NCBI RefSeq assembly: GCF_008704655.1
Contig: NZ_CP023688.1
Location: 1,674,001 to 1,738,000 of the forward strand
From: Streptomyces rimosus
GTDB lineage: Bacteria > Actinomycetota > Actinomycetes > Streptomycetales > Streptomycetaceae
Reading direction: 5' to 3'
Length of the DNA: 64,000 nt
Positions 1 to 64,000 of the stretch are shown piece after piece; the first letter of the stretch is position 1; every line of letters begins with the position of its first letter. The translations under genes and the position numbers were made by a program. The notes under the pieces were generated by a model that ran no database searches, had not been told where the DNA came from, and saw nothing but the letters and a program-made list of their open reading frames with translations.

Positions 1-494
1 ATCCGCTGCGCAACAGTCGCCTCCGGCACCAGGAATGCGCGGGCGATCTCCGAGGTGGTCAGCCCGCCCAGCAGCCGCAGGGTGAGCGCGATACGGGCGG
101 GTGCGGCCAGCACGGGGTGGCAGGCCGTGAAGATCAGCCGCAGCAGGTCGTCGTCGATGTCCTCCGGGCCCGCCGGTTCGGGCGGTGGCGGCGCGTCCTC
201 CAACGTCCGCCCGACCTCGGCCAGTTTGCGCGCGTAGGTCTCCTTGCGGCGTACGAGGTCGATGGCGCGGTGCTTGGCGGTGGCCATGAGCCAGGCGCCC
301 GGGTTGTCCGGCACGCCCGACTCCGGCCACCGCTCCAGCGCGGCGACCAGGGCGTCCTGCGCGATCTCCTCGGCGATGCCCACGTCCCGCACGACGCGGG
401 TGACACCGGCGATGATCCGCGCGGACTCGATCCTGAACACCGTCTCGACCGCTTCGGCCGTGCCTGCCGTCGTACGTCCTGCCGTCACGGCCAC
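1..494 (-). CDS. ECF42-type RNA polymerase sigma factor, C-terminus outside window
   Basis: An alternative sigma factor of the ECF group. About 164 residues are visible. Sigma region 2 lies near residues 20-85, with the conserved stretch IAEEIAQDALVAALERWP. An acidic proline-rich linker (about 98-115) precedes sigma region 4, which runs off the window edge at EATVAQR. The start is GTG at 494, because an in-frame stop lies two codons upstream; GTG at 488 is the alternative. It follows a DGPF gene on the same strand after 66 bp. ECF42 factors are known to be linked to DGPF proteins and to carry a C-terminal TPR region, which would lie left of this window. The group assignment rests on that linkage and on sequence resemblance. 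Confidence 0.85.
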   Translation of the reverse strand, partial: MAVTAGRTTAGTAEAVETVFRIESARIIAGVTRVVRDVGIAEEIAQDALVAALERWPESGVPDNPGAWLMATAKHRAIDLVRRKETYARKLAEVGRTLEDAPPPPEPAGPEDIDDDLLRLIFTACHPVLAAPARIALTLRLLGGLTTSEIARAFLVPEATVAQR

Positions 495-560
495 CCATCA
501 GAGCAGCCGGACGCGGGAGCGGCAAGCGCGTTCGGCACGGCGGTCCCCGGCGGGGCCGGG

Positions 561-920
561 TCAGCAGCCCTCGATGATCTCCCGCACCTCGGCGGTGACG
601 GTCCAGTGGTCCTCGTGGACCCGCAGGAACCGGCTGGCCCACTCCAGCGCCTCGGCCTTGTCCTTGGCCTGGACGATGGAGTAGCCGCCGACGACCTCCT
701 TGGTCTCGGTGAAGGGCCCGTCGGTCGAGCTGAGCTTCCCGCCGGACCAGGTGACCCGGGTGCCCTCGGAGGTGGCGGCGAGCCCGCCGTTGTCCAGCAT
801 GACCCCGGCCTTGGTGATCTCCTCCAGCAGCTCGCCCATCCGCTTCTGGAGTTCGGGGCTGGGGCCGCCCTCGGGGACGTTCTTCTCGTCGATACGGATC
901 AGCGTCAGGAAGCGCGGCAT
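561..920 (-). CDS. DGPF/YCII-related protein
   Basis: A 119-residue single-domain YCII-like protein with the family signature STDGPFTETKE near residues 70-80 and the usual N-terminus MPRFLTLIRIDE. The start at 920 is preceded by GAGGAG at good spacing; an open frame continues upstream but has no ribosome binding site. It lies directly upstream of the ECF sigma gene on the same strand, as is usual for ECF42 loci. The family is thought to be the target or partner of that sigma factor; no enzymatic function is established. Confidence 0.9.
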   Translation of the reverse strand: MPRFLTLIRIDEKNVPEGGPSPELQKRMGELLEEITKAGVMLDNGGLAATSEGTRVTWSGGKLSSTDGPFTETKEVVGGYSIVQAKDKAEALEWASRFLRVHEDHWTVTAEVREIIEGC

Positions 921-1102
921 GGTCACTCCTCGGTCGTACGGCGGGCTTTCCCCGCCTCTCACCCGTGCGTCGATCGGGAGACCGCCGGATCGACAGGTCC
1001 GCCGGATTTTCTTCGGAGAATTTTTCCGGCGGCGCCGCACCGGCGTCCGGCGACACCGCACCTTATCCGTACAGGCGTACGGAATCGGCTACCGTTCGGC
1101 CC

Positions 1103-1924
1103 ATGACGACTGCTGTGGTCTCTCCGAAGACGGCGTCCGAGGCGGCGGGTGTGGGCGCTCTGCTGCGCGAGTGGCGGCTGCGGCGCCGGGTCAGCCAGCT
1201 CGATCTGGCCCTGCGCGCCGACTCCTCCGCCCGGCACATCAGCTTCGTCGAGACCGGCCGCTCCCGGCCCAGCCGGGAGATGGTGCTGCGCCTGGCCGAG
1301 CACCTGGACGTACCCGTACGGGACCGCAACGTCCTGCTGGTCGCCGCCGGTTACGCGCCCGGCTTCCCCGAGACACCGCTGAACGACCCGTCGATGGACG
1401 CGCTGCGCGGCGGCGTGGAACGGCTGCTGGCCGTCTACGAGCCGTTCCCGGCGCTGGTCGTGGACGGTACGTACCACGTCGTCGCCGCGAACCGCGGCAT
1501 CCAGGCGCTGATCGCGGGCGTCGGGGCGGAGCTGCTGGAGCCGCCGCTGAACGCCATGCGCATCACCCTGCACCCGGCCGGCCTCGCTCCCCGTATCCGC
1601 AACTTCCTGGAGTGGCGGGAGCACCTGCTCACGCAGATGCAGCGGCAGTTGGCCGTGGTGCGCTCGGCGCCGCTGCGCGCGCTGTTCGAGGAGGTGAGCG
1701 GCTATCCGCTGCCCGCGGGCGGCCGGGAGACCGCCGCGGACGGCGGCCACGCGCCGTACGCCCTGCCGATGGTGATCGAACACGACGGCCGGGTGCTGTC
1801 GTTCATCTCCACCATCGCCACCTTCAACACCCCGATGGACGTGACCGTCTCCGAACTCGCCCTGGAGACCTTCCTTCCGGCGGATCAGGAGACGGCCGAC
1901 CATCTGCGGACGTGGCTGCCGTAG
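1103..1924 (+). CDS. XRE-family regulator with MmyB-like ligand domain
   Basis: A 273-residue transcription factor. Residues about 18-75 form a Cro/CI-type helix-turn-helix (LLREWRLRRRVSQLDLALRA...ISFVETGRSRPSREMVLRLAEHL). The rest matches the MmyB-like domain found after this HTH in actinobacteria, which probably binds a small molecule. ATG 1103 is chosen because TACCGT (1090-1095) sits 7 bp upstream with no Shine-Dalgarno, the pattern of a leaderless mRNA. It is divergent from the DGPF gene and faces the NTF2-like gene. The target is unknown. Confidence 0.87.
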   Translation: MTTAVVSPKTASEAAGVGALLREWRLRRRVSQLDLALRADSSARHISFVETGRSRPSREMVLRLAEHLDVPVRDRNVLLVAAGYAPGFPETPLNDPSMDALRGGVERLLAVYEPFPALVVDGTYHVVAANRGIQALIAGVGAELLEPPLNAMRITLHPAGLAPRIRNFLEWREHLLTQMQRQLAVVRSAPLRALFEEVSGYPLPAGGRETAADGGHAPYALPMVIEHDGRVLSFISTIATFNTPMDVTVSELALETFLPADQETADHLRTWLP

Positions 1925-1943
1925 CGGCCACGCCGGCGCCGGT

Positions 1944-2336
1944 TCAGGCGGTGGGTACGCGGTCCAGGAAGCCGGATACGGAGCGGATCCGGCCGTCCGC
2001 GGCGAGCGTCGCGACATCGAACCCGGCGACCGGGGCCGAGCCGTCCGGCGCCACCAGCTCCCAGCCGAACCGGACCAGGTCGTGGTGCCCGTCCGGCTCG
2101 CCCAGCGGCCGGAACACGAAGCCGGGGAACTGCGCGTGGGTCGCGGCGATGACGGCGGCGAGCTGCTCGTGCCCGGCGACGTCGGAGAACGGGTCGGTGT
2201 ACGTGGCGTCCTCGGTGAACGCCGCGGCGACGGCCCCGGCCGCACCGTCCCCGCTCGCGTTCCATGCCGCGAGGTACCGCGCGACCGCGTCCGCGTAGCG
2301 CTCCGTGCCGGTCTGCCGCGTCTTGGTCTGTGCCAT
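1944..2336 (-). CDS. NTF2-like (SnoaL-type) protein
   Basis: A 130-residue cone-fold protein of the NTF2/SnoaL superfamily: an N-terminal helix (YADAVARYLAAW), then FTEDATYTDPFSDVAGHEQLAAVI and the strand FRPLGEPDGHHDLVRFGWEL. Such proteins act as small isomerases, cyclases or ligand binders; the substrate cannot be read from sequence. ATG 2336 has GAGGAG upstream. Its 3' end converges on the XRE gene with a 19-bp gap, so XRE regulation is possible but unproven. Confidence 0.82.
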   Translation of the reverse strand: MAQTKTRQTGTERYADAVARYLAAWNASGDGAAGAVAAAFTEDATYTDPFSDVAGHEQLAAVIAATHAQFPGFVFRPLGEPDGHHDLVRFGWELVAPDGSAPVAGFDVATLAADGRIRSVSGFLDRVPTA

Positions 2337-2405
2337 GGCCGACTCCTCGAATCTCGTCAAATGGTGCGGGTCCGCGGTGCGTCGCGGGCCCGCGTTCGGG
2401 CCGGT

Positions 2406-2433
2406 CGGCGGGCCGGAGTGCGCCGGCCCGCCG
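2406..2433. other. Perfect 11-bp hairpin in divergent gap
   Basis: CGGCGGGCCGG (2406-2416) and CCGGCCCGCCG (2423-2433) are exact inverted repeats with a 6-nt loop. The site lies in the 256-bp gap between two divergent genes, where no transcript should end, so a terminator role is unlikely. The rest of the gap holds a possible TACGCT -10 element for the downstream methyltransferase. Confidence 0.5.
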
Positions 2434-2592
2434 GCCGATGCCCCAAAGATGCCGGGGCGCGGGGAAAGGCGCGATTACGTGCGGGGTAATGGGGCGCCTG
2501 ACGACCACCGGATATTCGCTGGTGGTGGCGGTCAACCGCGGCCTACGCTGCGCCGGTCACGCGGTGGCCGGTAACGAGAGACGAGGAAGCGG

Positions 2593-3357
2593 TTGTTGGA
2601 GCGGCAGCACACGGATCCGGCGGATTTCTACACCGGTATCGTCGCGGAGTCCTACGCCCCGTTGAAGACCTTCTCCTACGATCCGGAGATCTACGCGGCC
2701 TTCGTACGTGAGGCGGGCGGCCCGGCGCTGGAACTGGGCTGCGGAGACGGTGACCCGCTGCTCGCCCTGCGCCGGGACGGTCTGGACGTCGAAGGCGTCG
2801 ACTCCTCCGCGGACATGCTGGAGCGCTGCCGTCGCCGGGCCGACGCTGCGGGCGTCTCCGTCACCGTCCACCACCAGCGGATGGAAGCGCTCAGCCTGCC
2901 GCGCCGGTTCCGGGCGGTCTTTCTGGCCGGGCCGACCTTCAACCTGCTGCCGGACGACGCGGCCGCGGCCGCCGCGCTCCACGGCATCCGCCGCCATCTG
3001 ACCGACGGCGGTTCCGCGCTGATCCCGCTGCACGTCCCCTCCCCCACCCCCGCCGGGAAGGTGGGCCGGGTCCGCACGGCCGTCGCCGACGACGGCGCCG
3101 AGATGCGCTTCTCCATCGTCTCCGAGGAGCGCGACGAGACCGCGCGGACCCAGACCGCCGTGCTGCGCTACGAGCGGCACGGCGCCGGTGAGCCCACGGT
3201 CGTGGAGCGTCCGTGGCTGCTGCACTGGTACCCCCGCCCGGTGTTCGAGGAGCTGGCCGCGGCGGCCGGGCTGGCCACGGTGTCGGTCACGGACGCGGAC
3301 GGCCGCGCCGCCGCGGACGACGCGACGGACATGGTCTTCCGGCTGCGGGCCGCATGA
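2593..3357 (+). CDS. SAM-dependent methyltransferase
   Basis: A 254-residue class I methyltransferase. Motif I is ALELGCGDGDPLLAL near residues 45-58, followed by the acidic ribose-binding residue in DVEGVDSSADML. The substrate is unknown. The TTG start is supported by GAGGAAG five bases upstream; there is no ATG or GTG in a comparable position. Its stop lies 3 bp from the stop of the convergent FAD monooxygenase. Confidence 0.82.
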   Translation: MLERQHTDPADFYTGIVAESYAPLKTFSYDPEIYAAFVREAGGPALELGCGDGDPLLALRRDGLDVEGVDSSADMLERCRRRADAAGVSVTVHHQRMEALSLPRRFRAVFLAGPTFNLLPDDAAAAAALHGIRRHLTDGGSALIPLHVPSPTPAGKVGRVRTAVADDGAEMRFSIVSEERDETARTQTAVLRYERHGAGEPTVVERPWLLHWYPRPVFEELAAAAGLATVSVTDADGRAAADDATDMVFRLRAA

Positions 3358-3360
3358 GCG

Positions 3361-4998
3361 TCACCGGCCGAGCAGCGCCGCCAGCGTCCGCTTGACGGCA
3401 GTGTCCGGATCGGCCGGGAGAGCGTCCGCGCGCCAGGCCACGAAGTGGTCGGGGCGGACGAGTACGGCGCCTTCGGGGGCGAGCCCCGGCAGGGTGCCGG
3501 CCGGGACCCGGTGTGCGGTCAGGGTGATGCCGAAGGCGGCGGCCGCCTCCGTGGCGGCGGGGAGCCAGGGCTCACCCTGCGGCCCGGCCATCAGGGCCCA
3601 GTCCGCGGCGACGAGGTCGTGGGTGGAGGTCCGGCCGTCGTTGGCGTGCTCCGGGTGGCCCGGGTGCTCCAGCGTGCGGTGCGGGAGCCGGTGGCCCGGG
3701 TGTACGTGGTCGGAGAGGGTGCCCGGGGCGGGCCCGGAGTCGCCGTCGGGCGGGACGATAGCCCCGGACGGGTACGCGTAGCGCATCATCGCCCGTACGT
3801 AGTCCCGCGCCGCCCGCGCGTACAGCTCGTTCGGGTCGGCCCCGCCGAGGGTCCGGTACCCCAGGTGCATGCCGCGGGAGAGGGCGAGGGAGGCCCGTAC
3901 CGCGGCGCGACGCTCCGGCTCGTACGTGTCCAGCAGCCGTTCCCCGGCCTGTCCGCGCAGGACCGCGGCGAGTTTCCAGGCGAGGTTGTGGCCGTCCTGG
4001 ATACCGGTGTTCATCCCGAGGCCGCCGGCCGAACTCTGTACGTGCGCGGAGTCCCCGGCGAGGAAGACCCGGCCGTCCCGGAAGGACGAGGCCGCGCCGA
4101 CGGCCGCTTCCCAGGCGTTCACCGTCACCAGGTCGATGGGCAGGTCCGGGTCGCAGATGGCGGTCCGCAGCAGGGCCAGGGCGCGGTCGGCGGGCAGGGG
4201 CGCGATGCCGTCCGTGTCGTCGGGGCGGTCCGGGTAGTCCATGAGGTGGGAAACCCACTGGTCGCGGCCGTTCATGGAGAAGACCGTCGCGTAGAGGTCC
4301 GCGGTGCGTATGAAGCATATGAGGTCGCGCCGGCCGTCCGCCCCGGCCGGGAGGACGGCGCGGTAGAAGGCGGTGTGCAGCCGGGCGACCACCTCGCGGT
4401 CGGGCATGGTGATGCCGAGCAGGCGGCGTACGGTGCTGTGCGCGCCGTCGGCGCCGATCACGTAGTCCGCGGCGATGTCGTACTCCTCGCCGCTGCCGCT
4501 GTCGGCGAGCCGCACCCGTACGCCGTCCGCGCCCTGTTCGAGGGCGGTCACGCCGAGGCCGGACCGCGCGTCACCGCCGCGCCGCAGCAGTTCGTCCAGC
4601 GCCAGCCGCTGCACCTGGAGATGGTTGAGCACCAGCCGGCTGTCGACCGGGCTGCAGGCCCGCAGCCAGCGGACATACGGCTCGGGCGGCGCCACCCGCT
4701 GCCGTACGGTGCCCAGCGCGCTGTCCTTGAACACCGCCTGGAAGGGCTCGGCCCCGTACCAGCCCGTCCGTTCGACGGCGTCCCCGAGGCCCGCCGACCG
4801 GAGCAGTTCCAGCGTGCGGATGCTGCTCATCGCCCTGGGCGGGCCGGTGAGCGGGTCCCGCTTGTCGACGACGAGCGCGGGCACGCCCCACCGTGCCAGG
4901 AACATCGCGGTGACCAGGCCGACCGGGCCGCCCCCGGCCACCAGCACCGGCACCCTGCGGGGGAGCGGCCGCTCCCCCGTCGTTTCCCGTATGCGCAC
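3361..4998 (-). CDS. FAD-dependent aromatic monooxygenase (PheA/TfdB type)
   Basis: A 545-residue class A flavoprotein hydroxylase. The N-terminal Rossmann motif is VLVAGGGPVG (residues 18-27), with the DG motif VIGADGAHSTVRRLLG and the GD motif FLAGDSAHVQSSAGGLGMN. The C-terminal ~130 residues match the thioredoxin-like tail of phenol/polyketide hydroxylases. It would hydroxylate an aromatic or polyketide substrate using NAD(P)H and O2. The GTG start at 4998 has GGAAGGA nine bases upstream. It is divergent from a MerR gene, with a MerR-type promoter between them, so it is probably induced by that regulator. No other biosynthetic genes lie nearby. Confidence 0.88.
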   Translation of the reverse strand: MRIRETTGERPLPRRVPVLVAGGGPVGLVTAMFLARWGVPALVVDKRDPLTGPPRAMSSIRTLELLRSAGLGDAVERTGWYGAEPFQAVFKDSALGTVRQRVAPPEPYVRWLRACSPVDSRLVLNHLQVQRLALDELLRRGGDARSGLGVTALEQGADGVRVRLADSGSGEEYDIAADYVIGADGAHSTVRRLLGITMPDREVVARLHTAFYRAVLPAGADGRRDLICFIRTADLYATVFSMNGRDQWVSHLMDYPDRPDDTDGIAPLPADRALALLRTAICDPDLPIDLVTVNAWEAAVGAASSFRDGRVFLAGDSAHVQSSAGGLGMNTGIQDGHNLAWKLAAVLRGQAGERLLDTYEPERRAAVRASLALSRGMHLGYRTLGGADPNELYARAARDYVRAMMRYAYPSGAIVPPDGDSGPAPGTLSDHVHPGHRLPHRTLEHPGHPEHANDGRTSTHDLVAADWALMAGPQGEPWLPAATEAAAAFGITLTAHRVPAGTLPGLAPEGAVLVRPDHFVAWRADALPADPDTAVKRTLAALLGR

Positions 4999-5048
4999 AG
5001 CACACCGTCCTTCCCCCGGCCCGGTCCGTCGCCGGGCCCGATCCGCCC

Positions 5049-5079
5049 AGCCTGGACGCTCAAGTCGGCTTGAGCGCAA
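5049..5079 (-). promoter_or_regulatory. MerR-type promoter with 19-bp spacer and dyad operator
   Basis: Read on the minus strand, TTGCGC (5079-5074) and CAGGCT (5054-5049) are separated by 19 bp. Within the spacer and the edge of the -35 lies an exact dyad, GCTCAAG-TCGG-CTTGAGC (5058-5075). Over-long spacers with a dyad between the hexamers are the hallmark of MerR-activated promoters. It points at the FAD monooxygenase and lies just upstream of the divergent merR gene. Confidence 0.7.
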
Positions 5080-5088
5080 GATGGTTCC

Positions 5089-5532
5089 GTGCTGCCCGGC
5101 GACGAGGACGACCAGCTGTATCCGATCAGCGAAGTGGCCCGCTGCTTCGGCCTGTCGGTGGCCACGCTGCGGTACTACGACCAGCTGGGGCTGCTGCCGC
5201 CCGCCGGACGCCGCGGGAACGTACGGCACTACGGCCGGCGCGAACTGCGGCGGCTCGCGCTGATCCAGCACCTCCACCACGGCGGCATGCTGAGCCTCGC
5301 GGACACCGCCGCCGCGCTCGGCGAGCGCGGCCCGGACGGGGTGCTGCGCCCGCCGGGGCGGGCGGTGCTGACCGGCACCATCCAGCGGATCGAAGCGCGC
5401 ATGGCGGACCTCCAGGCCGCCCAGCGGCGCCTCGCCCACCTGCTGACCTGCCCGAAGAACGATCCGGTACGGGAGTGCACCCACCTGCGCGCGGAACTGG
5501 ACCGGAATGTGACGGAGGCGCTGGGGCGGTGA
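5089..5532 (+). CDS. MerR-family regulator
   Basis: A 147-residue regulator. The winged HTH is near residues 10-80 (YPISEVARCFGLSVATLRYYDQLGLL, then NVRHYGRRELRRLALIQHL). A C-terminal helix follows (TGTIQRIEARMADLQAAQRRLAHLLTC), with two cysteines about ten residues apart. It lacks the CX2CXCX5C iron-sulfur motif of SoxR even though the operator next to it resembles a SoxR box. It likely senses a small aromatic or drug-like ligand and activates the divergent monooxygenase. The GTG start at 5089 lies 10 bp from the promoter -35. Confidence 0.88.
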   Translation: MLPGDEDDQLYPISEVARCFGLSVATLRYYDQLGLLPPAGRRGNVRHYGRRELRRLALIQHLHHGGMLSLADTAAALGERGPDGVLRPPGRAVLTGTIQRIEARMADLQAAQRRLAHLLTCPKNDPVRECTHLRAELDRNVTEALGR

Positions 5533-5559
5533 CGGGGGGTCATGGATCCCCACTGATTA

Positions 5560-5588
5560 TTGACCGGTCGGTCTCGAAAGCCTAGGGT
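5560..5588 (+). promoter_or_regulatory. Promoter of tetR (leaderless)
   Basis: TTGACC (5560-5565) and TAGGGT (5583-5588) are 17 bp apart. Only six bases separate the -10 from the ATG at 5595, so transcription should begin at or next to the start codon; no Shine-Dalgarno is present. The spacer contains GACCGGTCGGTC, an imperfect palindrome that could be the autoregulatory site. Confidence 0.65.
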
Positions 5589-5594
5589 TCCCTC

Positions 5595-6176
5595 ATGGCA
5601 CGGACCAAGGCATTCGATCCGGACGCCGCCCTCCAGGCAGCCCTCGAACTGTTCTGGCGGCGCGGCTACGAAGCGACCTCGATGGCCGACCTCGTCGACC
5701 ATCTCGGCATCGCCCGCGCCAGCATCTACGCGACCTTCGGCAGCAAGCACGACCTCTACCTCAAGGCCCTGGAGCGCTACAGCCGGCTCTCGGACCCGGG
5801 ACTCATCGAGGAACTGTCACAGCCGGGGCCCGCCCTGCCCGCCGTACGGGCGCTGGTACACCGGTTCGCGGAGGAGGCCGCCTGCGACGACCTGGGGCGC
5901 GGCTGCTTCGTGACGAACACGGCCGCGGAGCTGGCCGCGCACGACCGGCACGCCGCCCGGCAGGTCGAGGCGAGCTGGACCGTACTGGAAACGGCGCTGA
6001 CCTCGGCGCTGACGCGGGCACGGGCCCAGGGCGAGCTGCCCGCCGACCGCGACCCGCGGGCGCTGGCCCGGATGCTGCTCGTCCTGATGCAGGGGCTGCG
6101 CCTGATGGGCAAGTCGGGCCAGGAACCGGGGCGGCTCCGCGACGCGGCGGAACAGGCGCTGGCGCTGCTGGACTGA
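5595..6176 (+). CDS. TetR-family regulator
   Basis: A 193-residue repressor. The TetR HTH spans about residues 10-55 (ALQAALELFWRRGYEATSMADLVDHLGIARASIYATFGSKHDLYLKAL). The C-terminal half is a helical ligand domain with GRGCFVTNTAAEL, typical of the subgroup that controls short-chain dehydrogenases and efflux genes. It probably represses itself and the SDR gene 200 bp downstream. Start evidence: TAGGGT six bases before ATG. Confidence 0.88.
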   Translation: MARTKAFDPDAALQAALELFWRRGYEATSMADLVDHLGIARASIYATFGSKHDLYLKALERYSRLSDPGLIEELSQPGPALPAVRALVHRFAEEAACDDLGRGCFVTNTAAELAAHDRHAARQVEASWTVLETALTSALTRARAQGELPADRDPRALARMLLVLMQGLRLMGKSGQEPGRLRDAAEQALALLD

Positions 6177-6241
6177 GGGCGCGGGTGGGTTGACCGGGGG
6201 CCGGACTCCGGGGCCTCCTCCGCGCCTCCGCACGCCTCGAT

Positions 6242-6261
6242 TCGAGACTGATCGTTCTCGA
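6242..6261. promoter_or_regulatory. Inverted repeat, possible TetR operator upstream of SDR
   Basis: TCGAGA and TCTCGA are exact inverted repeats separated by 8 bp, in the 200-bp gap between the tetR and SDR genes, about 115 bp upstream of the SDR start. After it the leader (6270-6345) is unusually poor in G-runs and holds repeated CACGCAC units before the GAGAAGGGA ribosome binding site. An operator role is inferred from position only. Confidence 0.4.
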
Positions 6262-6376
6262 TAGAAGGCGCCCGCGAGCACAGCACGCACCACGCACCAC
6301 GCACCACAAACACGATCACCGCACGAGTACGACCACGACATCACCACGAGCACGACCCGAGAAGGGACCACCCCCC

Positions 6377-7153
6377 ATGACCACCGCCCCCACCCCCGCA
6401 CGCTTCGCCGGAAAGTCGGTCCTGGTCACCGGCGGCGGCACCGGTATCGGCCGGGCGGTCGCCCTCGCGTTCGCCGGCGAAGGCGCGAACGTCGTGGTCG
6501 CCGGGCGTACCGAGGAGACGCTGAAGGAGACGGTCGCCCTGGTGGAGGCCGCGGGCGGCCGGGCGGCGGCCGTCACCGCCGACGTGACCCGGGGCGCTGA
6601 CGTGGCCGCGCTGGTCGAGGAGACGGTGCGCCGCTTCGGCGGGCTGCATGTGGCGGTCAACAACGTCGGGGTGTTCGTGCCCCCGGCGCCCACCGCCGAC
6701 ATCCCCGAGGAGGACTGGCGGCGTGCCCTGGACACCAACCTCACCGGCACGTTCCTGTCGATGAAGCACGAGATCGCCCATATGCGGGCGCACGGCGGCG
6801 GCGCGATCGTGAACATCGCGTCCAATCTGGGCGCCTCGCTGCGCCGCCCCGGGATCAGCGCGTACGTCGCGGCCAAGGCCGCGGTGAGCGCCCTGACCCG
6901 GAACGCCGCGCTCGACCACATCAAGGACGGCGTACGCATCAACGCGGTCTCGCCCGGCAAGGTCGACACGTCCATGTCGACGCTGCCGGGCGAGACCGCG
7001 GAGCTGAAGGCCGAGCGGATGCGGCGCGAGGTGCCCGTAGGGCGCTCGGCCGCGACCGCCGAGATCGCGGCGGCGGTGCTCTACCTGTCGTCCGACGAGG
7101 CGGCGTTCACCGTGGGCGCCGAGCTGGTGGTGGACGGCGGGGTCACCGCCTGA
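6377..7153 (+). CDS. Short-chain dehydrogenase/reductase
   Basis: A 258-residue classical SDR. The cofactor motif TGGGTGIG is near residues 17-24, the NNVG motif near residue 95, and the catalytic Ser is followed by YVAAK. It would oxidise or reduce a carbonyl/alcohol with NAD(P)(H); the substrate is unknown. ATG 6377 is preceded by GAGAAGGGA. It probably belongs with the upstream TetR. Its last 73 bp overlap, on the opposite strand, the 3' end of the permease gene. Confidence 0.88.
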   Translation: MTTAPTPARFAGKSVLVTGGGTGIGRAVALAFAGEGANVVVAGRTEETLKETVALVEAAGGRAAAVTADVTRGADVAALVEETVRRFGGLHVAVNNVGVFVPPAPTADIPEEDWRRALDTNLTGTFLSMKHEIAHMRAHGGGAIVNIASNLGASLRRPGISAYVAAKAAVSALTRNAALDHIKDGVRINAVSPGKVDTSMSTLPGETAELKAERMRREVPVGRSAATAEIAAAVLYLSSDEAAFTVGAELVVDGGVTA

Positions 7154-8484
7154 TCCTCCCCGGCCGCCCGGCCGCGGACCGTGCGGCGGGCGGCCATCCA
7201 GGCGTAGACGAGGATGCCGGCGAACAGGAACAGCACGCCCTGGTAGATGGCCGCGTATCCGGCGCCGGCGACCAGCCAGAAGGTGAAGCCGAAGGCGACC
7301 ACGGCGAGCACCATGTCGCGGGCGAAGCGGGCCGGGCGGACCTGGTCGCGGCGTCCGGTGAGCAGGAAGTAGATCTGGGCGCCGGCGGCGAGCAGATACG
7401 GCACGGTCGCGGAGAACGTCGTGATCAGTACGAGGATCTCGAAGACGCCGCCCGCGCCGATCAGGTAGTTGATCACGGTCAGGGCGGTGGCCAGCACCGA
7501 GGCGGCCAGCACGCCGAAGGTCGGCACACCGCGCTGCTTCTTCAGGAAGGCGGCCGGGAACAGGCCGTCCTTGGCGGCGGCGTACGGCGACTGGGCGCTC
7601 ATCAGCGTCCAGCCGTTCAGCGCGCCGACGATGGAGATGACCGCGGCGACCGCGATGACGGTGCCGCCCCACTGGCCGCCGAACATGGCGTTGACCGCGT
7701 CGGAGAACGGCGCCTTGGAGTCCACCAGCTTGTCGTGGGCGACCGTGCCGAAGACCGAGACCGTGCCGAGCAGGTAGACGACGGCGGCGCCGATGGTGCC
7801 GAGGACGGTGGCGCGGCCCACGTTGCGCTCCGGGTCGCGCACCTCGCCCGCGCTCATCGCCGCGGATTCCACGCCGACGTAGCTGTAGAGCAGGATGGCC
7901 GCCGCGGCCGACATGCCGCCGATCGCGCTGCCGCCGCCCTCGTGGAACGAGCCGAGCTTGTCCGGGTCGAAGAAGAACAGTCCGACGACCGCGATGAACA
8001 GCAGCGGGACGAACTTCAGGACCGTGGAGACCAGCTGGACGGCGCCCACATAGCGCGTCCCGGCGAAGTTGGAGAGCGCCGGGAGCCAGAGCGCGACCAG
8101 TGCCACCAGCAGGTCGGTGCCCTTGGAGTCATGGCCGGGGAAGAGCACATGGACATAGCCGACGGCGGCGACCGCGAGGGCCGCGTTGCTCACCCAGGTC
8201 ATGGTCCAGTACGACCAGGCCGACAGGAAGCCGGCGAAGTCGCCGAACGCCTCGCGGGCGTAGACGTACGGGCCGCCGGTGTCCGGGTGGCGCTCGGCCA
8301 GCCGCCCGAAGACCAGGGCCAGCGCGATGGCGCCGACGGTCAGGACACCGAAGGCGACCAGGCTCACGGTGCCGAACGGGGCCACCGAGGCGGGCAGCAG
8401 GAAGATACCGCCGCCGATGATGTTGCCCATCACTAGGCAGGTTGCGGTCCCCAGACCGAAACGGCGGGTGTGCCGGTCGTGCAT
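7081..8484 (-). CDS. APC-superfamily amino acid/polyamine antiporter (AdiC-like)
   Basis: A 467-residue integral membrane protein with about 12 hydrophobic segments. The N-terminal signature LVMGNIIGGGIFLLPASVAPFG and the following GGPYVYAREAFGDFAGF match the arginine/agmatine and basic amino acid antiporter group. It would exchange an amino acid or amine across the cytoplasmic membrane; the exact substrate is not readable. ATG 8484 has a GAGAGG site. The hydrophilic C-terminal ~24 residues are encoded in DNA that also encodes the SDR C-terminus on the other strand. Confidence 0.87.
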   Translation of the reverse strand: MHDRHTRRFGLGTATCLVMGNIIGGGIFLLPASVAPFGTVSLVAFGVLTVGAIALALVFGRLAERHPDTGGPYVYAREAFGDFAGFLSAWSYWTMTWVSNAALAVAAVGYVHVLFPGHDSKGTDLLVALVALWLPALSNFAGTRYVGAVQLVSTVLKFVPLLFIAVVGLFFFDPDKLGSFHEGGGSAIGGMSAAAAILLYSYVGVESAAMSAGEVRDPERNVGRATVLGTIGAAVVYLLGTVSVFGTVAHDKLVDSKAPFSDAVNAMFGGQWGGTVIAVAAVISIVGALNGWTLMSAQSPYAAAKDGLFPAAFLKKQRGVPTFGVLAASVLATALTVINYLIGAGGVFEILVLITTFSATVPYLLAAGAQIYFLLTGRRDQVRPARFARDMVLAVVAFGFTFWLVAGAGYAAIYQGVLFLFAGILVYAWMAARRTVRGRAAGEDQAVTPPSTTSSAPTVNAASSDDR

Positions 8485-8570
8485 GGCAGGGTGGGCCTCT
8501 CGTCGTGCTGTGCGGGCCCGGAGTTGCCGGGCGACTGCATATGGTCTTCGACCTGCGACGTTGCACAAAA

Positions 8571-10691
8571 TCAGCGGGTTTTGTCCCGCACGGTGCCGTC
8601 GGCGGGCGGAAATACTTCGGGCCGGGGGCCTTCCGGCCGCAGTTCGTCCGCCGGGCCCCCGAGGGGTATCTGCGGCCCGTCCACCTCGCGCAGCCAGCGC
8701 CGCAGGACCGCGTGGACCTGCTCCGCCCCGGCCGGCTCCCGCCCGTCGGCGGCCGGCGGGGACAGTTCGGCGGGCCACAGCAGGAAGGGGCGGCTCTGCT
8801 CGCCGCCCAGTCCGCCGTGCGAGCCGATCTGCTCCTCGAAGGCGTGCACCGCGCCCGTCCGCGGGTCGCAGGCGGAGTTGACCATGATGTCGGCGGCGTG
8901 CGGGAAGCCGTCCGTGCGCCGCACGGCCTCCGCCGCGCCCGCACCGAACCCGGCGAGGGGGTCGCGGCCCACGATCCGGCCGCTGTCGAGGTGGTGTTCG
9001 GCGCCGTCCGGCCCGAGCACCACGGCGCCGTGCGCGGCGGAGCGTACGAGCAGGAAGCCGATGCCCGGGTGGTTGGCGAGGGTGGGCAGCAGCGCCGGGT
9101 GGCGGCGGTCGATCTCCTCGCGCGTCACCCGTCCGGGCAGGTCGGGGAAGGACACCAGGCCGAGATTCCCGGAGGCGAGCACGACGGGGTCGGAGGTGCC
9201 GCAGCCGTCCCTGCCCTCCGGGCGGTGCAGTGCGGCGCGGGCCGCCTCGCGCGCCTCCGCGCCGCTCGCGGACCGCCCGGCGCGCCGGGACACCGGCAGA
9301 CCGCAGCCCGCGCGCACCAGGTCCTCCAGCCCGAGTCCGTAGGTCTCCAGGAAGGTCGGTCCCGGGCTCTGGCCGTGGTCGGAGAGCAGCACGATCCGGT
9401 AGCGGCGGGGGGCGTACTGCGCGGCGTCGGCGATCAGGCCGACGGCACGGTCCAGGCGGCGCAGGACCTGGTGGGTGTCCCGGTGCCGGGGGCCGGAGTG
9501 GTGCGCGACCTCGTCGTACGCGACGAGGTCGGCGTAGACGGCCGTGCGGCCCGCGAGCAGGTCGCCGATCACGGCGGCGACCACGACGTCACGCTCGACG
9601 ACGGTCGCGAAGGCCCGGATGAAGGGGTAGAGGCCGCCGCGCTTCACCCGCGGGCGCTCCCCTCGGATGCGGGAGCGCAGGGACTGGCCCGTCTCCCGGA
9701 CGACCTCGGCGGCGAAGGAGACGGCCGTGCGGGTCGCGTTGGCCGGGTCGGAGAAGTACGCGAAATAGCCGGCGCGGGAGCGGTTGTGCCGGCCGCGGCG
9801 GGCGGCCACCGACATCACGAGCGCGAGCTGGTCGGCGCCGCCGCTGAAGAGGTTGCCGCGACTGGCGCCGTCGTAGCTCAGCAGCCCGGCGTCGCCCGTG
9901 CGGGCCACGGCGCGGCGCTGGAGCTCGGCCGCGCTGCTGGGCCGGTTGCTGACGATCAGCCGGCCGGTCTCCTTTTCGTACCACCGGAAGGCGGGCAGGT
10001 CGTGGTTGGTGCCGTGCAGCAGGGCGAGCTGGCTGGCGCCGGTCTGGCTGGACCAGTCCGTACGCCACGGGGTCAGCCGGTGGGTGCTGCGGAGCCAACC
10101 CGCGACCGTGCCCATCAGGGGCCGCTCGCCGGCCGTCGCCTCGCGCAGTACGTCGTGGCCCAGGCCGTCGAGCTGGAGGAAGACCGTGCCGGGCGCGACG
10201 GGGCCCACATCGCCGGGGGCGCCGCGGCGGCGGCCGTGCCGGCGTCCGGCCAGCCGCACCAGGCGTCTTCGGTACGCGTCGTCGTCGCGCACCGCGAGGA
10301 AGGTGGAGGTGGCGGAGGAGGTCGCGGACATCACGGCGGCCACGATCACCGCGGTCTCGGGCGCTGCCTGGCCGCCCTCGGGGATCAGGCCGAGGGCGAC
10401 CAGCAGCAGGGAGCCGTTCAGGAAGAAGACCAGCAGCCCGAGGACGAGGGCCGGCACCAGCAGCAGGGCCCGGACGAGCAGCGGCCACACCAGGGCGCCG
10501 AGCAGGCCGAAGGCGCCGGCGCCGAGCGCGGCGGTGAGGAAGGTCCGGGTGATGCTCTCACCGCTCGCGGACTGGAGGCGGAAGTCGGGGAGCACGGCGG
10601 CGAGCAGGAGCAGCGTCAGCGAGGACACCGCCCAGACCGCGGTCACCCGCAGCAGGGCGCCACCCGCCGTCCGCCACCGGGGCCGTCGCAT
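8571..10691 (-). CDS. Membrane-anchored alkaline phosphatase/phosphodiesterase-fold protein
   Basis: A 706-residue protein. The first ~130 residues hold four hydrophobic helices resembling the phage-holin 4_2 superfamily domain. The remainder is an alkaline-phosphatase-superfamily hydrolase: metal motif VFLQLDGLGHDVL near residue 170, a Ser/Thr in WSSQTGASQLALLHG, YADLVAYDEVAHHSGP, the metal motif LLSDHGQSPGP, and SHGGLGGEQSRPFLL at the end. It probably cleaves phosphodiester or sulfate esters at the membrane. It follows the promoter at 10748-10777 and lies 86 bp upstream of the permease on the same strand. Confidence 0.83.
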   Translation of the reverse strand: MRRPRWRTAGGALLRVTAVWAVSSLTLLLLAAVLPDFRLQSASGESITRTFLTAALGAGAFGLLGALVWPLLVRALLLVPALVLGLLVFFLNGSLLLVALGLIPEGGQAAPETAVIVAAVMSATSSATSTFLAVRDDDAYRRRLVRLAGRRHGRRRGAPGDVGPVAPGTVFLQLDGLGHDVLREATAGERPLMGTVAGWLRSTHRLTPWRTDWSSQTGASQLALLHGTNHDLPAFRWYEKETGRLIVSNRPSSAAELQRRAVARTGDAGLLSYDGASRGNLFSGGADQLALVMSVAARRGRHNRSRAGYFAYFSDPANATRTAVSFAAEVVRETGQSLRSRIRGERPRVKRGGLYPFIRAFATVVERDVVVAAVIGDLLAGRTAVYADLVAYDEVAHHSGPRHRDTHQVLRRLDRAVGLIADAAQYAPRRYRIVLLSDHGQSPGPTFLETYGLGLEDLVRAGCGLPVSRRAGRSASGAEAREAARAALHRPEGRDGCGTSDPVVLASGNLGLVSFPDLPGRVTREEIDRRHPALLPTLANHPGIGFLLVRSAAHGAVVLGPDGAEHHLDSGRIVGRDPLAGFGAGAAEAVRRTDGFPHAADIMVNSACDPRTGAVHAFEEQIGSHGGLGGEQSRPFLLWPAELSPPAADGREPAGAEQVHAVLRRWLREVDGPQIPLGGPADELRPEGPRPEVFPPADGTVRDKTR

Positions 10692-10747
10692 CCGCGCTCA
10701 CCTCGCTCCCGCCGCCCGTCACGCTCGGACACCCGCACCGGGCATCA

Positions 10748-10777
10748 CGCCTACAGCGTGTCACAGCCCACTGACAG
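10748..10777 (-). promoter_or_regulatory. Putative promoter of the membrane phosphodiesterase gene
   Basis: On the minus strand CTGTCA (10777-10772) and TAGGCG (10753-10748) are 18 bp apart, about 60 bp upstream of the ATG at 10691. It is a reasonable vegetative-type promoter by eye only. Confidence 0.4.
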
Positions 10778-10845
10778 TCCGGCCGGGCGGCGGGTCCGGC
10801 CGGGCGACCGGGCGGGGCGCCCGTGTCCCGCGGCTTCCGGCCCGG

Positions 10846-12000
10846 TCAGCCGCGCCCCGCGAACGGCACCTGCGCCTCGGCCGCCTCCGCCGGTTCCCCC
10901 TCCCCCGGCCACCGCCACAGCCCCGCCTCCGCCAGCCGCGGCAGCACGCCCTCCCCGAACCAGTACGCCTCCTCGACGTGCGGATGCCCGGAGAGGACGA
11001 ATTCCTCGATGCCGAGGCGGTGGTACTCGGCAATCCGCTCGGCCACCTCGGCGTGGCTGCCGACCAGGGCGGTGCCCGCGCCGCCCCGTACCAGGCCGAT
11101 GCCCGCCCAGAGGTTGGGCGCGACCTCCAGCCCGTCCGTGCTGCCGCCGTGCAGCGCCAGCATCCGCCGCTGCCCCTCGGACTCGCTGCGCGCCAGCCCC
11201 TCCTGTACGGCGCGCACCGTCTCCGGCGAGAATCCCGCCAGCAGGCGGCGTGCCTCGGCCCACGCGTCGTCGGCGGTGTCCCGGGTGATCACGTGCAGCC
11301 GGATGCCGAAGCGCACCGTGCGCCCGGCGTCGGCGGCCAGCTTCCGTATCCAGGTGATCTTCTCGGCCACCTGCTCGGGCGGCTCTCCCCAGGTCAGGTA
11401 CACATCGCTGAAGCGGGCGGCGACCTCGCCCGCCGCCGCCGAGGACCCGCCGAAGTAGACCGGCGGTACGGGGTCGGGGACACGGGCCAGCCGTGCCTGT
11501 TCGACGCGCAGGTGCTCCCCGTCGAAGTCGACCGTCCTCCCCTGCCACAGGTCCCGCACGATGCTCAGGAATTCGCCGGTACGGGCGTAGCGCGCGTCCT
11601 TGTCGAGGAAGTCGCCGTACGCACGCTGCTCGTGGCTCTCGCCTCCGGTGACGACGTTCAGAAGCAGCCGCCCCGGAGCGTGCCGCTGGAAGGTGGCCGC
11701 CATCTGGGCGGCGAGGGTGGGCGCGATGACGCCGGGCCGGAAGGCGACCAGGAATTTCAGGCGCTCGGTCTCCCGGGCGAGCATCGCCGTGGTGAGCCAG
11801 GCGTCCTCGCACCAGGCGCCGGTCGGGGTCAGCGCGCCCTCGAAGCCGAGTTGTTCGGCGGCGCGGGCGATCTGGGTGAGGTAGCCGAGGGTGGCGGGGC
11901 GCTGGCCGCCCGCCGCGCCGGCGGGCAGGCCGTGGCCGCCGCCGACGACGTGCCGGCTGTCGCCGTAGGTCGGCAGGAACCAGTGGAACGTGAGGCTCAC
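10846..12000 (-). CDS. ssuD: FMNH2-dependent alkanesulfonate monooxygenase
   Basis: A 384-residue bacterial luciferase-like monooxygenase. It follows the E. coli SsuD pattern closely from MSLTFHWFLPTYGD to VLSGHPHVEEAYWFGE, including the active-site cysteine in PTGAWCEDAW and FGIRLHVITRDT. It releases sulfite from an alkanesulfonate, giving an aldehyde. In this operon the likely substrate is methanesulfonate (MsuD role), though a broad SsuD range is possible. The start is GTG at 12000, 46 bp after SfnB. It is the last cistron of the sulfur operon. Confidence 0.92.
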   Translation of the reverse strand: MSLTFHWFLPTYGDSRHVVGGGHGLPAGAAGGQRPATLGYLTQIARAAEQLGFEGALTPTGAWCEDAWLTTAMLARETERLKFLVAFRPGVIAPTLAAQMAATFQRHAPGRLLLNVVTGGESHEQRAYGDFLDKDARYARTGEFLSIVRDLWQGRTVDFDGEHLRVEQARLARVPDPVPPVYFGGSSAAAGEVAARFSDVYLTWGEPPEQVAEKITWIRKLAADAGRTVRFGIRLHVITRDTADDAWAEARRLLAGFSPETVRAVQEGLARSESEGQRRMLALHGGSTDGLEVAPNLWAGIGLVRGGAGTALVGSHAEVAERIAEYHRLGIEEFVLSGHPHVEEAYWFGEGVLPRLAEAGLWRWPGEGEPAEAAEAQVPFAGRG

Positions 12001-12046
12001 GAGGTCTCCGGAAGCAAAGGAGGAAGGGGAACAGTGAAAAGGGGTG

Positions 12047-13264
12047 TCAGAGGAGGCCGTGCCGGGGTGGCCGGGTGCCGTTGAGGACGTACCGGCCGAG
12101 GTGCTGCACCTTCCAGCGCGCCGGGTCGTGCAGCGTGTGGGTCCGCGCGTCGCGCCAGTGCCGGTGCAGGTTGAGCCCGTCCAGCGCGGCCCGGGTGCCG
12201 GCCACTTCGAACAGGGCGCTGCCCGTCTCCACCGCCGTCTCCCCCGCGTACGCCTTCGCCGCGGCGACCGCGATCGACGCCTCGGCGGCGGTGTCGTCGG
12301 TGAGGCGGCCGGTGGCGGCGTCCACGGCGCGGGCCGCGGCCTCCAGGAGGGCCTGCGCGGCCCGGACCCGCAGTTCCAGTTCGCCGAAGCGCTGCACGAG
12401 CAGCGGGTCCTCGGCCGCCGTCGCGAAGCCGCTCTCGAACCACGGCCGGCTCTGCGTACGGACGAACTCCGCCGCTTCGGTCAGCGCTCCGCGGGCGATG
12501 CCGGTGTCGATGGCGGTGTGCAGCAACTGGGCGATTGCACCGTGCAGTTGCGGGCCCTCGAAGGTGAGGTGGTGCGGGACGACGCGGTCGGCCGGTACGG
12601 TGACCGCTTCCAGCCGGACGGTGCCGCTGGCGGTGGTGCGCTGCCCCATGCCGTCCCAGTCGTCGACGACGGTGACGCCGGGCGCGTCGCGCGGTACGTA
12701 CGCGACGTGCAGTTTGTCCCCGGCGCCGCGGGCCAGCACCGGAATCCAGTCGGCGAACAGGGCGCCCGTGGAGTAGTGCTTGGTTCCGGTCAGGACGTAG
12801 CCGTCCTCGGTGGGCTCCAGGCGGGTGCGGATGTCCTGGACGTGCCGGGTGCCGGCCTCAGACTGCGCGTTGCCGAAGCGGCGCCCGGCCAGCACCTCGC
12901 GGAAGAAGAACTCCCGCTGCCGGGAACTTCCCTGGGCACGCAGCACGTTGATGTACACGAAGTGGCTCTGCGGGATCTGCGCGAGGCTCGGGTCGGCTGT
13001 GGCGAGCAGCCGGAAGACCTCGGCCAGGGTCGCAGCCGAGACCTCGGCGCCGCCGTGGGCGCGCGGCACGGTGATCCCGAGCAGGCCGCTGGCCGAGAGC
13101 CGGTCGAGTTCGCGGCGCGGCAGCCGCCGCCGCGCGTCGCGTTCCGCCGCGCCGGGGCGGAAGGCGTCGGCCAGTTCGGCCGCGACGGCGCGTGCTTCGG
13201 CGTCGTCGGCGATGACGTGGGCCGTATCGGTCCGGGGCGTGGCGGGTCCGGTGGTGGTGGTCAT
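12047..13264 (-). CDS. sfnB: SfnB-family sulfur acquisition flavoprotein
   Basis: A 405-residue acyl-CoA-dehydrogenase-fold flavoprotein of the SfnB family. Characteristic stretches are ERDARRRLPRRELDRLSASGL (split across residues 40-60), GITVPRAHGGAEVS, and DPSLAQIPQSHFVYINVLR. Members take part in dimethyl sulfone and methanesulfinate use and act as flavin-dependent monooxygenases rather than dehydrogenases. It lies 18 bp after the FMN reductase gene. Together with the 13877-15094 product it is the best candidate for the methanesulfinate-to-methanesulfonate step (MsuC-like). Confidence 0.87.
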   Translation of the reverse strand: MTTTTGPATPRTDTAHVIADDAEARAVAAELADAFRPGAAERDARRRLPRRELDRLSASGLLGITVPRAHGGAEVSAATLAEVFRLLATADPSLAQIPQSHFVYINVLRAQGSSRQREFFFREVLAGRRFGNAQSEAGTRHVQDIRTRLEPTEDGYVLTGTKHYSTGALFADWIPVLARGAGDKLHVAYVPRDAPGVTVVDDWDGMGQRTTASGTVRLEAVTVPADRVVPHHLTFEGPQLHGAIAQLLHTAIDTGIARGALTEAAEFVRTQSRPWFESGFATAAEDPLLVQRFGELELRVRAAQALLEAAARAVDAATGRLTDDTAAEASIAVAAAKAYAGETAVETGSALFEVAGTRAALDGLNLHRHWRDARTHTLHDPARWKVQHLGRYVLNGTRPPRHGLL

Positions 13265-13282
13265 GTGCGTACCCCTGCCGTC

Positions 13283-13837
13283 TCAGCTCGCGGCAGCGAG
13301 CAGCGGGGCTCGGCCGAGGGCGCCGGAGAACTGGTCGAGGACCTGGTGAAGGGCTTCGGCGGTGCCCTGCTCGATGCCGAGCGTGCCGTCTTCGCGCACG
13401 TCGAGCTGCCGGTCCAGGACGAACCAGCCCTGGACGATGTGCGCGGCGCCCATGGAGGAGAGCACCGGCCGCAGCGCGTAGTCGATGGCCAGGACGTGCG
13501 CCGTGGTACCGCCGGTGGCCAGCGGCAGCACGGTCTTGCCCGCCAGCGCGTACTGGGGCAGCAGATCGAGCAGCGACTTGAGGATCCCCGAGTAGGCGGC
13601 CTTGTAGACGGGAGTGCCGATGACCACGCCGTCGGCCCGCGCGAACAGCTCGGTGGCGGCGACGATGTCGGGGTGCTGGAAGTCGGCGCCGAGCAGCGCG
13701 TCGGCGGACAGCGTACGGACGTCGAGTTCGACGACGCGGTGGCCTTCGGCGGTGAGCCGGGCGTCCAGGTGGCGCAGCAGGCGGGCGGTGCGGGAGGTGG
13801 CGGAGGGGCTTCCGGAGACGGACAGGACGGTGGGCAT
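13283..13837 (-). CDS. NAD(P)H-dependent FMN reductase (SsuE/MsuE-like)
   Basis: A 184-residue flavodoxin-like reductase. The N-terminal phosphate-binding loop is SVSGSPSATSRT and the second signature is GVVIGTPVYKAAYSGILKSLLDLLP. It supplies FMNH2 to the two-component monooxygenases encoded on both sides. ATG 13837 is preferred over an in-frame GTG at 13846 because GAGGTGA sits at proper spacing before the ATG. It lies in the middle of the operon with gaps of 39 and 18 bp. Confidence 0.9.
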   Translation of the reverse strand: MPTVLSVSGSPSATSRTARLLRHLDARLTAEGHRVVELDVRTLSADALLGADFQHPDIVAATELFARADGVVIGTPVYKAAYSGILKSLLDLLPQYALAGKTVLPLATGGTTAHVLAIDYALRPVLSSMGAAHIVQGWFVLDRQLDVREDGTLGIEQGTAEALHQVLDQFSGALGRAPLLAAAS

Positions 13838-13876
13838 GGCGGTCACCTCGGGGGTCGGTGAGAGCGGGAAGGGCGG

Positions 13877-15094
13877 TCAGGAGTACCAAGTGGGGGTGGG
13901 CAGTTCGCCGATGAGGACATGGCGGCCGACTTCCCGCCTCTTGTACGCCACCGGGTCATGAAGGGTGTGCGTGCGCACATTGCGCCAGAAGCGGTCCAGG
14001 CCCTCGGCCGTGGCGGTGGAGCGGGCGCCGGTAGCCTCGAAGATCCGGCTGGTGACCTCCAGGGCCACGTCGGTGGCGTGCGCCTTGGCCGCGGCGACGC
14101 GTACCTCGAACTCGCCGCGGTCCCGCTCGGTCACCGCGTCGGGGTCGTCGTGCAGCCGCTGGCCCTCCTCGGCGACCCGGTCGGCGAACGCCTGGGCCGC
14201 CCACAGGCGGGTGGTCAGGTCGCCGTAGATGTCGATGATGTACGGCTCGTCCACGGCCCGGTCGTGGCCGCCGTGCAGCCAGGGGCGGGTGGTGTTGCGG
14301 GTGTAGCCCGCCGCCGTCTCCAGGGCGCCCGCGGCGATCCCCAGGTAGAAGTTGACGAACACCAGCTGGATGGTGGGCACGTTGAGGGTGTTGTAGACGC
14401 GCGGCCGGAACGTCTTGTCGACATAGCCCGCCGCGCTCCCCCAGCCCACGCGGACGTTGTCGAGGGTCACGCCGCCGCTCTCGGTGAGCCGCTGGCCGAT
14501 GTTGTCCCAGTCGTCGTGGAAGGCCAGCCCCTCGCTGTCGGAGGGCACGATGGCGAAGACATGATCGTCGGTGCCCTCCAGGACGCCTTCGAGCACGGTG
14601 ACGTCGGAGACCTTGCTCCCGGTGGAGAAGGACTTGCGGCCGCTGAAGGCCAGCGTGTCGCCCTCGTCCCGTACGACCACGTCGGCGTCGCGCGGGTTGA
14701 CGGCGCCGCCGAAGAACCACCGGTTGCGCGCCGCCTCGGCCTCGACGTGCTCCCACTGCTCGCGGGTGCCGACCAGGCGGGCCGCCCAGTTCCACAGGTA
14801 GTGGTAGCCGAGCAGCTGCGCGATCGAGCCGTCGGCCTTGGCGACTTCGCGTACGACCTGGTAGGCGGTGGTCCAGCGCTGTCCGCCGCCTCCGTGTGCG
14901 GCCGGGCCGAGCAGGGTGACCAGGCCGGAGTCCTTCAGGAGTTGCACCTCGGCGTACGGGGTGGCGCCGGCCCGGTCGCGGGCGGCGGCGTCGGTGGCGA
15001 GGATCGCGGCGACCTCGGTGGCGCGGGCTATCCATGCGTCCGCGTCGGTGGGGGCGGGCCGGGACTGCCAGGTGGTGGGGGCCACGGCGCTCAT
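13877..15094 (-). CDS. SfnC/DszC-like flavin-dependent monooxygenase
   Basis: A 405-residue acyl-CoA-dehydrogenase-fold protein related to SfnC, MsuC and dibenzothiophene monooxygenase DszC. Supporting stretches are VVREVAKADGSIAQLLGYHYLW, GRKSFSTGSKVSD, DDWDNIGQRLTESG and HTLHDPVAYKRREVG. These enzymes use FMNH2 and O2 to add oxygen to sulfur. Within this operon methanesulfinate is a sensible substrate. ATG 15094 has GAAGGAGAG upstream. It lies 49 bp after sfnG. Confidence 0.85.
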   Translation of the reverse strand: MSAVAPTTWQSRPAPTDADAWIARATEVAAILATDAAARDRAGATPYAEVQLLKDSGLVTLLGPAAHGGGGQRWTTAYQVVREVAKADGSIAQLLGYHYLWNWAARLVGTREQWEHVEAEAARNRWFFGGAVNPRDADVVVRDEGDTLAFSGRKSFSTGSKVSDVTVLEGVLEGTDDHVFAIVPSDSEGLAFHDDWDNIGQRLTESGGVTLDNVRVGWGSAAGYVDKTFRPRVYNTLNVPTIQLVFVNFYLGIAAGALETAAGYTRNTTRPWLHGGHDRAVDEPYIIDIYGDLTTRLWAAQAFADRVAEEGQRLHDDPDAVTERDRGEFEVRVAAAKAHATDVALEVTSRIFEATGARSTATAEGLDRFWRNVRTHTLHDPVAYKRREVGRHVLIGELPTPTWYS

Positions 15095-15143
15095 AAGGCT
15101 CTCCTTCGTATGTCGGTGGTTGCGGGCGGGTACGGGGGGGCGG

Positions 15144-16280
15144 TCAGGCGACGACGGCAGCCGGGGGCCGCGGCCGCGCGTCCGGCTCCTGGGCCTCCAG
15201 CTCGCGTACGAGCGGCAGGACGCGCTTGCCGAAGTACTCGACCTCCTCCAGGTAGTGCAGGAAGCCGAGCAGGAAGAGGTCCACGCCGAGGCGCTTGTAG
15301 GCGACGATGCGTTCGGCGATCTGTTCCGGGGTGCCGATCAGCCCCGTACGGAACCCGTCGTTGTACTGCACGAGGTCCTCGAACGACGAGTCCTGCCACA
15401 TGCCCTTGCCGTCGGCGGTGGAGCGGCCCGCCTGCCGCACGGCGTCCGAGAAGCCGTGTACGGCCTCGGTGTCCGCCTTGGCGACGATCTCCCGCAGCAC
15501 CTCGCGGGCCTCCACCTCGGTGTCGCGGGCGATCAGGAAGCCGTTCAGTCCGAAGCGGGGCGCGGGCCGTCCGGCCGCGGCGGCCGAGGCATGCACGTCG
15601 TTGAGCTGTTCGGTGACGCCCGCGAAGTCCTTGCCGTTGCTGAAGTACCAGTCGGAGACCCGGCCCGCCATGGCGCGGGCGGCGGTGGAGTTGCCGCCCT
15701 GGAAGATCTCCGGGTGCGGGCGCAGCGGGGAGGTGACCGGCTTGGGCTTGAGCGAGAAGTCGCGGATCCGGTAGAAGTCGCCGGCCAGCCGCGCGCGGTC
15801 CTCGGTCCAGATGCCGCGCAGCGCGGTGATGAACTCCTCGGCCCGCCGGTAGCGTTCGTCGTGCTCCAGCCAGGGCTCGCCGAGCGCGGTGAACTCGCCC
15901 TTGAACCAGCCGCTGACGACGTTGACCGCGAACCGGCCGCCGGACAGCTGGTCCGCGGTGGCGCCGAGTTTGGCCAGGACGCCGGGGTGCCAGAGCCCGG
16001 GGTGGACGGCGGCGATGACCTTCAGACGCTCGGTGGCGAGCAGCAGCGCGAGGCTGAAGGAGGTGGACTCGTGCTGGTACTCGGCGCCGTAACTGGCCAT
16101 GTAGCGGACCTGGGTGAGCGCGTAGTCGAAGCCGTTGCGCTCGGCCAGGACGGCCAGTTCGCGGTTGTATTCGTAGCCCCAGTCGGTGCGCTGCTCGATG
16201 GTGCTGGTGACGAGGCCGCCGCTGACGTTGGGCACCCAGTAGGCGAAGCGCAGCGGGTCGAAGGCGGGCGGGACGGGCAT
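15144..16280 (-). CDS. sfnG: FMNH2-dependent dimethyl sulfone monooxygenase
   Basis: A 378-residue luciferase-like monooxygenase of the SfnG type: FDPLRFAYWVPNVSGGLVTS, LKVIAAVHPGLWHPGVLAKLGATA (in two parts), NVVSGWFKGEFTALGEPWLEHDERY. SfnG converts dimethyl sulfone to methanesulfinate and formaldehyde. ATG 16280 is chosen because GGGAG lies six bases upstream. An in-frame ATG at 16346 has no binding site and falls inside a hairpin. It is the first enzyme gene of the operon, 222 bp after the leader peptide. Confidence 0.9.
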   Translation of the reverse strand: MPVPPAFDPLRFAYWVPNVSGGLVTSTIEQRTDWGYEYNRELAVLAERNGFDYALTQVRYMASYGAEYQHESTSFSLALLLATERLKVIAAVHPGLWHPGVLAKLGATADQLSGGRFAVNVVSGWFKGEFTALGEPWLEHDERYRRAEEFITALRGIWTEDRARLAGDFYRIRDFSLKPKPVTSPLRPHPEIFQGGNSTAARAMAGRVSDWYFSNGKDFAGVTEQLNDVHASAAAAGRPAPRFGLNGFLIARDTEVEAREVLREIVAKADTEAVHGFSDAVRQAGRSTADGKGMWQDSSFEDLVQYNDGFRTGLIGTPEQIAERIVAYKRLGVDLFLLGFLHYLEEVEYFGKRVLPLVRELEAQEPDARPRPPAAVVA

Positions 16281-16337
16281 CAGGTACTCCCGGTGGGTCT
16301 GGGCGGGCAGGGGGAATTGCGGCATCGGCCGGGACGT

Positions 16338-16469
16338 GCATTCCATGCGTTTCGGAATGCGGAAATCAGCGCACGGACATGGCGAACAGGAGACGTGGCG
16401 AACCGGCCGTTACAGATGGCATGACGGGAAATCCGGAAGGTTCCGGAAAAAGATCAACCGGCTCGCCGG
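16338..16469 (-). promoter_or_regulatory. Candidate attenuator region between Cys leader and sfnG
   Basis: Three inverted repeats lie in the leader-to-sfnG gap, in transcript order. CCGGC/GCCGG (16469-16458) is followed six bases later by five T residues (16451-16447). CCGGAA/TTCCGG (16446-16433) follows directly. GCATTCC/GGAATGC (16360-16338) has a 9-nt loop. The first stem plus U-tract resembles a weak intrinsic terminator. The layout suits translation-coupled attenuation, but folding competition was judged by eye only. Confidence 0.4.
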
Positions 16470-16502
16470 AAAACCGTCGGAGTATCCGGAACGGTGGCGT
16501 CC

Positions 16503-16589
16503 TTACCGGCCGGCGCGCCGACACAGGGCGCTGGAGACCCGTACGAGGTCCACATGACGGCGTTGTGTGAGCTGCCCGAGCTTCTTCAT
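16503..16589 (-). CDS. Cysteine-containing leader peptide of the sulfur operon
   Basis: A 28-residue ORF, MKKLGQLTQ... ending VSSALCRRAGR, preceded by a near-perfect GGAGGTG seven bases before ATG. It resembles the short actinobacterial leader peptides (RxxVDLxRVxxxLCR) found upstream of sulfur-assimilation operons, for which ribosome stalling at Cys is known to control downstream genes in mycobacteria. The single Cys codon is TGT, uncommon in this genome, followed by two Arg codons. It should sense Cys-tRNA supply. It is the first cistron of the operon, divergent from lysR. Confidence 0.85.
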   Translation of the reverse strand: MKKLGQLTQRRHVDLVRVSSALCRRAGR

Positions 16590-16741
16590 CAACGCGTCAC
16601 CTCCTCGCAACAATTCGGCGGTAGGGCCACGGTCCGGCCAGCCGTTTCCCGCCACTTCCGGGAGTTTACCCAGGCTGCCGCCGCAGGTCGACAAGGCATC
16701 CGCGAGGTGGTGATAGGGTCCCCCTTCCACCGGGCCCCGAG

Positions 16742-16780
16742 CGGGGAATATCACCGGCCCCCGACCGGGGAATTCACCGG
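16742..16780 (+). repeat. Near-identical direct repeat upstream of lysR
   Basis: CGGGGAATATCACCGG (16742-16757) and CGGGGAATTCACCGG (16766-16780) are 24 bp apart, between the leader peptide and lysR. A CCCCG/CGGGG dyad lies between them. Spacing of roughly two helical turns and position suit a LysR binding region that could control both directions. The remaining gap (16590-16741) holds a possible TGATAG -10. Confidence 0.5.
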
Positions 16781-16809
16781 CGTCCGGCCATGCTTGGAGG
16801 CGGCTTGCC

Positions 16810-17733
16810 GTGCGAATAGAACAACTGGAATATCTGGCGGCGGTCACCCGGCTCGGGTCGCTGCGCCGGGCCGCCGAGGAGCTGCATCTGTCGCAGCCGG
16901 CGCTGAGCGAGACCGTCCGCAACCTGGAACGGGAGCTGGGCGTGGGGCTGCTGGACCGCAAGCGGTCCGGGGCGAAGATCAGCGACGAGGGGCGGGAGCT
17001 GCTGCCGCACATCGCCGGGGTGCTGGACGCGGTCGACCGGCTGCGCCGTGCGGCCGACGACCAGCACCAGGTCAGCCGGATGGTGCGGCTGGGCACGGTC
17101 AACGCGGCCACGGTCCCGCTGCTCGTCCCGGCCGTCCGGGAGTTCCGCGCCGCGCATCCGCTGACCCAGGTGGAGGTGGTCACCGCCCAGCAGGACGCCA
17201 TCCAGCAGGGCCTGATGGAGGGCGGGTTCGACCTCGGGCTGGTCAACTACCTGCGGGGCGACGACCTGCCGCCCGGCCTGCACACCACCGAGCTGCTGCG
17301 CGGGCGCCCGGTCGTGTGCGTGCGCCCGGACAGCCCGCTGGCGGCGCTGGAGTCGGTCACCGTCGCGGACCTGCTGGCCGAGCCGCTGATCGTGATGCGC
17401 TCGGGGTACGTCATGCACCGTTACGTCCACCGGCTGCTCCGGGGCCGTACACCGTCCTTCTCGTACTCGACCGACGGCGCGGAGATGGGCAAGCTGATGG
17501 TGGCCGAAGGGCTCGGCGCCACCGTACTGCCCGACTACAGCGTGCTCGGCGATCCGCTGGAGCGCAGCGGGGCGATCACCTGCCGTCCGCTGGCGGACGA
17601 CGCCACCGAGGTGCGCATGGTGATCCAGCGGCGCCGCGCCGGCTCGGTGCCCCGGGCGGCCCGGGATCTGCACGCGATCTTCGTCCGGCGCGCCGGGGAG
17701 CCGCCGCACCGGGGCACCCGGGCCGACGCGTGA
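16810..17733 (+). CDS. LysR-family regulator of the sulfur operon
   Basis: A 307-residue LysR-type regulator: winged HTH at residues 1-60 (LEYLAAVTRLGSLRRAAEELHLSQPALSETVRNLERELG) and a periplasmic-binding-like effector domain after residue ~90. It is divergent from the Cys leader and sulfone/sulfonate operon, so a CysB/Cbl-like role sensing sulfur status is the natural inference; the sequence alone does not name the effector. The GTG start at 16810 has GGAGGC upstream. Confidence 0.88.
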   Translation: MRIEQLEYLAAVTRLGSLRRAAEELHLSQPALSETVRNLERELGVGLLDRKRSGAKISDEGRELLPHIAGVLDAVDRLRRAADDQHQVSRMVRLGTVNAATVPLLVPAVREFRAAHPLTQVEVVTAQQDAIQQGLMEGGFDLGLVNYLRGDDLPPGLHTTELLRGRPVVCVRPDSPLAALESVTVADLLAEPLIVMRSGYVMHRYVHRLLRGRTPSFSYSTDGAEMGKLMVAEGLGATVLPDYSVLGDPLERSGAITCRPLADDATEVRMVIQRRRAGSVPRAARDLHAIFVRRAGEPPHRGTRADA

Positions 17734-17821
17734 TGAGGCAGGATCGAAGAAGGGCGTACGGAGGAGGAGGTACGGCGCCGGGCGCCCCGCGCGACGGTTC
17801 CGTTCCGGTCGGGAGGTCGGT

Positions 17822-18631
17822 GTGGCGGTGGAGGTCACCTGGTGGGGGCACGCCACCGTCACGGTCACCGACTCGGGCGTACGGGTCCTGACCGACCCGC
17901 TGTTCGTCCGGCGCCTCGCGCACCTGCGCCGCCGCCGGGGCGCGCTCCCGCCGCCCGCCGCGGCCCGCGCCGACGCCGTGCTCGTCTCCCACCTGCACGC
18001 CGACCATCTGCACCCCGCCTCCCTGGCGCGCCTCGCGCCGGGCACGCGGCTGGTGGTGCCGTACGGGGCGGCCGCCGCGGTGCCCGGGCTGCGGCGGGTG
18101 GCGGCGGCCCGCGGCCTGCCGGTCACCGAGGTGCGACCCGGTGACACGGTGTCCGTACGCGCGTCCCGGAACGGCCACGGCCCCGCCGAGGTGACCGTCC
18201 GCGCGGTGCACGCGGCACACGACGGGCGCCGGCTGCCGTACGGGCCGCACCGGGTGCCCGCGCTCGGCTATGTGGTGCACGGCGCGGCGACGACGTACTT
18301 CGCGGGCGACACCGGGCTCTTCGACACGATGGCCGAGGAGGTCGGCGCCTGTGATGTGGCGCTGCTGCCGGTGGGCGGCTGGGGCCCGTTCCTGGGGCAC
18401 GGGCATCTCGACGCGCGGCGTGCGGCCGAGGCGGCGGCCCGGCTCGGGCCGGTCAGCGCGGTCCCGGTGCACTACGGCACGTACTGGCCGATCGGCATGG
18501 ACGCGGTGCGCCCCCACGAGTTCCACTCCCCCGGCGACGAGTTCGCGCGGCAGGCCGGGCTGCTGGCGCCGGAGGTGGCGGTGCACCGGCTGGCGCACGG
18601 CGAGTCCGTACGGCTGACGGGCGCGCGGTGA
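17822..18631 (+). CDS. Metallo-beta-lactamase-fold hydrolase
   Basis: A 269-residue MBL-fold hydrolase of the UlaG/YtnP-like branch. The metal motif is SHLHADHLH near residues 57-65, with FAGDTGLFD near residue 160 supplying the bridging Asp and VHYGTYWPIG near 220 the last His. The substrate is unknown. GTG 17822 has GGGAGG five bases upstream. Its stop overlaps the start of the DedA gene by 4 bp, so the two are translationally coupled. Confidence 0.87.
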   Translation: MAVEVTWWGHATVTVTDSGVRVLTDPLFVRRLAHLRRRRGALPPPAAARADAVLVSHLHADHLHPASLARLAPGTRLVVPYGAAAAVPGLRRVAAARGLPVTEVRPGDTVSVRASRNGHGPAEVTVRAVHAAHDGRRLPYGPHRVPALGYVVHGAATTYFAGDTGLFDTMAEEVGACDVALLPVGGWGPFLGHGHLDARRAAEAAARLGPVSAVPVHYGTYWPIGMDAVRPHEFHSPGDEFARQAGLLAPEVAVHRLAHGESVRLTGAR

Positions 18632-19248
18632 TCGGCGGGCTGGCGGGCAGCCTGCCCGCCGAACCGGCACAGCAGGCGGTGGGCTATCCGTCACTGTTCC
18701 TGCTGGTGGTGCTGGGCTCGCTGGTACCAGTGGTGCCGACCGGCGCGGTGGTCAGCTCGGCCGCGGTGGTGGCCTTCCACCAGGGCTCGCCGTGGGCGCT
18801 GCTGTCGGTCTTCGGGGTGAGCGCCCTCGCCGCGTTCCTCGGCGACCTGGGGCTGTACTGGCTGGGCGGACGCGGCGTGCGCTCACGCAACGGTTCCCGC
18901 TGGCTGGACCGCCTGCGCGACCGCGCCGCGCCGGAACGGCTGGCACAGGCCCAGGCCGGGCTGCGCGCCCACGGGGTGCTGGTGCTCGTGCTGTCCCGCC
19001 TGGTGCCGGCCGGACGGATCCCGGTGATGCTGGCATGCCTGCTGGCACGAGTCCCCCTACGCCGCTTCGCCCACGGCGACCTGCCGGCCTGCCTGGCCTG
19101 GGCACTCACGTACCAGCTCATCGGCGTACTCGGCGGCTCCCTGTTCCCCAAACCGTGGCAGGGCGTGGCCACGGCGGTCGGACTGGCACTGCTGATCAGC
19201 GGGGCACCTGCGGTGTGGCGGCGGGTGCGGGGTGGGAGGGGTGGGTGA
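18628..19248 (+). CDS. DedA-family membrane protein
   Basis: A 206-residue DedA/SNARE-associated membrane protein with four to five hydrophobic segments. The family core is visible as FLGDLGLYWLGGRG near residue 70 and LSRLVPAGRIPVMLACLL near 125, including the conserved arginine. DedA proteins are linked to lipid-carrier and phospholipid flipping and to membrane potential. The GTG start overlaps the preceding stop in GTGA. Pairing with an MBL hydrolase hints at a membrane-lipid substrate, but this is inference. Confidence 0.85.
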   Translation: MIGGLAGSLPAEPAQQAVGYPSLFLLVVLGSLVPVVPTGAVVSSAAVVAFHQGSPWALLSVFGVSALAAFLGDLGLYWLGGRGVRSRNGSRWLDRLRDRAAPERLAQAQAGLRAHGVLVLVLSRLVPAGRIPVMLACLLARVPLRRFAHGDLPACLAWALTYQLIGVLGGSLFPKPWQGVATAVGLALLISGAPAVWRRVRGGRGG

Positions 19249-19269
19249 GGGGGTGTTCGCGATCCCGCC

Positions 19270-20349
19270 TCACCCCACCTCCCGTCCCTCCCCCTCCCCC
19301 AACACCCGCGACCCCCCAACCGCCAGATCCCACAAATCCTCGCGTGGGCGCCCGGTGGCCTCCCAGGCCGCGCGTACGCGGCGCAGCGGTTCCAAGGGGG
19401 CCTCGGCGGACAGCAAGAACGTCGACCAGTGCATGGGTGCCATCGCGCGGGCGCCCAGGTCGTGGCAGGCGCGGACTGCCTCCTCGGGGTCGGTGTGTAC
19501 TGGGCGCAGCATCCAGCGCGGGTCGTAGGCGCCGATCGGGAGCAGTGCGAGGTCGATGTCCGGGTATCGGCTGCCGATCTCTTCGAACCAGTGGCCGTAG
19601 CCGGTGTCGCCCGCGAAGTACACCCGCCGCCCGTCCGGCGCGGTCAGGACCCAGCCGCCCCACAGGGAGCGGCAGGTGTCGGTCAGGGTGCGCTTGCTCC
19701 AGTGGTGGGCTGGCACGAAGTCGAAGCGGACCGGGCCCTCGGGGCCGGGCAGTTCGACGGCCTCCCACCAGTCCAGGTCGGTGACGTGGGTGAAGCGGCG
19801 CCGGCGGGCCCAGCGGGCGAGTCCGGCGGGCAGCAGTAGGGGGGTGTGCGGCGGCAGTTGCTTGAGGGTGGGCAGGTCGAGGTGGTCGTAGTGGTTGTGG
19901 CTGATGACCACCGCGTCGACGGGCGGCAGGTCCTGCCAGCGGACGCCGACCGGGGTGACGCGGGGCGGGGTGCCGAGGATCTTGCGGGACCACACGGGGT
20001 CGGTGAGCACGGTCAGGCCGCCGACGCGCAGCACCCAGCTGGCGTGTCCCACCCAGGTGACGGCGATCTCCCGGGGGCCGGGCTCCGGCAGTGGGCCCGG
20101 TTCGAAGGGGAGTTCTGGGATGTCCAGGAGTGCCTGGGCGGAGGGCCGCAGCTTGCCCTCGCGGGCGATGCGGGCGAGCGCGCGGACGCCGGGCAGCGGT
20201 GCGGTGAGACGGTCGGTGAAGTCGCGGGGCCACCGGCGGACCTCGCGGAGCGGGCGGAGCGCCGGGGATTCGGGGTGCGGGCCGGCCGGGTGCGGGGCGT
20301 CGGCGGTCGGGAGAGGCTCGGTGAGGGAACGTTCGGTCTGTTCGGTCAT
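19270..20349 (-). CDS. NAPE-PLD-like metallo-beta-lactamase-fold hydrolase
   Basis: A 359-residue MBL hydrolase related to the N-acyl-phosphatidylethanolamine phospholipase D/YtnP-like group. It has an ~85-residue N-terminal extension, WVGHASWVLRVGGLTVLTDPVWS, the zinc motif ISHNHYDHLDL, VPAHHWSKR, FAGDTGYGHWFEEI and MAPMHWSTF. A phospholipid or lactone-type substrate is plausible. ATG 20349 has GGAGC upstream. It converges on the DedA gene (21-bp gap), the second MBL-fold enzyme within 3 kb. Confidence 0.87.
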   Translation of the reverse strand: MTEQTERSLTEPLPTADAPHPAGPHPESPALRPLREVRRWPRDFTDRLTAPLPGVRALARIAREGKLRPSAQALLDIPELPFEPGPLPEPGPREIAVTWVGHASWVLRVGGLTVLTDPVWSRKILGTPPRVTPVGVRWQDLPPVDAVVISHNHYDHLDLPTLKQLPPHTPLLLPAGLARWARRRRFTHVTDLDWWEAVELPGPEGPVRFDFVPAHHWSKRTLTDTCRSLWGGWVLTAPDGRRVYFAGDTGYGHWFEEIGSRYPDIDLALLPIGAYDPRWMLRPVHTDPEEAVRACHDLGARAMAPMHWSTFLLSAEAPLEPLRRVRAAWEATGRPREDLWDLAVGGSRVLGEGEGREVG

Positions 20350-20436
20350 CGAGAGGCTCCATTCGGTGGGCGTGACCGGTCGTGGTGCCGGTCGCGGGCG
20401 AGAGCCGGGGCGGCCGGGAAGGCGGGGCCGGAGAGG

Positions 20437-20486
20437 GCGTACGGGCGGTACGCGGCAGGGCCGGGAGAGGCGTACGGGCGGTACGC
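20437..20486. repeat. Twin palindromes in a 33-bp direct repeat
   Basis: GCGTACGGGCGGTACGC occurs twice (20437-20453 and 20470-20486), each a perfect GCGTAC/GTACGC hairpin with a 5-nt loop, inside a nearly exact 33-bp repeat. It lies between the PLP-fold gene and the MBL gene, both on the minus strand. It could end the upstream transcript or be an operator for the MBL gene. Confidence 0.6.
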
Positions 20487-20499
20487 GGCGGTCCCGGCG

Positions 20500-21714
20500 C
20501 TACGAGGGGCCGGTGTCCGTGAGCGACGCGAGCGTGGCGGACAGCGCGCTCAACGCCTCGGCGACATGCGGCAGTCGCAGCGGGTCGGTGGCGTCGAGGA
20601 GCTGCTGCCGCCGTCCGGCGTCGGGCCCGAGCAGCGCGTCGGTGCTCAGCCGTACGCGCAGCGCCCGGTGGTCGTCACCGAAGCGGTGCCCGCCGCGCGC
20701 CGCCCAGGGCGCGAGCGCGCCCTCCAGCTCGGCCGGGCCGGTGATGCCCTTGCCGGCCAGTACGGGGCGCAGCGGGTCGAAGTCGGCGTACAGATGGCTG
20801 CCCGCGTGCGGGGGACGGCAGACGGCGCCGCACGCGGTGAGGGCGTGGTGCAAGGCTCCGGCGAGCGTGCCGTGGGTGCGAGCCGCGGCGGCGGTGCGGG
20901 CGCGTACGGCCTCCGGTTCGGCGAGTGCCCGGGTGACGGCGGAGGCGACCGGGCCGGCCACCGGGGTGCGCAGCGCAGCCAGCCGGTCCAGCGTCGCGGC
21001 GCGCAGCCGGGCGGCGCGCCCGGTGTCCGGGAACCGGGCCAGCGCGGCGGGCCAGGAGGCCGGCGCCAGGGTGGCCCGCAGGTCGGTCAGGACGACGACA
21101 TCGTCCGGCAGCATCTCGGCCGGGCTCAGGACGACCGTGTCGTGCGGGTCGTGCAGCAGGTCGCGGCCGGTCTCGTCGCTGACGATCCACAGCCCCTCCG
21201 CCGCGGCCGCCTCGCACACCTCGTGCACCAGTTCGGGTGGCGGGCAGGTGCCGCTGGGGTCGTCGGCGACGGACACCAGCAGGACCCGCGGTTCCTCGCC
21301 GGCCGCCCGGGCCCGGCGTACGGCCTCCAGCAGCGCGAACGCGTCCGGCACGCCACCGGATTCGGCCGGTACGGGGATGCGGTGCACCTGTCTGCCGAGC
21401 AGCCCGGCGCCCGGCGCGTACCACTCGGCGCAGGGGCGCGGCAGCAGCACGTCGCCGCCGGCCGCGGCGAGCAGGGCGAGGAGCAGGGCGGGCGCGCCCG
21501 GCGCGGCGAGCACCCGCTCCGGCACGGTCGCCAGACCCCGGCGGCCCCAGTAGTCGCAGGCGGCGGCGCGCAGCGGCCGGGACCCGCCGGGCGGCTCGGG
21601 TTCCGTACGGTCCGCCGCGGCGGTGAGGTGCGCGGCGAGTTCCGGGAGGACCGGCAGCCCCGCCGGGGGATCCGGCTCCGGGGCCGGATCCGGATCCAGG
21701 GCCGTCCGCTGCAT
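20500..21714 (-). CDS. Aminotransferase-fold protein lacking the PLP lysine
   Basis: A 404-residue class I/II aminotransferase-like protein. The fold markers are degenerate: ADDPSGTCPP (about 150-159) stands where NPxNPTG is expected, IVSDET (about 177-182) where the pyridine-binding Asp lies, and LTDLRATLAP (209-218) where the SxSK Schiff-base lysine should be. The only lysine I find in the protein is near residue 322. It is probably unable to do normal PLP chemistry. ATG 21714 has GGAGG upstream; the frame stays open further 5' without a binding site. Function unknown. Confidence 0.72.
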   Translation of the reverse strand: MQRTALDPDPAPEPDPPAGLPVLPELAAHLTAAADRTEPEPPGGSRPLRAAACDYWGRRGLATVPERVLAAPGAPALLLALLAAAGGDVLLPRPCAEWYAPGAGLLGRQVHRIPVPAESGGVPDAFALLEAVRRARAAGEEPRVLLVSVADDPSGTCPPPELVHEVCEAAAAEGLWIVSDETGRDLLHDPHDTVVLSPAEMLPDDVVVLTDLRATLAPASWPAALARFPDTGRAARLRAATLDRLAALRTPVAGPVASAVTRALAEPEAVRARTAAAARTHGTLAGALHHALTACGAVCRPPHAGSHLYADFDPLRPVLAGKGITGPAELEGALAPWAARGGHRFGDDHRALRVRLSTDALLGPDAGRRQQLLDATDPLRLPHVAEALSALSATLASLTDTGPS

Positions 21715-21791
21715 CCGTACCTCCACACTCCACGGCAGGTCGATCGTGGGCCCATCACATGAGTGCGGGCCCCGACCACCTTTGCAGATCG

Positions 21792-22151
21792 CGAGGGCCG
21801 GGAGGCGGGGCGACACGTCACCGGTCGGCTGGAAGCCGGTGCGCGGGCGGCTGCGGCGGGGAGCCGTGCGGCCGCGGACCTACCGGCCGTGGCCGAGGCC
21901 CGGGGCGGCGGCACGGCCGGGCTCCGCCCCGTTGCGCCGCCGCGGCGCGATCGGTGTCCCGCGGCCGGTCGCAGGGGCCGGGAGGCGAGGTGACACGTCA
22001 CCGGTCGGCTGAGAGCCGGTGCGCAGGCGGCTGCGGCGGGGAGCCGTGCGGCCGCGGACTCACCGGCCGTGGCCAAGGCCCGGTGCGGGCGTACGGCCGG
22101 GCTCCGCTCCGTTGCGCGCCGCGGCGCGGCCGGGGTCCCGTGGCCGGTCGC
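21792..22151. repeat. Tandem duplication of about 180 bp
   Basis: Two adjacent copies (about 21792-21971 and 21972-22151) align almost base for base at a 180-bp offset, e.g. GACACGTCACCGGTCGGCT and GGGGAGCCGTGCGGCCGCGGA in both. One base is missing in the right copy near 22117. The right copy contains the last ~30 codons of the ANTAR gene; the left copy is the matching untranslated tail. Each copy holds GGTGAC-AC-GTCACC or a one-mismatch form. The 345-bp gap 21715-22059 consists mostly of this repeat and has no other gene. Confidence 0.85.
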
Positions 22152-22875
22152 CCAGGCACCGCAGCTCCGACTCCAGTCCGTGTCCGCGGGTACGGACCAG
22201 GGCGCCGGCGAGGTCGGACAGTTTGCGGTTGGTGCGCTGCGACAGGCGGCGCAGCGTGTCGAAGGCGGTGTCCGGGTCGCACCCCAGCACGTACATGAGG
22301 ATGCCGCATGCCTGGTCGACCACCGGCCGGGTGCGCAGGGCGGTGTCGAGCTGGTCCACCTCGGCGAGGGCATCGCGGTAGCGGCGCTCCCGGGCCAGTC
22401 CGGTGGCGGCCAGCTCGCCGAGCACGTCGGTGGCCGTACAGCCCTTCTCGACCTTCAGGCCGGGGCGGAAACCGTAGACGGTGATGGTGAGGGTGATGCC
22501 GTCCCGGCGGTACGGGAGGGTGGCGCTGGAGCGTACGCCCGCCTGGAGTGCCTCGGCCCGGTACTCCGGCCAGCGGCGCTCGTGCAGCAGGTCGTCGGCG
22601 CCGGTGGCCCGGCCACTGTCCAGAGCCGTGGGGATGGGCCCTTCGCCGGACTCCCACTGGACACTGACGAGGGCGGACAGATCGGGGTGGGTCACCGCGG
22701 TGGGTGCCTCGGCGGTGTCCTCGCCGGTGCTCACCGTGGCGGCGGCACCGCAGCTGTCGGGGGTGCACCAGGCGGCCTGCTCGGCGAGATGCGCCAGGCT
22801 ACGGGCGGGCGCGCCCTCGTCGAGGTCGGACGCCCCGGCCTCGAAGAGCGTGCGCATAGGCGTCGTTGCGTCCAC
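22060..22875 (-). CDS. GAF-ANTAR domain regulator
   Basis: A 271-residue protein. An N-terminal GAF-like sensor (about 20-165) precedes an ANTAR RNA-binding domain (about 170-235: VVDQACGILMYVLGCDPDTAFDTLRRLSQ, then NRKLSDLAGAL). ANTAR proteins bind paired hexaloop RNA hairpins and cause antitermination. The last ~30 residues, rich in Arg, Pro and Gly, are encoded in the right copy of the 180-bp duplication and look like a late addition. The GTG start at 22875 has GAAGGGA upstream. It is divergent from the PAS-GAF gene. Confidence 0.85.
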   Translation of the reverse strand: MDATTPMRTLFEAGASDLDEGAPARSLAHLAEQAAWCTPDSCGAAATVSTGEDTAEAPTAVTHPDLSALVSVQWESGEGPIPTALDSGRATGADDLLHERRWPEYRAEALQAGVRSSATLPYRRDGITLTITVYGFRPGLKVEKGCTATDVLGELAATGLARERRYRDALAEVDQLDTALRTRPVVDQACGILMYVLGCDPDTAFDTLRRLSQRTNRKLSDLAGALVRTRGHGLESELRCLGDRPRDPGRAAARNGAEPGRTPAPGLGHGR

Positions 22876-23040
22876 TGTGGCTCAGTCCCTTCGGGTGCGT
22901 GGGCCGCAACGGGTCGGCTGCCCGGTGCGGGCGGGCGAAAACACCAAAATCCCGTCGAGTTGCGGTGGCGGAGCCGCGGTGTCCGGACGGCTTGGTCCGC
23001 GCGGGGTACGGTCCGGGGGCGCACCGGCTAGCGTGAGGGC

Positions 23041-24354
23041 ATGGCCGAGGGCGAGCGTGTGACGGCGGAACTCACCGATTTCCGCAGACGGGTGGACGAG
23101 CTGCGCGCCGCCCGCGCCCTGCCCTCCACCGAGCGGCTGTCCGTCCTGGACGCCGCTCTGCTGGAGCTCCAGCACGTGGTCGATGTGATCCTGCCGCGCC
23201 TGGAGCGGGGGCTGCCCGGGGAGCGCGACAACGGCGCCCGGCGCGCCGCCGACGAACAGCAGCTGCTGCGGGCGCTGTTCCAGCGGATGCCGTACGCGGT
23301 CGCGCTGCTGGGCCCGGACACGGTGATACGGCGGCTGAACTTCGCGGGGACCCGGCTGTTCGGCATGCGCGCCGGCTATGCGGCGGGCCGTCCGCTGACC
23401 GCCTCGCTCGCCCCCGAGGAGCGGGCCGCCTTCCGCTCGCAGGTGGCGGCGGTCTCCCGCAACGAGGGCGACCGCAGCCTGGTGGTGCGGCTGCTGCCGC
23501 CGCCGGACGGGGCGCGGCGGGAGGGCGAGTCGCTGCGCGCGACGATGACGGCGCTGCGGCCCCGCGGCGAGACCGGCACGTCCGTGCTCACGGTCTTCCT
23601 CACCGGTCCGGAGGCGCTGGCGGCGGACCGGGGCGGCCGGAGCGGGCGCGGCGCCGGCCGCGCGACGATGCCGCCCGGCCTGGCCGAGCTGACCCGCACC
23701 ACGGAGCTGATGGACCTCCTGGACGACATGACCATGACGCTCCTGGAGGCGCCGCGGGACCCCATCGCGATACTGGACCAGGCGTGCCGGGTGCTGCGCG
23801 GCCGGTTCGCCGACTGGGTGACGGCCGATCTGGTCACCCGCGGCGGCGGCCCGTTGGTGCGGGTGGCTGTGTACGGGGGCGCCGGCCCGGCCGCTCCGTA
23901 CGACGGGGACGACGCGTACGACGACAAGGACGCCGCCGGTGAGGGCGCGGCACCGGACGCCCCTGCGGACCGGCGCGGCGCCACGGCCCCGTCCGGCCGG
24001 CCGGCCGCGCGCGCCGCCCGGGCCCCGGACGGCACGGACACCTTGCGGGCCACCCTGGCCTCCCAGCTGCCCGGGGACTGCCCGGTCGTGGTCGAGGCGG
24101 CCCGCGCGGGCAACGCCCATCTCCAGGTGCGCCCGGAGGACCTGGGCGCGTTCGGCCACGACGCGGACGGGGTGCCGATCCTCGCCCGCGCCGGGGTGAC
24201 CTCGCTGCTGTGCGTGCCGCTGCGGGCGCGGTCGGGGCCGGTGCGCGGTGTGCTGACGCTGCTGCGCACGGGCGGGCGGCGGGCGTTCAGCATGGCCGAG
24301 GCGGGCACCGTCGACCGGATGGCCCGTCATCTGGGGCGGGCGCTGCGCCCCTGA
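23041..24354 (+). CDS. PAS-GAF sensor protein without output domain
   Basis: A 437-residue cytoplasmic protein. Residues 1-65 form a helical region (LTDFRRRVDELRAARALPSTER...). A PAS domain follows (about 75-180: LLRALFQRMPYAVALLGPDTVIRRLN), then a GAF domain (about 225-435). Such sensors usually end in a PP2C/SpoIIE phosphatase or kinase; here the chain stops after GAF. The GAF has a low-complexity insertion (about 285-330). TAGCGT (23029-23034) is six bases from ATG 23041, suggesting a leaderless mRNA; GTG 23059 is an alternative start. Confidence 0.8.
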   Translation: MAEGERVTAELTDFRRRVDELRAARALPSTERLSVLDAALLELQHVVDVILPRLERGLPGERDNGARRAADEQQLLRALFQRMPYAVALLGPDTVIRRLNFAGTRLFGMRAGYAAGRPLTASLAPEERAAFRSQVAAVSRNEGDRSLVVRLLPPPDGARREGESLRATMTALRPRGETGTSVLTVFLTGPEALAADRGGRSGRGAGRATMPPGLAELTRTTELMDLLDDMTMTLLEAPRDPIAILDQACRVLRGRFADWVTADLVTRGGGPLVRVAVYGGAGPAAPYDGDDAYDDKDAAGEGAAPDAPADRRGATAPSGRPAARAARAPDGTDTLRATLASQLPGDCPVVVEAARAGNAHLQVRPEDLGAFGHDADGVPILARAGVTSLLCVPLRARSGPVRGVLTLLRTGGRRAFSMAEAGTVDRMARHLGRALRP

Positions 24355-24389
24355 GCGACGGGCCGGTCGCTGCGCCCCTGAGGGGCGGT

Positions 24390-25154
24390 TCAGCGGGTGG
24401 TGTAGCCGCCGTTGAGGAAGATCGTCTGGCCGTTCGCCCACCAGCCGTCGGTCAGCAGGTGCCGCACCCACGGCACGATGTCCTCGATCTTGGTGAGGTC
24501 GCCGTTCATCGCCGAGGACTTGTGGAACGCGATGGAGTCCTCGTCCTCCGCCGGATAGAAGAACGGGGTGTCCATCGGCCCCGGCGCGAGGGTGTTGACG
24601 GAGATGTTGCGGCCGAACAGCTCCTTGGACAGGGCGCGGGTGAAGTGCTCGACCGGCGCCTTGCTGCCCGCGTAGACGGAGTACAGACCGGTGTAGGCGG
24701 CGAGCAGCGAGGTGACGATCGTGATGATCTTGCCGCCGTCCTCGACGCGGCGGGCCGCCTCGCGCATGACGAAGAACGCGGCCTTGGAGTTGACCGCGAA
24801 CATCCGGTCGTACTCCTCCTCCGTGATCTCCGTGACCGGCTTCTTCAGCACCATGCCCGCGGTGTTGACACTGTGGTCGATCTTGCCGAACCGGCTGCCG
24901 ACCTCGTCGAAGGCCCGCTCCACCTCCGCCACACGGGTCAGGTCGGCCTGCAGCGCGAACGCCTCGCCGGGGCCCGCGTTGATCCGCTCGACGACCTCCT
25001 CGGCCTGCGCCCGGGAGGAGTCGCTGTTGTAGTGCACCGCCACCCTGGCGCCCTCGGCACCGAGCGTGGTGCTGATGAGAGCGCCGAGGTTGCGGGACGC
25101 GCCTCCGACGAAGGCGACCTTGCCGTCGAGTGTCTTGTCCGGGGTGTTGCCCAT
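24390..25154 (-). CDS. Short-chain dehydrogenase/reductase
   Basis: A 254-residue SDR. The cofactor loop is atypical: VGGASRNLGALI near residues 15-26 (GxxxNxG in place of GxxxGxG), as in enoyl-reductase-like SDRs. The NTAG motif and YAGSK active site are present. The substrate is unknown. ATG 25154 has AAGGAGA upstream. It is downstream of the sigma-factor gene on the same strand but separated from it by two strong hairpins, so it probably has its own promoter. Confidence 0.87.
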   Translation of the reverse strand: MGNTPDKTLDGKVAFVGGASRNLGALISTTLGAEGARVAVHYNSDSSRAQAEEVVERINAGPGEAFALQADLTRVAEVERAFDEVGSRFGKIDHSVNTAGMVLKKPVTEITEEEYDRMFAVNSKAAFFVMREAARRVEDGGKIITIVTSLLAAYTGLYSVYAGSKAPVEHFTRALSKELFGRNISVNTLAPGPMDTPFFYPAEDEDSIAFHKSSAMNGDLTKIEDIVPWVRHLLTDGWWANGQTIFLNGGYTTR

Positions 25155-25250
25155 CACCGTCTCCTTGCACGTGAGCGCCGCGGGGTACTGCAAGGAGGTT
25201 GAACGCCCCGGCGGCTTCCGCAACGGTCCGCGCGCGGATTCACCCGTACG

Positions 25251-25281
25251 CCGCGGGCCGCTCACGAGGAGCGGCCCGCGG
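25251..25281 (-). terminator. Hairpin terminator of the sigma-factor gene (distal)
   Basis: Perfect 13-bp arms, 25251-25263 and 25269-25281, with a 5-nt loop ACGAG. There is no U-tract, as is common for terminators in high-GC actinobacteria. Confidence 0.7.
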
Positions 25282-25286
25282 AGGAG

Positions 25287-25313
25287 GCCGGGGCCCTTCC
25301 GGAGGGCCCCGGC
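25287..25313 (-). terminator. Hairpin terminator of the sigma-factor gene (proximal)
   Basis: Perfect 11-bp arms GCCGGGGCCCT (25287-25297) and AGGGCCCCGGC (25303-25313), 10 bp past the sigma-factor stop. With the next hairpin it forms a tandem terminator. Confidence 0.75.
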
Positions 25314-25323
25314 AGCGGAACGG

Positions 25324-26184
25324 CTACGCCGCCCGGCCCGCCACCTGGTCGCACAGGCGGGTGCAGGTGCGGTTGATGAGGCGGGAGACGTGCATCTGGG
25401 AGATGCCGAGCCGGTCGGCGATCCGGCTCTGCGTCATGTCGCAGAAGAACCGCAGGTAGAGGATCTGCCGCTCGCGTTCGGGGAGCATCCGCAGCTTGGG
25501 GCGGATCGCCTCGCGGTCGACGACGAGGTCGAAGCCGGGCTCCGGGCCGCCGAGGGTGTCGACGAGCGCGTATCCGTCGTCGGCGCCCGGCAGTTCGGCG
25601 TCCAGGGAGAGCGTCGAGTAGCTCTCCAGGGCCTCCATGCCGATCAGCACCTCCTCCAGCGTCATGCCGGTGTGCCGGGCGATGTCCCGGGCCGGGGGGC
25701 GGTGGTCGTCGGGCGCGTGGGTGAGTTCGATGGTGGCCGCACGGACGCGGTTGCGCAGTTCCTGGACGCGGCGGGGCACGTGCAGGCCCCACATGTGGTC
25801 GCGGAAGTGCCGCTTGACCTCGCCGACGATGGTCGGCACGGCGAAGCTCTCGAAGGCGCAGCCGCGGTCCGGGTCGTACCGGTCGACGGCCTTGACCAGG
25901 CCGAGCGCCGCGACCTGCGTCAGGTCCTCGGTGGTCTCCCCGCGGTTGCGGAACTGCCGCGCGAGGCGTTCGGCCATCGGGATCCAGGCGCAGACGATGC
26001 TCTGGCGCAGCGCGTCGCGCTCCGGCCCGTCGGGCAGCGCCATCAGCCTGCGGAAGTCGGCGCCGGTGTCCGGCGCGTCGTCGTGCGGGTGCTTGTTCTG
26101 GGGGGTGCGGCGCGCGCCGCCCGGGCACTCGGTGTGCCGGCCGCGCGAGGCGCCCTGGCGTAGGGGTGTGCGTACAGAGGGCAT
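25324..26184 (-). CDS. SigB/SigF/SigG-type stress sigma factor
   Basis: A 286-residue group 3 sigma factor with regions 2, 3 and 4 in order. Region 2 shows GLVKAVDRYDPDRGCAFESF and VPTIVGEVKRHFRDHMW. Region 3 is LHVPRRVQELRNRVR and following. Region 4 is RMLPERERQILYLRFFCDMTQ and IADRLGISQMHVSRLI. This is the SigB family of Streptomyces, usually controlled by anti-sigma kinases; none lies beside it. ATG 26184 (GGGAG upstream) is preferred over a longer frame from 26346. It probably drives SigB-like promoters seen a few kb away. Confidence 0.9.
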   Translation of the reverse strand: MPSVRTPLRQGASRGRHTECPGGARRTPQNKHPHDDAPDTGADFRRLMALPDGPERDALRQSIVCAWIPMAERLARQFRNRGETTEDLTQVAALGLVKAVDRYDPDRGCAFESFAVPTIVGEVKRHFRDHMWGLHVPRRVQELRNRVRAATIELTHAPDDHRPPARDIARHTGMTLEEVLIGMEALESYSTLSLDAELPGADDGYALVDTLGGPEPGFDLVVDREAIRPKLRMLPERERQILYLRFFCDMTQSRIADRLGISQMHVSRLINRTCTRLCDQVAGRAA

Positions 26185-26514
26185 GGTCTCGGCTCCCTGA
26201 TCGGTGGACGGGGGTCCTCCGTGGGAGCGCAGCCGGAGTGCACGCTCGCAGGGCGAATTCGCTCCCACGGGCGTGCCTCCGGTCCGAAGCACACCGATCG
26301 CGTGCCCGGAGCCGGTGCCGGTAAACGCCCGGGGCGCCGAATCCACCGGGCCGGGCGCCCGGTCCGGAGGTTTCCGGCCCCGGGGCCCGGTAACCCGTGC
26401 GGGACGGCCGCTGACACCGGGTCATGGTCCGGCCCGCAGCGCCGGGACGGCAGGAGCGGCAGGCGTGAGCGCCGGACCCGGGCCCGTACCGAGACGGAAG
26501 GAGCCACCCCCGCC
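26185..26514. other. Divergent 330-bp regulatory gap
   Basis: The gap between the sigma factor (minus) and the enolase-superfamily gene (plus) holds no convincing ORF. It contains the SigB-like promoter match at 26302-26326 for the sigma gene and an AAGGAG ribosome binding site (about 26498) for the plus-strand gene. I see no clear promoter for the latter. Confidence 0.5.
26302..26326 (-). promoter_or_regulatory. SigB-like promoter candidate of the sigma-factor gene
   Basis: On the minus strand GTTT (26326-26323), a 15-bp spacer, and GGGCAC (26307-26302) match the Streptomyces SigB consensus (GNNT-N14-16-GGGTAC/T) with one mismatch in the -10. It lies about 110 bp upstream of the ATG and suggests autoregulation. 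Confidence 0.4.
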
Positions 26515-27606
26515 ATGAACGTCGAGCGGCTGGACGTCACCGCCTACACCGTCCCCACCGACGCGCCCGAAGCCGACGGCACCCTCGCGTGGGACACCAC
26601 CACTGTCATCGTCGTCGAGGCCCGCTCCGGCACGACCACCGGCCTCGGCTGGACCTATGCCGCCGCCGACACCGGCTCGGTCGTCCGCGACCTGCTCACC
26701 CGGCCGGTCCTCGGCCGCAGCGCGCTGGACGTGCAGGGCACGTACGAGGCGATGAGCCGGACGGTGCGCAACGCGGGCCGGCCCGGCCTGGTGGCGTGCG
26801 CGCTGTCGGCCGTGGACATCGCGCTGTGGGACCTCAAGGCGCGGCTGCTGGAGCTGCCGCTGCTGCATCTGATCGGCGCGGTGCGCGCCGCGGTGCCGGT
26901 CTACGGGTCGGGCGGGTTCACCACGTACCACGACACCCATCTGGCGACCCAGCTGAACGGCTGGGTGCACGGCCAGGGCATCGAACGGGTCAAGATCAAG
27001 ATCGGTGAGGAGTGGGGCCGGGCCGTCGAACGCGACCTGACCCGCGTGCGGCACGCCCGTACGGCCATCGGCCCGCACGCCGAACTGTACGTGGACGCCA
27101 ACGGCGCCTACACGCGCAAGCAGGCCGTCCGGATCGGCCAGGTCCTCGCCGACCAGGGCGTGGGCTGGTTCGAGGAGCCGGTGTCCTCCGACGACCTGGA
27201 GGGGCTGCGGGTGGTCCGGGACCTGGTGGTGTGCGATGTGGCGGCCGGTGAGTACGGCTACGACCTGCCGTACTTCGCCCGCATGGCGCCGGTCGTGGAC
27301 TGCCTCCAGATCGACGCGACCCGCTGCGGCGGACTGACGGTCTGGCTGCGTGCCGCGGCCCTCGCCGAGGCCCACGGCCTGGAGGTCTCCGCGCACTGCG
27401 CCCCGCACGCGCACGCCCACCCGGCCGCGTGCGTGCCGAACTTCCGGCACATCGAGTGGTTCCACGACCATGTGCGCATCGAGTCGATGTTCTTCGACGG
27501 CGGCCTCGACCCGTCGGGCGGCACCGTACGGCCCGGCGCGAACCGCCTCCCGGGCCACGGCCTCCGGTTCCGCCACGAGGAGGCGACGCCGTACCGGGTG
27601 CTGTGA
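26515..27606 (+). CDS. Enolase-superfamily enzyme (mandelate racemase/MLE type)
   Basis: A 363-residue enolase-superfamily protein. The capping domain covers about residues 1-125 and the barrel about 130-350. RVKIKIG near residue 160 provides the KxK base, then the metal ligands VDANGAY (about 197-203), FEEPVS (about 222) and the AAGEYGYD region; SAHCAPHAHAH follows. It would racemise or dehydrate an alpha-hydroxy or sugar acid; the subgroup cannot be fixed by eye. ATG 26515 has AAGGAG upstream. It is divergent from the stress sigma gene. Confidence 0.87.
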   Translation: MNVERLDVTAYTVPTDAPEADGTLAWDTTTVIVVEARSGTTTGLGWTYAAADTGSVVRDLLTRPVLGRSALDVQGTYEAMSRTVRNAGRPGLVACALSAVDIALWDLKARLLELPLLHLIGAVRAAVPVYGSGGFTTYHDTHLATQLNGWVHGQGIERVKIKIGEEWGRAVERDLTRVRHARTAIGPHAELYVDANGAYTRKQAVRIGQVLADQGVGWFEEPVSSDDLEGLRVVRDLVVCDVAAGEYGYDLPYFARMAPVVDCLQIDATRCGGLTVWLRAAALAEAHGLEVSAHCAPHAHAHPAACVPNFRHIEWFHDHVRIESMFFDGGLDPSGGTVRPGANRLPGHGLRFRHEEATPYRVL

Positions 27607-27774
27607 GGGGCGGGCGGCGGGCGAACGGGGAACCGGGCGCGGGACCCCACATCCCGCGCCCGGACTCTCCCCACCATCCCTTTTCCCGTGCCCCGCTGTG
27701 CTCCGCGGCCTTCTCCGTGACCGCTCGGCCGGGGCCCGGGTACCAAGGGCCGCGCGCGGTCAAACATCCCCGGG

Positions 27775-28059
27775 TCAGGCGCCGGTACGGGCGCGGGCGC
27801 CGGAGCGGGTACGCCCGGAGGCGACCCAGCGGCGCGGATGGCGGCGCAGGTACTCGCCTTCCAGTTCGGCCATGCGTGCGTTGTGGGTGGCGAGCGCGTC
27901 GCTGGAGCCGTGCAGCAGCGTGTCGTGCCGGGTGCGGTGGATGGTCTCCAGCTCGCGCAGCAGCTGCTGTTCGTCGAGGCGCGCGGGCGGGACTCCGGGC
28001 GTGGCGGTCAGGTCCTGCGCGGGCCGCACAACGTCCGCGGGCGTGTCGTGGGACGGCAT
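27775..28059 (-). CDS. DUF6158-family small protein
   Basis: A 94-residue hydrophilic protein resembling DUF6158: LDEQQLLRELETIHRTRHDTLL followed by ALATHNARMAELEGEYLRRHP and an Arg-rich tail. It is predicted helical, with no signal or membrane segment. Function unknown; such proteins are frequent in Streptomyces stress loci. ATG 28059 has GGAGGGAG upstream. It is divergent from the CBS gene. A GGGTAC at 28102-28097 upstream may serve this gene too, but its -35 spacing (18 bp) is off consensus. Confidence 0.7.
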   Translation of the reverse strand: MPSHDTPADVVRPAQDLTATPGVPPARLDEQQLLRELETIHRTRHDTLLHGSSDALATHNARMAELEGEYLRRHPRRWVASGRTRSGARARTGA

Positions 28060-28075
28060 CGGGGCTTCTCCCTCC

Positions 28076-28100
28076 GTGTCGGGTGCCTCCGTTCGGGTAC
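28076..28100 (+). promoter_or_regulatory. SigB-like promoter candidate upstream of CBS gene
   Basis: GTGT (28076-28079), 15 bp, then GGGTAC (28095-28100): an exact match to the GNNT-N14-16-GGGTAC form described for Streptomyces SigB. It would give a ~220-nt leader to the CBS gene at 28327. Confidence 0.45.
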
Positions 28101-28326
28101 CCGGCGGCTCAACCACCCGGACACGTCCGGCGGCAGGCCCGGCCCGAGCCCCGGAGGCGGACATGGAACTCGGCTTCCTCACCCCACTCACTACCAGGAC
28201 GGGCCCCGGCTCCGCGGGCCGTTTTGGCACCTGTGGCCATCCGGTCCGCCCGGTCGCCTCCTTCGATCGTACGAGCCCGGCCTCCGCTCGGCGCGGCGAC
28301 CGGAACCCGAGACAAGGCGGTCAGCC

Positions 28327-28770
28327 ATGGCACAGTTCGTGAGGGACGTCATGACGTCGGGCGTCGCGGCGGTCCAGCCGGACGCCTCGCTCGTGGAGGC
28401 GGCGCAGCTGATGCGCGCGCAGGACATCGGCGACGTGCTGGTGACACAGGACGGCGTACTGCTGGGCGTGGTCACCGACCGCGACATCACGCTGCGGGCG
28501 GTGGCCGACGGCGTCGACCCGCTCGCCGTGTCCTGCCGCTCGGTGTGCACGCCCGAGCCGGTCTGCGTGGCCCCCGACGACGACATCAGCGAGGCGGTGA
28601 CGCTGATGCGCGCCAACGCGGTGCGGCGGCTGCCGGTGGTGGAGAACGGGACGCCGGTGGGCGTGGTCAGCATCGGCGACCTGGCCCGCGCGCAGGACCC
28701 GGACTCGGCGCTCGCGGACATCAGCCGGGCCGCCCCGGACGGCGGCACGATGGGCCCCGGCCGCGTCTGA
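28327..28770 (+). CDS. CBS-pair domain protein
   Basis: A 147-residue protein consisting of two CBS motifs (about 8-62 and 73-125: VRDVMTSGVAAVQPDASLVEAAQLM; DDISEAVTLMRANAVRRLPVVENG). CBS pairs bind adenosine nucleotides and sense energy state. There is no attached enzyme domain, so it probably regulates a partner. ATG 28327 is the first good start. It lies in the stress region with SigB-like promoters. Confidence 0.88.
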   Translation: MAQFVRDVMTSGVAAVQPDASLVEAAQLMRAQDIGDVLVTQDGVLLGVVTDRDITLRAVADGVDPLAVSCRSVCTPEPVCVAPDDDISEAVTLMRANAVRRLPVVENGTPVGVVSIGDLARAQDPDSALADISRAAPDGGTMGPGRV

Positions 28771-28871
28771 CGGCCGGGGCCGTACCGGAATCACGCCCCT
28801 GTTCGACCGAATTGATCTGATAGGAGCCGGTTGCGGATGAAGCGGATGATGCCGGGCACGTCGGCGTTACT

Positions 28872-28896
28872 GTCTGCGCCCCGCCCTTTGGGGTAC
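28872..28896 (+). promoter_or_regulatory. SigB-like promoter candidate of the PAP2-kinase gene
   Basis: GTCT (28872-28875), 15 bp, then GGGTAC (28891-28896), an exact consensus match, ending 9 bp before the ATG at 28906. Transcription would start at or a few bases before the start codon. Confidence 0.5.
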
Positions 28897-28905
28897 AGGT
28901 GGCGC

Positions 28906-30387
28906 ATGCGAAAGCTGCTGAGCACATGGGACCGCCGGATCTTCGACAGCGTGGCGTCACGGCACTGGCCGGGCGCGCAGCGGGTGCTGCCCCGGCTGAC
29001 GCGCACCGCCGACCACGGCGTCCTGTGGATGGGCATCGCGGCGGGCGCCGCCGTCCTGGGCGGACGGCCGATGCGGCGGGCCGCGCTGCGCGGTGTGGCC
29101 TCGCTGGCGACGGCGTCGGCGACGGTCAACACCCTGGGCAAGCGCTCCGTCCGCCGCGACCGGCCGCTGCTGGACGCCGTGCCGGTGATACGGCAGCTGA
29201 GCCGCCAGCCGTTCACCACCTCCTTCCCGTCCGGCCACGCGGCCTCGGCGGCGGCGTTCGCCACCGGTGTCGCGTTCGAGAACAAGTGGTGGGGGCTGGC
29301 CCTGGCGCCGGTCGCCGCCTCCGTCGCGTTCTCCCGCGTGTACACCGGTGTGCACTATCCGGGCGACGTGCTGGCGGGCGCCGCGCTCGGGGTGGGCGCG
29401 GCGCTGGCCGTACGGGGGCTCGCGCCGACCCGGGCACAGCTGGCGCCCCCGGCGCGCCCGGCGGCCGACGCGCCCGCGCTGCCCGGGGGCCGCGGGCTGT
29501 TCGTGGTGGCCAACCACGCGTCCGGGCAGCGCACCGGGCCGCGCCCCGACCGGGAGCAGGAGGTGCGCAGCGTGCTGCCGGAGGCCGAGGTGGTGCTGTG
29601 CGGCGATCCGGAGTGCCCGCCGATGGACAAGGCGCTGGAGGAGGCCGCCGGGCAGGCCAAGCGGGCGGGCGGCGCGCTGGGGGTGCTGGGCGGCGACGGC
29701 ACGGTCTGCGCCGCGGCGACGGCCGCCGTACGGCACGGCGTGCCGCTGGCGGTGCTGCCCGGCGGCACCCGCAACCACTTCGCGTACGACCTGGGCATCG
29801 AGACCCTGGGGGACGCCGCCCGCGCGGTGACCAGCGGTGAGGCGGTCGCGGTGGACCTGGCCGGTTTCCGTACCGCGCGGGGCGGGGACCCGACGTACTT
29901 CCTCAACACCTTCTCCGTCGGCGCGTACCCGGAGCTGGTGCGGGTGCGCGAGGAGTGGGCGGGCCGGATCGGGGCCTGGCCGGCCGGGGTGCTGGCGGCC
30001 TGGAAGGTGCTGCGCACGGCCGACCCGGTGACGGTGGAGGTCAACGGGAAGCGGCGGGAGGTCTGGTTGCTGTTCGCGGGCAACTGCGCGTACCGCGGGC
30101 TGGGCCTGGCGCCGGTGCGGCGGCACGACCTGGCGGACGGCGTGCTGGACGTGCGGGTGGTGCACGGCGGGCGGCTGGCCCGTACGCGGCTGCTGACCGC
30201 GGCCCTGACGGGCGCGCTGCGGCACTCCCCCGTACTGAGCGAGTCCCGGGTGCGCTCGCTGCGGATCGGCGGGCTCACGGAGGGCAGCGTGCTGGCGTAC
30301 GACGGTGAAGTGGCGGACGCCCCGCGCGAGTTGACGATCTGCAAGGAGAACGAGGCGTTGACCGTCTACCGCCTGCTGCCCGAATAG
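28906..30387 (+). CDS. PAP2 phosphatase-diacylglycerol kinase fusion
   Basis: A 493-residue bifunctional lipid enzyme. The N-terminal PAP2 domain has all three phosphatase motifs: KRSVRRDRP (79-87), PSGH (108-111) and SRVYTGVHYPGD (143-154). The C-terminal half is a diacylglycerol/sphingosine-kinase-like catalytic domain with GGDGT (262-266), PGGTRNHFAYDLG and the C-terminal beta-sandwich. Opposite activities on lipid phosphates in one chain suggest control of phosphatidic acid or undecaprenyl-type lipids. ATG 28906 is chosen over 28831 because the SigB-like promoter ends just before it. Confidence 0.88.
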   Translation: MRKLLSTWDRRIFDSVASRHWPGAQRVLPRLTRTADHGVLWMGIAAGAAVLGGRPMRRAALRGVASLATASATVNTLGKRSVRRDRPLLDAVPVIRQLSRQPFTTSFPSGHAASAAAFATGVAFENKWWGLALAPVAASVAFSRVYTGVHYPGDVLAGAALGVGAALAVRGLAPTRAQLAPPARPAADAPALPGGRGLFVVANHASGQRTGPRPDREQEVRSVLPEAEVVLCGDPECPPMDKALEEAAGQAKRAGGALGVLGGDGTVCAAATAAVRHGVPLAVLPGGTRNHFAYDLGIETLGDAARAVTSGEAVAVDLAGFRTARGGDPTYFLNTFSVGAYPELVRVREEWAGRIGAWPAGVLAAWKVLRTADPVTVEVNGKRREVWLLFAGNCAYRGLGLAPVRRHDLADGVLDVRVVHGGRLARTRLLTAALTGALRHSPVLSESRVRSLRIGGLTEGSVLAYDGEVADAPRELTICKENEALTVYRLLPE

Positions 30388-30468
30388 CGAGATGGCATTC
30401 TCATGATGCGGTCACCCGGCGTACGGTGAGGAGGCCCACCGACCGGGAGCGCGAAGGAGCCGTCCGCC

Positions 30469-31284
30469 ATGCCGCACGAGTCCGCCGTCTACACCCACGG
30501 CCACCACGAGTCCGTCCTGCGCTCGCACACCTGGCGCACCGCGGCCAACTCGGCCGCGTACCTGGTGGGCGCGCTGAAGCCGCACATGGAGATCCTGGAC
30601 ATCGGCTGCGGCCCGGGCACCATCACGGCCGATCTGGCCGCGCTGGTGCCGCAGGGCCGGGTGACCGGGCTGGAGCGGGCACCTGAGGTGCTGGAGCGGG
30701 CGCGGGCCACGGTCGAGGAGCGCGGCCTGGCCAACGTCCGCTTCGTGACCGGCGATGTCCACGCACTGGACTTCCCGGACGCCTCCTTCTGCGTCACCCA
30801 CGCCCACCAGGTCCTCCAGCATGTGGGCGACCCGGTACAGGCGCTGCGCGAGATGCGCCGCGTGACGAAGCCGGGCGGCATGGTGGCCGTACGGGACGCC
30901 GACTACGCGGCCATGACCTGGTACCCGGCGGTCGAGGGGCTGGACGGCTGGCTGGACCTCTACCACCGGGTGGCCCGCGCCAACGGCGGCGAGCCGGACG
31001 CGGGCCGGCGCCTGCGCGCCTGGGCGCGGGAGGCCGGCTTCGCCGACGCCTCGATCACCTCGACCGCCACCGCCTGGTGCTATGCGGCCCCCGAGGAACG
31101 CGCCTGGTGGAGCGGCCTGTGGGCGGACCGCACGGTCGCCTCCTCCTACGCCCGGCTGGCGGTGGACGGCGGCCACGCCACCGAGGACGAGCTGCACCGG
31201 ATCGCCGCCGCCTGGCGGGAGTGGGGCGCGCGGGAGGACGGCTGGTTCGGGGTCCTGCACGGGGAGGTGCTGTGCCGGGTGTGA
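30469..31284 (+). CDS. SAM-dependent methyltransferase
   Basis: A 271-residue class I methyltransferase of the UbiE/Methyltransf_11 type: ILDIGCGPGTITADLA near residue 38, GLERAPEVLERAR, GDVHALDFPDASFCVTHAHQVLQH and MRRVTKPGGMVAVRD. The substrate is unknown; a small quinone or lipid-like acceptor is typical. ATG 30469 has GAAGGAG at 8-9 bases. It stands alone between the PAP2 fusion and CapA genes. Confidence 0.86.
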   Translation: MPHESAVYTHGHHESVLRSHTWRTAANSAAYLVGALKPHMEILDIGCGPGTITADLAALVPQGRVTGLERAPEVLERARATVEERGLANVRFVTGDVHALDFPDASFCVTHAHQVLQHVGDPVQALREMRRVTKPGGMVAVRDADYAAMTWYPAVEGLDGWLDLYHRVARANGGEPDAGRRLRAWAREAGFADASITSTATAWCYAAPEERAWWSGLWADRTVASSYARLAVDGGHATEDELHRIAAAWREWGAREDGWFGVLHGEVLCRV

Positions 31285-31433
31285 GAGTCCGCGCCCGGAC
31301 AGTCGCGCCCTGATGGCGGCCGGGCCCGCACGGTGGGGCCGCGCCCGGGTCCGTACGGGCCCGTACGGCGGCCCCCTGACCCGACCGCCACGGCCGACGC
31401 GCCGCATCGCCCTCGCGGCGGTAGGAAAGATCC

Positions 31434-32615
31434 GTGAGACCCACGCACGGGCGGGCCGCTCCCGCCGCTCTGGCCGCCCTGGCGGCGCTGACGCTCCTGG
31501 CGGCGGGATGCGGCCCCCAGCAGCCCGCCACCGGACGGCACGGCGCCACCCCGGGGCAGCCCGCCGGGGCCGCGGAGCCCGGCGGCTTCACCCTCCTCGC
31601 CACCGGCGACGTCCTCCCGCACACCGAGATCATCGAGCAGGCCCGCAAGGACGCGCACGGCCGCGGCTACGACTTCGGGCCCATGCTCGCCGGGGTACGC
31701 CCGCAGGTGTCCGGCGCCGACCTGGCGATCTGCCACATGGAGACGGTGTACGGCGCGGACGGCGGACCCTTCACCGGCTACCCCGCGTTCACGTCCCCGC
31801 CGCAAGTAGCCGCCGCCCTCAAGGCCACCGGCTACGACTCCTGCTCCACCGCCTCCAACCACACCCTGGACGCCGGTGCCGACGGGGTGCGCCGCACGCT
31901 GGGAGCCCTGGACGCGGCGGGCGTACGGCACGCCGGTTCGGCCCGTTCCGCCGACGAGGCGGCCCGTCCCGCTCTGCTCAAGGCCGGGCGGGCGACGGTC
32001 GCCCAGCTCGCGTACACGTACGGCACCAACGGCATCGCCGTACCCGAAGGACAGCCCTGGACGGTCGGTCTGATCGACCGGGACACGATCCTCACCGATG
32101 CGCGGGCCGCCCGCCGGGCGGGCGCCGACGTGGTCGTGGTCAGCCTCCACTGGGGCACCGAATGGCAGCAGGAACCCGACGGGCAACAGCGCGCCCTCGC
32201 CCGTGACCTCACCGCCGCCCGCACCGGCGACCGCCCCGACATCGACTTGATCATCGGCACCCACGCGCACGTCCCGCAGGCGTACGAGAAGGTCAACGGC
32301 ACCTGGGTCGTCTACGGGATGGGCGACCAGCTGGCGGGCTACATGTACAACCCGCAGGGCGCGGTGGACTCCCGCGGCAACCAGAGCTCGATGGCCCGCT
32401 TCACCTTCGCCCCGCCGCACGCGGCGGGCGGCCGCTGGAACGTCACCAAGGCGGAGTTCATCCCGCAATTCACGGACGTGGACCGCGACTTCCGTGTCCT
32501 CCCGCTGACCGAGGCGGCGCCCCGCGGCTCCGCCTACGCGCGCGCCCGCGACGCCATCCGCGACGTGGTCCTGTCGCGGGGCGCCGCCGACGACGGCCTG
32601 ACGATGACCGGTTGA
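31434..32615 (+). CDS. CapA-family lipoprotein (PGA_cap)
   Basis: A 393-residue predicted lipoprotein. Residues 1-25 form a signal peptide ending in the lipobox LLAAGC. The rest is a calcineurin-like CapA fold: LLATGDVLPHTEI, GADLAICHMETV, STASNHTLDAGADGV, VVVSLHWGTEW and IIGTHAHVPQAYEKV. CapA proteins take part in poly-gamma-glutamate export or related phosphohydrolysis; no capBC genes are nearby. The GTG start at 31434 has AGGAAAG upstream. Confidence 0.88.
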   Translation: MRPTHGRAAPAALAALAALTLLAAGCGPQQPATGRHGATPGQPAGAAEPGGFTLLATGDVLPHTEIIEQARKDAHGRGYDFGPMLAGVRPQVSGADLAICHMETVYGADGGPFTGYPAFTSPPQVAAALKATGYDSCSTASNHTLDAGADGVRRTLGALDAAGVRHAGSARSADEAARPALLKAGRATVAQLAYTYGTNGIAVPEGQPWTVGLIDRDTILTDARAARRAGADVVVVSLHWGTEWQQEPDGQQRALARDLTAARTGDRPDIDLIIGTHAHVPQAYEKVNGTWVVYGMGDQLAGYMYNPQGAVDSRGNQSSMARFTFAPPHAAGGRWNVTKAEFIPQFTDVDRDFRVLPLTEAAPRGSAYARARDAIRDVVLSRGAADDGLTMTG

Positions 32616-32629
32616 ACGGTTGACCGGCT

Positions 32630-32657
32630 GACCTGCCGACCTGCCGACCTGCCGACC
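32630..32657 (+). repeat. 8-bp microsatellite (GACCTGCC x 3.5)
   Basis: Three exact copies of GACCTGCC plus a half copy lie 15 bp past the capA stop, in the 118-bp gap before the VOC gene. Likely a replication-slippage tract with no evident role. Confidence 0.8.
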
Positions 32658-32733
32658 GGGGGCCGGGGCGTCGGCCGGGGGCGAATCCCGCAACTGATCG
32701 CGTTCGGCGCGGCACCCCAACTACGCTTTCCCC

Positions 32734-33084
32734 ATGGACATTCTGGGGACCTCGCTGCGGGTGTGCGTGACCGACCTCGACGCCGCGGTCGGCGTCTACG
32801 AACGACTGACCGGCGCCGAGGCGATGCGCTTCCACCACGGTGGCGTCTCGGTCGCGGCCGTCGGCTGCTTCTTCCTGATGAGCGGTCCGGAGGCGCAGCT
32901 GTCGGTCCTCCGCAAGATCACCGCGACGCTCGCCGTCGAGGACGTGGACGACGCGGTGGCCGACCTGACGGCGGTCGGCGCGCAGATCATCGCGGGCCCG
33001 CTGCCGACGCCGATCGGCCGCAACGTCGTCGCCCGTCATCCCGACGGCTCGGTCTTCGAGTACGTCGACCGCAAGGCGGCCTGA
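32734..33084 (+). CDS. VOC-superfamily protein (glyoxalase/bleomycin-resistance fold)
   Basis: A 116-residue single-domain VOC protein: LRVCVTDLDAAVGVYERLTGAEAMRF at the start and RNVVARHPDGSVFEYVDRK at the end, including the C-terminal metal-ligand Glu. The substrate is unknown. TACGCT (32722-32727) lies six bases before ATG with no Shine-Dalgarno, suggesting a leaderless mRNA. It converges on the oxidoreductase gene with a 27-bp gap. Confidence 0.85.
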   Translation: MDILGTSLRVCVTDLDAAVGVYERLTGAEAMRFHHGGVSVAAVGCFFLMSGPEAQLSVLRKITATLAVEDVDDAVADLTAVGAQIIAGPLPTPIGRNVVARHPDGSVFEYVDRKAA

Positions 33085-33111
33085 CGCCCGGAGGCGGCGC
33101 CGTGCCCGGCG

Positions 33112-34035
33112 TCAGGATGCCTCCAGCACGATCTTCCCGCGCGTCCGGCCCTCCTGGCTGCGGCGGAACGCCTCGGCCGCCTCGGACAGCGGCAGCACCG
33201 TATCGACGTGCACGGTGAGCTTCCCGGCGTCGGCCAGGTCGCCCAGCGCCGTCAGACCAGCGTGGTCCGGCCGCACCCACACCATGTGCCCGCCCTTCTG
33301 CTTCACCTCGCTGTCGGCGATGGAGGCGACGCGGGAGGTGTCCCGCAGCAGTTCCTGCGAGACATCGATGACGCCGTTGCCGACGAAGTCCACGGCCGCG
33401 TCCACCCCGTCGGGGGCCACCTCCCGCACCCGGTCGGCCAGGCCGTCGCCGTACGTCACGGGCTCGGCGCCCAGGGAGCGCAGGAAGTCGTGGTTGCGCT
33501 CGCTGGCCGTACCGATGACGCGGGCGCCGCGGGCCACCGCGATCTGCACGGCGAACGATCCGACGCCGCCCGCCGCGGCGTGTACCAGCACCGTCTCCCC
33601 CTTGGCCAGGCCGACCCGGTCCAGGGACTGGAGGGCGGTGAGCCCGGCGAGCGGCAGCCCGGCGGCCTGCTGCCAGTCGAGGGCCGCGGGTTTGCGTGCC
33701 AGGGTCCGTACGGGCGCGGCGACCAGCTCGGCGAACGTGCCGTGCTGGACCTCGTCCTTGCGTACGTACCCGACGACCTCGTCACCGACGTCGAACTCGG
33801 TCGCGTCCTGGCCGACCGCCTCCACGACACCGGCCACGTCCCAGCCGGGGATCAGCGGGAAGTGCACGTCCATCATCGGATCGAGATATCCCGCCAGCAC
33901 CTTCCAGTCCACCGGATTCACCCCGGCCGCCTTCACCCGCACCAGCACCGAGTCCGGCCCCACCTTGGGGTCGGGCTGATCGGTCCAGGTGAGCGTGTCG
34001 GGGTCGCCGTAGCTGTGCGCGATGACTGCCTTCAT
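33112..34035 (-). CDS. NADP-dependent quinone oxidoreductase (zinc-free MDR)
   Basis: A 307-residue medium-chain dehydrogenase/reductase of the quinone-oxidoreductase type: MKAVIAHSYGDPDTL, VKAAGVNPVDWKVLAGY, HAAAGGVGSFAVQIAVARGARVIGTAS (cofactor loop AAGGVGS), and the C-terminal GRTRGKIVLE. No zinc ligands are seen. It would reduce quinones or enones with NADPH. ATG 34035 is preceded by GGGAGG. It is divergent from the secreted-protein gene. Confidence 0.9.
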   Translation of the reverse strand: MKAVIAHSYGDPDTLTWTDQPDPKVGPDSVLVRVKAAGVNPVDWKVLAGYLDPMMDVHFPLIPGWDVAGVVEAVGQDATEFDVGDEVVGYVRKDEVQHGTFAELVAAPVRTLARKPAALDWQQAAGLPLAGLTALQSLDRVGLAKGETVLVHAAAGGVGSFAVQIAVARGARVIGTASERNHDFLRSLGAEPVTYGDGLADRVREVAPDGVDAAVDFVGNGVIDVSQELLRDTSRVASIADSEVKQKGGHMVWVRPDHAGLTALGDLADAGKLTVHVDTVLPLSEAAEAFRRSQEGRTRGKIVLEAS

Positions 34036-34264
34036 GGTCGTGCCTCCCAAGTGGTTCCCCGCAGGGGTCCGCGCCGGTCCCGCACGGGTATCCGCGCAGG
34101 TCCCGCACATGTACCCGCACCGCGCCGTGTCACCCGAGTGGCCCGCGCCCGGTAGTGCGGGGGACGGGCGGTGTGTTCGCGTGGAGGGAGGCCGGCCCGT
34201 GCGGGACGGAGGCCGGTCAGCGCAGCGGCGTACCGCCGGTCGCCGCCGTCGACGGGAGTCGGTC

Positions 34265-34945
34265 ATGTCTGTGCCCCGCTGGATCCGTATCGCCGTGCCC
34301 GCCTGTGCGCTGGCCGCCGGGGGCTGCGTCCTGTCCTGGGCGGGCGCGGCGGCCGGGGTGACGCCGAGCGTGCTGCCCGCTCCCCAGGTGAAGGTCGGCA
34401 AGGCGCAGACGGACCTGTGTCCGACGGCCGCCGTCACCCAGGCGCTGGCCGACCAGGGAGTCACACTGGAGGCGAAGAGCCCGGGCATCGTCGTCGATTC
34501 GGACGGGCGCCGGTGTGTGCGGCTGCCGATCAGCAAGGGCGAGTTCGCCCTCGACCTGAGCAAGGGCTCGGTGCCCGCCGACGGCGGGATCGTCTTCCGT
34601 AAGGCCGGGGGCCGGAGCGTGTCCTTCACGGACGTGGTGTTCGACTTCGGCTCCCACCGGGCCAACGGTACGGCCGCCGCCGACGGCGCCAAGGCGGGCC
34701 GGGCGCCGCGGCAGTCGGTGGAGCTGTTCTCCTTCGCCTTCGACGTGGGCAAGACCAAGGTCGATCTCGCCAAGGGCGCCGCCGAGGGCGCCGCCGCCCT
34801 GAGCCTGGGCACCGCCGGGCACAACGCGCTCCAGGACGCCTTCGGCACCAGCCCGCTGCCCAGCCAGGGCACGGTGTTCGACGCCACCGCCGGTGGTGAC
34901 GTGGCCCAGGCGGCACGGGCGCTTTCCCGCGCCCTCCTGCCGTGA
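34265..34945 (+). CDS. Secreted hypothetical protein coupled to terpene synthase
   Basis: A 226-residue protein with an N-terminal signal peptide ([27 protein letters not shown], in two parts), then a mature domain with two cysteines (TDLCPTAAV and RRCVRLP), a beta-rich middle ([17 protein letters not shown]), and no recognised family. The C in AAGGC is a poor lipobox, so secretion rather than lipidation is more likely. Its stop overlaps the GTG start of the terpene synthase by 4 bp, which implies co-translation. Function unknown. Confidence 0.7.
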
Positions 34946-36090
34946 CGGGCACGCGGGACGGTGTCCTCGGCCGGGCCGCCGTCGGCGTACAGGAGCACGG
35001 TGGCGCCGAGCAGGTCCGTGTCGTACTCCCCCCGCGCTACTGCCCGCTGCCCAGCGCCGTCCACCCGGACGCCGGCCGGCTGAACGCGCGCGCGGCGCAC
35101 TGGCTGAACGGGTACGGCCTGTGCCGGGACGGCGCGCAGCGGGTGCGGATGACCGGCAACGACGTCGGGGGCTTCTACGGCCGCATCATGCCCCGGGCGC
35201 CGGGCGACCGCCTCCAGCTGGCGGTGGACTGGTGCGCGCTGATGTTCGCCTTCGACGACCAGCACTGCGACGAGGGCCCGGCCAGCCTGCGCGCCGGGGA
35301 CTTCGCGGGCTTCGCCACGCGCCTGCTGCGGGTGCTGGAGGCGCCGGGGACGGTACCGGGCGACGACCGGGACCCGTTCCTGGCAGCGGCCGGCGACCTG
35401 GCGGCGCGCTGTCGTGCCGAAGGCACACCGGTGCAGGTCAGGCGCATGGTGGACGGGCACCGCGCCTGGTTTCTCGGCGTTCTGTGGGAGTTCGGCTGCC
35501 GTCTGGGCGACCGTACGCCGTCCCTGGACGACTACGCCCACCTGCGCCAGCACACCGCGGCCGGTACGGCGACCACCAGTTGGACGGAGATTGTCGACGG
35601 CGCGGAGATACCCGGCGCGGTGATGGACGCGCCCGTGGTGCGCGCGCTCAGTGAACTGGCCTTCACCACTGCGGCCTTCGACGACGACCTGTTCTCCTAC
35701 GGCAAGGAACGCTGGCTGGCCGCCCGTGACCCGAGGCCCGCACGCTGCCGGCTGAACATCGTCGACATCCTCGCCGCCGAACACGGCCTGGGCCTCGAAG
35801 CGGCGACGGCCGCGGCCGTCGACCTGTGCAACCGGCTCACCCTGCGCTTCGTACGGCTGCGGGATCAGGTGCTGCCCGGAGCGCAGGAGCCGCTGCGGCG
35901 CTACCTCGGCCACCTCTCCCACCTGATCCGCGGCAACCTCGAATGGGGCCTGCGCGCCGGACGTTACACCAACCCCGACGGCCGCCACCCCGGCGCCGTC
36001 CGTACCACCGGCTCCTTCACCCCGGCCGCGCCGCGCGCCGACGCGCCGCCGCCGATCCCGTCCATCGCCTGGTGGTGGGACCGGTTCTGA
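34942..36090 (+). CDS. Class I terpene synthase
   Basis: A 382-residue terpene cyclase. The Asp-rich motif is [10 protein letters not shown] (D105, D106, D110) and the NSE/DTE-type motif is DDLFSYGKE (248-256), with Asp instead of Asn at the first position. [13 protein letters not shown] near the C-terminus fits the RY-containing region. It would ionise farnesyl or geranyl diphosphate with Mg2+; the product cannot be predicted. The GTG start overlaps the preceding stop. It converges, 12 bp away, on a P450 gene, so the pair probably makes an oxidised terpene. Confidence 0.9.
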
Positions 36091-36102
36091 GGCCGCCCGC
36101 CG

Positions 36103-37470
36103 TCAGCCGCGCGGGGTGAGCGCCAGATCGACACGGCTCCGCGGGCGCAGCGCGACCGCGGCCCTGGGCTCGGCCGGCGTCGGCACGGCGATACGGAAAC
36201 GGCTCATCATCGTGGCCACGACGAGGGCCGCCTGCTGGAAGAAGAACGACTGGCCGACGCACTGGTGGGGTCCGTCGCCGAACGGCAGGTACGCCAGCGG
36301 GTGCCGGCCCCGTACGCGCTCGTCGGTGAAACGGCCGGGGTCGAAGCGCAGCGGCCGCTCCCAGAAGGCGGGCAGCCGGTGGGTCAGGTACGGGGACAGC
36401 ACCAGCGTGGCGCCGGCCGGAACGGTCACCCCGCCGATGACGTCCTCGGCGACGGCCGTCCGCGGCACCGCCCACGCCATCGCGTACAGGCGGCAGACCT
36501 CGGCCAGCACCCTCCGGGTGAACACCAGCCGGCGGGCGTGCTCGGGCCGGGGCGGCCCGCCGCCGAGCACCGCGTCGGCCTCCCGGCGCACCTCCGCCGC
36601 GATGTCGGCATGCCCGGCGAGGGCGACCCAGGCCCACGTCAGCGTCAGGGCGCTGGACTCCGAACCCGCCACGAACATGGCCACGATGTCCTGGGCCACA
36701 TGCGCGTCGCCCAGCGCCCGGCCGTCCGCGTCCGCCCCGTCGAGCAGCGTGCTCATCAGGTCCGGGCCGCGGTGGTGCGCGTGCCGTGCCCGGCGGATCA
36801 GCGGCAGCAGGATGCCGTTGACCGTACGGGTGGCGCGGGTGAAGGCGCGATCGCCCGGCAACGGCACGGCGAGCGGTACGAAAGGCAGCGCCATGCGCCA
36901 CAGCAGCGAGTCGAACGCGACGGCGACCGCCGCGGCGAGCCGGTCGCACTCCCCCTGCGGAATGCGCGAGCCGAAGAACGCCGGATTCACGACCCGGAGC
37001 ACGACACGGGTCATCTCCGTCAGCGCGTCCACCGTCGCGCCCGCCGCCACCCGCCGCTCCAGGTCCGCCACCGCCCCGGCGACCGCGTCGGCCGTCCCGT
37101 CGGCGAAGACGTGCGCACCGCCCGACAGTCCCCGGCACCACAGCTCACGGCTGGCCCGCCACTGCGGCCCCTCGCCCGCGATCCCCATCCCCGTCAGCCG
37201 CCCCATCGCCTTCCACATCGCGGTGCCCCGGCGGTAGTTCGCACCGTGGTCGCGCAGGACGTGCCGCAGATGATCGGGGTGGGTGACCAGGAAGGGCCGG
37301 AAGGCGCCCAGCTCCAGCCGGGTCAGCGCGCCCTGCGACCGGCGCCCGGTACGTTCCATCAGCCCCAGCGGACCACCCGCCCGCAGGCCGCCGAGGACAT
37401 GGCGCAGGGGGACGGTGTGCAGCCGGTGCTCGTTACGACCAGGCGTATCGATACGGGTACGGCTCGCCAT
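36103..37470 (-). CDS. Cytochrome P450 (terpene-locus)
   Basis: A 455-residue P450, longer than typical bacterial class I forms and similar in layout to CYP170/CYP183-like terpene oxidases. I-helix FVAGSESSALTLTW (the usual Thr region reads SESS), ExxR in EVCRLY, PERF-equivalent FDPGRF, and heme loop FGDGPHQCVG. It probably oxidises the product of the convergent terpene synthase. ATG 37470 is chosen; the frame runs further 5' without a binding site. No ferredoxin gene is adjacent. Confidence 0.9.
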   Translation of the reverse strand: MASRTRIDTPGRNEHRLHTVPLRHVLGGLRAGGPLGLMERTGRRSQGALTRLELGAFRPFLVTHPDHLRHVLRDHGANYRRGTAMWKAMGRLTGMGIAGEGPQWRASRELWCRGLSGGAHVFADGTADAVAGAVADLERRVAAGATVDALTEMTRVVLRVVNPAFFGSRIPQGECDRLAAAVAVAFDSLLWRMALPFVPLAVPLPGDRAFTRATRTVNGILLPLIRRARHAHHRGPDLMSTLLDGADADGRALGDAHVAQDIVAMFVAGSESSALTLTWAWVALAGHADIAAEVRREADAVLGGGPPRPEHARRLVFTRRVLAEVCRLYAMAWAVPRTAVAEDVIGGVTVPAGATLVLSPYLTHRLPAFWERPLRFDPGRFTDERVRGRHPLAYLPFGDGPHQCVGQSFFFQQAALVVATMMSRFRIAVPTPAEPRAAVALRPRSRVDLALTPRG

Positions 37471-37630
37471 GACGGTGCTCTTCGCTCTTCCGCGGCGCGG
37501 TGTGGCGGACGCGGCCGGGCGGCACGCGCAGGCGTGATCACGCCGAGCACGCCCGCACCGCACCCTATGCGGGTGCCGCCGCCCTGCCCGCCCAGCCACA
37601 CCGGGCCATACGGGGCGTGTCCCCGTCAGC

Positions 37631-38497
37631 TCACGGCCTGCCCATGTCGATGCGCTGCCCGTCCGCCCCGACGGTGACGCGGTGCTCGCTCCACCCGGGC
37701 CAGCCCAGCTCTCCGTAGGAGCGGCGGGGCCGCTGGGCGCGCGTCTTCATGAACGTGACGGGTTTGATGAGACGGCCGGTGGCGTTGCCCTGCCCGTCGC
37801 AGACGAGTCTGAGCAGGGCGTCGGTGTTGTACGGGGTGTCGATCGGCGTGATGATCACCCCACCGGGGCGTACCTGACGAGGCCAGGCGGCCGGTATGTG
37901 ACGGACGGCGGCCGTGGACAGAATCCGGTCGTACGGCGCGGCAGCCGCGTAGCCGCCCTCGCCGTCGCCGACCACGGCGTGCGGGGCCAGGCCGAGGGCG
38001 TCGAGATTGCCGGCGGCCCGCCGGGCCAGGTCGGGGTCGATCTCCACGGTGACGATGTTGGCGGCGCCGACGCGGCGGGCCAGCAGGGCGGTGGTGTAGC
38101 CGCTGCCCGTGCCTATCTCCAGCACCCGCTCGTGCGGCTGCGGGTCCAGGTGGTGCAGCATGTCGACGATGACCGCGCTGCAGGAGACGGAACTGGTGAA
38201 ACACCCCTCTGCGGCCGGCCCGTCCTCGGGGCGCACCCGCCCGTCGTCGATCTGCGTGATCAGCGCGGCGAGGGGCCGGTAGACGGCCTTGAGCCACTGC
38301 CCCGGCCGCTCGTTCCGGTCCAGCAGCGGGAAGCGCCCGTCCCGCCGGGTGGGCCACCACACCCGGTCCGGTACGAAGTGCTCGCGCGGCACCTCCAGGA
38401 ACGCCGCCCGCAGCCAGTCACGCTCGTGGAAGTACCCACCGCCGTACCCGTCGATCGCCGCCACGCACCCCCGCCGCAGCGCCACCGCGTCCACCAT
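37631..38497 (-). CDS. PCMT-like methyltransferase
   Basis: A 288-residue protein related to protein-L-isoaspartate O-methyltransferase: LEVPREHFVPDRVWW, SSVSCSAVIVDMLHHLDPQP, VLEIGTGSGYTTALLARRVG and IVTVEIDPDLARRA. The catalytic-region Ser/Pro motif of housekeeping PCMT is altered (SVSCS). The size and divergence fit the actinobacterial variants found beside peptide-modifying systems, but I see no precursor peptide or ATP-grasp gene here. ATG 38497 lies 17 bp after the upstream gene, suggesting a two-gene operon. Confidence 0.83.
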   Translation of the reverse strand: MVDAVALRRGCVAAIDGYGGGYFHERDWLRAAFLEVPREHFVPDRVWWPTRRDGRFPLLDRNERPGQWLKAVYRPLAALITQIDDGRVRPEDGPAAEGCFTSSVSCSAVIVDMLHHLDPQPHERVLEIGTGSGYTTALLARRVGAANIVTVEIDPDLARRAAGNLDALGLAPHAVVGDGEGGYAAAAPYDRILSTAAVRHIPAAWPRQVRPGGVIITPIDTPYNTDALLRLVCDGQGNATGRLIKPVTFMKTRAQRPRRSYGELGWPGWSEHRVTVGADGQRIDMGRP

Positions 38498-38514
38498 GCC
38501 GGTACCGGACCGCG

Positions 38515-39453
38515 CTACTCGTCGTCCTCGTCCTCCGCCGGCGTATCGTCCTGTGGCATCGGACTCCCCGGCTCCCCAGGACTCGCGAAATCCCCGCCGA
38601 CCTGCCCGTTCTGCTCCTGCCGATGCCCCATCACAGCCCCCTTCGCCCAGGCGGATCCGACAGGAACAGTGTCCAGGGGGTGCCGGCGAAGCGCCAGCGT
38701 GCGGGCCAGCACCTCGTCCACGTGCGGACGCACCTGCTCCATCAGCTCTCGGGGCCAGACCTCGTCCTCGTAAAGGGTGGTGAGGTACAGGTCACGGGCG
38801 TGCTGGAGGGCGGGGCGGTGTTGGGCGGGGAGGTGGGTGAGGGCCCAGTCGGCGGCGGTGTGTTTGGGCACGACGTGGCCTGTGGCGAGGGTGGTCCAGA
38901 TGCGGGCCAGGGTCAGGAGGACGTTGCGGGTGTCGTCGGCCAGGTCGGCGAGGAGTCCGGGGATGCTTTCGACGCTCGCCCGGACGAGGTCGGGGTGCGG
39001 GACGGGGTCGAGGAGTTCGGCGGGCGGTGGACCGGTGAGGGGGTGGTCGCCCGCCAGGACCATCGTGAGCACCAGGGCCAGATCGGGCATCGGCTCGGGC
39101 ATCGGGGGTCCGCTCGCCCGGAGTGTGTCGCGCAGCCACTCGCCGTACAGGAAGTCCCCGGTCGGCGGAAACCGCCAGGGGCGGACCTCGGACTGTACGA
39201 CGACGGTGAGTTCGACCGGCCGGACGGCGGCCGTGAGGCCGGAGATCTCCAGCAGGCCCGCGAGGAGCGCGCGACGCTGCCGGTCGTCCAGGCTCCGCCG
39301 CGTGACGGCCAGTACGTCCAGGTCGCTGGCCGGAGCGAGGCCGCCGAGCACGGCGGAGCCGTGGAGGTAGGTGCCGAGGAGGTCCGGACCGAGGACGTCG
39401 CTGACGAGTCCGGCGGTCTGCGCGAGTTGATCCATCGCGTCAGTGTCGGACAC
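38515..39453 (-). CDS. AadA-like nucleotidyltransferase
   Basis: A 312-residue protein of the ANT(3'')/AadA type. The nucleotidyltransferase motif is YLHGSAVLGGLAPASDLDVL (GS...DxD, about residues 29-48), followed by a helical domain with the DUF4111-like HTAADWALTHLP and RDLYLTTLYEDEVW. It could adenylylate an aminoglycoside or a cellular target. The last ~25 residues are acidic and unusual (EDEDDE end). Start is GTG 39453; ATG 39435 is equally possible. It is co-directional with the PCMT-like gene 17 bp downstream. Confidence 0.82.
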   Translation of the reverse strand: MSDTDAMDQLAQTAGLVSDVLGPDLLGTYLHGSAVLGGLAPASDLDVLAVTRRSLDDRQRRALLAGLLEISGLTAAVRPVELTVVVQSEVRPWRFPPTGDFLYGEWLRDTLRASGPPMPEPMPDLALVLTMVLAGDHPLTGPPPAELLDPVPHPDLVRASVESIPGLLADLADDTRNVLLTLARIWTTLATGHVVPKHTAADWALTHLPAQHRPALQHARDLYLTTLYEDEVWPRELMEQVRPHVDEVLARTLALRRHPLDTVPVGSAWAKGAVMGHRQEQNGQVGGDFASPGEPGSPMPQDDTPAEDEDDE

Positions 39454-39518
39454 CGCCCGCCCAGCGGCACGCGATTTCCGGCGCGCCGCTGAGTGGTGGC
39501 TGACGGCTGGCGGTCAGC

Positions 39519-39872
39519 TCACTTGACGGGCATAAAGCTCATGACGCCCTGGGGAAGGTCGTTGGACTTCGTGCCCCAGTTCATCGTCCAGCCGTGGCCC
39601 TTGCAGTTGGCCTTGGGGAACGTGCGCAGGAAGTACCGCGTGTTGTTGTTCATCGACTGCGCCGGCACGGAACGGCTGTTGTAGCACTTGCCGGGCTGCG
39701 CGGCGATCTTGCCGGACGTGCCGGTGAAGTTCTTCCCCGACCAGAGGCAGACGTGGTTCTGCTCGCACGCGCCGCTCGCGGCCTGCGCGGGCGCGGACAT
39801 GACCGTGAAGCCGAGACAGCCCGCGGCGGCCAGCACGCCCGTGGAGCGGACCAGGGTCTTGAGAGGAGACAT
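39519..39872 (-). CDS. Secreted peptidase inhibitor, family I36
   Basis: A 117-residue secreted protein. The signal peptide (residues 1-~32) ends APAQA. The mature ~85 residues contain four cysteines (ACEQNHVCLW, GKCYN, ANCKGHG), a gamma-crystallin-like pattern typical of the I36 (SMI) inhibitors of metallopeptidases. ATG 39872 has GGGGG upstream. It stands alone, with 65 and 124 bp on its sides. Confidence 0.85.
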   Translation of the reverse strand: MSPLKTLVRSTGVLAAAGCLGFTVMSAPAQAASGACEQNHVCLWSGKNFTGTSGKIAAQPGKCYNSRSVPAQSMNNNTRYFLRTFPKANCKGHGWTMNWGTKSNDLPQGVMSFMPVK

Positions 39873-39996
39873 GGAAACCCCCGTACTCCGTACATTTCCG
39901 TTTGGTTGACGTTCGCCGCGAAGCGGAGCGGTGATCACCGCCGCGGCCGTCTCACCCTAAAGGATCAATGGCGTGCCGGGCCGTCGGCGACGCGTC

Positions 39997-42012
39997 TCAC
40001 ACCTCCCGCATCCGGAATTCGTAGCGCTCCGGAAGCGGGTGTTCCGCACGGGCCTTGGCGTGGACGGCGGGGGTCACCGGGCCGGTGCCCGCGGTGAGGC
40101 GGTCGGCGATGGCGTACCAGGTGTCGCTGAGGGTTTCGTCGCCCTCGCGGAGGTCGGGGACCTCGAAGCCGCGGTCGAAGACGGCCCGGGCGGCCGGGGC
40201 GTCGCCCCGGGCCAGGGCGACTTGGGCGGTGAGCAGGGCGAAGCGGCCGTTCGTACGGGCGGCTGCCGGGATGCGGTCAAGGGCGGCGGCGGCCTCGTCG
40301 GTCCGTCCGGCGGCGAGCAGTGCGGGAACCGCGGCCCGGACCAGGGCCGGGAGCAGCGGCGCGGTGTGCTCCGGCCCCGTCTCGTCGTCGGTTACGCAGG
40401 CCAGCGCCTCGGCGTAGCGCTGGGCCGCCCGCGCCGTCTCCCCCTCGGTCTCCTCGGCGACGGCGAGGCAGTACAGCGGCCGGCAGTCCGTGCCGTGTGC
40501 GAGGGCCCGTTCCCAGCTGCGGACGGCCTGGGCCCGGTCGCCCGCGTGCCACTGGGCGATGCCGAGGTGGTAGTCGGTGGCCGGTCCGGGCGGCGCGGAC
40601 TCCAGCAGGTCGCGCCAGGGCGCGGAGACGAGGGGTGCGGTGGGCACGCCGGCATCGCGCGGGAAGTCGCCGGTGTGCAGCAGCGCCAGCCAGGGACGCT
40701 GTTCGGGGCCGATGGTGGATTCGGCGAAGGGGGTGCCGGGCAGGTCGTGGCCGGTGCGCGCGCGTTCCAGCGCGCCCCAGCCGGAGCCGGTGGCCAGTGT
40801 TTCCTTCGGTTCGAGGTCGGCGTGCGGCCGCCAGGCGGCGAAGGCCGCGTCGACCTCTGCGCGCGGCAGGGCCGCTTCGAGCCGGTCGCCGACCTCGCGC
40901 CGGGCCGCCGCCCAGTCCGTACCGTGCACGGCGGCCGGGTCGGCGGCGAGCGGTCCGTACGCCTCCAGCCAGGCGAACTCCGCGCCGCCGTCGAGCCGTA
41001 CGTGCTCCAGCTGCGTACGGACCAGGCCCGCCTGGATCTCCGCGTAGCCGCCGGTGCCGGGTTCGGTGAGCCACTGCTGCCAGCGGCGTCCGGCGCGGCC
41101 GGCGCCCCACAGGAACAGTTTGCGGCCGCGCAGTGTGTCGGTGGAGGTGTGGACCAGGCCGTGTCCAGAGCCGTCGAGCGAGGTGATCCAGCGCCGCTCG
41201 CCGTCCGGGATGTCGTAGAAGTGGTCGGCGGGGAATTCGCTGCGCAGCGGGTAGGTGCGGTCGGCGCCGTCCGACTCGGGGACGGGGATGCGGCGCAGGC
41301 GGTGTTCGTAGCCGAAGTGCCATGCGGCGTCCGCCGGGGCGAGGACGCGGGTGTGCTCGTCCTCGGGTACGGCGATGTTGGACCACCAGTAGGCGGGGAC
41401 CGCGTTCAGGTGGGGGTTGCGGATGCGTACGCCGACGTACAGGAAGTCGGAGCCCTCCGGGAGCCAGAGGTCCACCTGGAAGGGGAGGTCGCGCAGCCGC
41501 TCCCACTCCCACAGGCGCAGCATCTCACCGCCGTCGGGCGCCGGTACGGTCGCGGCGTGCACCGGGGCGCAGGACAGGGCGGTGTGGCCGGTGGCGCCGA
41601 TGTTCCACTCGATGCCGCCGGAGAACCAGGCGCCGTTGAGCGCGAAGTTGGCGGGCTGCAGGACGGGGTTGCGGTAGAGCAGTTCGCGGCCGGTGGGCTT
41701 GTGGTGGAGGGAGTGGACGCGGCCGCCGAGGCCGGGCAGGACAGTGGCGCGCAGCCGGTCGTTCTCGATGACCAGCGCGTCGAGGGCGGTGTCGGCTCGG
41801 GTCCTTCCGTACCCGTCGCGGACGCTCTCGGGCAGCAGCGAGTCCAGCGGCGCGTAGCGGAGCTGGCGGGCCATGTCGGGCGGCAGGTCCAGATCCTCGG
41901 ACAGCTCGACGCGGTGCACGTCGCCGGGGGTCCGTACGGCGGGCAGCGGACTGACCGGGCCGACGGGCGCCGCGGGAAGGGTCAGGGTCGTGCGTCGCAC
42001 ACTCGTGGCCAC
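39997..42012 (-). CDS. DUF5107-TPR protein
   Basis: A 671-residue cytoplasmic protein. The N-terminal ~380 residues match DUF5107, a beta-sandwich resembling galactose mutarotase (VLPGLGGRVHSLHHKPTGRELLYRNP; NGAWFSGGIEWNIGATGH). The C-terminal half is TPR-like (DYHLGIAQWHAGDRAQAVRSWERALAHGTD). Such proteins are usually linked to carbohydrate use, but no sugar genes are adjacent. The GTG start at 42012 has GAGG upstream. The 108-bp upstream gap contains a CCCTG/CAGGG dyad near 42090. Confidence 0.85.
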   Translation of the reverse strand: MATSVRRTTLTLPAAPVGPVSPLPAVRTPGDVHRVELSEDLDLPPDMARQLRYAPLDSLLPESVRDGYGRTRADTALDALVIENDRLRATVLPGLGGRVHSLHHKPTGRELLYRNPVLQPANFALNGAWFSGGIEWNIGATGHTALSCAPVHAATVPAPDGGEMLRLWEWERLRDLPFQVDLWLPEGSDFLYVGVRIRNPHLNAVPAYWWSNIAVPEDEHTRVLAPADAAWHFGYEHRLRRIPVPESDGADRTYPLRSEFPADHFYDIPDGERRWITSLDGSGHGLVHTSTDTLRGRKLFLWGAGRAGRRWQQWLTEPGTGGYAEIQAGLVRTQLEHVRLDGGAEFAWLEAYGPLAADPAAVHGTDWAAARREVGDRLEAALPRAEVDAAFAAWRPHADLEPKETLATGSGWGALERARTGHDLPGTPFAESTIGPEQRPWLALLHTGDFPRDAGVPTAPLVSAPWRDLLESAPPGPATDYHLGIAQWHAGDRAQAVRSWERALAHGTDCRPLYCLAVAEETEGETARAAQRYAEALACVTDDETGPEHTAPLLPALVRAAVPALLAAGRTDEAAAALDRIPAAARTNGRFALLTAQVALARGDAPAARAVFDRGFEVPDLREGDETLSDTWYAIADRLTAGTGPVTPAVHAKARAEHPLPERYEFRMREV

Positions 42013-42120
42013 TGCTGCCTCGCATGGTTGTACCGGGCCACCTCGGGTGCGGTGGCCGCCTGTTGACCATGGAACCCTGTCGGCGCGCCCCTGAACAGGG
42101 CCTATTGAAGCCAGGTACGG

Positions 42121-43026
42121 TCAGGGCTGCGCGAGGACGCTTTCGAGCAGACCGGCGAGGAGCGCGGCGCCGGTGCCTTCGGGGTCGAGGTCCGGGTCGT
42201 AGATGGCGAGGTCGAGTCCCACACAGCGCGGGGAGGCGGCCAACGGCGCGAGCAGGTCGTGCAGTTCGGGGGTGAGCAGCCCGCCGGGGTCGGGACTGTC
42301 CACTGCGGGCATGACGCTCGGGTCGAGCACGTCCGCGTCCAGGTGGATCCAGAATCCGTCCGGGGCGGTGTCCTGGAGATCGCGCAGGACCTTGCGGGCG
42401 ACGGTGGCCGGTCCCTGTTCCCTGATCTCGGAGGCCGTGCGGTGGGAGATGCCCAGGCCGGTCAGTTCCGGGCGGTCCTCGTCGTTGTCGCGGATGCCGA
42501 GAAGGTGCAGGTCGGTGTCGCGTACGTACGGTGCGAGGCCGTCGATGCCGGTGAGGTCGGCCTGGCCGCGGCCGGTGATCTGGGCGGTGCCCTCGCCCGC
42601 CGCGGCGCCCACGGGGCCGTTGCGGCCGGTGTTGCCGGGGTGCCGGAAGTCGGCGTGCCCGTCGAGGTAGGCGACGCCGTAGCGGCCGGTGCGCCGCAGG
42701 CCGAGGACGGCACCGAGGAGGATGGAGCAGTCGCCGCCGAGCAGGACGGGGAACTCGCCCGCGCGTACGTGCGTCTCGACGCGGGCGGCGAGCCGGCGGG
42801 TGTAGTCCGCGATGGCGGCGGCGTTGAAGTCGCCGTCGCCCTCCTTCCAGCCGTTCAGGTCGTAGCGGGGCGGTACGACGACGCCGCCTTCGAGGGCGCC
42901 GAGCCGCCGCAGCAGGCCCTGTTCGCGCAGCGCGCCCGCCAGCTTGTAGCAGCCGGGGACGGTGCCCGGCGCGGGCGGGCGGAGGCCCAGGTTGGAGGGG
43001 GCGTCGAGGAGCACGATGCGGCGCAT
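42121..43026 (-). CDS. Arginase/ureohydrolase-family protein with altered metal motif
   Basis: A 301-residue ureohydrolase-fold protein: PVLLGGDCSILLG, YLDGHADFRHPG, HLDADVLDPSVMP and GLDLAIYDPDLDPEG. Canonical arginases have GGDHS; here the first metal-ligand His is Cys (GGDCS), and DAHxD reads DGHAD. The metal site may bind one ion or a different metal. The substrate (guanidino compound or formimino compound) cannot be told. ATG 43026; divergent from the DUF6204 gene. Confidence 0.83.
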   Translation of the reverse strand: MRRIVLLDAPSNLGLRPPAPGTVPGCYKLAGALREQGLLRRLGALEGGVVVPPRYDLNGWKEGDGDFNAAAIADYTRRLAARVETHVRAGEFPVLLGGDCSILLGAVLGLRRTGRYGVAYLDGHADFRHPGNTGRNGPVGAAAGEGTAQITGRGQADLTGIDGLAPYVRDTDLHLLGIRDNDEDRPELTGLGISHRTASEIREQGPATVARKVLRDLQDTAPDGFWIHLDADVLDPSVMPAVDSPDPGGLLTPELHDLLAPLAASPRCVGLDLAIYDPDLDPEGTGAALLAGLLESVLAQP

Positions 43027-43064
43027 CCGGCCATCTCATCGCACCGGGAGCCGTGAGGCAACGG

Positions 43065-43100
43065 TTTTCCGGAGTGGCGGGGGTCGGTGGCGCCGGAAAA
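43065..43100. promoter_or_regulatory. Inverted repeat in arginase/DUF6204 divergent gap
   Basis: TTTTCCGG (43065-43072) and CCGGAAAA (43093-43100) are exact inverted repeats with a 20-bp interval. T/A runs are rare in this DNA. Downstream, TACCGT (43128-43133) may be the -10 for the DUF6204 gene. Confidence 0.4.
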
Positions 43101-43177
43101 GGAGGCGCGCGGCCGGGCGCCGTGTCGTACCGTTGCGGGCGCATCGATACGAAGGCAACGGAATGAGGGACACGGCG

Positions 43178-43513
43178 ATGGCGACGCAGCACACCTACCG
43201 GGTGATCGTGCGCGGACGGTGGGACGGCCTGACCGACGGGGCCAGGGCGAAGCTGCTGGCCGAGGCGGACCAGCACGGCCTGGCGCAGCACCGGTTCACA
43301 CCCGAGGGCTCGCTCGTCTACGACGCCACGCTGCGCTCGTTCACCTACCGGTACGTGATCGTCTCGGACGCGGCGGACGGCGAGGAGCTGGCGGCCGCCC
43401 TCGCCGAGGAGAAGGCGGAGGCGGCGCTCACCGCGGCCGGGTACGGCTACCGGGACCTGCGCTCCTCGGCCACCGACATGGACACCATGAAGATCAACCG
43501 GAAGGGCCGCTGA
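43178..43513 (+). CDS. DUF6204-family protein
   Basis: A 111-residue protein resembling DUF6204: HTYRVIVRGRWDGLTDGARAKLL at the start and FTYRYVIVSDAADGEELAAALA in the middle; alpha/beta ferredoxin-like by pattern, no signal or membrane segment. Function unknown. ATG 43178 with GAGGGA seven bases upstream is preferred; an in-frame ATG at 43163 has GAAGG and would add five residues. Confidence 0.75.
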   Translation: MATQHTYRVIVRGRWDGLTDGARAKLLAEADQHGLAQHRFTPEGSLVYDATLRSFTYRYVIVSDAADGEELAAALAEEKAEAALTAAGYGYRDLRSSATDMDTMKINRKGR

Positions 43514-43544
43514 GTCCGGCCGGCCTTCGGGGCCGGGAGCCCGC

Positions 43545-43922
43545 TCACCGCGCGGGCGGCTCGTTGAACCGCAGTTGGTTCCCGAACGGGTCGGTGAGGG
43601 TCAGCGTCAGCCCGATCTCGCCGTCCTCCTCCAGGCCGGGGCTGAGGAACGGATAGTCCTTGGCCGACAGTTCGGCGTGCAGCGCGCGCACGCCGGACAG
43701 CTCCGTGTACACCACCGAGCCGGGCGTCCCGTCGCCGTGGTGCTCGGACAGGTGCAGGACCAGGCCGCCGCGGGACACCTGCGTGTACAGCGGCAGCTCC
43801 GGCGCGAAGCGGTGCTCCCAGTCGACGGCGCAGCCCAGGTAGCCGAGGTAGAACTCGTGCGCCTTGGGCACGTCGAAGACGCGCAGCACCGGGACGGGGT
43901 GCCGGAAGGTGATCTCGGACAT
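43545..43922 (-). CDS. VOC-superfamily bleomycin-resistance-like protein
   Basis: A 125-residue VOC protein of the bleomycin-binding/glyoxalase-like subtype: VPVLRVFDVPKAHEFYLGYLGCAVDW, VSRGGLVLHLSEHHGDGTPG and TDPFGNQLRFNEP. The substrate is unknown. Its ATG shares a base with the stop of the GNAT gene (TGATG overlap), so the two are co-translated. Confidence 0.85.
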   Translation of the reverse strand: MSEITFRHPVPVLRVFDVPKAHEFYLGYLGCAVDWEHRFAPELPLYTQVSRGGLVLHLSEHHGDGTPGSVVYTELSGVRALHAELSAKDYPFLSPGLEEDGEIGLTLTLTDPFGNQLRFNEPPAR

Positions 43923-44464
43923 CAGGCCGCCTCGAACATGTCGCTCGTGATCGCCCAGCGTTCGTGGTCCCGCCAGGCGCCGTCGATGAACAGGAAGTCC
44001 GGTGAGTATCCCTCAAGACGGCAGCCCGCGCGCCGGGCGAGGGCCACGGAGCGTTCGTTGTCCGGCTGGACGTTGATCTCCAGGCGGTGCAGCCCCAGCT
44101 CGTCGAAGGCGTACCGCATGGCCAGCCGCAGCCCTTCGCTCATCAGGCCGCGCCCGGCGGCGTGCGCGAACGCGCCGTATCCGACCGCGCCGTTGCGGAA
44201 GGCGGCGTACACGATGTTGTTGACCGTCAGGAATCCCGCGATGCCGCCGGTCTCCAGCTCGCAGATGAGGAACCCTTCGCGCGTCGGCTCCTGGAGCTTG
44301 GCGAAGTAGCCGTCGTACGCCGCGTCGGTGACCGGTGGCGACAGCCACGGCCGGTGCAGCGGCACGCTCTCGCGCGCCCGCGCCGTGAACTCCGTCCGGT
44401 CCGCCGCGGTGAAGTGCCGGATGCCGACCCGCGGACCGGTGGCGAGGTAATGATCGTCACCCAT
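43922..44464 (-). CDS. GNAT acetyltransferase (RimJ/RimL-like)
   Basis: A 180-residue N-acetyltransferase: VGIRHFTAADRTEF, FLICELETGGIAGFLTVNN, GYGAFAHAAGRGLMSEGLRLAMRYAF (acetyl-CoA loop), and the RimJ/L-type LHRLEINVQPDNERSVALARRAG. It would acetylate a protein N-terminus or small amine. It is the upstream gene of a coupled pair with the VOC protein; together they look like a small-molecule modification/resistance pair, which is inference. Confidence 0.87.
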   Translation of the reverse strand: MGDDHYLATGPRVGIRHFTAADRTEFTARARESVPLHRPWLSPPVTDAAYDGYFAKLQEPTREGFLICELETGGIAGFLTVNNIVYAAFRNGAVGYGAFAHAAGRGLMSEGLRLAMRYAFDELGLHRLEINVQPDNERSVALARRAGCRLEGYSPDFLFIDGAWRDHERWAITSDMFEAA

Positions 44465-44551
44465 CGTCCGATCGTACGAAGTGACGAGCCGCCGCGCCAG
44501 GCATTCCGGCGGGGCGCGCGAGCCGCGGGGCGTGCTTCCGGGCCCGCCGGG

Positions 44552-46042
44552 TCAGCGGTCCTCCCAGGCCGGAGCGTCGGCCCCCAAGCGTCCCGGCGGG
44601 CGGTGCCAGTTGCGCGGGCCGCCCTCGAAGGCGACGGGCGGGAGGGCGTGGCGGAGGGGGCCGAGGGGGCTGGGCGAATCGGTGAGGCAGCGGGCGGGGT
44701 CGTACGGCCGGGTGGCGGTCGGCCGCGGGGCGGGGTCCGGCCGGGGGACCTCGTCGAGCAGCCAGGTGGCGGTCCGGGCCAGGGCGAGGGTGGCCAGCCG
44801 CGTACCGCCCGTACGGGACTGTTCGGTCAGGGCGCGCAGCACCGCCGCGGCCAGCAGATAGCCCGTACCGTGATCCAGGGCCTGGGCGGGCAGCGCGCCC
44901 GGGGTGCCGTCCGTGTCCCCCTCGATGACGGCGATACCGGTGGCCGCCTGCACCAGGCTGTCGAAGCCGCGCCGTCCGCCCCACGGCCCGTGGCCGCCCC
45001 AGGCGGACAGCCGGGCGACGACCAGGCCCGGCCGGCGTTCCGCCAGGACCTCGGGCGCCAGGCCGAACCGGTCCAGGGCGCCCGGCCGGTAGCCGGTGAC
45101 GACCACGTCGGCGGTGGCGAGGAGGGCGTCGAGAGCCGCGCGTCCGGCACGGGAACCGAGGTCGAGCGTGGCCGAGCGTTTGCCGAAGCCGGTGTCGGCG
45201 TGGGCGTCCGGGCTCTCCGGCAGATGGGGCGCGTCGAGGCGCAGGACATCGGCGCCGAGGAGCGCGAGGGTGCGGGTGGCGACCGGCCCGGCGATCACCC
45301 GGGTCAGGTCCAGCACCCGCAGTCCGGCGGCCGGGAGCAGCGGGTCCGGGTCGCCGTCGAGCGCGGTGAGGCGGCGCGGTGGGGCCCCAGCGCCGATGCT
45401 CTCCAGGGTCAGCAGGGGCCGGGCGGCCATCGCGGCGCCCTGCGCGTGGGCGGCCCACGCGCCCGGCGTACGGACGGCGACGGCCAGCCCGCCCGCCGCG
45501 TACACGGTCTCCTCGGCCTCCGCCGCGCGCCGCTCCGCGAGTTCGGCCGCCACGTCCGCCGCGTCCGCCGTCCCGGGCAGTCCGAGTGCGGCGAGCAACC
45601 GGGCGCGGTGGTGCGGGTAGTTGGCGTGGGTGCGGACCCAGCCGTCGGCGGTCCGCCAGAAGCGCGAGAGCGGCGCGAAGGCCGAGGGGGCGCGGCCGTC
45701 GATCCGCAGGTGGCGTTCGCTGCGGAAGGCGGTGGTGACGGCGCCGTCGTCCACGTGTACGTGCGGCACGGCGCGCCCGGTGCGGCGGGCGGTCAGCTCG
45801 GCGGCGGCGAGCGCGCAGACGGCGACGGCCGAGCGGGCCGCCGGAAGGACGGGGAGCCGGGCGGCGAGCAGGTCCTCGGCCGCGTCGGACGGGCCGCCGT
45901 AGGTGACGCGTTCCGGCAGGGCGGGGTCTCCGCCGAGCGCCGCCCAGACCAGGCCCGTGGCGGCGGCACCGCCACGGGCGACCTGGTCCGGAACGCCGGT
46001 TTCCGCGCCGTCCGCCGTACCGCCCGGATGTATGTGCGTCAT
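44552..46042 (-). CDS. CaiB/BaiF family CoA transferase
   Basis: A 496-residue class III CoA-transferase-family protein. The strongest part is the C-terminal half: LRVLDLTRVIAGPVATRTLALLGADVLRLD, TGFGKRSATLDLGSRAGRAALDALLATADVVV and LVVARLSAWGGHGPWGGRRGFDSLVQAATG. The N-terminal ~230 residues are a second, weaker copy of the fold. It would move CoA between carboxylic acids. ATG 46042 is chosen; upstream DNA is the 98-bp tandem array. Confidence 0.85.
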   Translation of the reverse strand: MTHIHPGGTADGAETGVPDQVARGGAAATGLVWAALGGDPALPERVTYGGPSDAAEDLLAARLPVLPAARSAVAVCALAAAELTARRTGRAVPHVHVDDGAVTTAFRSERHLRIDGRAPSAFAPLSRFWRTADGWVRTHANYPHHRARLLAALGLPGTADAADVAAELAERRAAEAEETVYAAGGLAVAVRTPGAWAAHAQGAAMAARPLLTLESIGAGAPPRRLTALDGDPDPLLPAAGLRVLDLTRVIAGPVATRTLALLGADVLRLDAPHLPESPDAHADTGFGKRSATLDLGSRAGRAALDALLATADVVVTGYRPGALDRFGLAPEVLAERRPGLVVARLSAWGGHGPWGGRRGFDSLVQAATGIAVIEGDTDGTPGALPAQALDHGTGYLLAAAVLRALTEQSRTGGTRLATLALARTATWLLDEVPRPDPAPRPTATRPYDPARCLTDSPSPLGPLRHALPPVAFEGGPRNWHRPPGRLGADAPAWEDR

Positions 46043-46081
46043 GCACGAAAGTGTGGCATCCGGTGCGGTACGGCGTCGGTC

Positions 46082-46440
46082 AAAAACAGCCCAACTACGC
46101 GGCGGGCCGACGGGTCCCGGTGATCCCCGGCATCCCGGTCGGTCCCGCCGCCCGCCATACGCACCACCGCGTGCGCTGCCGAAAACGGACCGACTGCGCG
46201 GCCGGCCGACGGGACCCACAGATCCGCCGTCCCCGGTCAGCCCCGCCGCTCGCCACACGCACCACCACGCAGGCCACCGAAAACGGCCCAACTACACGGC
46301 GGGCCGACGGGACCCACAGATCTGCCGTCCCCGGTCAGCCCCGCCGCTCGCCCTACGCACCACCACCGCAGGCCGCCAAAACGGCCCAACTACACGGCGG
46401 GCCGACGGGACCCACCGATCCCGCCGATCCCGCCGCCCCC
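46082..46440. repeat. Tandem array, four units of about 98 bp
   Basis: Units begin at about 46082, 46182, 46280 and 46378 (the last partial), each opening AAAACGGCCCAACTACACGG or a variant and continuing GCGGGCCGACGGGACCCAC. Units 2-4 are closest; unit 1 is most diverged. A GGCCC/GGGCC hairpin recurs in each. The period is not a multiple of three, so it is not a coding repeat. It fills the 400-bp gap between the CoA transferase start and the phosphopantetheinyl transferase stop; I see no gene there. Confidence 0.85.
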
Positions 46441-46442
46441 GG

Positions 46443-47204
46443 TCAGCCCCCGACGCCCCCCGTACGGACCGCGCAGGCCGCCGCGTACCCGTCCGGTACC
46501 GTCACGTCCGCCATCTCCCACCCGGGCACCGGGATCGGTACCGGCCCCGCGCCGACCAGCGTCGTGGTCATCAGGTCGCCCGCCAGGCCGCTGCCCTTGC
46601 CTTTCAGGCACGCCTCCTTGCGGGTCCAGCAGCGCGCGAAGGCGGCCGGGCGGCCGGCCTCCGGCAGCGCGTCGAGCGTCGCGCGCTCCTGCGGGTGCAG
46701 CATGCCCGACACCTCGGCCACGGTCCGGGGCGACGCCGGCTTCTCGATGTCCACGCCCACGGGCGTGCGCGCGAAGCCGATCAGCGCCATGTCGCCGGTG
46801 TGCGAGAGCGAGAAGTGCAGCGGCATCCCGGCACCGGCGAGCGCGGGCCGTCCGTGCGGCTCGTCGCAGCAGGGGCAGGGTTCGCGTACGAAACGGAGCG
46901 CGGCCGGGTCGCGGTCCAGGTACGCGCCGAGCAGGCGGCGCAGCGCGCTGTGCGAGGTGGCGTAGGTGTCGCGGTCGCCGGGCCGGACGAACGCGGCGGT
47001 GCGCTTGCGCTCGCCCGCGTCCAGCACCGCGGTGTCGTGCAGCCCGGCCTCGGGCACGGTGCGCACCAGCCACAGCGACACCGCCGGCGGGCCGTCCGCC
47101 GGCAGCGGCCCCGGCAGCGCGGCCGAGTCGTACACCTCGGGTATCAGGGCGGGCCGCGCGGCGCCGCACTCGTCACTCGGGGCCCAGGTATCGCCCGTGG
47201 TCAT
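46443..47204 (-). CDS. 4'-phosphopantetheinyl transferase (Sfp type)
   Basis: A 253-residue Sfp-type transferase: FVRPGDRDTYATSHSALRRLLGAYL, FSLSHTGDMALIGFARTPVGVDIEKP (metal-binding GVDIE) and WTRKEACLKGKGSGL (WxxKExxxK). It primes acyl or peptidyl carrier proteins of polyketide/nonribosomal pathways with the phosphopantetheine arm of CoA. No megasynthase lies in the window, so it acts in trans. ATG 47204 has GGGAG upstream. Confidence 0.92.
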   Translation of the reverse strand: MTTGDTWAPSDECGAARPALIPEVYDSAALPGPLPADGPPAVSLWLVRTVPEAGLHDTAVLDAGERKRTAAFVRPGDRDTYATSHSALRRLLGAYLDRDPAALRFVREPCPCCDEPHGRPALAGAGMPLHFSLSHTGDMALIGFARTPVGVDIEKPASPRTVAEVSGMLHPQERATLDALPEAGRPAAFARCWTRKEACLKGKGSGLAGDLMTTTLVGAGPVPIPVPGWEMADVTVPDGYAAACAVRTGGVGG

Positions 47205-47249
47205 CGGTCGTACTCCCTCGTTCTCATGTCGCCCGTCCGCCCGGCACCG

Positions 47250-48221
47250 TTACGGCCGTGTCCGGTGACCGTACCCGGCCCGAGGGGCGCGCGCGGCCCA
47301 CTCGCGCTCCCCCGCGCTCGGTGCGGCCAGCGCCAGCCGGCGGTGCGTACGGCGGAGCATCGCACGCGCGAGGACCGGGTGCACACGCCGGACCAGCGCG
47401 AAGTAGAGCCGCCCGCCCGCGTGATGGGTCCGCACGACGGTGCTCAGCGTCACCCGGCCGCCGTGGCCCACCGTGCGCCCGTCCACCCCCGCGGCGGGGC
47501 TCTCGACCAGGATCGACGCCCGGAAGTCCAGGTGGCGGGCGTCCTTGCCGAGCAGGAGTTCGCCGCCGTCCGCGGTCGTGGCGCGGCCCTGCTCGGGGAA
47601 CGCGCCGCGCAGCACGCCCTTCCAGGCCGCCGGGTCGCGCGGCATCCCGGGCGGCAGCGGCAGCTGCCAGGCGTCCTCGAAGTCCGTGCGCGCGAAGGCG
47701 GTACGGGCCAGCCGGGCGCCGGCGGGGAGGCCGACGGCGGTGGGGCGGTCCCACAGGAGGCGATTGAGCAGTTGGACATACGGGGACCGGCGGACCGGGG
47801 CGCTGACCGTGCCGGTGGCCGCGCGCTCGACGTTGTCGAGGACCTCTTCGACGACGGTGGTGTGCAGCCACCGGACGGCCAGCGGCCAAGCCAGACGGCG
47901 GGCGCCCCGGTGCCCGTGCTCCAGGACGTGCGTCACCCGGCAGCTCTTGGCGTCGAGCGGGGTGACCTCGAAGGCGTGGTGGCCGCCGTCGGGGAAGCCG
48001 AAGCGGACGCGGCGCCCCGGCTCATAGGCCGTGACGCGATAGCGGACGAAGCCGTGGCCGCCGGTCGCGCCGGTGCCCAACGGGCGGTCGAAACGCATGG
48101 CGGGCCACACCGGCACCGGGAAGAGCGGGTCGTCGTCGCCCGCCAGCCGGTCGAGCAGGGCGCCGACCTTCCCGGCCGGAGCGTCGATGGTGCGTGCGTG
48201 GACATCGCGGACCGTGCGCAT
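47250..48221 (-). CDS. SRPBCC-DUF2867 two-domain protein
   Basis: A 323-residue protein. Residues 1-150 are SRPBCC-like (VHARTIDAPAGKVGALLDRLAG; a beta-rich hydrophobic-ligand fold). Residues about 155-315 resemble DUF2867 (DAWQLPLPPGMPRDPAAWKGVLRG; STVVRTHHAGGRLYFALVRRVHPVLA). It may bind or modify a hydrophobic ligand; no catalytic residues are evident. ATG 48221 has GGAGGTG four bases upstream. It is divergent from tetR across a 50-bp gap with two operator copies, so it is likely repressed by that TetR. Confidence 0.83.
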   Translation of the reverse strand: MRTVRDVHARTIDAPAGKVGALLDRLAGDDDPLFPVPVWPAMRFDRPLGTGATGGHGFVRYRVTAYEPGRRVRFGFPDGGHHAFEVTPLDAKSCRVTHVLEHGHRGARRLAWPLAVRWLHTTVVEEVLDNVERAATGTVSAPVRRSPYVQLLNRLLWDRPTAVGLPAGARLARTAFARTDFEDAWQLPLPPGMPRDPAAWKGVLRGAFPEQGRATTADGGELLLGKDARHLDFRASILVESPAAGVDGRTVGHGGRVTLSTVVRTHHAGGRLYFALVRRVHPVLARAMLRRTHRRLALAAPSAGEREWAARAPRAGYGHRTRP

Positions 48222-48231
48222 CGGGCACCTC

Positions 48232-48268
48232 CATACGGTTGCGTATGTTGACCGTACGGTAGCGTATG
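48232..48268. promoter_or_regulatory. Two TetR operator copies in divergent promoter
   Basis: CATACG-GTTG-CGTATG (48232-48247) is a perfect dyad. CGTACG-GTAG-CGTATG (48253-48268) is the same dyad with one mismatch, 21 bp (two helical turns) away. The second covers TAGCGT (48260-48265), which is six bases before the tetR ATG at 48272. Binding would block both divergent promoters. Confidence 0.75.
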
Positions 48269-48271
48269 GTC

Positions 48272-48874
48272 ATGGCGCCACAGCGAACCGGGGACCGTAC
48301 GAAGCCGAAGGGCACCCGCCGCCGGCTGACCGCGCGGGACTGGGCCGAAGCCGCCCTCGCGGCCATCGGCGAAGGCGGCCTGGCCGCGGTGGCCGTGGAG
48401 CCGATCGCCGCCCGCCTCGGCACCACGAAGGGCAGCTTCTACTGGCACTTCGCCAACCGGGAGGCGCTGGTCGACGCCGCGCTGGAGCTCTGGGAGCAGT
48501 CGCACACCGAAGCGGTCATCACGGAGCTGGCGGCCGAACCCGACCCGGAGCGGCGGCTGCGCGCCCTGTTCGCGTACGCGACCGCGGCGTCGGCCGACGA
48601 CCCGCTGGAGGTCGCGCTGCTGGCCACGGCCGCGGACCCGCGCGTGGCGGCGGCCCTGCGGCGGGTGACGGACCGCCGCGTCGGCCATCTGGCCGAACTG
48701 TTCGCCGCGTTGGGCTTCCCGGAGGCCGAGGCCCGCCGCCGGGGCCTGCTCGCGTATACGGCGTATCTCGGCCACACCCAGCTGAGCCACGCCGTCCCGG
48801 GAAGTCTCCCTCAGGGGCCCGACCGCGACGGCTACCTGGACTCGGTGCTCGACACCCTGCTCCACCAGGACTGA
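48272..48874 (+). CDS. TetR-family regulator of the SRPBCC gene
   Basis: A 200-residue TetR repressor: Arg/Lys-rich N-terminus, HTH about residues 20-62 (WAEAALAAIGEGGLAAVAVEPIAARLGTTKGSFYWHFANREALVDAAL), then a helical ligand domain. It very likely controls itself and the divergent SRPBCC-DUF2867 gene through the paired dyads. ATG 48272 is preferred over ATG 48266 because TAGCGT ends six bases before it, matching the leaderless pattern of other genes here; neither has a Shine-Dalgarno. Confidence 0.87.
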   Translation: MAPQRTGDRTKPKGTRRRLTARDWAEAALAAIGEGGLAAVAVEPIAARLGTTKGSFYWHFANREALVDAALELWEQSHTEAVITELAAEPDPERRLRALFAYATAASADDPLEVALLATAADPRVAAALRRVTDRRVGHLAELFAALGFPEAEARRRGLLAYTAYLGHTQLSHAVPGSLPQGPDRDGYLDSVLDTLLHQD

Positions 48875-49004
48875 TCCGGTGTCCGCCGGCGGTGGAACGA
48901 TGCTCTCCGCCCGCCGCGGTCCGATGCCCCGCGGCACGCCGTCGCGCGGCCGGAATTGGCCGGTCTGCGCGTAGACGTATTACGTGCATGGGGCATGAAG
49001 TGGA

Positions 49005-49023
49005 GTGGTCCGGAGCGGACCAC
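49005..49023. promoter_or_regulatory. Inverted repeat upstream of P450 operon
   Basis: GTGGTCCG-GAG-CGGACCAC is a perfect 8-bp dyad with a 3-bp centre, about 140 bp before the P450 start. A smaller palindrome, ACGTA-T-TACGT (48975-48985), lies just upstream. After the dyad, 49024-49090 is a long C-rich, purine-poor tract. A regulator-binding role is inferred; the P450 operon has no adjacent dedicated regulator except the TetR just upstream. Confidence 0.5.
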
Positions 49024-49161
49024 CCGCCCCACCCCCCACTCCCACCCCTCACTCCCGCCTCTCCTCCCCCAGCCCTTATCTCCTCCCGACCCACCGTCCG
49101 CCAGCCTTGTCGAAGGAGTCCGACGGCCGCACCGCCACGCACCTTCCCACCTGGAGGTCCC

Positions 49162-50349
49162 ATGACCGAGGCGCTGCCCTTCCCGCAGGACCGGACCTGT
49201 CCCTACGACCCGCCCGCCGGCTACCAGCCCCTGCGCGACAGCCGCCCCCTGTCCCGCGTGACGCTCTACGACGGGCGCCCCGCCTGGGTGGTGACCGGGC
49301 ACGCCGAATCGCGGGCGCTGCTCACCGACCCGCGCCTGTCCGCCGACCGGCAGAATCCGGCGTTCCCCTCCCCCGCCCCGCGCTTCGAGACGCTGCGCAA
49401 GGTGCGGACCCCGCTGCTGGGCGTCGACGACCCCGAACACAACACCCAGCGCCGGATGCTGATACCGAGCTTCAGCGTCAAGCGCGCCGCCGCGCTGCGC
49501 CCCCGCATCCAGGAGATCGTGGACCGGCTGCTGGACGCCATGGAGCAGCAGGGCCCGCCCGCCGAGCTGGTGTCCGCCTTCGCGCTGCCGGTGCCGTCCA
49601 TGGTGATCTGCGCGCTCCTCGGCGTCCCGTACGCCGACCACGAGCTGTTCGAGGGCCTGTCCCGGACGCTCCTGCAGAGCGCCGACCCGCAGGAGGTCAC
49701 CGAGGCCCGCGACAAGCTGGAGGACTACTTCACCGCCCTGGTGGAGCGCAAACGGAAGGAGCCGGGCGACGGCCTGCTGGACGAGCTGATCGCCGAGCGG
49801 CTGGACTCCGGCGAGCTGGGCCACCGCGAACTGGTCCGGATGGCCATGCTGCTGCTGGTGGCCGGCCACGAGACCACCTCCAACATGCTGTCCCTGGGCA
49901 CCTTCACGCTGCTGGAACACCCCGAGCAGTTCGCCGCCCTGCGCGCCGACCCGTCGCTGCTCCCGGCCGCGGTCGAGGAGCTGCTGAGGTTCCTGTCCAT
50001 CGCCGACGGCATGGTGCGGGTGGCGACCGAGGACATCGAGATCGGCGGCGTGACGATCCGGGCGGACGACGGCGTGATCTTCTCCACCTCGGTCGTCAAC
50101 CGGGACGGCGCCGCCTACGCCTCGCCGGACACCCTGGACTGGGAGCGCTCCGCCCGCCACCACGTCGCCTTCGGCTTCGGCGTCCACCAGTGCCTGGGCC
50201 AGAACCTGGCCCGCGCGGAGATGGAGATCGCCTTCGGGGCGCTCTTCGCCCGCTTCCCCGGTCTGCGCCTGGCGGTGCCCGCCGCCGAGATACCCGTCAA
50301 ACCCGCCCACGCCCTCCAGGGCCTGGTCGAACTGCCCGTCACCTGGTAG
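49162..50349 (+). CDS. Cytochrome P450 (CYP105-like)
   Basis: A 395-residue soluble class I P450. DRTCPYDPPAGYQPLRDSRPLSRV is the usual CYP105 N-terminal region. I-helix oxygen-binding motif VAGHETTSNM; ExxR in EELLRF; heme loop FGFGVHQCLGQNLAR. CYP105 enzymes hydroxylate varied substrates, including xenobiotics and secondary metabolites. It forms an operon with the ferredoxin 49 bp downstream. ATG 49162 has GGAGG upstream. Confidence 0.93.
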   Translation: MTEALPFPQDRTCPYDPPAGYQPLRDSRPLSRVTLYDGRPAWVVTGHAESRALLTDPRLSADRQNPAFPSPAPRFETLRKVRTPLLGVDDPEHNTQRRMLIPSFSVKRAAALRPRIQEIVDRLLDAMEQQGPPAELVSAFALPVPSMVICALLGVPYADHELFEGLSRTLLQSADPQEVTEARDKLEDYFTALVERKRKEPGDGLLDELIAERLDSGELGHRELVRMAMLLLVAGHETTSNMLSLGTFTLLEHPEQFAALRADPSLLPAAVEELLRFLSIADGMVRVATEDIEIGGVTIRADDGVIFSTSVVNRDGAAYASPDTLDWERSARHHVAFGFGVHQCLGQNLARAEMEIAFGALFARFPGLRLAVPAAEIPVKPAHALQGLVELPVTW

Positions 50350-50398
50350 CGGCGGACCGCCGCCCACACCCTGTACCCGTCAACGGAGGAGAGCCACC

Positions 50399-50593
50399 AT
50401 GAAGATCGACATCGATACGTCCGTGTGCATCGGCTCGGGCCAGTGCGTGCTGACCGCGCCGGGGGTGTTCACCCAGGACGACGACGGTTTCAGCACCCTG
50501 CTGCCCGGCCGCGAGGACGGCACGGGCGACCCGCTCGTACGCGAGGCCGCCCGCGCTTGTCCGGTTCAGGCGATCGCGGTCACGGACGACTGA
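50399..50593 (+). CDS. [3Fe-4S] ferredoxin, P450 partner
   Basis: A 64-residue ferredoxin. CIGSGQC near residues 10-16 and the C-terminal CP (ARACPVQAI) give three cysteines in the 3Fe-4S arrangement with a small residue in the position of the missing second ligand. It passes electrons to the P450 encoded 49 bp upstream; no ferredoxin reductase gene is present here. ATG 50399 has GGAGGAG upstream. Confidence 0.93.
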   Translation: MKIDIDTSVCIGSGQCVLTAPGVFTQDDDGFSTLLPGREDGTGDPLVREAARACPVQAIAVTDD

Positions 50594-50607
50594 CGGTCAC
50601 CGCACCC

Positions 50608-50632
50608 GGGCCCGGCGCGCCAAGCCGGGCCC
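50608..50632. terminator. Bidirectional hairpin between ferredoxin and S15 peptidase genes
   Basis: GGGCCCGGC (50608-50616) and GCCGGGCCC (50624-50632) are exact inverted repeats with a 7-nt loop, in the 42-bp gap between two convergent genes. No U-tract. Confidence 0.75.
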
Positions 50633-50635
50633 GCA

Positions 50636-52537
50636 CTACGGCAGGTCGTCGTCCAGCCCCTCCACCCCCTCCCCCACCACCGGCAGATCCAGCGTGCCCG
50701 TCCGTGCGCGCGTGCTGCTTACGGTCACCTGTTTGCTGCCCCGGTTGCCGAAGTACGCGGTGTCGCCGGCGGCCATGACCAGCCGCAGCCGGTGGCCCGG
50801 CGCGAAGCGGTGGACGATTGCGGGCAGGTTGACGGTGAACTCCCTGGTGACGTCGGGCACCCGGACGGGGGCCACCAGGCGGTGCACGAGGGTTTTGCCA
50901 CCGTTCGGTGCGACGTCGTAGAGCTTGAGGAAGAGCAGCAGCCGGTCGGCCGCGTCGTCGGAGTGCTGGGTGCGTTCGGCGTCGGGGGAATGGACGCGGA
51001 GGGTGGCGCGGGGCGAGCCGACCACGTCCACGGGCCGCCCGCGCACCGGCTCGGACGCCCAGTCCAGGTAGGTGCCCCGGGTGTCGTACGGCTTGGGGTT
51101 CGGCAGCTTCATCAGGGCGGCCAGCGAGCTTTCCGAATGGCTCGACGCGACCCGCCAGTTGCGGTAGTGGCGGCTGCCGGTGGCCACGTCCGCCGGGTTG
51201 TCCACCAGCTTGCCGTCGCCGGACAGGTACAGCCGCCGCGGGATGCCGACGGGGTAGACCTCCGAGGCGGCGTAGGCAGGGCCATGGGCCGCCCAGTCGC
51301 GGTAGTAGGCGAAGGCCGGGCCGGTGTCGGTGTCCCACTCCCGGCGCAGATAGCGGCCGAACCAGGCGAGGGTGCGCCGGCCCACGTAACTGGTGTCGAA
51401 GTTCCCCTTGCCCAGGTCGAGTTCTCCGGGCGCCGGGTCGGTCATGCCGCCGCTGTGGCCCCAGGACTGCCAGATCATCGCGGTGTCGGTGCCCTGGGCC
51501 CGCAGGGTCTCGAACGTCGCGGCGGCCTCGTTGAGGTTGAAGAGGGTGTCCGCCTGCCCCTGGACGAGCAGGGTGGGCGTGCGGACCGTGGCGAGGTAGG
51601 AGGTCGGGGAGACGCTGCGCGCATAGTCGAGCGCGGCTTCCGTGGGGGCGGACGGATAGCGGTTGGAGTTCAGCCGCTTCTTCAGCTCGCACGCCGGCGC
51701 GACGAAGTGCACACAGCCCGCGCCGCCGCCCCGGGACGGGTCCAGACGCGGGTGCAGCAGGCCCTGGGCCTCGCCGATGAGGTAGAAGCCGTTGGTCCAC
51801 TGGTGCTTGTACGCCCCCGGGGCCGGCCCCGCGACGCCGGAAGTGCGATCGGCATTGTTCGGCGCCAGCGCGTACGTGAGGTCGTGCCAGGTGATCAGCG
51901 GGACCAGGGCGTCCAGGCGCTCGTCCGCCGACGCGGTGGCCAGCTGGATCGCGCCGCCGTACGAGCCGCCGAACATCCCCACCCGCGGGTCGCGCGGGCC
52001 GTCCTTGGTGACGAAGTCGACGCGGACGCCGTTCTTGGCCGCCCGCTGCCCGGCGAGGAAGTCCAGGATCTGGCTCGCCGCCCGTCCGTCGATCCGCGGG
52101 TCGTCCAGGGAGATCGGGCAGCCGGTCCGGCCGAAGCCGAGGCCGGAGTAGGCCAGCGCGACATAGCCGCGGGAGGCGAAGGCGCGGGCGATGGCGTCGG
52201 TGGAGCCGTCCGACTTGCTGCCGCCGAAGCCGTTGGTGGTCACGACGGCGGGTGCCGGGTGCAAGGCGTCCACCCCGGTGGGGCGGTACAGGTCGGCGTC
52301 CAGATTGCAGTCACGGCCGCCGGCCCGTACCGGCAGCTTCAGGGGGGTGACGGCGTAACCGGGCTGCCGGGGGCCCGCCGCGCCGGCCGGACCGGCGGCC
52401 GTGACCGGCCCGAGGAGGGCGGCGCACGCGGCGAGGCACACGGAGGCGGTGACGGGCAGCCGCGCGGAACGGGTGCGCGCCGCGCGCCGGACGGGCCGGG
52501 ACGCGGCCCCGGGCAGGGCACTGGACACGCTGGGCAC
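50636..52537 (-). CDS. Secreted CocE/NonD (S15)-family hydrolase
   Basis: A 633-residue exported alpha/beta hydrolase of the X-Pro dipeptidyl-peptidase/CocE group. The Sec signal peptide covers about residues 1-50 (CLAACAALLGPVTAAGPAGAAG). Nucleophile elbow GGSYGG, Asp in GQADTLFN and His in WGHSGGM form the triad; a C-terminal jelly-roll follows. It cleaves X-Pro peptides or acyl esters outside the cell. GTG 52537 is chosen because GGAGG lies five bases upstream; the frame runs on for 330 codons without a better start. Confidence 0.85.
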   Translation of the reverse strand: MPSVSSALPGAASRPVRRAARTRSARLPVTASVCLAACAALLGPVTAAGPAGAAGPRQPGYAVTPLKLPVRAGGRDCNLDADLYRPTGVDALHPAPAVVTTNGFGGSKSDGSTDAIARAFASRGYVALAYSGLGFGRTGCPISLDDPRIDGRAASQILDFLAGQRAAKNGVRVDFVTKDGPRDPRVGMFGGSYGGAIQLATASADERLDALVPLITWHDLTYALAPNNADRTSGVAGPAPGAYKHQWTNGFYLIGEAQGLLHPRLDPSRGGGAGCVHFVAPACELKKRLNSNRYPSAPTEAALDYARSVSPTSYLATVRTPTLLVQGQADTLFNLNEAAATFETLRAQGTDTAMIWQSWGHSGGMTDPAPGELDLGKGNFDTSYVGRRTLAWFGRYLRREWDTDTGPAFAYYRDWAAHGPAYAASEVYPVGIPRRLYLSGDGKLVDNPADVATGSRHYRNWRVASSHSESSLAALMKLPNPKPYDTRGTYLDWASEPVRGRPVDVVGSPRATLRVHSPDAERTQHSDDAADRLLLFLKLYDVAPNGGKTLVHRLVAPVRVPDVTREFTVNLPAIVHRFAPGHRLRLVMAAGDTAYFGNRGSKQVTVSSTRARTGTLDLPVVGEGVEGLDDDLP

Positions 52538-52588
52538 GCAGACCTCCACAACGGCACGCCGTACCAAGCGGTCGGTAACGGCCGGCTC

Positions 52589-52618
52589 ATGGTGTGACAC
52601 GGGTAACAGAGGTGTCAA
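52589..52618 (-). promoter_or_regulatory. Promoter and overlapping dyad of the S15 gene
   Basis: On the minus strand TTGACA (52618-52613), 18 bp, CACCAT (52594-52589). A TGACAC/GTGTCA inverted repeat (52595-52600 and 52612-52617) overlaps the -35 and the spacer. The -35 is perfect; the -10 is weak. The rest of the 263-bp gap (52619-52800) holds no supported gene. Confidence 0.45.
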
Positions 52619-52800
52619 CGCGGATTGTCTCCCGGCCGTGCCGGGTCCGTCCGGAAGGCTCCGCCCGAACCACTCGATGGGCTGCACGAACAGCCGGATC
52701 CCGGCCCGCCGGACCACCCGTTCGAGAGCGGTACGGGACCTGTCGCGCAGGACCGGGTCGCTCGTCCGGGTGGCGCGCCCCCTCTCAGAGGCGCCCGCCC

Positions 52801-53766
52801 TCAGGGGCCCTCGCGCAGCGCCGGTACGTCGTACGTCAGCGTCCCGGCCGCCGCGTCCAGCTCCGCCCGTATCCCCAGCGGCATCGTCAGCGCCGAGTCG
52901 CCGTGCCCGAAGCCGAACTCCTCCACCACCGGCACGCCGAGCGGCCCGAGGCGGTCCAGCAGCACCGCGCGGAGGTCCTCGTACGGGCCGCAGCGGGCCC
53001 ACGAACCGAGCACGACGCCCGCGACGCCGTCCAGCCACCCGGCGCGCAGCAGCTGGGTCAGCGCACGGTCCACGCGGTACGGGGGCTCGCCCACGTCCTC
53101 CAGCAGGAGCAGGCCCCCGGCGGCGACCGCGCGGGCGTGCGGCGTGCCGAGGTCGGCGGCGAGCAGGGACAGGCAGCCGCCCAGCGTGACGCCGCGCGCC
53201 CGGCCCGGCACCAGCGGCCGGGCGGCCGGCGAGGTGACGACCCGGACCGAGCCGGGCGCGAAGAGGGTGCGCCGCAGGTGCTCGCGGGTCGGCTCGTCCT
53301 TGAGGAACACCTCGCCCGCGACGGCCGGGCCGTGCAGCGTCGCCACCCCGGCGCGCACCGCGAACGCCTCGTGAAGGGCCGTCACATCGCTGAAGCCCAC
53401 CAGCGCTTTGGGTCCGTGCGCGCGGAAGGCGGCCCGCACCGCCGCCCAGTCCAGCAGGTCGGCCACGCGCTGCGCGCCGTACCCCCCGCGCGCCGCGAAC
53501 ACCGCCGCGACGCCCGGGTCGCACAGCGCCTCCTGGAGATCGCGGGCGCGCTCCTCGTCCGTGCCCGCCAGGTACGGCAAGGTGGCGTGCCGGCCGCGTA
53601 CGTGGGGCGCCTCGACCGGATCGAGGTCCCAGCCGCGCAGCAGGTCGGCCCCGGCGTCCAGCCGCTCCGGCGCGACCGGACCGCTCGGCGCGACGATACG
53701 CACCCGGTCGCCGGGGACCAGCCGCCGGGGGCGGTCCCCGGCGACGGCGGAACCGGCACCTGTCAC
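52801..53766 (-). CDS. LD-carboxypeptidase / MccF-like serine peptidase (S66)
   Basis: A 321-residue S66 peptidase: GDRVRIVAPSGPVAPERL, ARGGYGAQR, the Ser nucleophile in GFSDVTALHEAF, the Glu in LLLEDVGEPPYRVDR and the His in FGFGHGDSALTMPLG. The family either trims L,D-bonds of murein tetrapeptides (LdcA) or cleaves microcin-C-like peptide-nucleotides (MccF). No signal peptide, so cytoplasmic. Its GTG start overlaps the S9 peptidase stop by 4 bp, so it is translationally coupled. Confidence 0.88.
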   Translation of the reverse strand: MTGAGSAVAGDRPRRLVPGDRVRIVAPSGPVAPERLDAGADLLRGWDLDPVEAPHVRGRHATLPYLAGTDEERARDLQEALCDPGVAAVFAARGGYGAQRVADLLDWAAVRAAFRAHGPKALVGFSDVTALHEAFAVRAGVATLHGPAVAGEVFLKDEPTREHLRRTLFAPGSVRVVTSPAARPLVPGRARGVTLGGCLSLLAADLGTPHARAVAAGGLLLLEDVGEPPYRVDRALTQLLRAGWLDGVAGVVLGSWARCGPYEDLRAVLLDRLGPLGVPVVEEFGFGHGDSALTMPLGIRAELDAAAGTLTYDVPALREGP

Positions 53767-55757
53767 TTCGTCAGCTCCAGCGGCGGGACGTCCGTACGGG
53801 CGATGCCGAAGGTCTGCGCGTACAGCGACAGTTCCGCCTCCACGGCGCGGACGATGGTCTCCGCGCGCCGGAAGCCGTGGCCCTCGCCCTCGAAGGCCAG
53901 ATAGGCGTGCGGGGTGCCGCGGCCGGCGACCGCGCGCAGGAAGCGGTCGCACTGGGCGGGCGGGCAGACCGCGTCGTCGAGGCCCTGGAGGAGCAGGAAG
54001 GGCGCCGAGATCCGGTCCGCGTGGTGCAGCGGGGACCGCTCGCGGTAGCGGTCCGGCACCTGGTCGTGCGGGCCGATCAGGCTCTCCAGGTACTGCGACT
54101 CGAAGTCGTGGGTGCCGTCCTCGGACCAGCCCACCAGGTCGAGGACCGGGTAGCTGATGGTGGCGCAGGCGTACAGACCGGTCGTCACCAGCGAGGCCGC
54201 CGCGGTCCAGCCACCCGCGCTGCCGCCGCGCACGGCCAGCCGGCGGCGGTCGGCGGTGCCCTCGTCGGCCAGCGCCTCGGCGACGGCCGCGCAGTCCTCG
54301 ACGTCCACCACGCCCCACTGCCCCCGCAGCCGCTCGCGGTAGGCCCGTCCGTAGCCTGTCGAACCGCCGTAGTTGACCACGGCGACGCCGATGCCGCGGG
54401 AGGTGAAGTAGGCCGCCTCCAGGTCCAGGACGAGCGGCGCGTGGCCGGTGGGGCCGCCGTGCGCCCACACCACGTAGGGCGGCAGTTCGCCGTCGGGGGC
54501 GCGGTGGCCGGGGTTGTGCGGCGGGTAGATGTGGGCGTGGATGTCGCGGCCGTCCGGGCCGGTGAAGGTGCGGCTTTGCGGCTCGGGGTAGTACGCCGGG
54601 TCCACGGCGTCGGTGTGCCGCGCCGCGATCACCCGGGCCCGGCCGGTGCAGGTGTCCAGCTCCACGATCTCGTGGGCGCTGCGTGGGCCGGCGGCGATGC
54701 CGATCACCCGGCTGCCGTGCACGGCCAGCGACGGCGCCCACTGCGTCCACGGCCCGGCCGCGTCCACCAGGTCGCCGCTGACCGGGTCGAGGATGCCGAG
54801 CGAGGTGGCACCGCGGCCGTGCACGACGGCGATCGTGCCGCCGTCCAGCGGCAGGAACCAGCGCATCCCGATCTTCCACAGCGGACCGCCGAACTCCTCC
54901 TGCCGGGGCGGGCACAGGCGCCTGCCGGGCGTGCCGTCCGGCTCCGCCGGGTCGGCGCGGCGCAGCTCCCACCAGCCGTCGGCGTCGGAGACGTAGAGCA
55001 GCGTGCCGTCCGCGTCCCACTCGACCTGCGCCACCGACTCCTCGGGGCCGCCGGCGAACTCCCGTACGCCGGTGAACGCGCCGCCGCCGGTGATGCCGGC
55101 GAGCAGCACGACCGTGCCGTCCCACGGCATCCGCGGATGGTCCCAGGCGATCCACGCCGCGTGCCGCCCGTCCGGCGAGATCCGCGGGCCCGTCACGAAG
55201 CGGTGCCGGTCGTCGCTCAGTTCGCGCACCACCGTACGGTCCTCGGCCGCCGAGCCGTCCAGCGGCACCGCGGCGATCACCCGGCGCACATCGGTCGGCC
55301 GGGGCCCGGTGAACTCCTCCAGGACGCACCAGACCTCGCCGCGGTCCAGGCGCAGCACCGGGTCGGCCCAGCGCAGTCCGCCGCCGACGGCCGAGACCGG
55401 GGTCAGCGGGCGGGGCGCGGCGCCGTCGTCCGGCGTGTACGCGTACAGCCGCTGGTCGGCGAAGTCGCAGAAGACCACGACCGTGCGGCCGTCGGCGTCC
55501 ACCGCGCCGGCCCAGGGCTGGCCGCCGTACTCGATGACCCGGCTGCGCACGTTCCACGGCGCGGGCAGCACGGTCTCCTCCGTGCCGTCGAGCCCCCTGC
55601 GCACCAGCGCGCGGCGGCCGCCCTCCGCGGGGCGGGCCTCGGTCCACCACACTTCGGCCCCTACCACGCCGACGTACTCGGGGCGGCCGTCGTGCTCGGC
55701 GACCAGCCGGGCGTCGATCGGGGACGGCCAGGCTCCGTAGGGGGCCGTGGTCACCAT
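53763..55757 (-). CDS. S9 prolyl-oligopeptidase-family peptidase
   Basis: A 664-residue cytoplasmic S9 peptidase. A beta-propeller (about 1-400) precedes an alpha/beta hydrolase domain with the nucleophile RGGSAGGWT, Asp in GLDDAVCPPAQ and His in GEGHGFR. The S9C-type domain opens with FTGPDGRDIHAHIYPP. It cleaves short peptides, often acyl-aminoacyl or Pro-containing. ATG 55757 has AGGAACG upstream. It is followed without a gap by the S66 gene and preceded, 72 bp away, by M20 and M55 genes. Confidence 0.9.
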   Translation of the reverse strand: MVTTAPYGAWPSPIDARLVAEHDGRPEYVGVVGAEVWWTEARPAEGGRRALVRRGLDGTEETVLPAPWNVRSRVIEYGGQPWAGAVDADGRTVVVFCDFADQRLYAYTPDDGAAPRPLTPVSAVGGGLRWADPVLRLDRGEVWCVLEEFTGPRPTDVRRVIAAVPLDGSAAEDRTVVRELSDDRHRFVTGPRISPDGRHAAWIAWDHPRMPWDGTVVLLAGITGGGAFTGVREFAGGPEESVAQVEWDADGTLLYVSDADGWWELRRADPAEPDGTPGRRLCPPRQEEFGGPLWKIGMRWFLPLDGGTIAVVHGRGATSLGILDPVSGDLVDAAGPWTQWAPSLAVHGSRVIGIAAGPRSAHEIVELDTCTGRARVIAARHTDAVDPAYYPEPQSRTFTGPDGRDIHAHIYPPHNPGHRAPDGELPPYVVWAHGGPTGHAPLVLDLEAAYFTSRGIGVAVVNYGGSTGYGRAYRERLRGQWGVVDVEDCAAVAEALADEGTADRRRLAVRGGSAGGWTAAASLVTTGLYACATISYPVLDLVGWSEDGTHDFESQYLESLIGPHDQVPDRYRERSPLHHADRISAPFLLLQGLDDAVCPPAQCDRFLRAVAGRGTPHAYLAFEGEGHGFRRAETIVRAVEAELSLYAQTFGIARTDVPPLELTK

Positions 55758-55829
55758 CGTGGCGTTCCTCCTCAGTCGCTGGAGCCGCCAAGCCTGTCGT
55801 ACGCGCGGCCGGGCATCAACCCGTACGTA

Positions 55830-57194
55830 TCACCCTTCGACCGACCTGAGGAAGTGATCGAGAACCCGGACGCCGAAGTGCAGCGCCTCCACCGGAACGC
55901 ATTCGTCCACCCCGTGGAAGAGCGCCTGGTAGTCGAAACCTTCCGGCAGCTTGAGCGGCGAGAAGCCGTATCCGGTGATGCCCAGGCGGGAGAACTGTTT
56001 GGCGTCCGTGCCGCCCGACATGCAGTACGGGACCACGTGGCCGCCCGGGTCGAAGTGCTGGAGGGCGGCCTTCATCGCCGCGTACGCGGGCGAGTCGACC
56101 GGGGCCTGGAGGGCCACCTCGCCGTGGTCGTACGCCCAGGTGACGTCGGGCCCGGTGAGGCGGTCCATGGTGGTGCGGAACTCCGCCTCGCCGCCGGGGA
56201 CCACCCGCCCGTCCACGTGGGCGACGGCGTTGCCCGGGATGACGTTGACCTTGTAACCGGCCTCCAGCATCGTCGGATTGGCGCTGTTGCGGACCGTCGG
56301 CTCGACGAGCGCGGCCGACGGGCCGAGCTTGCTGAGCAGCGTGTCCACGTCGAAGTCCGGGGCGTCCAGGCGGGCCTCGATGCCGTGCAGGGCGGCCAGT
56401 TCGGTGAGCGCGGCGCGCACGGTGTCGGTGAGCCGCACCGGCCAGCGGTGCTCGCCGATGCGGGCCACGGCCGCGGCGAGCCGGCTGACCGCGTTGGCAC
56501 GGTTGACCTTGGAGCCGTGCCCGGCCCGGCCCTCGGCGGTCAGCTTCAGCCAGGCCGTGCCGCGCTCGCCCGCAGCGACCGGATAGACCCGCATCCCGCC
56601 GCCCGCGTGGAAGGTGAAGGCGCCGGACTCGCTGATGCCCTCCGTGCAGCCCTCGAACAGGCCGGGGTGGTGGTCGGCGAGGAAGCCCGCGCCGTCGATG
56701 GCGCTGGCCTCCTCGTCGGCCGTGAAGGCCAGCACCAGGTCGCGCCGGGGCCGGACGCCGCTGCGCGCCCACTGCCGTACGGCCGCGAGCACCATCGCGT
56801 CCATGTTCTTCATGTCCACGGCACCCCGGCCCCATACGACGCCGTCCGCGACCTCGCCGGAGAACGGGTGCCGGGTCCAGTCGGCGGGCTCGGCGGGCAC
56901 CACGTCCAGGTGCCCGTGCACCAGCAGGGCCGCGGCGTCCGGGTCGGTGCCCTCGACGCGTGCGACCACGTTCGTACGGCCCGGGGTGCGCTCCAGCAGC
57001 ACCGGCTCCAGGCCGGCTTCCGCGAGCCGCTCCGCGACGTACTCGGCGGCCGGGCGCTCCCGGCAGTCGCCGCCGCCGCGGTTGGTGGTGTCGATACGGA
57101 TCAGGTCGGAGGTGAACCGTACGACCTCGTCGAGGGCCTGTCCGTCCACCGCGTCGCCGGCGCGGTCCGCCATGTCGTCGGCGCTGTCAGCCAT
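55830..57194 (-). CDS. M20-family metallopeptidase
   Basis: A 454-residue M20 zinc peptidase: LLVHGHLDVVPAEP (His and Asp metal ligands), WGRGAVDMKNMDAM, FTADEEAS (Glu general base and ligand), an inserted dimerisation domain, and the C-terminal MSGGTDAKQF with a final FHGVDECVPV His. It hydrolyses dipeptides or N-acyl amino acids in the cytoplasm. Its ATG overlaps the M55 gene stop by 8 bp. Confidence 0.9.
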   Translation of the reverse strand: MADSADDMADRAGDAVDGQALDEVVRFTSDLIRIDTTNRGGGDCRERPAAEYVAERLAEAGLEPVLLERTPGRTNVVARVEGTDPDAAALLVHGHLDVVPAEPADWTRHPFSGEVADGVVWGRGAVDMKNMDAMVLAAVRQWARSGVRPRRDLVLAFTADEEASAIDGAGFLADHHPGLFEGCTEGISESGAFTFHAGGGMRVYPVAAGERGTAWLKLTAEGRAGHGSKVNRANAVSRLAAAVARIGEHRWPVRLTDTVRAALTELAALHGIEARLDAPDFDVDTLLSKLGPSAALVEPTVRNSANPTMLEAGYKVNVIPGNAVAHVDGRVVPGGEAEFRTTMDRLTGPDVTWAYDHGEVALQAPVDSPAYAAMKAALQHFDPGGHVVPYCMSGGTDAKQFSRLGITGYGFSPLKLPEGFDYQALFHGVDECVPVEALHFGVRVLDHFLRSVEG

Positions 57195-58023
57195 ACTGCT
57201 CCTCCACCGCCGACGACACGACGGTGGTGACCGTCTTGAAGCAGCGGATCGCTTCGTACATGTTCTCGCTGGTATACGCGACGCGCCGCTCGCCGGTCCG
57301 CTCGACACCCGGCACGCAGGTCGCCTGGCCCACCAGGTGCTCGGCGTCGAACTCCATCTCCACCGTGTACGGGCCGCCGCGTACCGGCTCGGTGCGCACC
57401 GCGAGCGCCGCGGCCTCCCGCGCGGCCGCCCTGATGTCGGCCGCGGTACGGGCCGGCGGGCGGCATACGGCGGCGTAGCGCGAGACATAGTCCTTGACGG
57501 CCACGGCCCGCGCGTCGGGCGCGTACCCGGCGGCGTCGTCACAGGTCCGGTCGTCGCCGGTCACCAGCACCACCGGCACACCGTATTCGGCCACCACCAG
57601 GGAGTTGAGGTAGCCCTCGCTGGCCCGCGTGCCGTTCACCCACACGCCGGTCAGGGAGTTGGCCAGGTAGGTGTGGGCCAGCACGCCTTCCGTACCGGCG
57701 CCCGCGTGGTAGCCGATGAACGCGACGCCGTCCACGTCGCCGTACTGGACGCCCTCCACCATGCTCAGCGCCTTGTGCTTGCCGGTGAGCAGCTGCGCGC
57801 GCTCGTCCAGCTCCTCCAGCAGCCGGTTGCGCATCGACCAGTGGGCCTCGTTGACCAGGACCTCGTCGGCGCCGCCGGCGAAGAACCCGGCGACCGCCGC
57901 GTTGACGTCGCCGGTGAACACCGGCCGGAACCGCTGCCACTGGGCGTGGCCCGGCAGGACGTCGTCCGGCCAGGTCACTCCGGTGGCGCCCTCCATGTCG
58001 GCGGAAATGAGGATCTTCACCAT
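57187..58023 (-). CDS. M55-family D-aminopeptidase (DppA-like)
   Basis: A 278-residue M55 zinc peptidase. Expected metal ligands are visible: D9 and E11 in ISADMEGATGV, H61 in NEAHWSM, H106 in GYHAG and E136 in RASEGY, matching B. subtilis DppA. The family prefers D-Ala-containing peptides such as D-Ala-Gly. It is the first gene of the minus-strand peptidase set. The ATG at 58023 has a weak GGGACGGG upstream. Confidence 0.9.
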   Translation of the reverse strand: MVKILISADMEGATGVTWPDDVLPGHAQWQRFRPVFTGDVNAAVAGFFAGGADEVLVNEAHWSMRNRLLEELDERAQLLTGKHKALSMVEGVQYGDVDGVAFIGYHAGAGTEGVLAHTYLANSLTGVWVNGTRASEGYLNSLVVAEYGVPVVLVTGDDRTCDDAAGYAPDARAVAVKDYVSRYAAVCRPPARTAADIRAAAREAAALAVRTEPVRGGPYTVEMEFDAEHLVGQATCVPGVERTGERRVAYTSENMYEAIRCFKTVTTVVSSAVEEQYG

Positions 58024-58177
58024 GCACCCGTCCCATCGCAGCTAGGAGGCGGACCGCTCCGGCACCGGCCCGGGGCCGCGCCGTCGCGCGCGTCACCGGG
58101 CAGGATTCCCACCATAACCAGGGGCGACGCCAGGCGGCCGGGGCGTGTCCGGGCGGGGGCGGCCGGGGTGTCCTGCC

Positions 58178-58214
58178 GGGTGCCGGGCCACACCCCCGTG
58201 ACGGCCCGGCACCC
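58178..58214 (-). terminator. Hairpin terminator of the secreted-protein gene
   Basis: GGGTGCCGGGCC (58178-58189) and GGCCCGGCACCC (58203-58214) are exact 12-bp inverted repeats with a 13-nt loop, starting 10 bp after the stop of the 58224-58808 gene. No U-tract. Confidence 0.75.
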
Positions 58215-58223
58215 TGCCGCGGG

Positions 58224-58808
58224 TCAGCCCCGGGCCGCCGGGCGGGGCGGCATCCAGTGCCGGACCCGGAAATCGCCCTTCTCCAAGGTCTCGAAGGGCG
58301 CGCTGCTCTGGCACTTCCCGACGCTGTTCCGGGGCAGGCCGTCCATGGCCCAGCTGTAGCCGAGCCGGTCTTTCCTGCCGTCGTCCAGCACGGTGAAGCC
58401 GAAGCGCTTGCCCTTGATGTCGCCGAGATCGGGATAGCCGGGAGCGCCGGTGAAGTCCACCTCGGTGACCACGCCGGTGGCCACCGCGACCGGACCGCCG
58501 GTCAGCAGGCAGTCGATACGGCCCTTGAAGTGCCCGCCCCACTTCTTGTCCATGTGGTGGCTGACGTAGAACGTGCCGCTCGCCTTGTCGGCGAAACCGT
58601 GTGCGTTGAAGGCGAAGTGCACGTCGTCGCCCGGGCGCCGCTGGAGCTTTCCCGCGCCGGTGAGCGAGGGCTCGGCCGTACCCCCGGCAGCCCGGGCACC
58701 GGCCGTGGCCGCCCCGCTCGGGGCCGCCGCGCCGAGTGTCAGCACACTTCCGGCGCAGAGGGCGAGGGCCGTGGCGACGGCGGCGGAAGGACGGCGGACG
58801 CGCGGCAT
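58224..58808 (-). CDS. Secreted protein of unknown function
   Basis: A 194-residue exported protein. The signal peptide (about 1-40) has RRPSAAVATALALCAGSVLTL and ends near SGAATA. The mature part is beta-rich and polar (DDVHFAFNAHGFADKASGTFYVSHHMDKKWG), with two cysteines (RIDCLLTGG and GKCQSS) that could pair. It resembles repeated secreted proteins of Streptomyces loosely called repetin-like; no catalytic motif is seen. ATG 58808 has AGGAGG four bases upstream, a very good site. Confidence 0.75.
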   Translation of the reverse strand: MPRVRRPSAAVATALALCAGSVLTLGAAAPSGAATAGARAAGGTAEPSLTGAGKLQRRPGDDVHFAFNAHGFADKASGTFYVSHHMDKKWGGHFKGRIDCLLTGGPVAVATGVVTEVDFTGAPGYPDLGDIKGKRFGFTVLDDGRKDRLGYSWAMDGLPRNSVGKCQSSAPFETLEKGDFRVRHWMPPRPAARG

Positions 58809-58997
58809 GTTTCCTCCTGAGGACGTGGTGCCCGGTGGCTCCCCACCGGCGGCCGGTTGCCCCGGCCGTGCACCACCGTGCCGTCCGCCGCCCGTGCCCC
58901 GCATCGCCCTTCAGGCCGGGGCGCCTCCGCCGTACGGGGGAAGCGCGGCGGTACCCGGGGCCGATGCGCGCGGCCCCGGGGCGCGTGCCCGCGGCGG

Positions 58998-59720
58998 TCA
59001 GCCCGCCACCCCCGCGACCAGCCAGTTCGTCGGGATCTCGATACGGGAGCCGTCCGGGCGGTACTCGGTCGTCAGCAGCGGCAGCCGGCCGGTGCCGAGC
59101 ACCCGCAGCCCGTAGGCCGTCAGCAGCTCGGGGACGACCGAGTCGGCCATCTCGCCGGGCGCGATGCCGTGCGCGAGGACGGCCCGCAGCTTGCCGGGCG
59201 GGCCCCCGGGGCCCTGCGCCAGCGAAGCGAAGACGTCCCGGGACGCCTCGGCCGGTTCGACGGCGAAGATCCGGCCGCGCCGGCCCAGCAGCGTCGCGAT
59301 GTTCGCCACGATCCGGGGCCGGTCCTCGGACGCGCACTGGTGCAGAACGCCGCGCAGATACACGTTCGCCTCGCCCAGTTCGCCGTGCAGCGCCCGTACG
59401 GACGCCGGGTCGGACGCGTCCAGGCACCGGTATTCGGCCACCCCGGAGGGATCGTCGGCGCGGGCGTGCGCGACGGCGGCGGCCGAGAGGTCGACGCCGA
59501 TCGCACGCGGATAGCGGCCGGCCAGGAAGCGGGTCTGGGTGCCGTTGCCGCAGCCCAGGTCGACGACGGGCAGCGCGGCGTCGAAGTGGCCGGCGAACAG
59601 CGGCAGGTGCAGCTCGGCCGTCAGGGACGGGTCGGAGTCCCAGAACACCTCGCCCTCGCCCGCCGGCGCGTCGCGCCAGAAGCCTTCCCATGCGCGCAGA
59701 TACTGGCTCGAACCGCTCAT
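58998..59720 (-). CDS. SAM-dependent methyltransferase
   Basis: A 240-residue class I methyltransferase: LPVVDLGCGNGTQTRFLAGRYP near residues 50-71, AIGVDLSAAAVAHARADD and ANVYLRGVLHQCASEDR. The substrate is unknown. ATG 59720 is preferred to TTG 59726. No Shine-Dalgarno is present, and a weak -10 (TAGCAA, 59732-59727) sits six bases upstream, so the mRNA may be leaderless. Confidence 0.82.
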   Translation of the reverse strand: MSGSSQYLRAWEGFWRDAPAGEGEVFWDSDPSLTAELHLPLFAGHFDAALPVVDLGCGNGTQTRFLAGRYPRAIGVDLSAAAVAHARADDPSGVAEYRCLDASDPASVRALHGELGEANVYLRGVLHQCASEDRPRIVANIATLLGRRGRIFAVEPAEASRDVFASLAQGPGGPPGKLRAVLAHGIAPGEMADSVVPELLTAYGLRVLGTGRLPLLTTEYRPDGSRIEIPTNWLVAGVAG

Positions 59721-59772
59721 GGCCAATTGCTACTGCCGTACCCGGTCCCCCGCAAGGCCGCCGACCGTTGTT

Positions 59773-62289
59773 TCACGCGATGTTCGAGTCCGATTCCTGT
59801 CCGTCGCGCGACCAGGTGGTGTCCCGACGGGGCAGGTTCTGCTCGAACCACACCGTCTTGCCGGTCGCCGTCCGGCTCGTACCCCACTCCCGCGCGAGCC
59901 TGCTGACCACCCGCAGCCCGCGCCCGAACTCGTCGTCGTCCGCCGCGCTGAGCATCTGCGGCAGGGCGTGGTCGTCGTCGGACACCTCGCACAGCAGGGC
60001 TTCCGTACGGACCAGGCGCAGCAGTACGTGCTGGGTGTGGGCGTGGCGTACCGCGTTGGTGACGACCTCGCTGACCAGCAGCTCGGCGGTCTCCGACGCC
60101 GCCCGCAGTCCCCATCGCGCCAACTGGGCGCGGACCAGGCGGCGGGCGCGGCCCGCCTCGCGCGCGTCGATGGCCAGGCGCCATTCGGCCACGTCCTCCT
60201 GGGCGATGCCGTTGAGCCGCGCCATCAGCAGGGCCACGTCGTCCTTGCGGCCGCCGCGGACGTTCAGCGCGCGGATGATGGCGTCGCAGGCGTCGTCCAT
60301 GGAGGCGGCCGGGTGGGCGGCGGACTCGGCGAGTGCCGCCAGGCCGACGCCTATGTCCTCGCCGCGCACCTCCACCAGGCCGTCCGTGCACAGCACCAGC
60401 CGGTCCCCGGCCGCGACCGGGAGCGTGACCGCCTCGAACGGCACCCCGCCGACGCCGATGGGCGCGCCGGTCGGCAGGTCCAGCAGCTCGCTGCGGCCGT
60501 CCACGGCCCGCACCAGGACGGGCGGGATGTGCCCGGCGTTGGCGATCATCACCTGCTGGCCGATCGGGTCGTAGACCGCGTACAGGCAGGTGGCGAGGTA
60601 GTTGTCGCCGAGGCGCTGCGCGAGGTCGTCCAGGCTGCGCAGCAGCTGCGCCGGGTGCATGTCGATGGCGGCCATGGTCTGCACGGCGGTACGCAGCTGG
60701 CCCATCATCGCGGCGGAGTTCAGGCCGTGGCCCATCACGTCGCCGACGACGAGGGCAGTGCGGGAGCCGGGCAGCTTGATGGTGTCGAACCAGTCGCCGC
60801 CGACCCGGCCGAGGCGGGTGCCGGGCAGATAGCGGGTGGCCGTGTCGCAGCCCGCCATGCGGGGCTCGATGTGCGGCAGCATGCTGTCCTGGAGCGTCTC
60901 GGCGACGTTCTCCTGGTAGGTGTACATGCGGGCGTTGTCCAGGACGAGTCCGGCGCGGGCGGCCAGTTCGGCGCCGGTGACCCGGTCCATGTCGTTGAAC
61001 TCCATGCGCTCCGGGTGGCGCAGCAGGATCATGAAGCCCAGGACCACGTTGCGCGCCTTGAGCGGCACCACCAGCAGCGAGCGGCGGTTGATCAGCGGGC
61101 TGATGTCCCGCTTCTCGAACTGCGCGGCGATGGCGTTGCCCAGCTCCTCGCTGATGCGCGGGATCAGCACCGGCTCGCCGGTGGTCATGCACTGGAAGAA
61201 CGGGGTGTGCACGGGGAACGGCATCGACTCGCCGACCGGCACCACGTCGTCCCACCGGCCCGGCTCGTCGTTGTGCTCCACCGCGACGCGGTGCCACATC
61301 GTCGTGGCGTCCGGCGGGCCGTCGGGGAAGCCCTCGCCCGCGACGACCTGTTCGCGCAGATAGGTGCCGGCGACGTCGGTGAAGCGCGGTACGACGGCCT
61401 CGCTGACCTCCTGGATCGTGTGGGCCAGGTCCAGGGAGGAGCCGATCCGGCCGCTGACCTCGTTCAGGAACTCCAACCGCTCGCGGACGGCGGCGTATTC
61501 GAGGTCGGATTCCAGCTCCGCCGCGGCCTCGGCGGCGGACTGCGCGTCCGTGGCGGTGTCCGCGGCGCGCAGCAGCCGGGCGCGGCGCTCCACCCGGCGC
61601 GGCACGCCCCAGTCGGGGGTGACCGGGAAGCGCTCCTGCTGGCTGATCTCCAGCACCGGGTAGCCCAGTTCCAGGACCTGGGAGACGATCCGGGCGCTTT
61701 CCTGCGGGCTCATGCTCGGCAGTATCTGGGGCAGTTGGGCGGCCAGCACCTCCGAGCCGGGGAAGTCGGTGTGCAGGGCGAATCCCGGCGCGAAGCGCTC
61801 GCTCTCCTCGGTGGTGTCGTCCGTGCCGCCGTGGTGGTGCAGTTGGTCGGCGTCCGCCGCGAGCACCAGCAGCCGTTCCGCGCCGGGGCCCACCAGGGGA
61901 TACGCCCACCACAGGAGGTCGACCGTGCCGCGCTGCACGTCCGCCATGCGGGCGCGGCCCGCGGTGGGGTAGGCGGCCCGGCCGCCGAGCGATGCCTCCA
62001 GGTCGGGCCCGTCGAGCCGCTCGCCCTCCTCCTCGTCCCAGTCGCGCGCCGACCACTCCTGCCCGAGCGCGCCGGAGACCGGCATCAGATCGACGGCGGG
62101 CGTGCCCACCGCTTCCTCCCGGGCGGGTCCGAAGAGCCTGCGTGCGCCCGTGCTCCAGTGGGAGACCAGTCCGTCGGCGTCCACCACCACGACGGCGAGC
62201 GGTATCCGGCCGGGCACGGGGTCCCGTGGCGCCGGCACCCGAGGCACCGCGCCCACCCTGTCGTCGCCGTGCGACGGGCCACGCTCCAT
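59773..62289 (-). CDS. SpoIIE-type PP2C phosphatase with PAS, GAF and kinase-like domains
   Basis: An 838-residue multi-domain regulator: N-terminal PAS (about 30-150: IPLAVVVVDADGLVSHWSTGARRLFG), GAF (about 275-435), PP2C/SpoIIE phosphatase (about 450-650: GRVGGDWFDTIKL, VVGDVMGHGLNSAAMMGQLRT, LCTDGLVEVRGEDI), and a C-terminal HATPase_c domain (about 690-800: LLVSEVVTNAVRHAHTQ). This set dephosphorylates anti-anti-sigma factors and may bind sigma factors, so it could act on the SigB-like system encoded 35 kb away. ATG 62289 has AAGGAG upstream. Confidence 0.92.
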   Translation of the reverse strand: MERGPSHGDDRVGAVPRVPAPRDPVPGRIPLAVVVVDADGLVSHWSTGARRLFGPAREEAVGTPAVDLMPVSGALGQEWSARDWDEEEGERLDGPDLEASLGGRAAYPTAGRARMADVQRGTVDLLWWAYPLVGPGAERLLVLAADADQLHHHGGTDDTTEESERFAPGFALHTDFPGSEVLAAQLPQILPSMSPQESARIVSQVLELGYPVLEISQQERFPVTPDWGVPRRVERRARLLRAADTATDAQSAAEAAAELESDLEYAAVRERLEFLNEVSGRIGSSLDLAHTIQEVSEAVVPRFTDVAGTYLREQVVAGEGFPDGPPDATTMWHRVAVEHNDEPGRWDDVVPVGESMPFPVHTPFFQCMTTGEPVLIPRISEELGNAIAAQFEKRDISPLINRRSLLVVPLKARNVVLGFMILLRHPERMEFNDMDRVTGAELAARAGLVLDNARMYTYQENVAETLQDSMLPHIEPRMAGCDTATRYLPGTRLGRVGGDWFDTIKLPGSRTALVVGDVMGHGLNSAAMMGQLRTAVQTMAAIDMHPAQLLRSLDDLAQRLGDNYLATCLYAVYDPIGQQVMIANAGHIPPVLVRAVDGRSELLDLPTGAPIGVGGVPFEAVTLPVAAGDRLVLCTDGLVEVRGEDIGVGLAALAESAAHPAASMDDACDAIIRALNVRGGRKDDVALLMARLNGIAQEDVAEWRLAIDAREAGRARRLVRAQLARWGLRAASETAELLVSEVVTNAVRHAHTQHVLLRLVRTEALLCEVSDDDHALPQMLSAADDDEFGRGLRVVSRLAREWGTSRTATGKTVWFEQNLPRRDTTWSRDGQESDSNIA

Positions 62290-62526
62290 GGGCGGTTGCT
62301 CCTTCGTACACCGATCTTGCACCACCGCTACCACGGTACGACCGCTTGGTGACAGCGGGGGCCGCATTCACCGAATAGGTGGTGCGCCCCGCGCGAACGA
62401 CCATGGCGCAAGCCGATCGGTCGTCCCGCGCGGCGCCACCGCCCCGCCGGCACCACGGCGCCGTCCCGCCGGAAGCGGAACGGGCGGCCCCGGTTGGGGT
62501 CTTGCGGGCGCCCGTATGGTGAGGGC

Positions 62527-63615
62527 GTGCCCAGACGGACCGAACAGGTGACCGCGGGGGCCCGCCGGGCCGCCGCCCCCCGGGCCGGGCGGCAGGCCGG
62601 CCCCGCACCGGACGTCTTCGCCCCGCGCGGCGGCAACGACCAGGCCGAAGGGCCGGTGCCGCTGCACCGCCTGGACGTCCCCGCACCGCATCTCCTGCCC
62701 TTCGCCATCGGCTCGTTCGACACCATCGGGCCCCTGTCGCGGGCCGGTTTCCCGCACCGGCACTCCTTCCACGAGATCGTGTACGTGACGGGCGGCACCG
62801 GCAGCCACGTCCTCGACGAGGACCGGTGGCCGTTGCGCCCGCCCCACCTGTGCTTCATCGCCCCTGGCCAGGTGCACTACTGGGACCGCGTCGCCGGCCT
62901 GCGCGGCTGGGTGATCCTGTTCACCGACGACTTCCTGCTGGCACACCCCGGCGACCGGGACGCGCTGACGGAGCTGGGCGAGCGCCCGTGGATGCGGCCG
63001 GGACCAAAGGACGCGGCGCGGATGGCCGGCCTGGTGCGGGAGATGCTGTGGGAGTACGGCGAGCGGGCCCCGTCGTTCCGGTCGGTGCTCCAGGCGCAGT
63101 TGCACATCCTGATCGCCCGCGCGCTGCGGCTGTCCGCCCCGTACGGCGCGCCGGGCCCGTACGGCGCGGGCGGTTCCGACGGCGCGGCGGGCCGGCCCGG
63201 CGTACGGCGTACGGAGCCCGTGCCGGGCCGGGCCGCCCTGGTATCCCGGGAATTCACCCGGTTACTGGCCCAACCGGGTTCCGTGGGCCGTTCCGTCCGG
63301 TCCTACGCCGACGAACTCGGCGTATCGGTAGGGCATCTGACCGAGTTGGTCAAGCGCAGCACCGGCCGTACTCCGGGCCGTCTGATCCGGCACGCGCAGA
63401 CCGTGGAGGCCAAGCGGCTGCTGTCCGGTTCCCGGCTGACGGTCGCTCAGGTGGCCCGCAGGGTGGGGTTCGCCGACCCCGCGTACTTCTGCCGCTTCTT
63501 CCGCCGGGAGACGGGACTGAGCCCCGGCGACTTCCGCCGCGCGGCGGGCGGCGCCGGAGGAATTCACCATGAACTCCGCGCCGAGTCCATCGAAGGGCCC
63601 GCGCGGCCCGAATAG
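62527..63615 (+). CDS. AraC-family regulator with a TTA codon
   Basis: A 362-residue AraC-type regulator. The N-terminal cupin domain (about 60-200: HRHSFHEIVYVTGGTGSHVL; LCFIAPGQVHYWD) binds an effector. The C-terminal double HTH (about 258-350) includes YADELGVSVGHLTELVKRSTG and VARRVGFADPAYFCRFFRRETGLSPGDFR. Codon 246 (63262-63264) is TTA, the only in-frame TTA I found in any CDS here, so translation should depend on the bldA tRNA. TATGGT lies six bases before the GTG start. It probably controls the secreted dioxygenase downstream. Confidence 0.87.
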   Translation: MPRRTEQVTAGARRAAAPRAGRQAGPAPDVFAPRGGNDQAEGPVPLHRLDVPAPHLLPFAIGSFDTIGPLSRAGFPHRHSFHEIVYVTGGTGSHVLDEDRWPLRPPHLCFIAPGQVHYWDRVAGLRGWVILFTDDFLLAHPGDRDALTELGERPWMRPGPKDAARMAGLVREMLWEYGERAPSFRSVLQAQLHILIARALRLSAPYGAPGPYGAGGSDGAAGRPGVRRTEPVPGRAALVSREFTRLLAQPGSVGRSVRSYADELGVSVGHLTELVKRSTGRTPGRLIRHAQTVEAKRLLSGSRLTVAQVARRVGFADPAYFCRFFRRETGLSPGDFRRAAGGAGGIHHELRAESIEGPARPE

Positions 63616-63733
63616 CGTCTGTCGCGGCCGCTCAGCCAGCACCGGCGGCGCGGACGCCCGGCTCCTGCCCACCCCCGCACCCGGGTTCCGCCCTGCCCTG
63701 TCCCCCTCCCCCCTGTACACAGGAGCGACTGCG

Positions 63734-64000
63734 ATGGAAGACGGACACACGGACCACACGGAGACCGCGCAGGAAGACGGCGCGCGCAGAGGCATCACCC
63801 GCAAGAACGTGCTCAAGGCCGCCGTCGCGGCGGTGCCGATACCCCTGTTGCTCGGCGGTGTCGCACTGGCCCGGGACAGCAAGTCCTCCGGCGGTCCGCT
63901 CACCCCCACCCCGTACTGCGACGACGGCGACGACCCGACGCCGCCGCAGATCGAGGGCCCGTACTTCAAGCCGAACTCGCCGCTGCGCGACTCGCTGGTC
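63734..64000 (+). CDS. Secreted intradiol ring-cleavage dioxygenase, C-terminus outside window
   Basis: The first 89 codons of an exported dioxygenase. ARRGITRKNVLK and the following AAVAAVPIPLLLGGVALA form a twin-arginine signal. The mature start TPTPYCDDGDDPTPPQIEGPYF matches secreted intradiol dioxygenases, which split catechols such as those from lignin. The iron ligands lie beyond the window edge. ATG 63734 has AGGAGC upstream. It follows the AraC gene by 118 bp on the same strand. Confidence 0.85.
   Translation, partial: MEDGHTDHTETAQEDGARRGITRKNVLKAAVAAVPIPLLLGGVALARDSKSSGGPLTPTPYCDDGDDPTPPQIEGPYFKPNSPLRDSLV

Follow-up and report, generated by a model that had tools for sequence, protein, structure and literature searches.

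A predicted sulfur-scavenging operon of Streptomyces rimosus preceded by a leader peptide with a conserved UGU cysteine codon

The dimethyl sulfone pathway of Pseudomonas comprises SfnG, MsuC, MsuD and MsuE, whose enzyme families and reactions correspond to those at the locus described here, and a single reductase feeds several monooxygenases (PMC8234197, PMC13352529). For A. baylyi, PMC13352529 supports the steps of the pathway, reports MsuC as dispensable and describes group D enzymes that oxidise DMS and DMSO. Its Dms1-Dms3 proteins share the fold class of two flavoproteins at our locus, and one reductase also serves SfnG-type and SsuD enzymes (same source); membership of Dms1/2/3 in the TIGR04022 (SfnB) family is only suggested, by ABUW_2335/2336, two adjoining SfnB loci of A. 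baumannii (PMC12892962). Among actinobacteria, the Gordonia cluster unites an LLM oxidoreductase, SfnG and SfnB, as here, but in the descriptions given by PMC9861168 and PMC11852219 it has a TetR neighbour and neither an MsuC-like gene nor SsuE, unlike our locus. Gordonia sfnB is given as 312-fold up by qRT-PCR in PMC11852219, a table of which carries a negative log2 value. The leader reported below was not found at the G. alkanivorans sfnG locus that we searched (L089).

Mycobacterial polycysteine uORF attenuators are reportedly the subject of Canestrari 2020. Two of them (Ms5788A/Ms4527A; PMC4633059) lie before sulfur or cysteine genes, as does our leader, which is homologous to them in the RRxVDLxRV core. 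Cys leaders are also reported for Mycobacterium, Propionibacterium and Bifidobacterium in PMC1262725, and the account of S. lividans in PMC8079986 gives eight leaders, none of them there for cysteine. Among the open-access titles and opening lines of abstracts listed, none dealt with this leader or with a UGU bias in Streptomyces.

The window, i.e. the whole stretch of 64,000 nucleotides of Streptomyces rimosus DNA that was analysed, carries one leader-led operon where Pseudomonas has separate sfn and msu clusters; it also differs in including SfnB, in having a LysR regulator instead of SfnR and in that its MsuC-like gene is optional. All six co-directional cistrons claimed by the sequence-only reading were found, on the minus strand. 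The leader ORF (16503..16589; 28 codons, MKKLGQLTQRRHVDLVRVSSALCRRAGR), preceded by what reads by eye as a Shine-Dalgarno GGAGG, scored 38 bits against NF042934 (cut-off 27) in an NCBIfam search and 37 bits in the genome search. In the same NCBIfam search SfnG (15144..16280) reached 622 bits (TIGR04021, cut-off 383), SsuE, an NADPH-dependent FMN reductase (13283..13846), 224 bits (TIGR03567, cut-off 164) and SfnB, from the group D flavin monooxygenase family (12047..13264), 571 bits (TIGR04022, cut-off 431). SfnG also matched the solved FMNH2-dependent dimethyl sulfone monooxygenase PDB 8t0u with 517 bits, and it would turn dimethyl sulfone into methanesulfinate. The last enzyme (10846..12000) fell below both SsuD cut-offs (TIGR03565, 464 versus 518 bits; NF001939, 473 versus 510) and matched PDB 7jv3, which we take to be the MsuD of PMC8234197, with 412 bits and E. 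coli SsuD (1nqk) with 389 bits; by homology it would act as an SsuD/MsuD-type alkanesulfonate monooxygenase. Family profiles and solved relatives uphold an organosulfur-to-sulfite operon with a leader. The leader, SfnG, SsuE and SfnB lie over their curated cut-offs, and the SsuD-like and MsuC-like proteins fall short of theirs.

The MsuC-like protein (13877..15094) reached no NCBIfam cut-off (DszC NF043015, 302 versus 850 bits; SfnB, 268 versus 431), and among solved structures it is nearest to DszC (3x0x, 278 bits) and to the methanesulfinate monooxygenase 6u76 (275 bits); we regard it as a group D flavin monooxygenase of the DszC/MsuC type, probably a methanesulfinate monooxygenase. That a profile artefact lies behind the operon assignment, with both flavoproteins being ordinary acyl-CoA dehydrogenases, is scarcely credible, even though both match the generic Pfam acyl-CoA dehydrogenase domains: SfnB lies over its cut-off, a true acyl-CoA dehydrogenase family was the best match for neither protein, and both are nearest to DszC/MsuC monooxygenases, with which they share the GYH/QSH histidine, the [ST]G motif and THxLHDP, presumably with catalytic roles in that family. 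Operon linkage, which holds for SfnB in 46/46 and for the MsuC-like gene in 27/46 loci, further contradicts it.

Relatives were the best 80 of 586, a sample that leans to close ones, and genes were counted on the same strand in the interval between 2.5 kb ahead of SfnG and 5 kb past it. L069, L072 and L084 carry MsuC-like genes in divergent orientation, which fall outside this count. SfnG, SsuE, SfnB and the SsuD-like enzyme occurred together in all 46 intact Streptomycetaceae loci (three more, L041, L054 and L061, are cut by contig ends and were left out). The five-gene order of the window recurred in the 27 loci with the MsuC-like gene; the remaining 19 miss this gene alone. At a bar of E 1e-70, with weaker matches left out, the MsuC-like gene was not found in 9 of 18 SfnG-positive Streptomyces genomes. 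SfnB was paired with an SsuD-like gene in 60/60 loci that have it, and the pair also occurs without SfnG behind the same leader type. Since the MsuC-like gene varies while SfnB is constant, with or without SfnG, the former looks accessory and the latter core. The earlier proposal of two substrates or a division of labour between the flavoproteins needs changing in that the two are not equals. In seven loci (L018, L019, L026, L037, L191, L192 and L194) a second relative of the MsuC-like protein (34-47%) lies beyond SsuD and might stand in for it. One genome (G001, 79% complete), in which no SfnG was found, carries an MsuC-like fragment.

Our working explanation, held with moderate confidence, is a sulfur-scavenging operon turned on at low cysteine, with the leader as a Cys-tRNA sensor. 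SsuE would supply FMNH2 to four monooxygenases: SfnG would convert dimethyl sulfone into methanesulfinate and formaldehyde, the MsuC-like enzyme would help to take methanesulfinate to methanesulfonate, and the SsuD/MsuD-like enzyme would free sulfite. SfnB would have a wider range as an S-oxygenase: its most likely task is to provide the sulfone from DMS/DMSO, and it might also carry out the sulfinate step in operons without MsuC. Related group D enzymes of A. baylyi are described as oxidising DMS and DMSO (PMC13352529), so SfnB may come ahead of SfnG in the pathway instead of oxidising a sulfinate. SfnB also occurs with SsuD behind the leader where SfnG is missing, which would be odd if making dimethyl sulfone were its sole job.

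A different division of roles, with SfnB as the main sulfinate oxidase and the MsuC-like gene as an accessory for other substrates, we consider somewhat unlikely. It would suit the invariable pairing of SfnB with SsuD, its persistence without SfnG and the patchy MsuC-like gene, as well as the low kcat of A. baylyi MsuC, whose deletion is reported without a significant growth defect (PMC13352529). However, solved MsuC is nearer to the MsuC-like protein (275 bits) than to SfnB (168 bits), and according to reports cited in the same source methanesulfinate may be oxidised by FMNH2 without MsuC, so no replacement oxidase would be needed. It is distinctly unlikely that other organosulfur compounds (longer alkyl or aryl sulfones, sulfinates or sulfonates) are what the operon is for, with dimethyl sulfone incidental, given the closeness of SfnG to 8t0u and its score far over the TIGR04021 cut-off; such a range would nonetheless fit an MsuC-like protein equally close to DszC and MsuC, the link between sfnB and dibenzothiophene drawn in Gordonia (PMC11852219) and the operons without SfnG behind the same leader. 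The natural variants (SfnB with the MsuC-like gene, SfnB alone, or without SfnG) offer a genetic handle on SfnB, a family that is named but has no assigned role.

A homologous leader lay 5' of SfnG in 50 of 50 Streptomycetaceae sequences, the window included, and the leader core was present in 59 of 81 sfnG sequences and lacking in 22. The leader had been supposed to be private to the operon, but this genome has six of the kind, each standing before sulfur or cysteine genes: the SfnG operon itself, a CysO-like protein with cysteine synthase, a nitrite/sulfite reductase, a cysteine dioxygenase with a rhodanese, a sulfurtransferase of the rhodanese type, and an SsuC-like permease, about 3 kb past which lies a second SsuD-like gene. 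Profile matches were found in all 41 sampled Streptomyces genomes (3-13 per genome) and in none of 14 control genomes. The leader survey covered 95 loci, duplicates included, and required Cys at codon 17; L126-L185 were chosen among the matches listed, from part of the 41 Streptomyces genomes, and duplicates were taken out for the terminator (141 leaders) and codon (130 leaders) counts. Silent variation at the invariant R, H and D codons among the 130 distinct leaders points to constraint at the peptide level. Cysteine dioxygenase, which follows one of the leaders, is a degradative enzyme, and its presence there fits poorly with control by Cys starvation. A LysR-type regulator (16810..17733, plus strand; Pfam HTH_1 and LysR_substrate), divergent here and in 47 of 49 Streptomycetaceae loci in all, would control transcription. 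The sequence-only reading had LysR and a Cys leader replacing an SfnR-type sigma-54 activator; both are present, but absence of the activator is uninformative because streptomycetes are not known to use sigma-54.

The invariant Cys codon (16521..16523, minus strand) was TGT (UGU in the RNA), a rare codon, in all 50 Streptomycetaceae sfnG leaders and in 126 of the 130 distinct leaders, against 25 of 121 other leader Cys codons (Fisher 7e-40, which overstates independence since the leaders are related) and 14 of 147 Cys codons in the operon genes. At 24 further loci outside the 130, partly in the same places, TGT stood in 21 of the 22 that have this Cys (L203 has TGC; L204 and L220 are not leaders). 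The codon that follows varies (CGC, CCG, TGC, TGA or ACG). Codon 13 likewise shows a bias, towards AGY for Ser (100/103); no single silent step links AGY with TCN, so common descent may account for it, and we left it aside. UGU might be retained for an RNA or DNA reason, such as pairing or a protein site, instead of serving as a slow sensor codon. This would agree with conservation of the codon beyond its amino acid and with pairing of its last base in the window's predicted fold; we judge it unlikely, however, as flanking codons vary, we noticed no longer motif in its surroundings, and in a 24-sequence clade the hairpin arms do not include UGU.

That predicted fold is a hairpin (16458..16521, minus strand) with its 5' arm running from the last UGU base through the leader end, followed by a five-U run (16447..16451). 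At -30.8 kcal/mol its z of only -0.82, with +0.12 in the 5'-arm test, is no better than shuffles and not significant in the window, where one terminator-like match (16459-16476) compares with 0.4 expected in shuffles. The inverted repeat GCATTCC-N9-GGAATGC 5' of sfnG (16338..16360, minus strand), at the position of the relatives' second hairpin, also folds no better than shuffles (z +0.48). An equivalent of the first hairpin was seen in the clade of 24 relatives, 22 of which were chosen by a pattern for its arms and two added, so that their 93.8% arm pairing is inflated; covariation was weak (2 pairs changed on both sides, as high in 50/500 shuffles; score, 73/500). The hairpin signal was not found in 82 other leaders (mean z -0.19), intrinsic terminators after the 141 distinct leaders showed no excess (58 versus 55 in shuffles), sequestration of the first gene's Shine-Dalgarno was unsupported (mean z +0.13, n=50), and Rfam gave no match at its gathering threshold. 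Judging by eye only, we found no support for an antiterminator in which leader codons 2-4 pair with the hairpin 3' arm; such pairing was not universal. We regard an RNA switch at the leader as putative.

Under the cysteine-sensing explanation, the leader would monitor charged Cys-tRNA: ribosomes would slow at the single UGU codon, partly held there by RRHVDLxRVSS, the conserved part of the nascent peptide, and a slowed ribosome would cover the 5' arm of the hairpin that starts about UGU, allowing sfnG expression. The codon bias suggests a Cys-sensing relative of the mycobacterial polycysteine attenuators; polycysteine forms (L197, L198 and L207) share the leader core, and the window leader weakly matches NF042933 and NF042936. 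Where the mycobacterial attenuators have a Cys run, these leaders carry about two Cys each (251 in 130), with an invariant Cys that is nearly always UGU, and one of them precedes an sfn operon. More tentatively, and short of calling it probable, we propose that Streptomyces may rely on a genome-wide set of such leaders, in which the conserved nascent peptide and one wobble-decoded UGU together sense cysteine. This would be a form of the polycysteine attenuator that resembles an arrest peptide, and one large clade would have a two-hairpin leader RNA in its sfn operons. If so, Streptomyces at large would gauge the cysteine supply for sulfur uptake through a single synonymous codon.

As for gene starts, sfnG most likely begins at 16280, with an ATG 11 codons 5' of FAYWVPN and a Shine-Dalgarno GGGAG at 16287-16291, and ssuE probably starts at the ATG at 13837, which is more likely than 13846.

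The operon occupies positions 10846–16589 on the minus strand and comprises the 28-codon leader, SfnG, a flavoprotein of the DszC/MsuC type, SsuE, SfnB and an SsuD/MsuD-type enzyme; divergent from it lies a LysR gene (16810–17733). SfnG, SfnB, SsuE and the leader exceeded the curated NCBIfam cut-offs, while the SsuD-like protein fell under its own (464 versus 518), as did the DszC-like flavoprotein under that of DszC (302 versus 850). The enzymes are those of a known pathway and their arrangement is common in actinobacteria; what is new is the comparative evidence separating core from accessory flavoprotein, together with the nearly exceptionless UGU of leaders that occur genome-wide. The genome is a single contig of 9.36 Mb, and the closest named locus among the matches listed is from Streptomyces rimosus (SfnG, 98%). 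A 706-amino acid ORF (8571–10691, minus strand) adjoins the operon; it gave zero Pfam matches at 1e-8 and was matched (95%) in L017 alone among the best 80 of 586 sfnG loci.

DszC and MsuC were the nearest solved structures for both flavoproteins (SfnB and MsuC-like), which have in common a histidine in GYH/QSH, an [ST]G motif and THxLHDP, residues presumably important for catalysis. For neither protein was a true acyl-CoA dehydrogenase family the best match, by profiles or by solved structures. The profile comparison therefore does not refute the sequence-only reading, which had proposed a complete route from dimethyl sulfone to sulfite involving two flavoproteins of this fold.

Among the best 80 of 586 sfnG loci, 49 were from Streptomycetaceae, three of them cut by contig ends. 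SfnB, SsuE and the SsuD-like gene were each present in all 46 intact loci, the MsuC-like gene in only 27 (19/46 being without it). Across 71 Streptomyces genomes, SfnG was found in 18, SfnB in these same 18 (as two fragments, with a change of frame, in genomes G049 and G067) plus five SfnG-negative ones, and the MsuC-like gene (at least 82%, E up to 1e-70) in nine, each SfnG-positive. Three of the five fetched SfnG-negative loci carry the leader, followed by SfnB and SsuD-like genes in L186 and by SsuE, SfnB and SsuD-like genes in L187 and L189, the latter with an in-frame stop inside SfnB; no leader was seen in L188 and L190, both at contig edges. Within the best 80 of 586 sfnG loci, SfnB accompanied the SsuD-like gene in 60/60 cases and occurred without SsuD in range (same strand, 2.5 kb before to 5 kb after SfnG) in five (L069, L076, L081, L093 and L096), while SfnG and the MsuC-like gene occurred without SfnB or SsuD in range in six non-Streptomycetaceae loci (L074, on a 5.8-kb contig, L078, L086, L090, L092 and L095). 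Thus, presence of the MsuC-like enzyme tends to track that of SfnG, and presence of SfnB that of SsuD. A clean split is argued against by further relatives of the MsuC-like protein (34–47%, acyl-CoA-dehydrogenase fold) beyond SsuD in L018, L019, L026, L037, L191, L192 and L194, and by an MsuC-like fragment in the SfnG-negative genome G001 (79% complete). One of the nine genomes with SfnG and without the MsuC-like gene at E 1e-70, G055, has a 39% relative elsewhere. The SfnB frame change in L191 and L192, like the L189 stop, could reflect decay or sequencing error. Another arrangement was seen in Microbispora (L069, L072 and L084), where LysR-SfnG-SfnB is preceded by an MsuC-like gene in the opposite orientation.

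That SfnB persists alongside SsuD in loci lacking SfnG speaks for a broader role of this protein. The authors of PMC13352529 report that DMS and DMSO are oxidised by three group D enzymes in Acinetobacter baylyi, two of them encoded side by side, that the growth defect of an msuC deletion was not significant, and cite reports of methanesulfinate oxidation by FMNH2 without MsuC; in a table of PMC12892962, two SfnB loci of A. baumannii adjoin. SfnB may be of the same kind as the A. baylyi group D oxidisers, in which case the start of the pathway would shift back to DMS or DMSO.

The leader was present in 50/50 Streptomycetaceae sfnG sequences, the window included. Its family, NF042934, was detected in 41/41 sampled Streptomyces genomes (3 to 13 matches per genome), in 0/14 control genomes and in 9/119 Actinomycetota genomes, three of those nine being Streptomyces. 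The window's genome contains six copies, lying before the sfn operon, a CysO-like (ThiS-family) protein and cysteine synthase, a nitrite/sulfite reductase, a rhodanese-type sulfurtransferase, an SsuC-like permease, and a cysteine dioxygenase and rhodanese (L004, G000:C1:2539824); of the downstream genes, only the cysteine synthase subfamily passed an NCBIfam cut-off, the rest being assigned by Pfam or similarity. Given the position of L004, induction by cysteine starvation does not explain every leader copy. Approximately 3 kb beyond the sixth leader (that before the permease) there is another SsuD-like gene, likewise under its cut-off; this suggests that imported sulfonates are processed at that site, with the sfn copy acting on sulfonate generated intracellularly. 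The wider class includes polycysteine forms that retain the leader's core (L197, L198 and L207), a link to the mycobacterial leaders described in PMC4633059. In other Streptomyces the family also precedes sulfatase-type genes (L138 by profile; L150 and L151 by protein similarity). Mycobacterial leaders are reportedly also described by Canestrari 2020.

Of 130 distinct leaders, 126 encode the invariant Cys by TGT and four (L082, L083, L137 and L142) by TGC; TGT makes up 25/121 of their other Cys codons (Fisher 7e-40 for this comparison, a value inflated by descent) and 14/147 of the Cys codons in the operon and LysR genes. For scale, the invariant Asp is GAT in 17/130 and His is CAT in 34/126 of the same leaders. 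Despite the inflated value, a silent change from TGT to TGC should be common in a GC-rich genome if it were free. Many synonymous codons are used for the core Arg, His and Asp, which are conserved as amino acids, and hence the leader peptide itself is under constraint. L137 and L142, the only two TGC leaders among 95 loci sampled, lie before a dicarboxylate-type symporter and a protein that looks winged-helix-like by eye.

Among the sfn leaders, a clade of 24 has a hairpin that starts within the last codons after UGU, with conserved arms, loops of varying length and weak covariation; 93.8% of cells were paired versus 25–47% when slid, 22 of the 24 sequences having been chosen by pattern for the arms. 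Pairing of the 5′ arm relative to shuffles had a mean z of −0.91 in the unselected 50 sfn leaders; control positions gave −0.11 (n = 43) and −0.08 (n = 31), 82 other leaders gave −0.19, and the window's own value was +0.12. Between leader and sfnG there is another folding region, in many cases built around GAATTC, with a mean z of −1.38 (34% below −2), that of the window being +0.48. As a basis for the putative RNA switch, neither terminators after leaders nor Shine–Dalgarno sequestration of sfnG was supported. GAATTC was seen 54 times before sfnG versus 3.3 expected, in 34/50 sfn loci (e.g. L035, L050 and L056), and is absent from the window's spacer. In many loci it forms part of an inverted repeat, CGCCtGAATTC...GAATTCGGCG, before sfnG.
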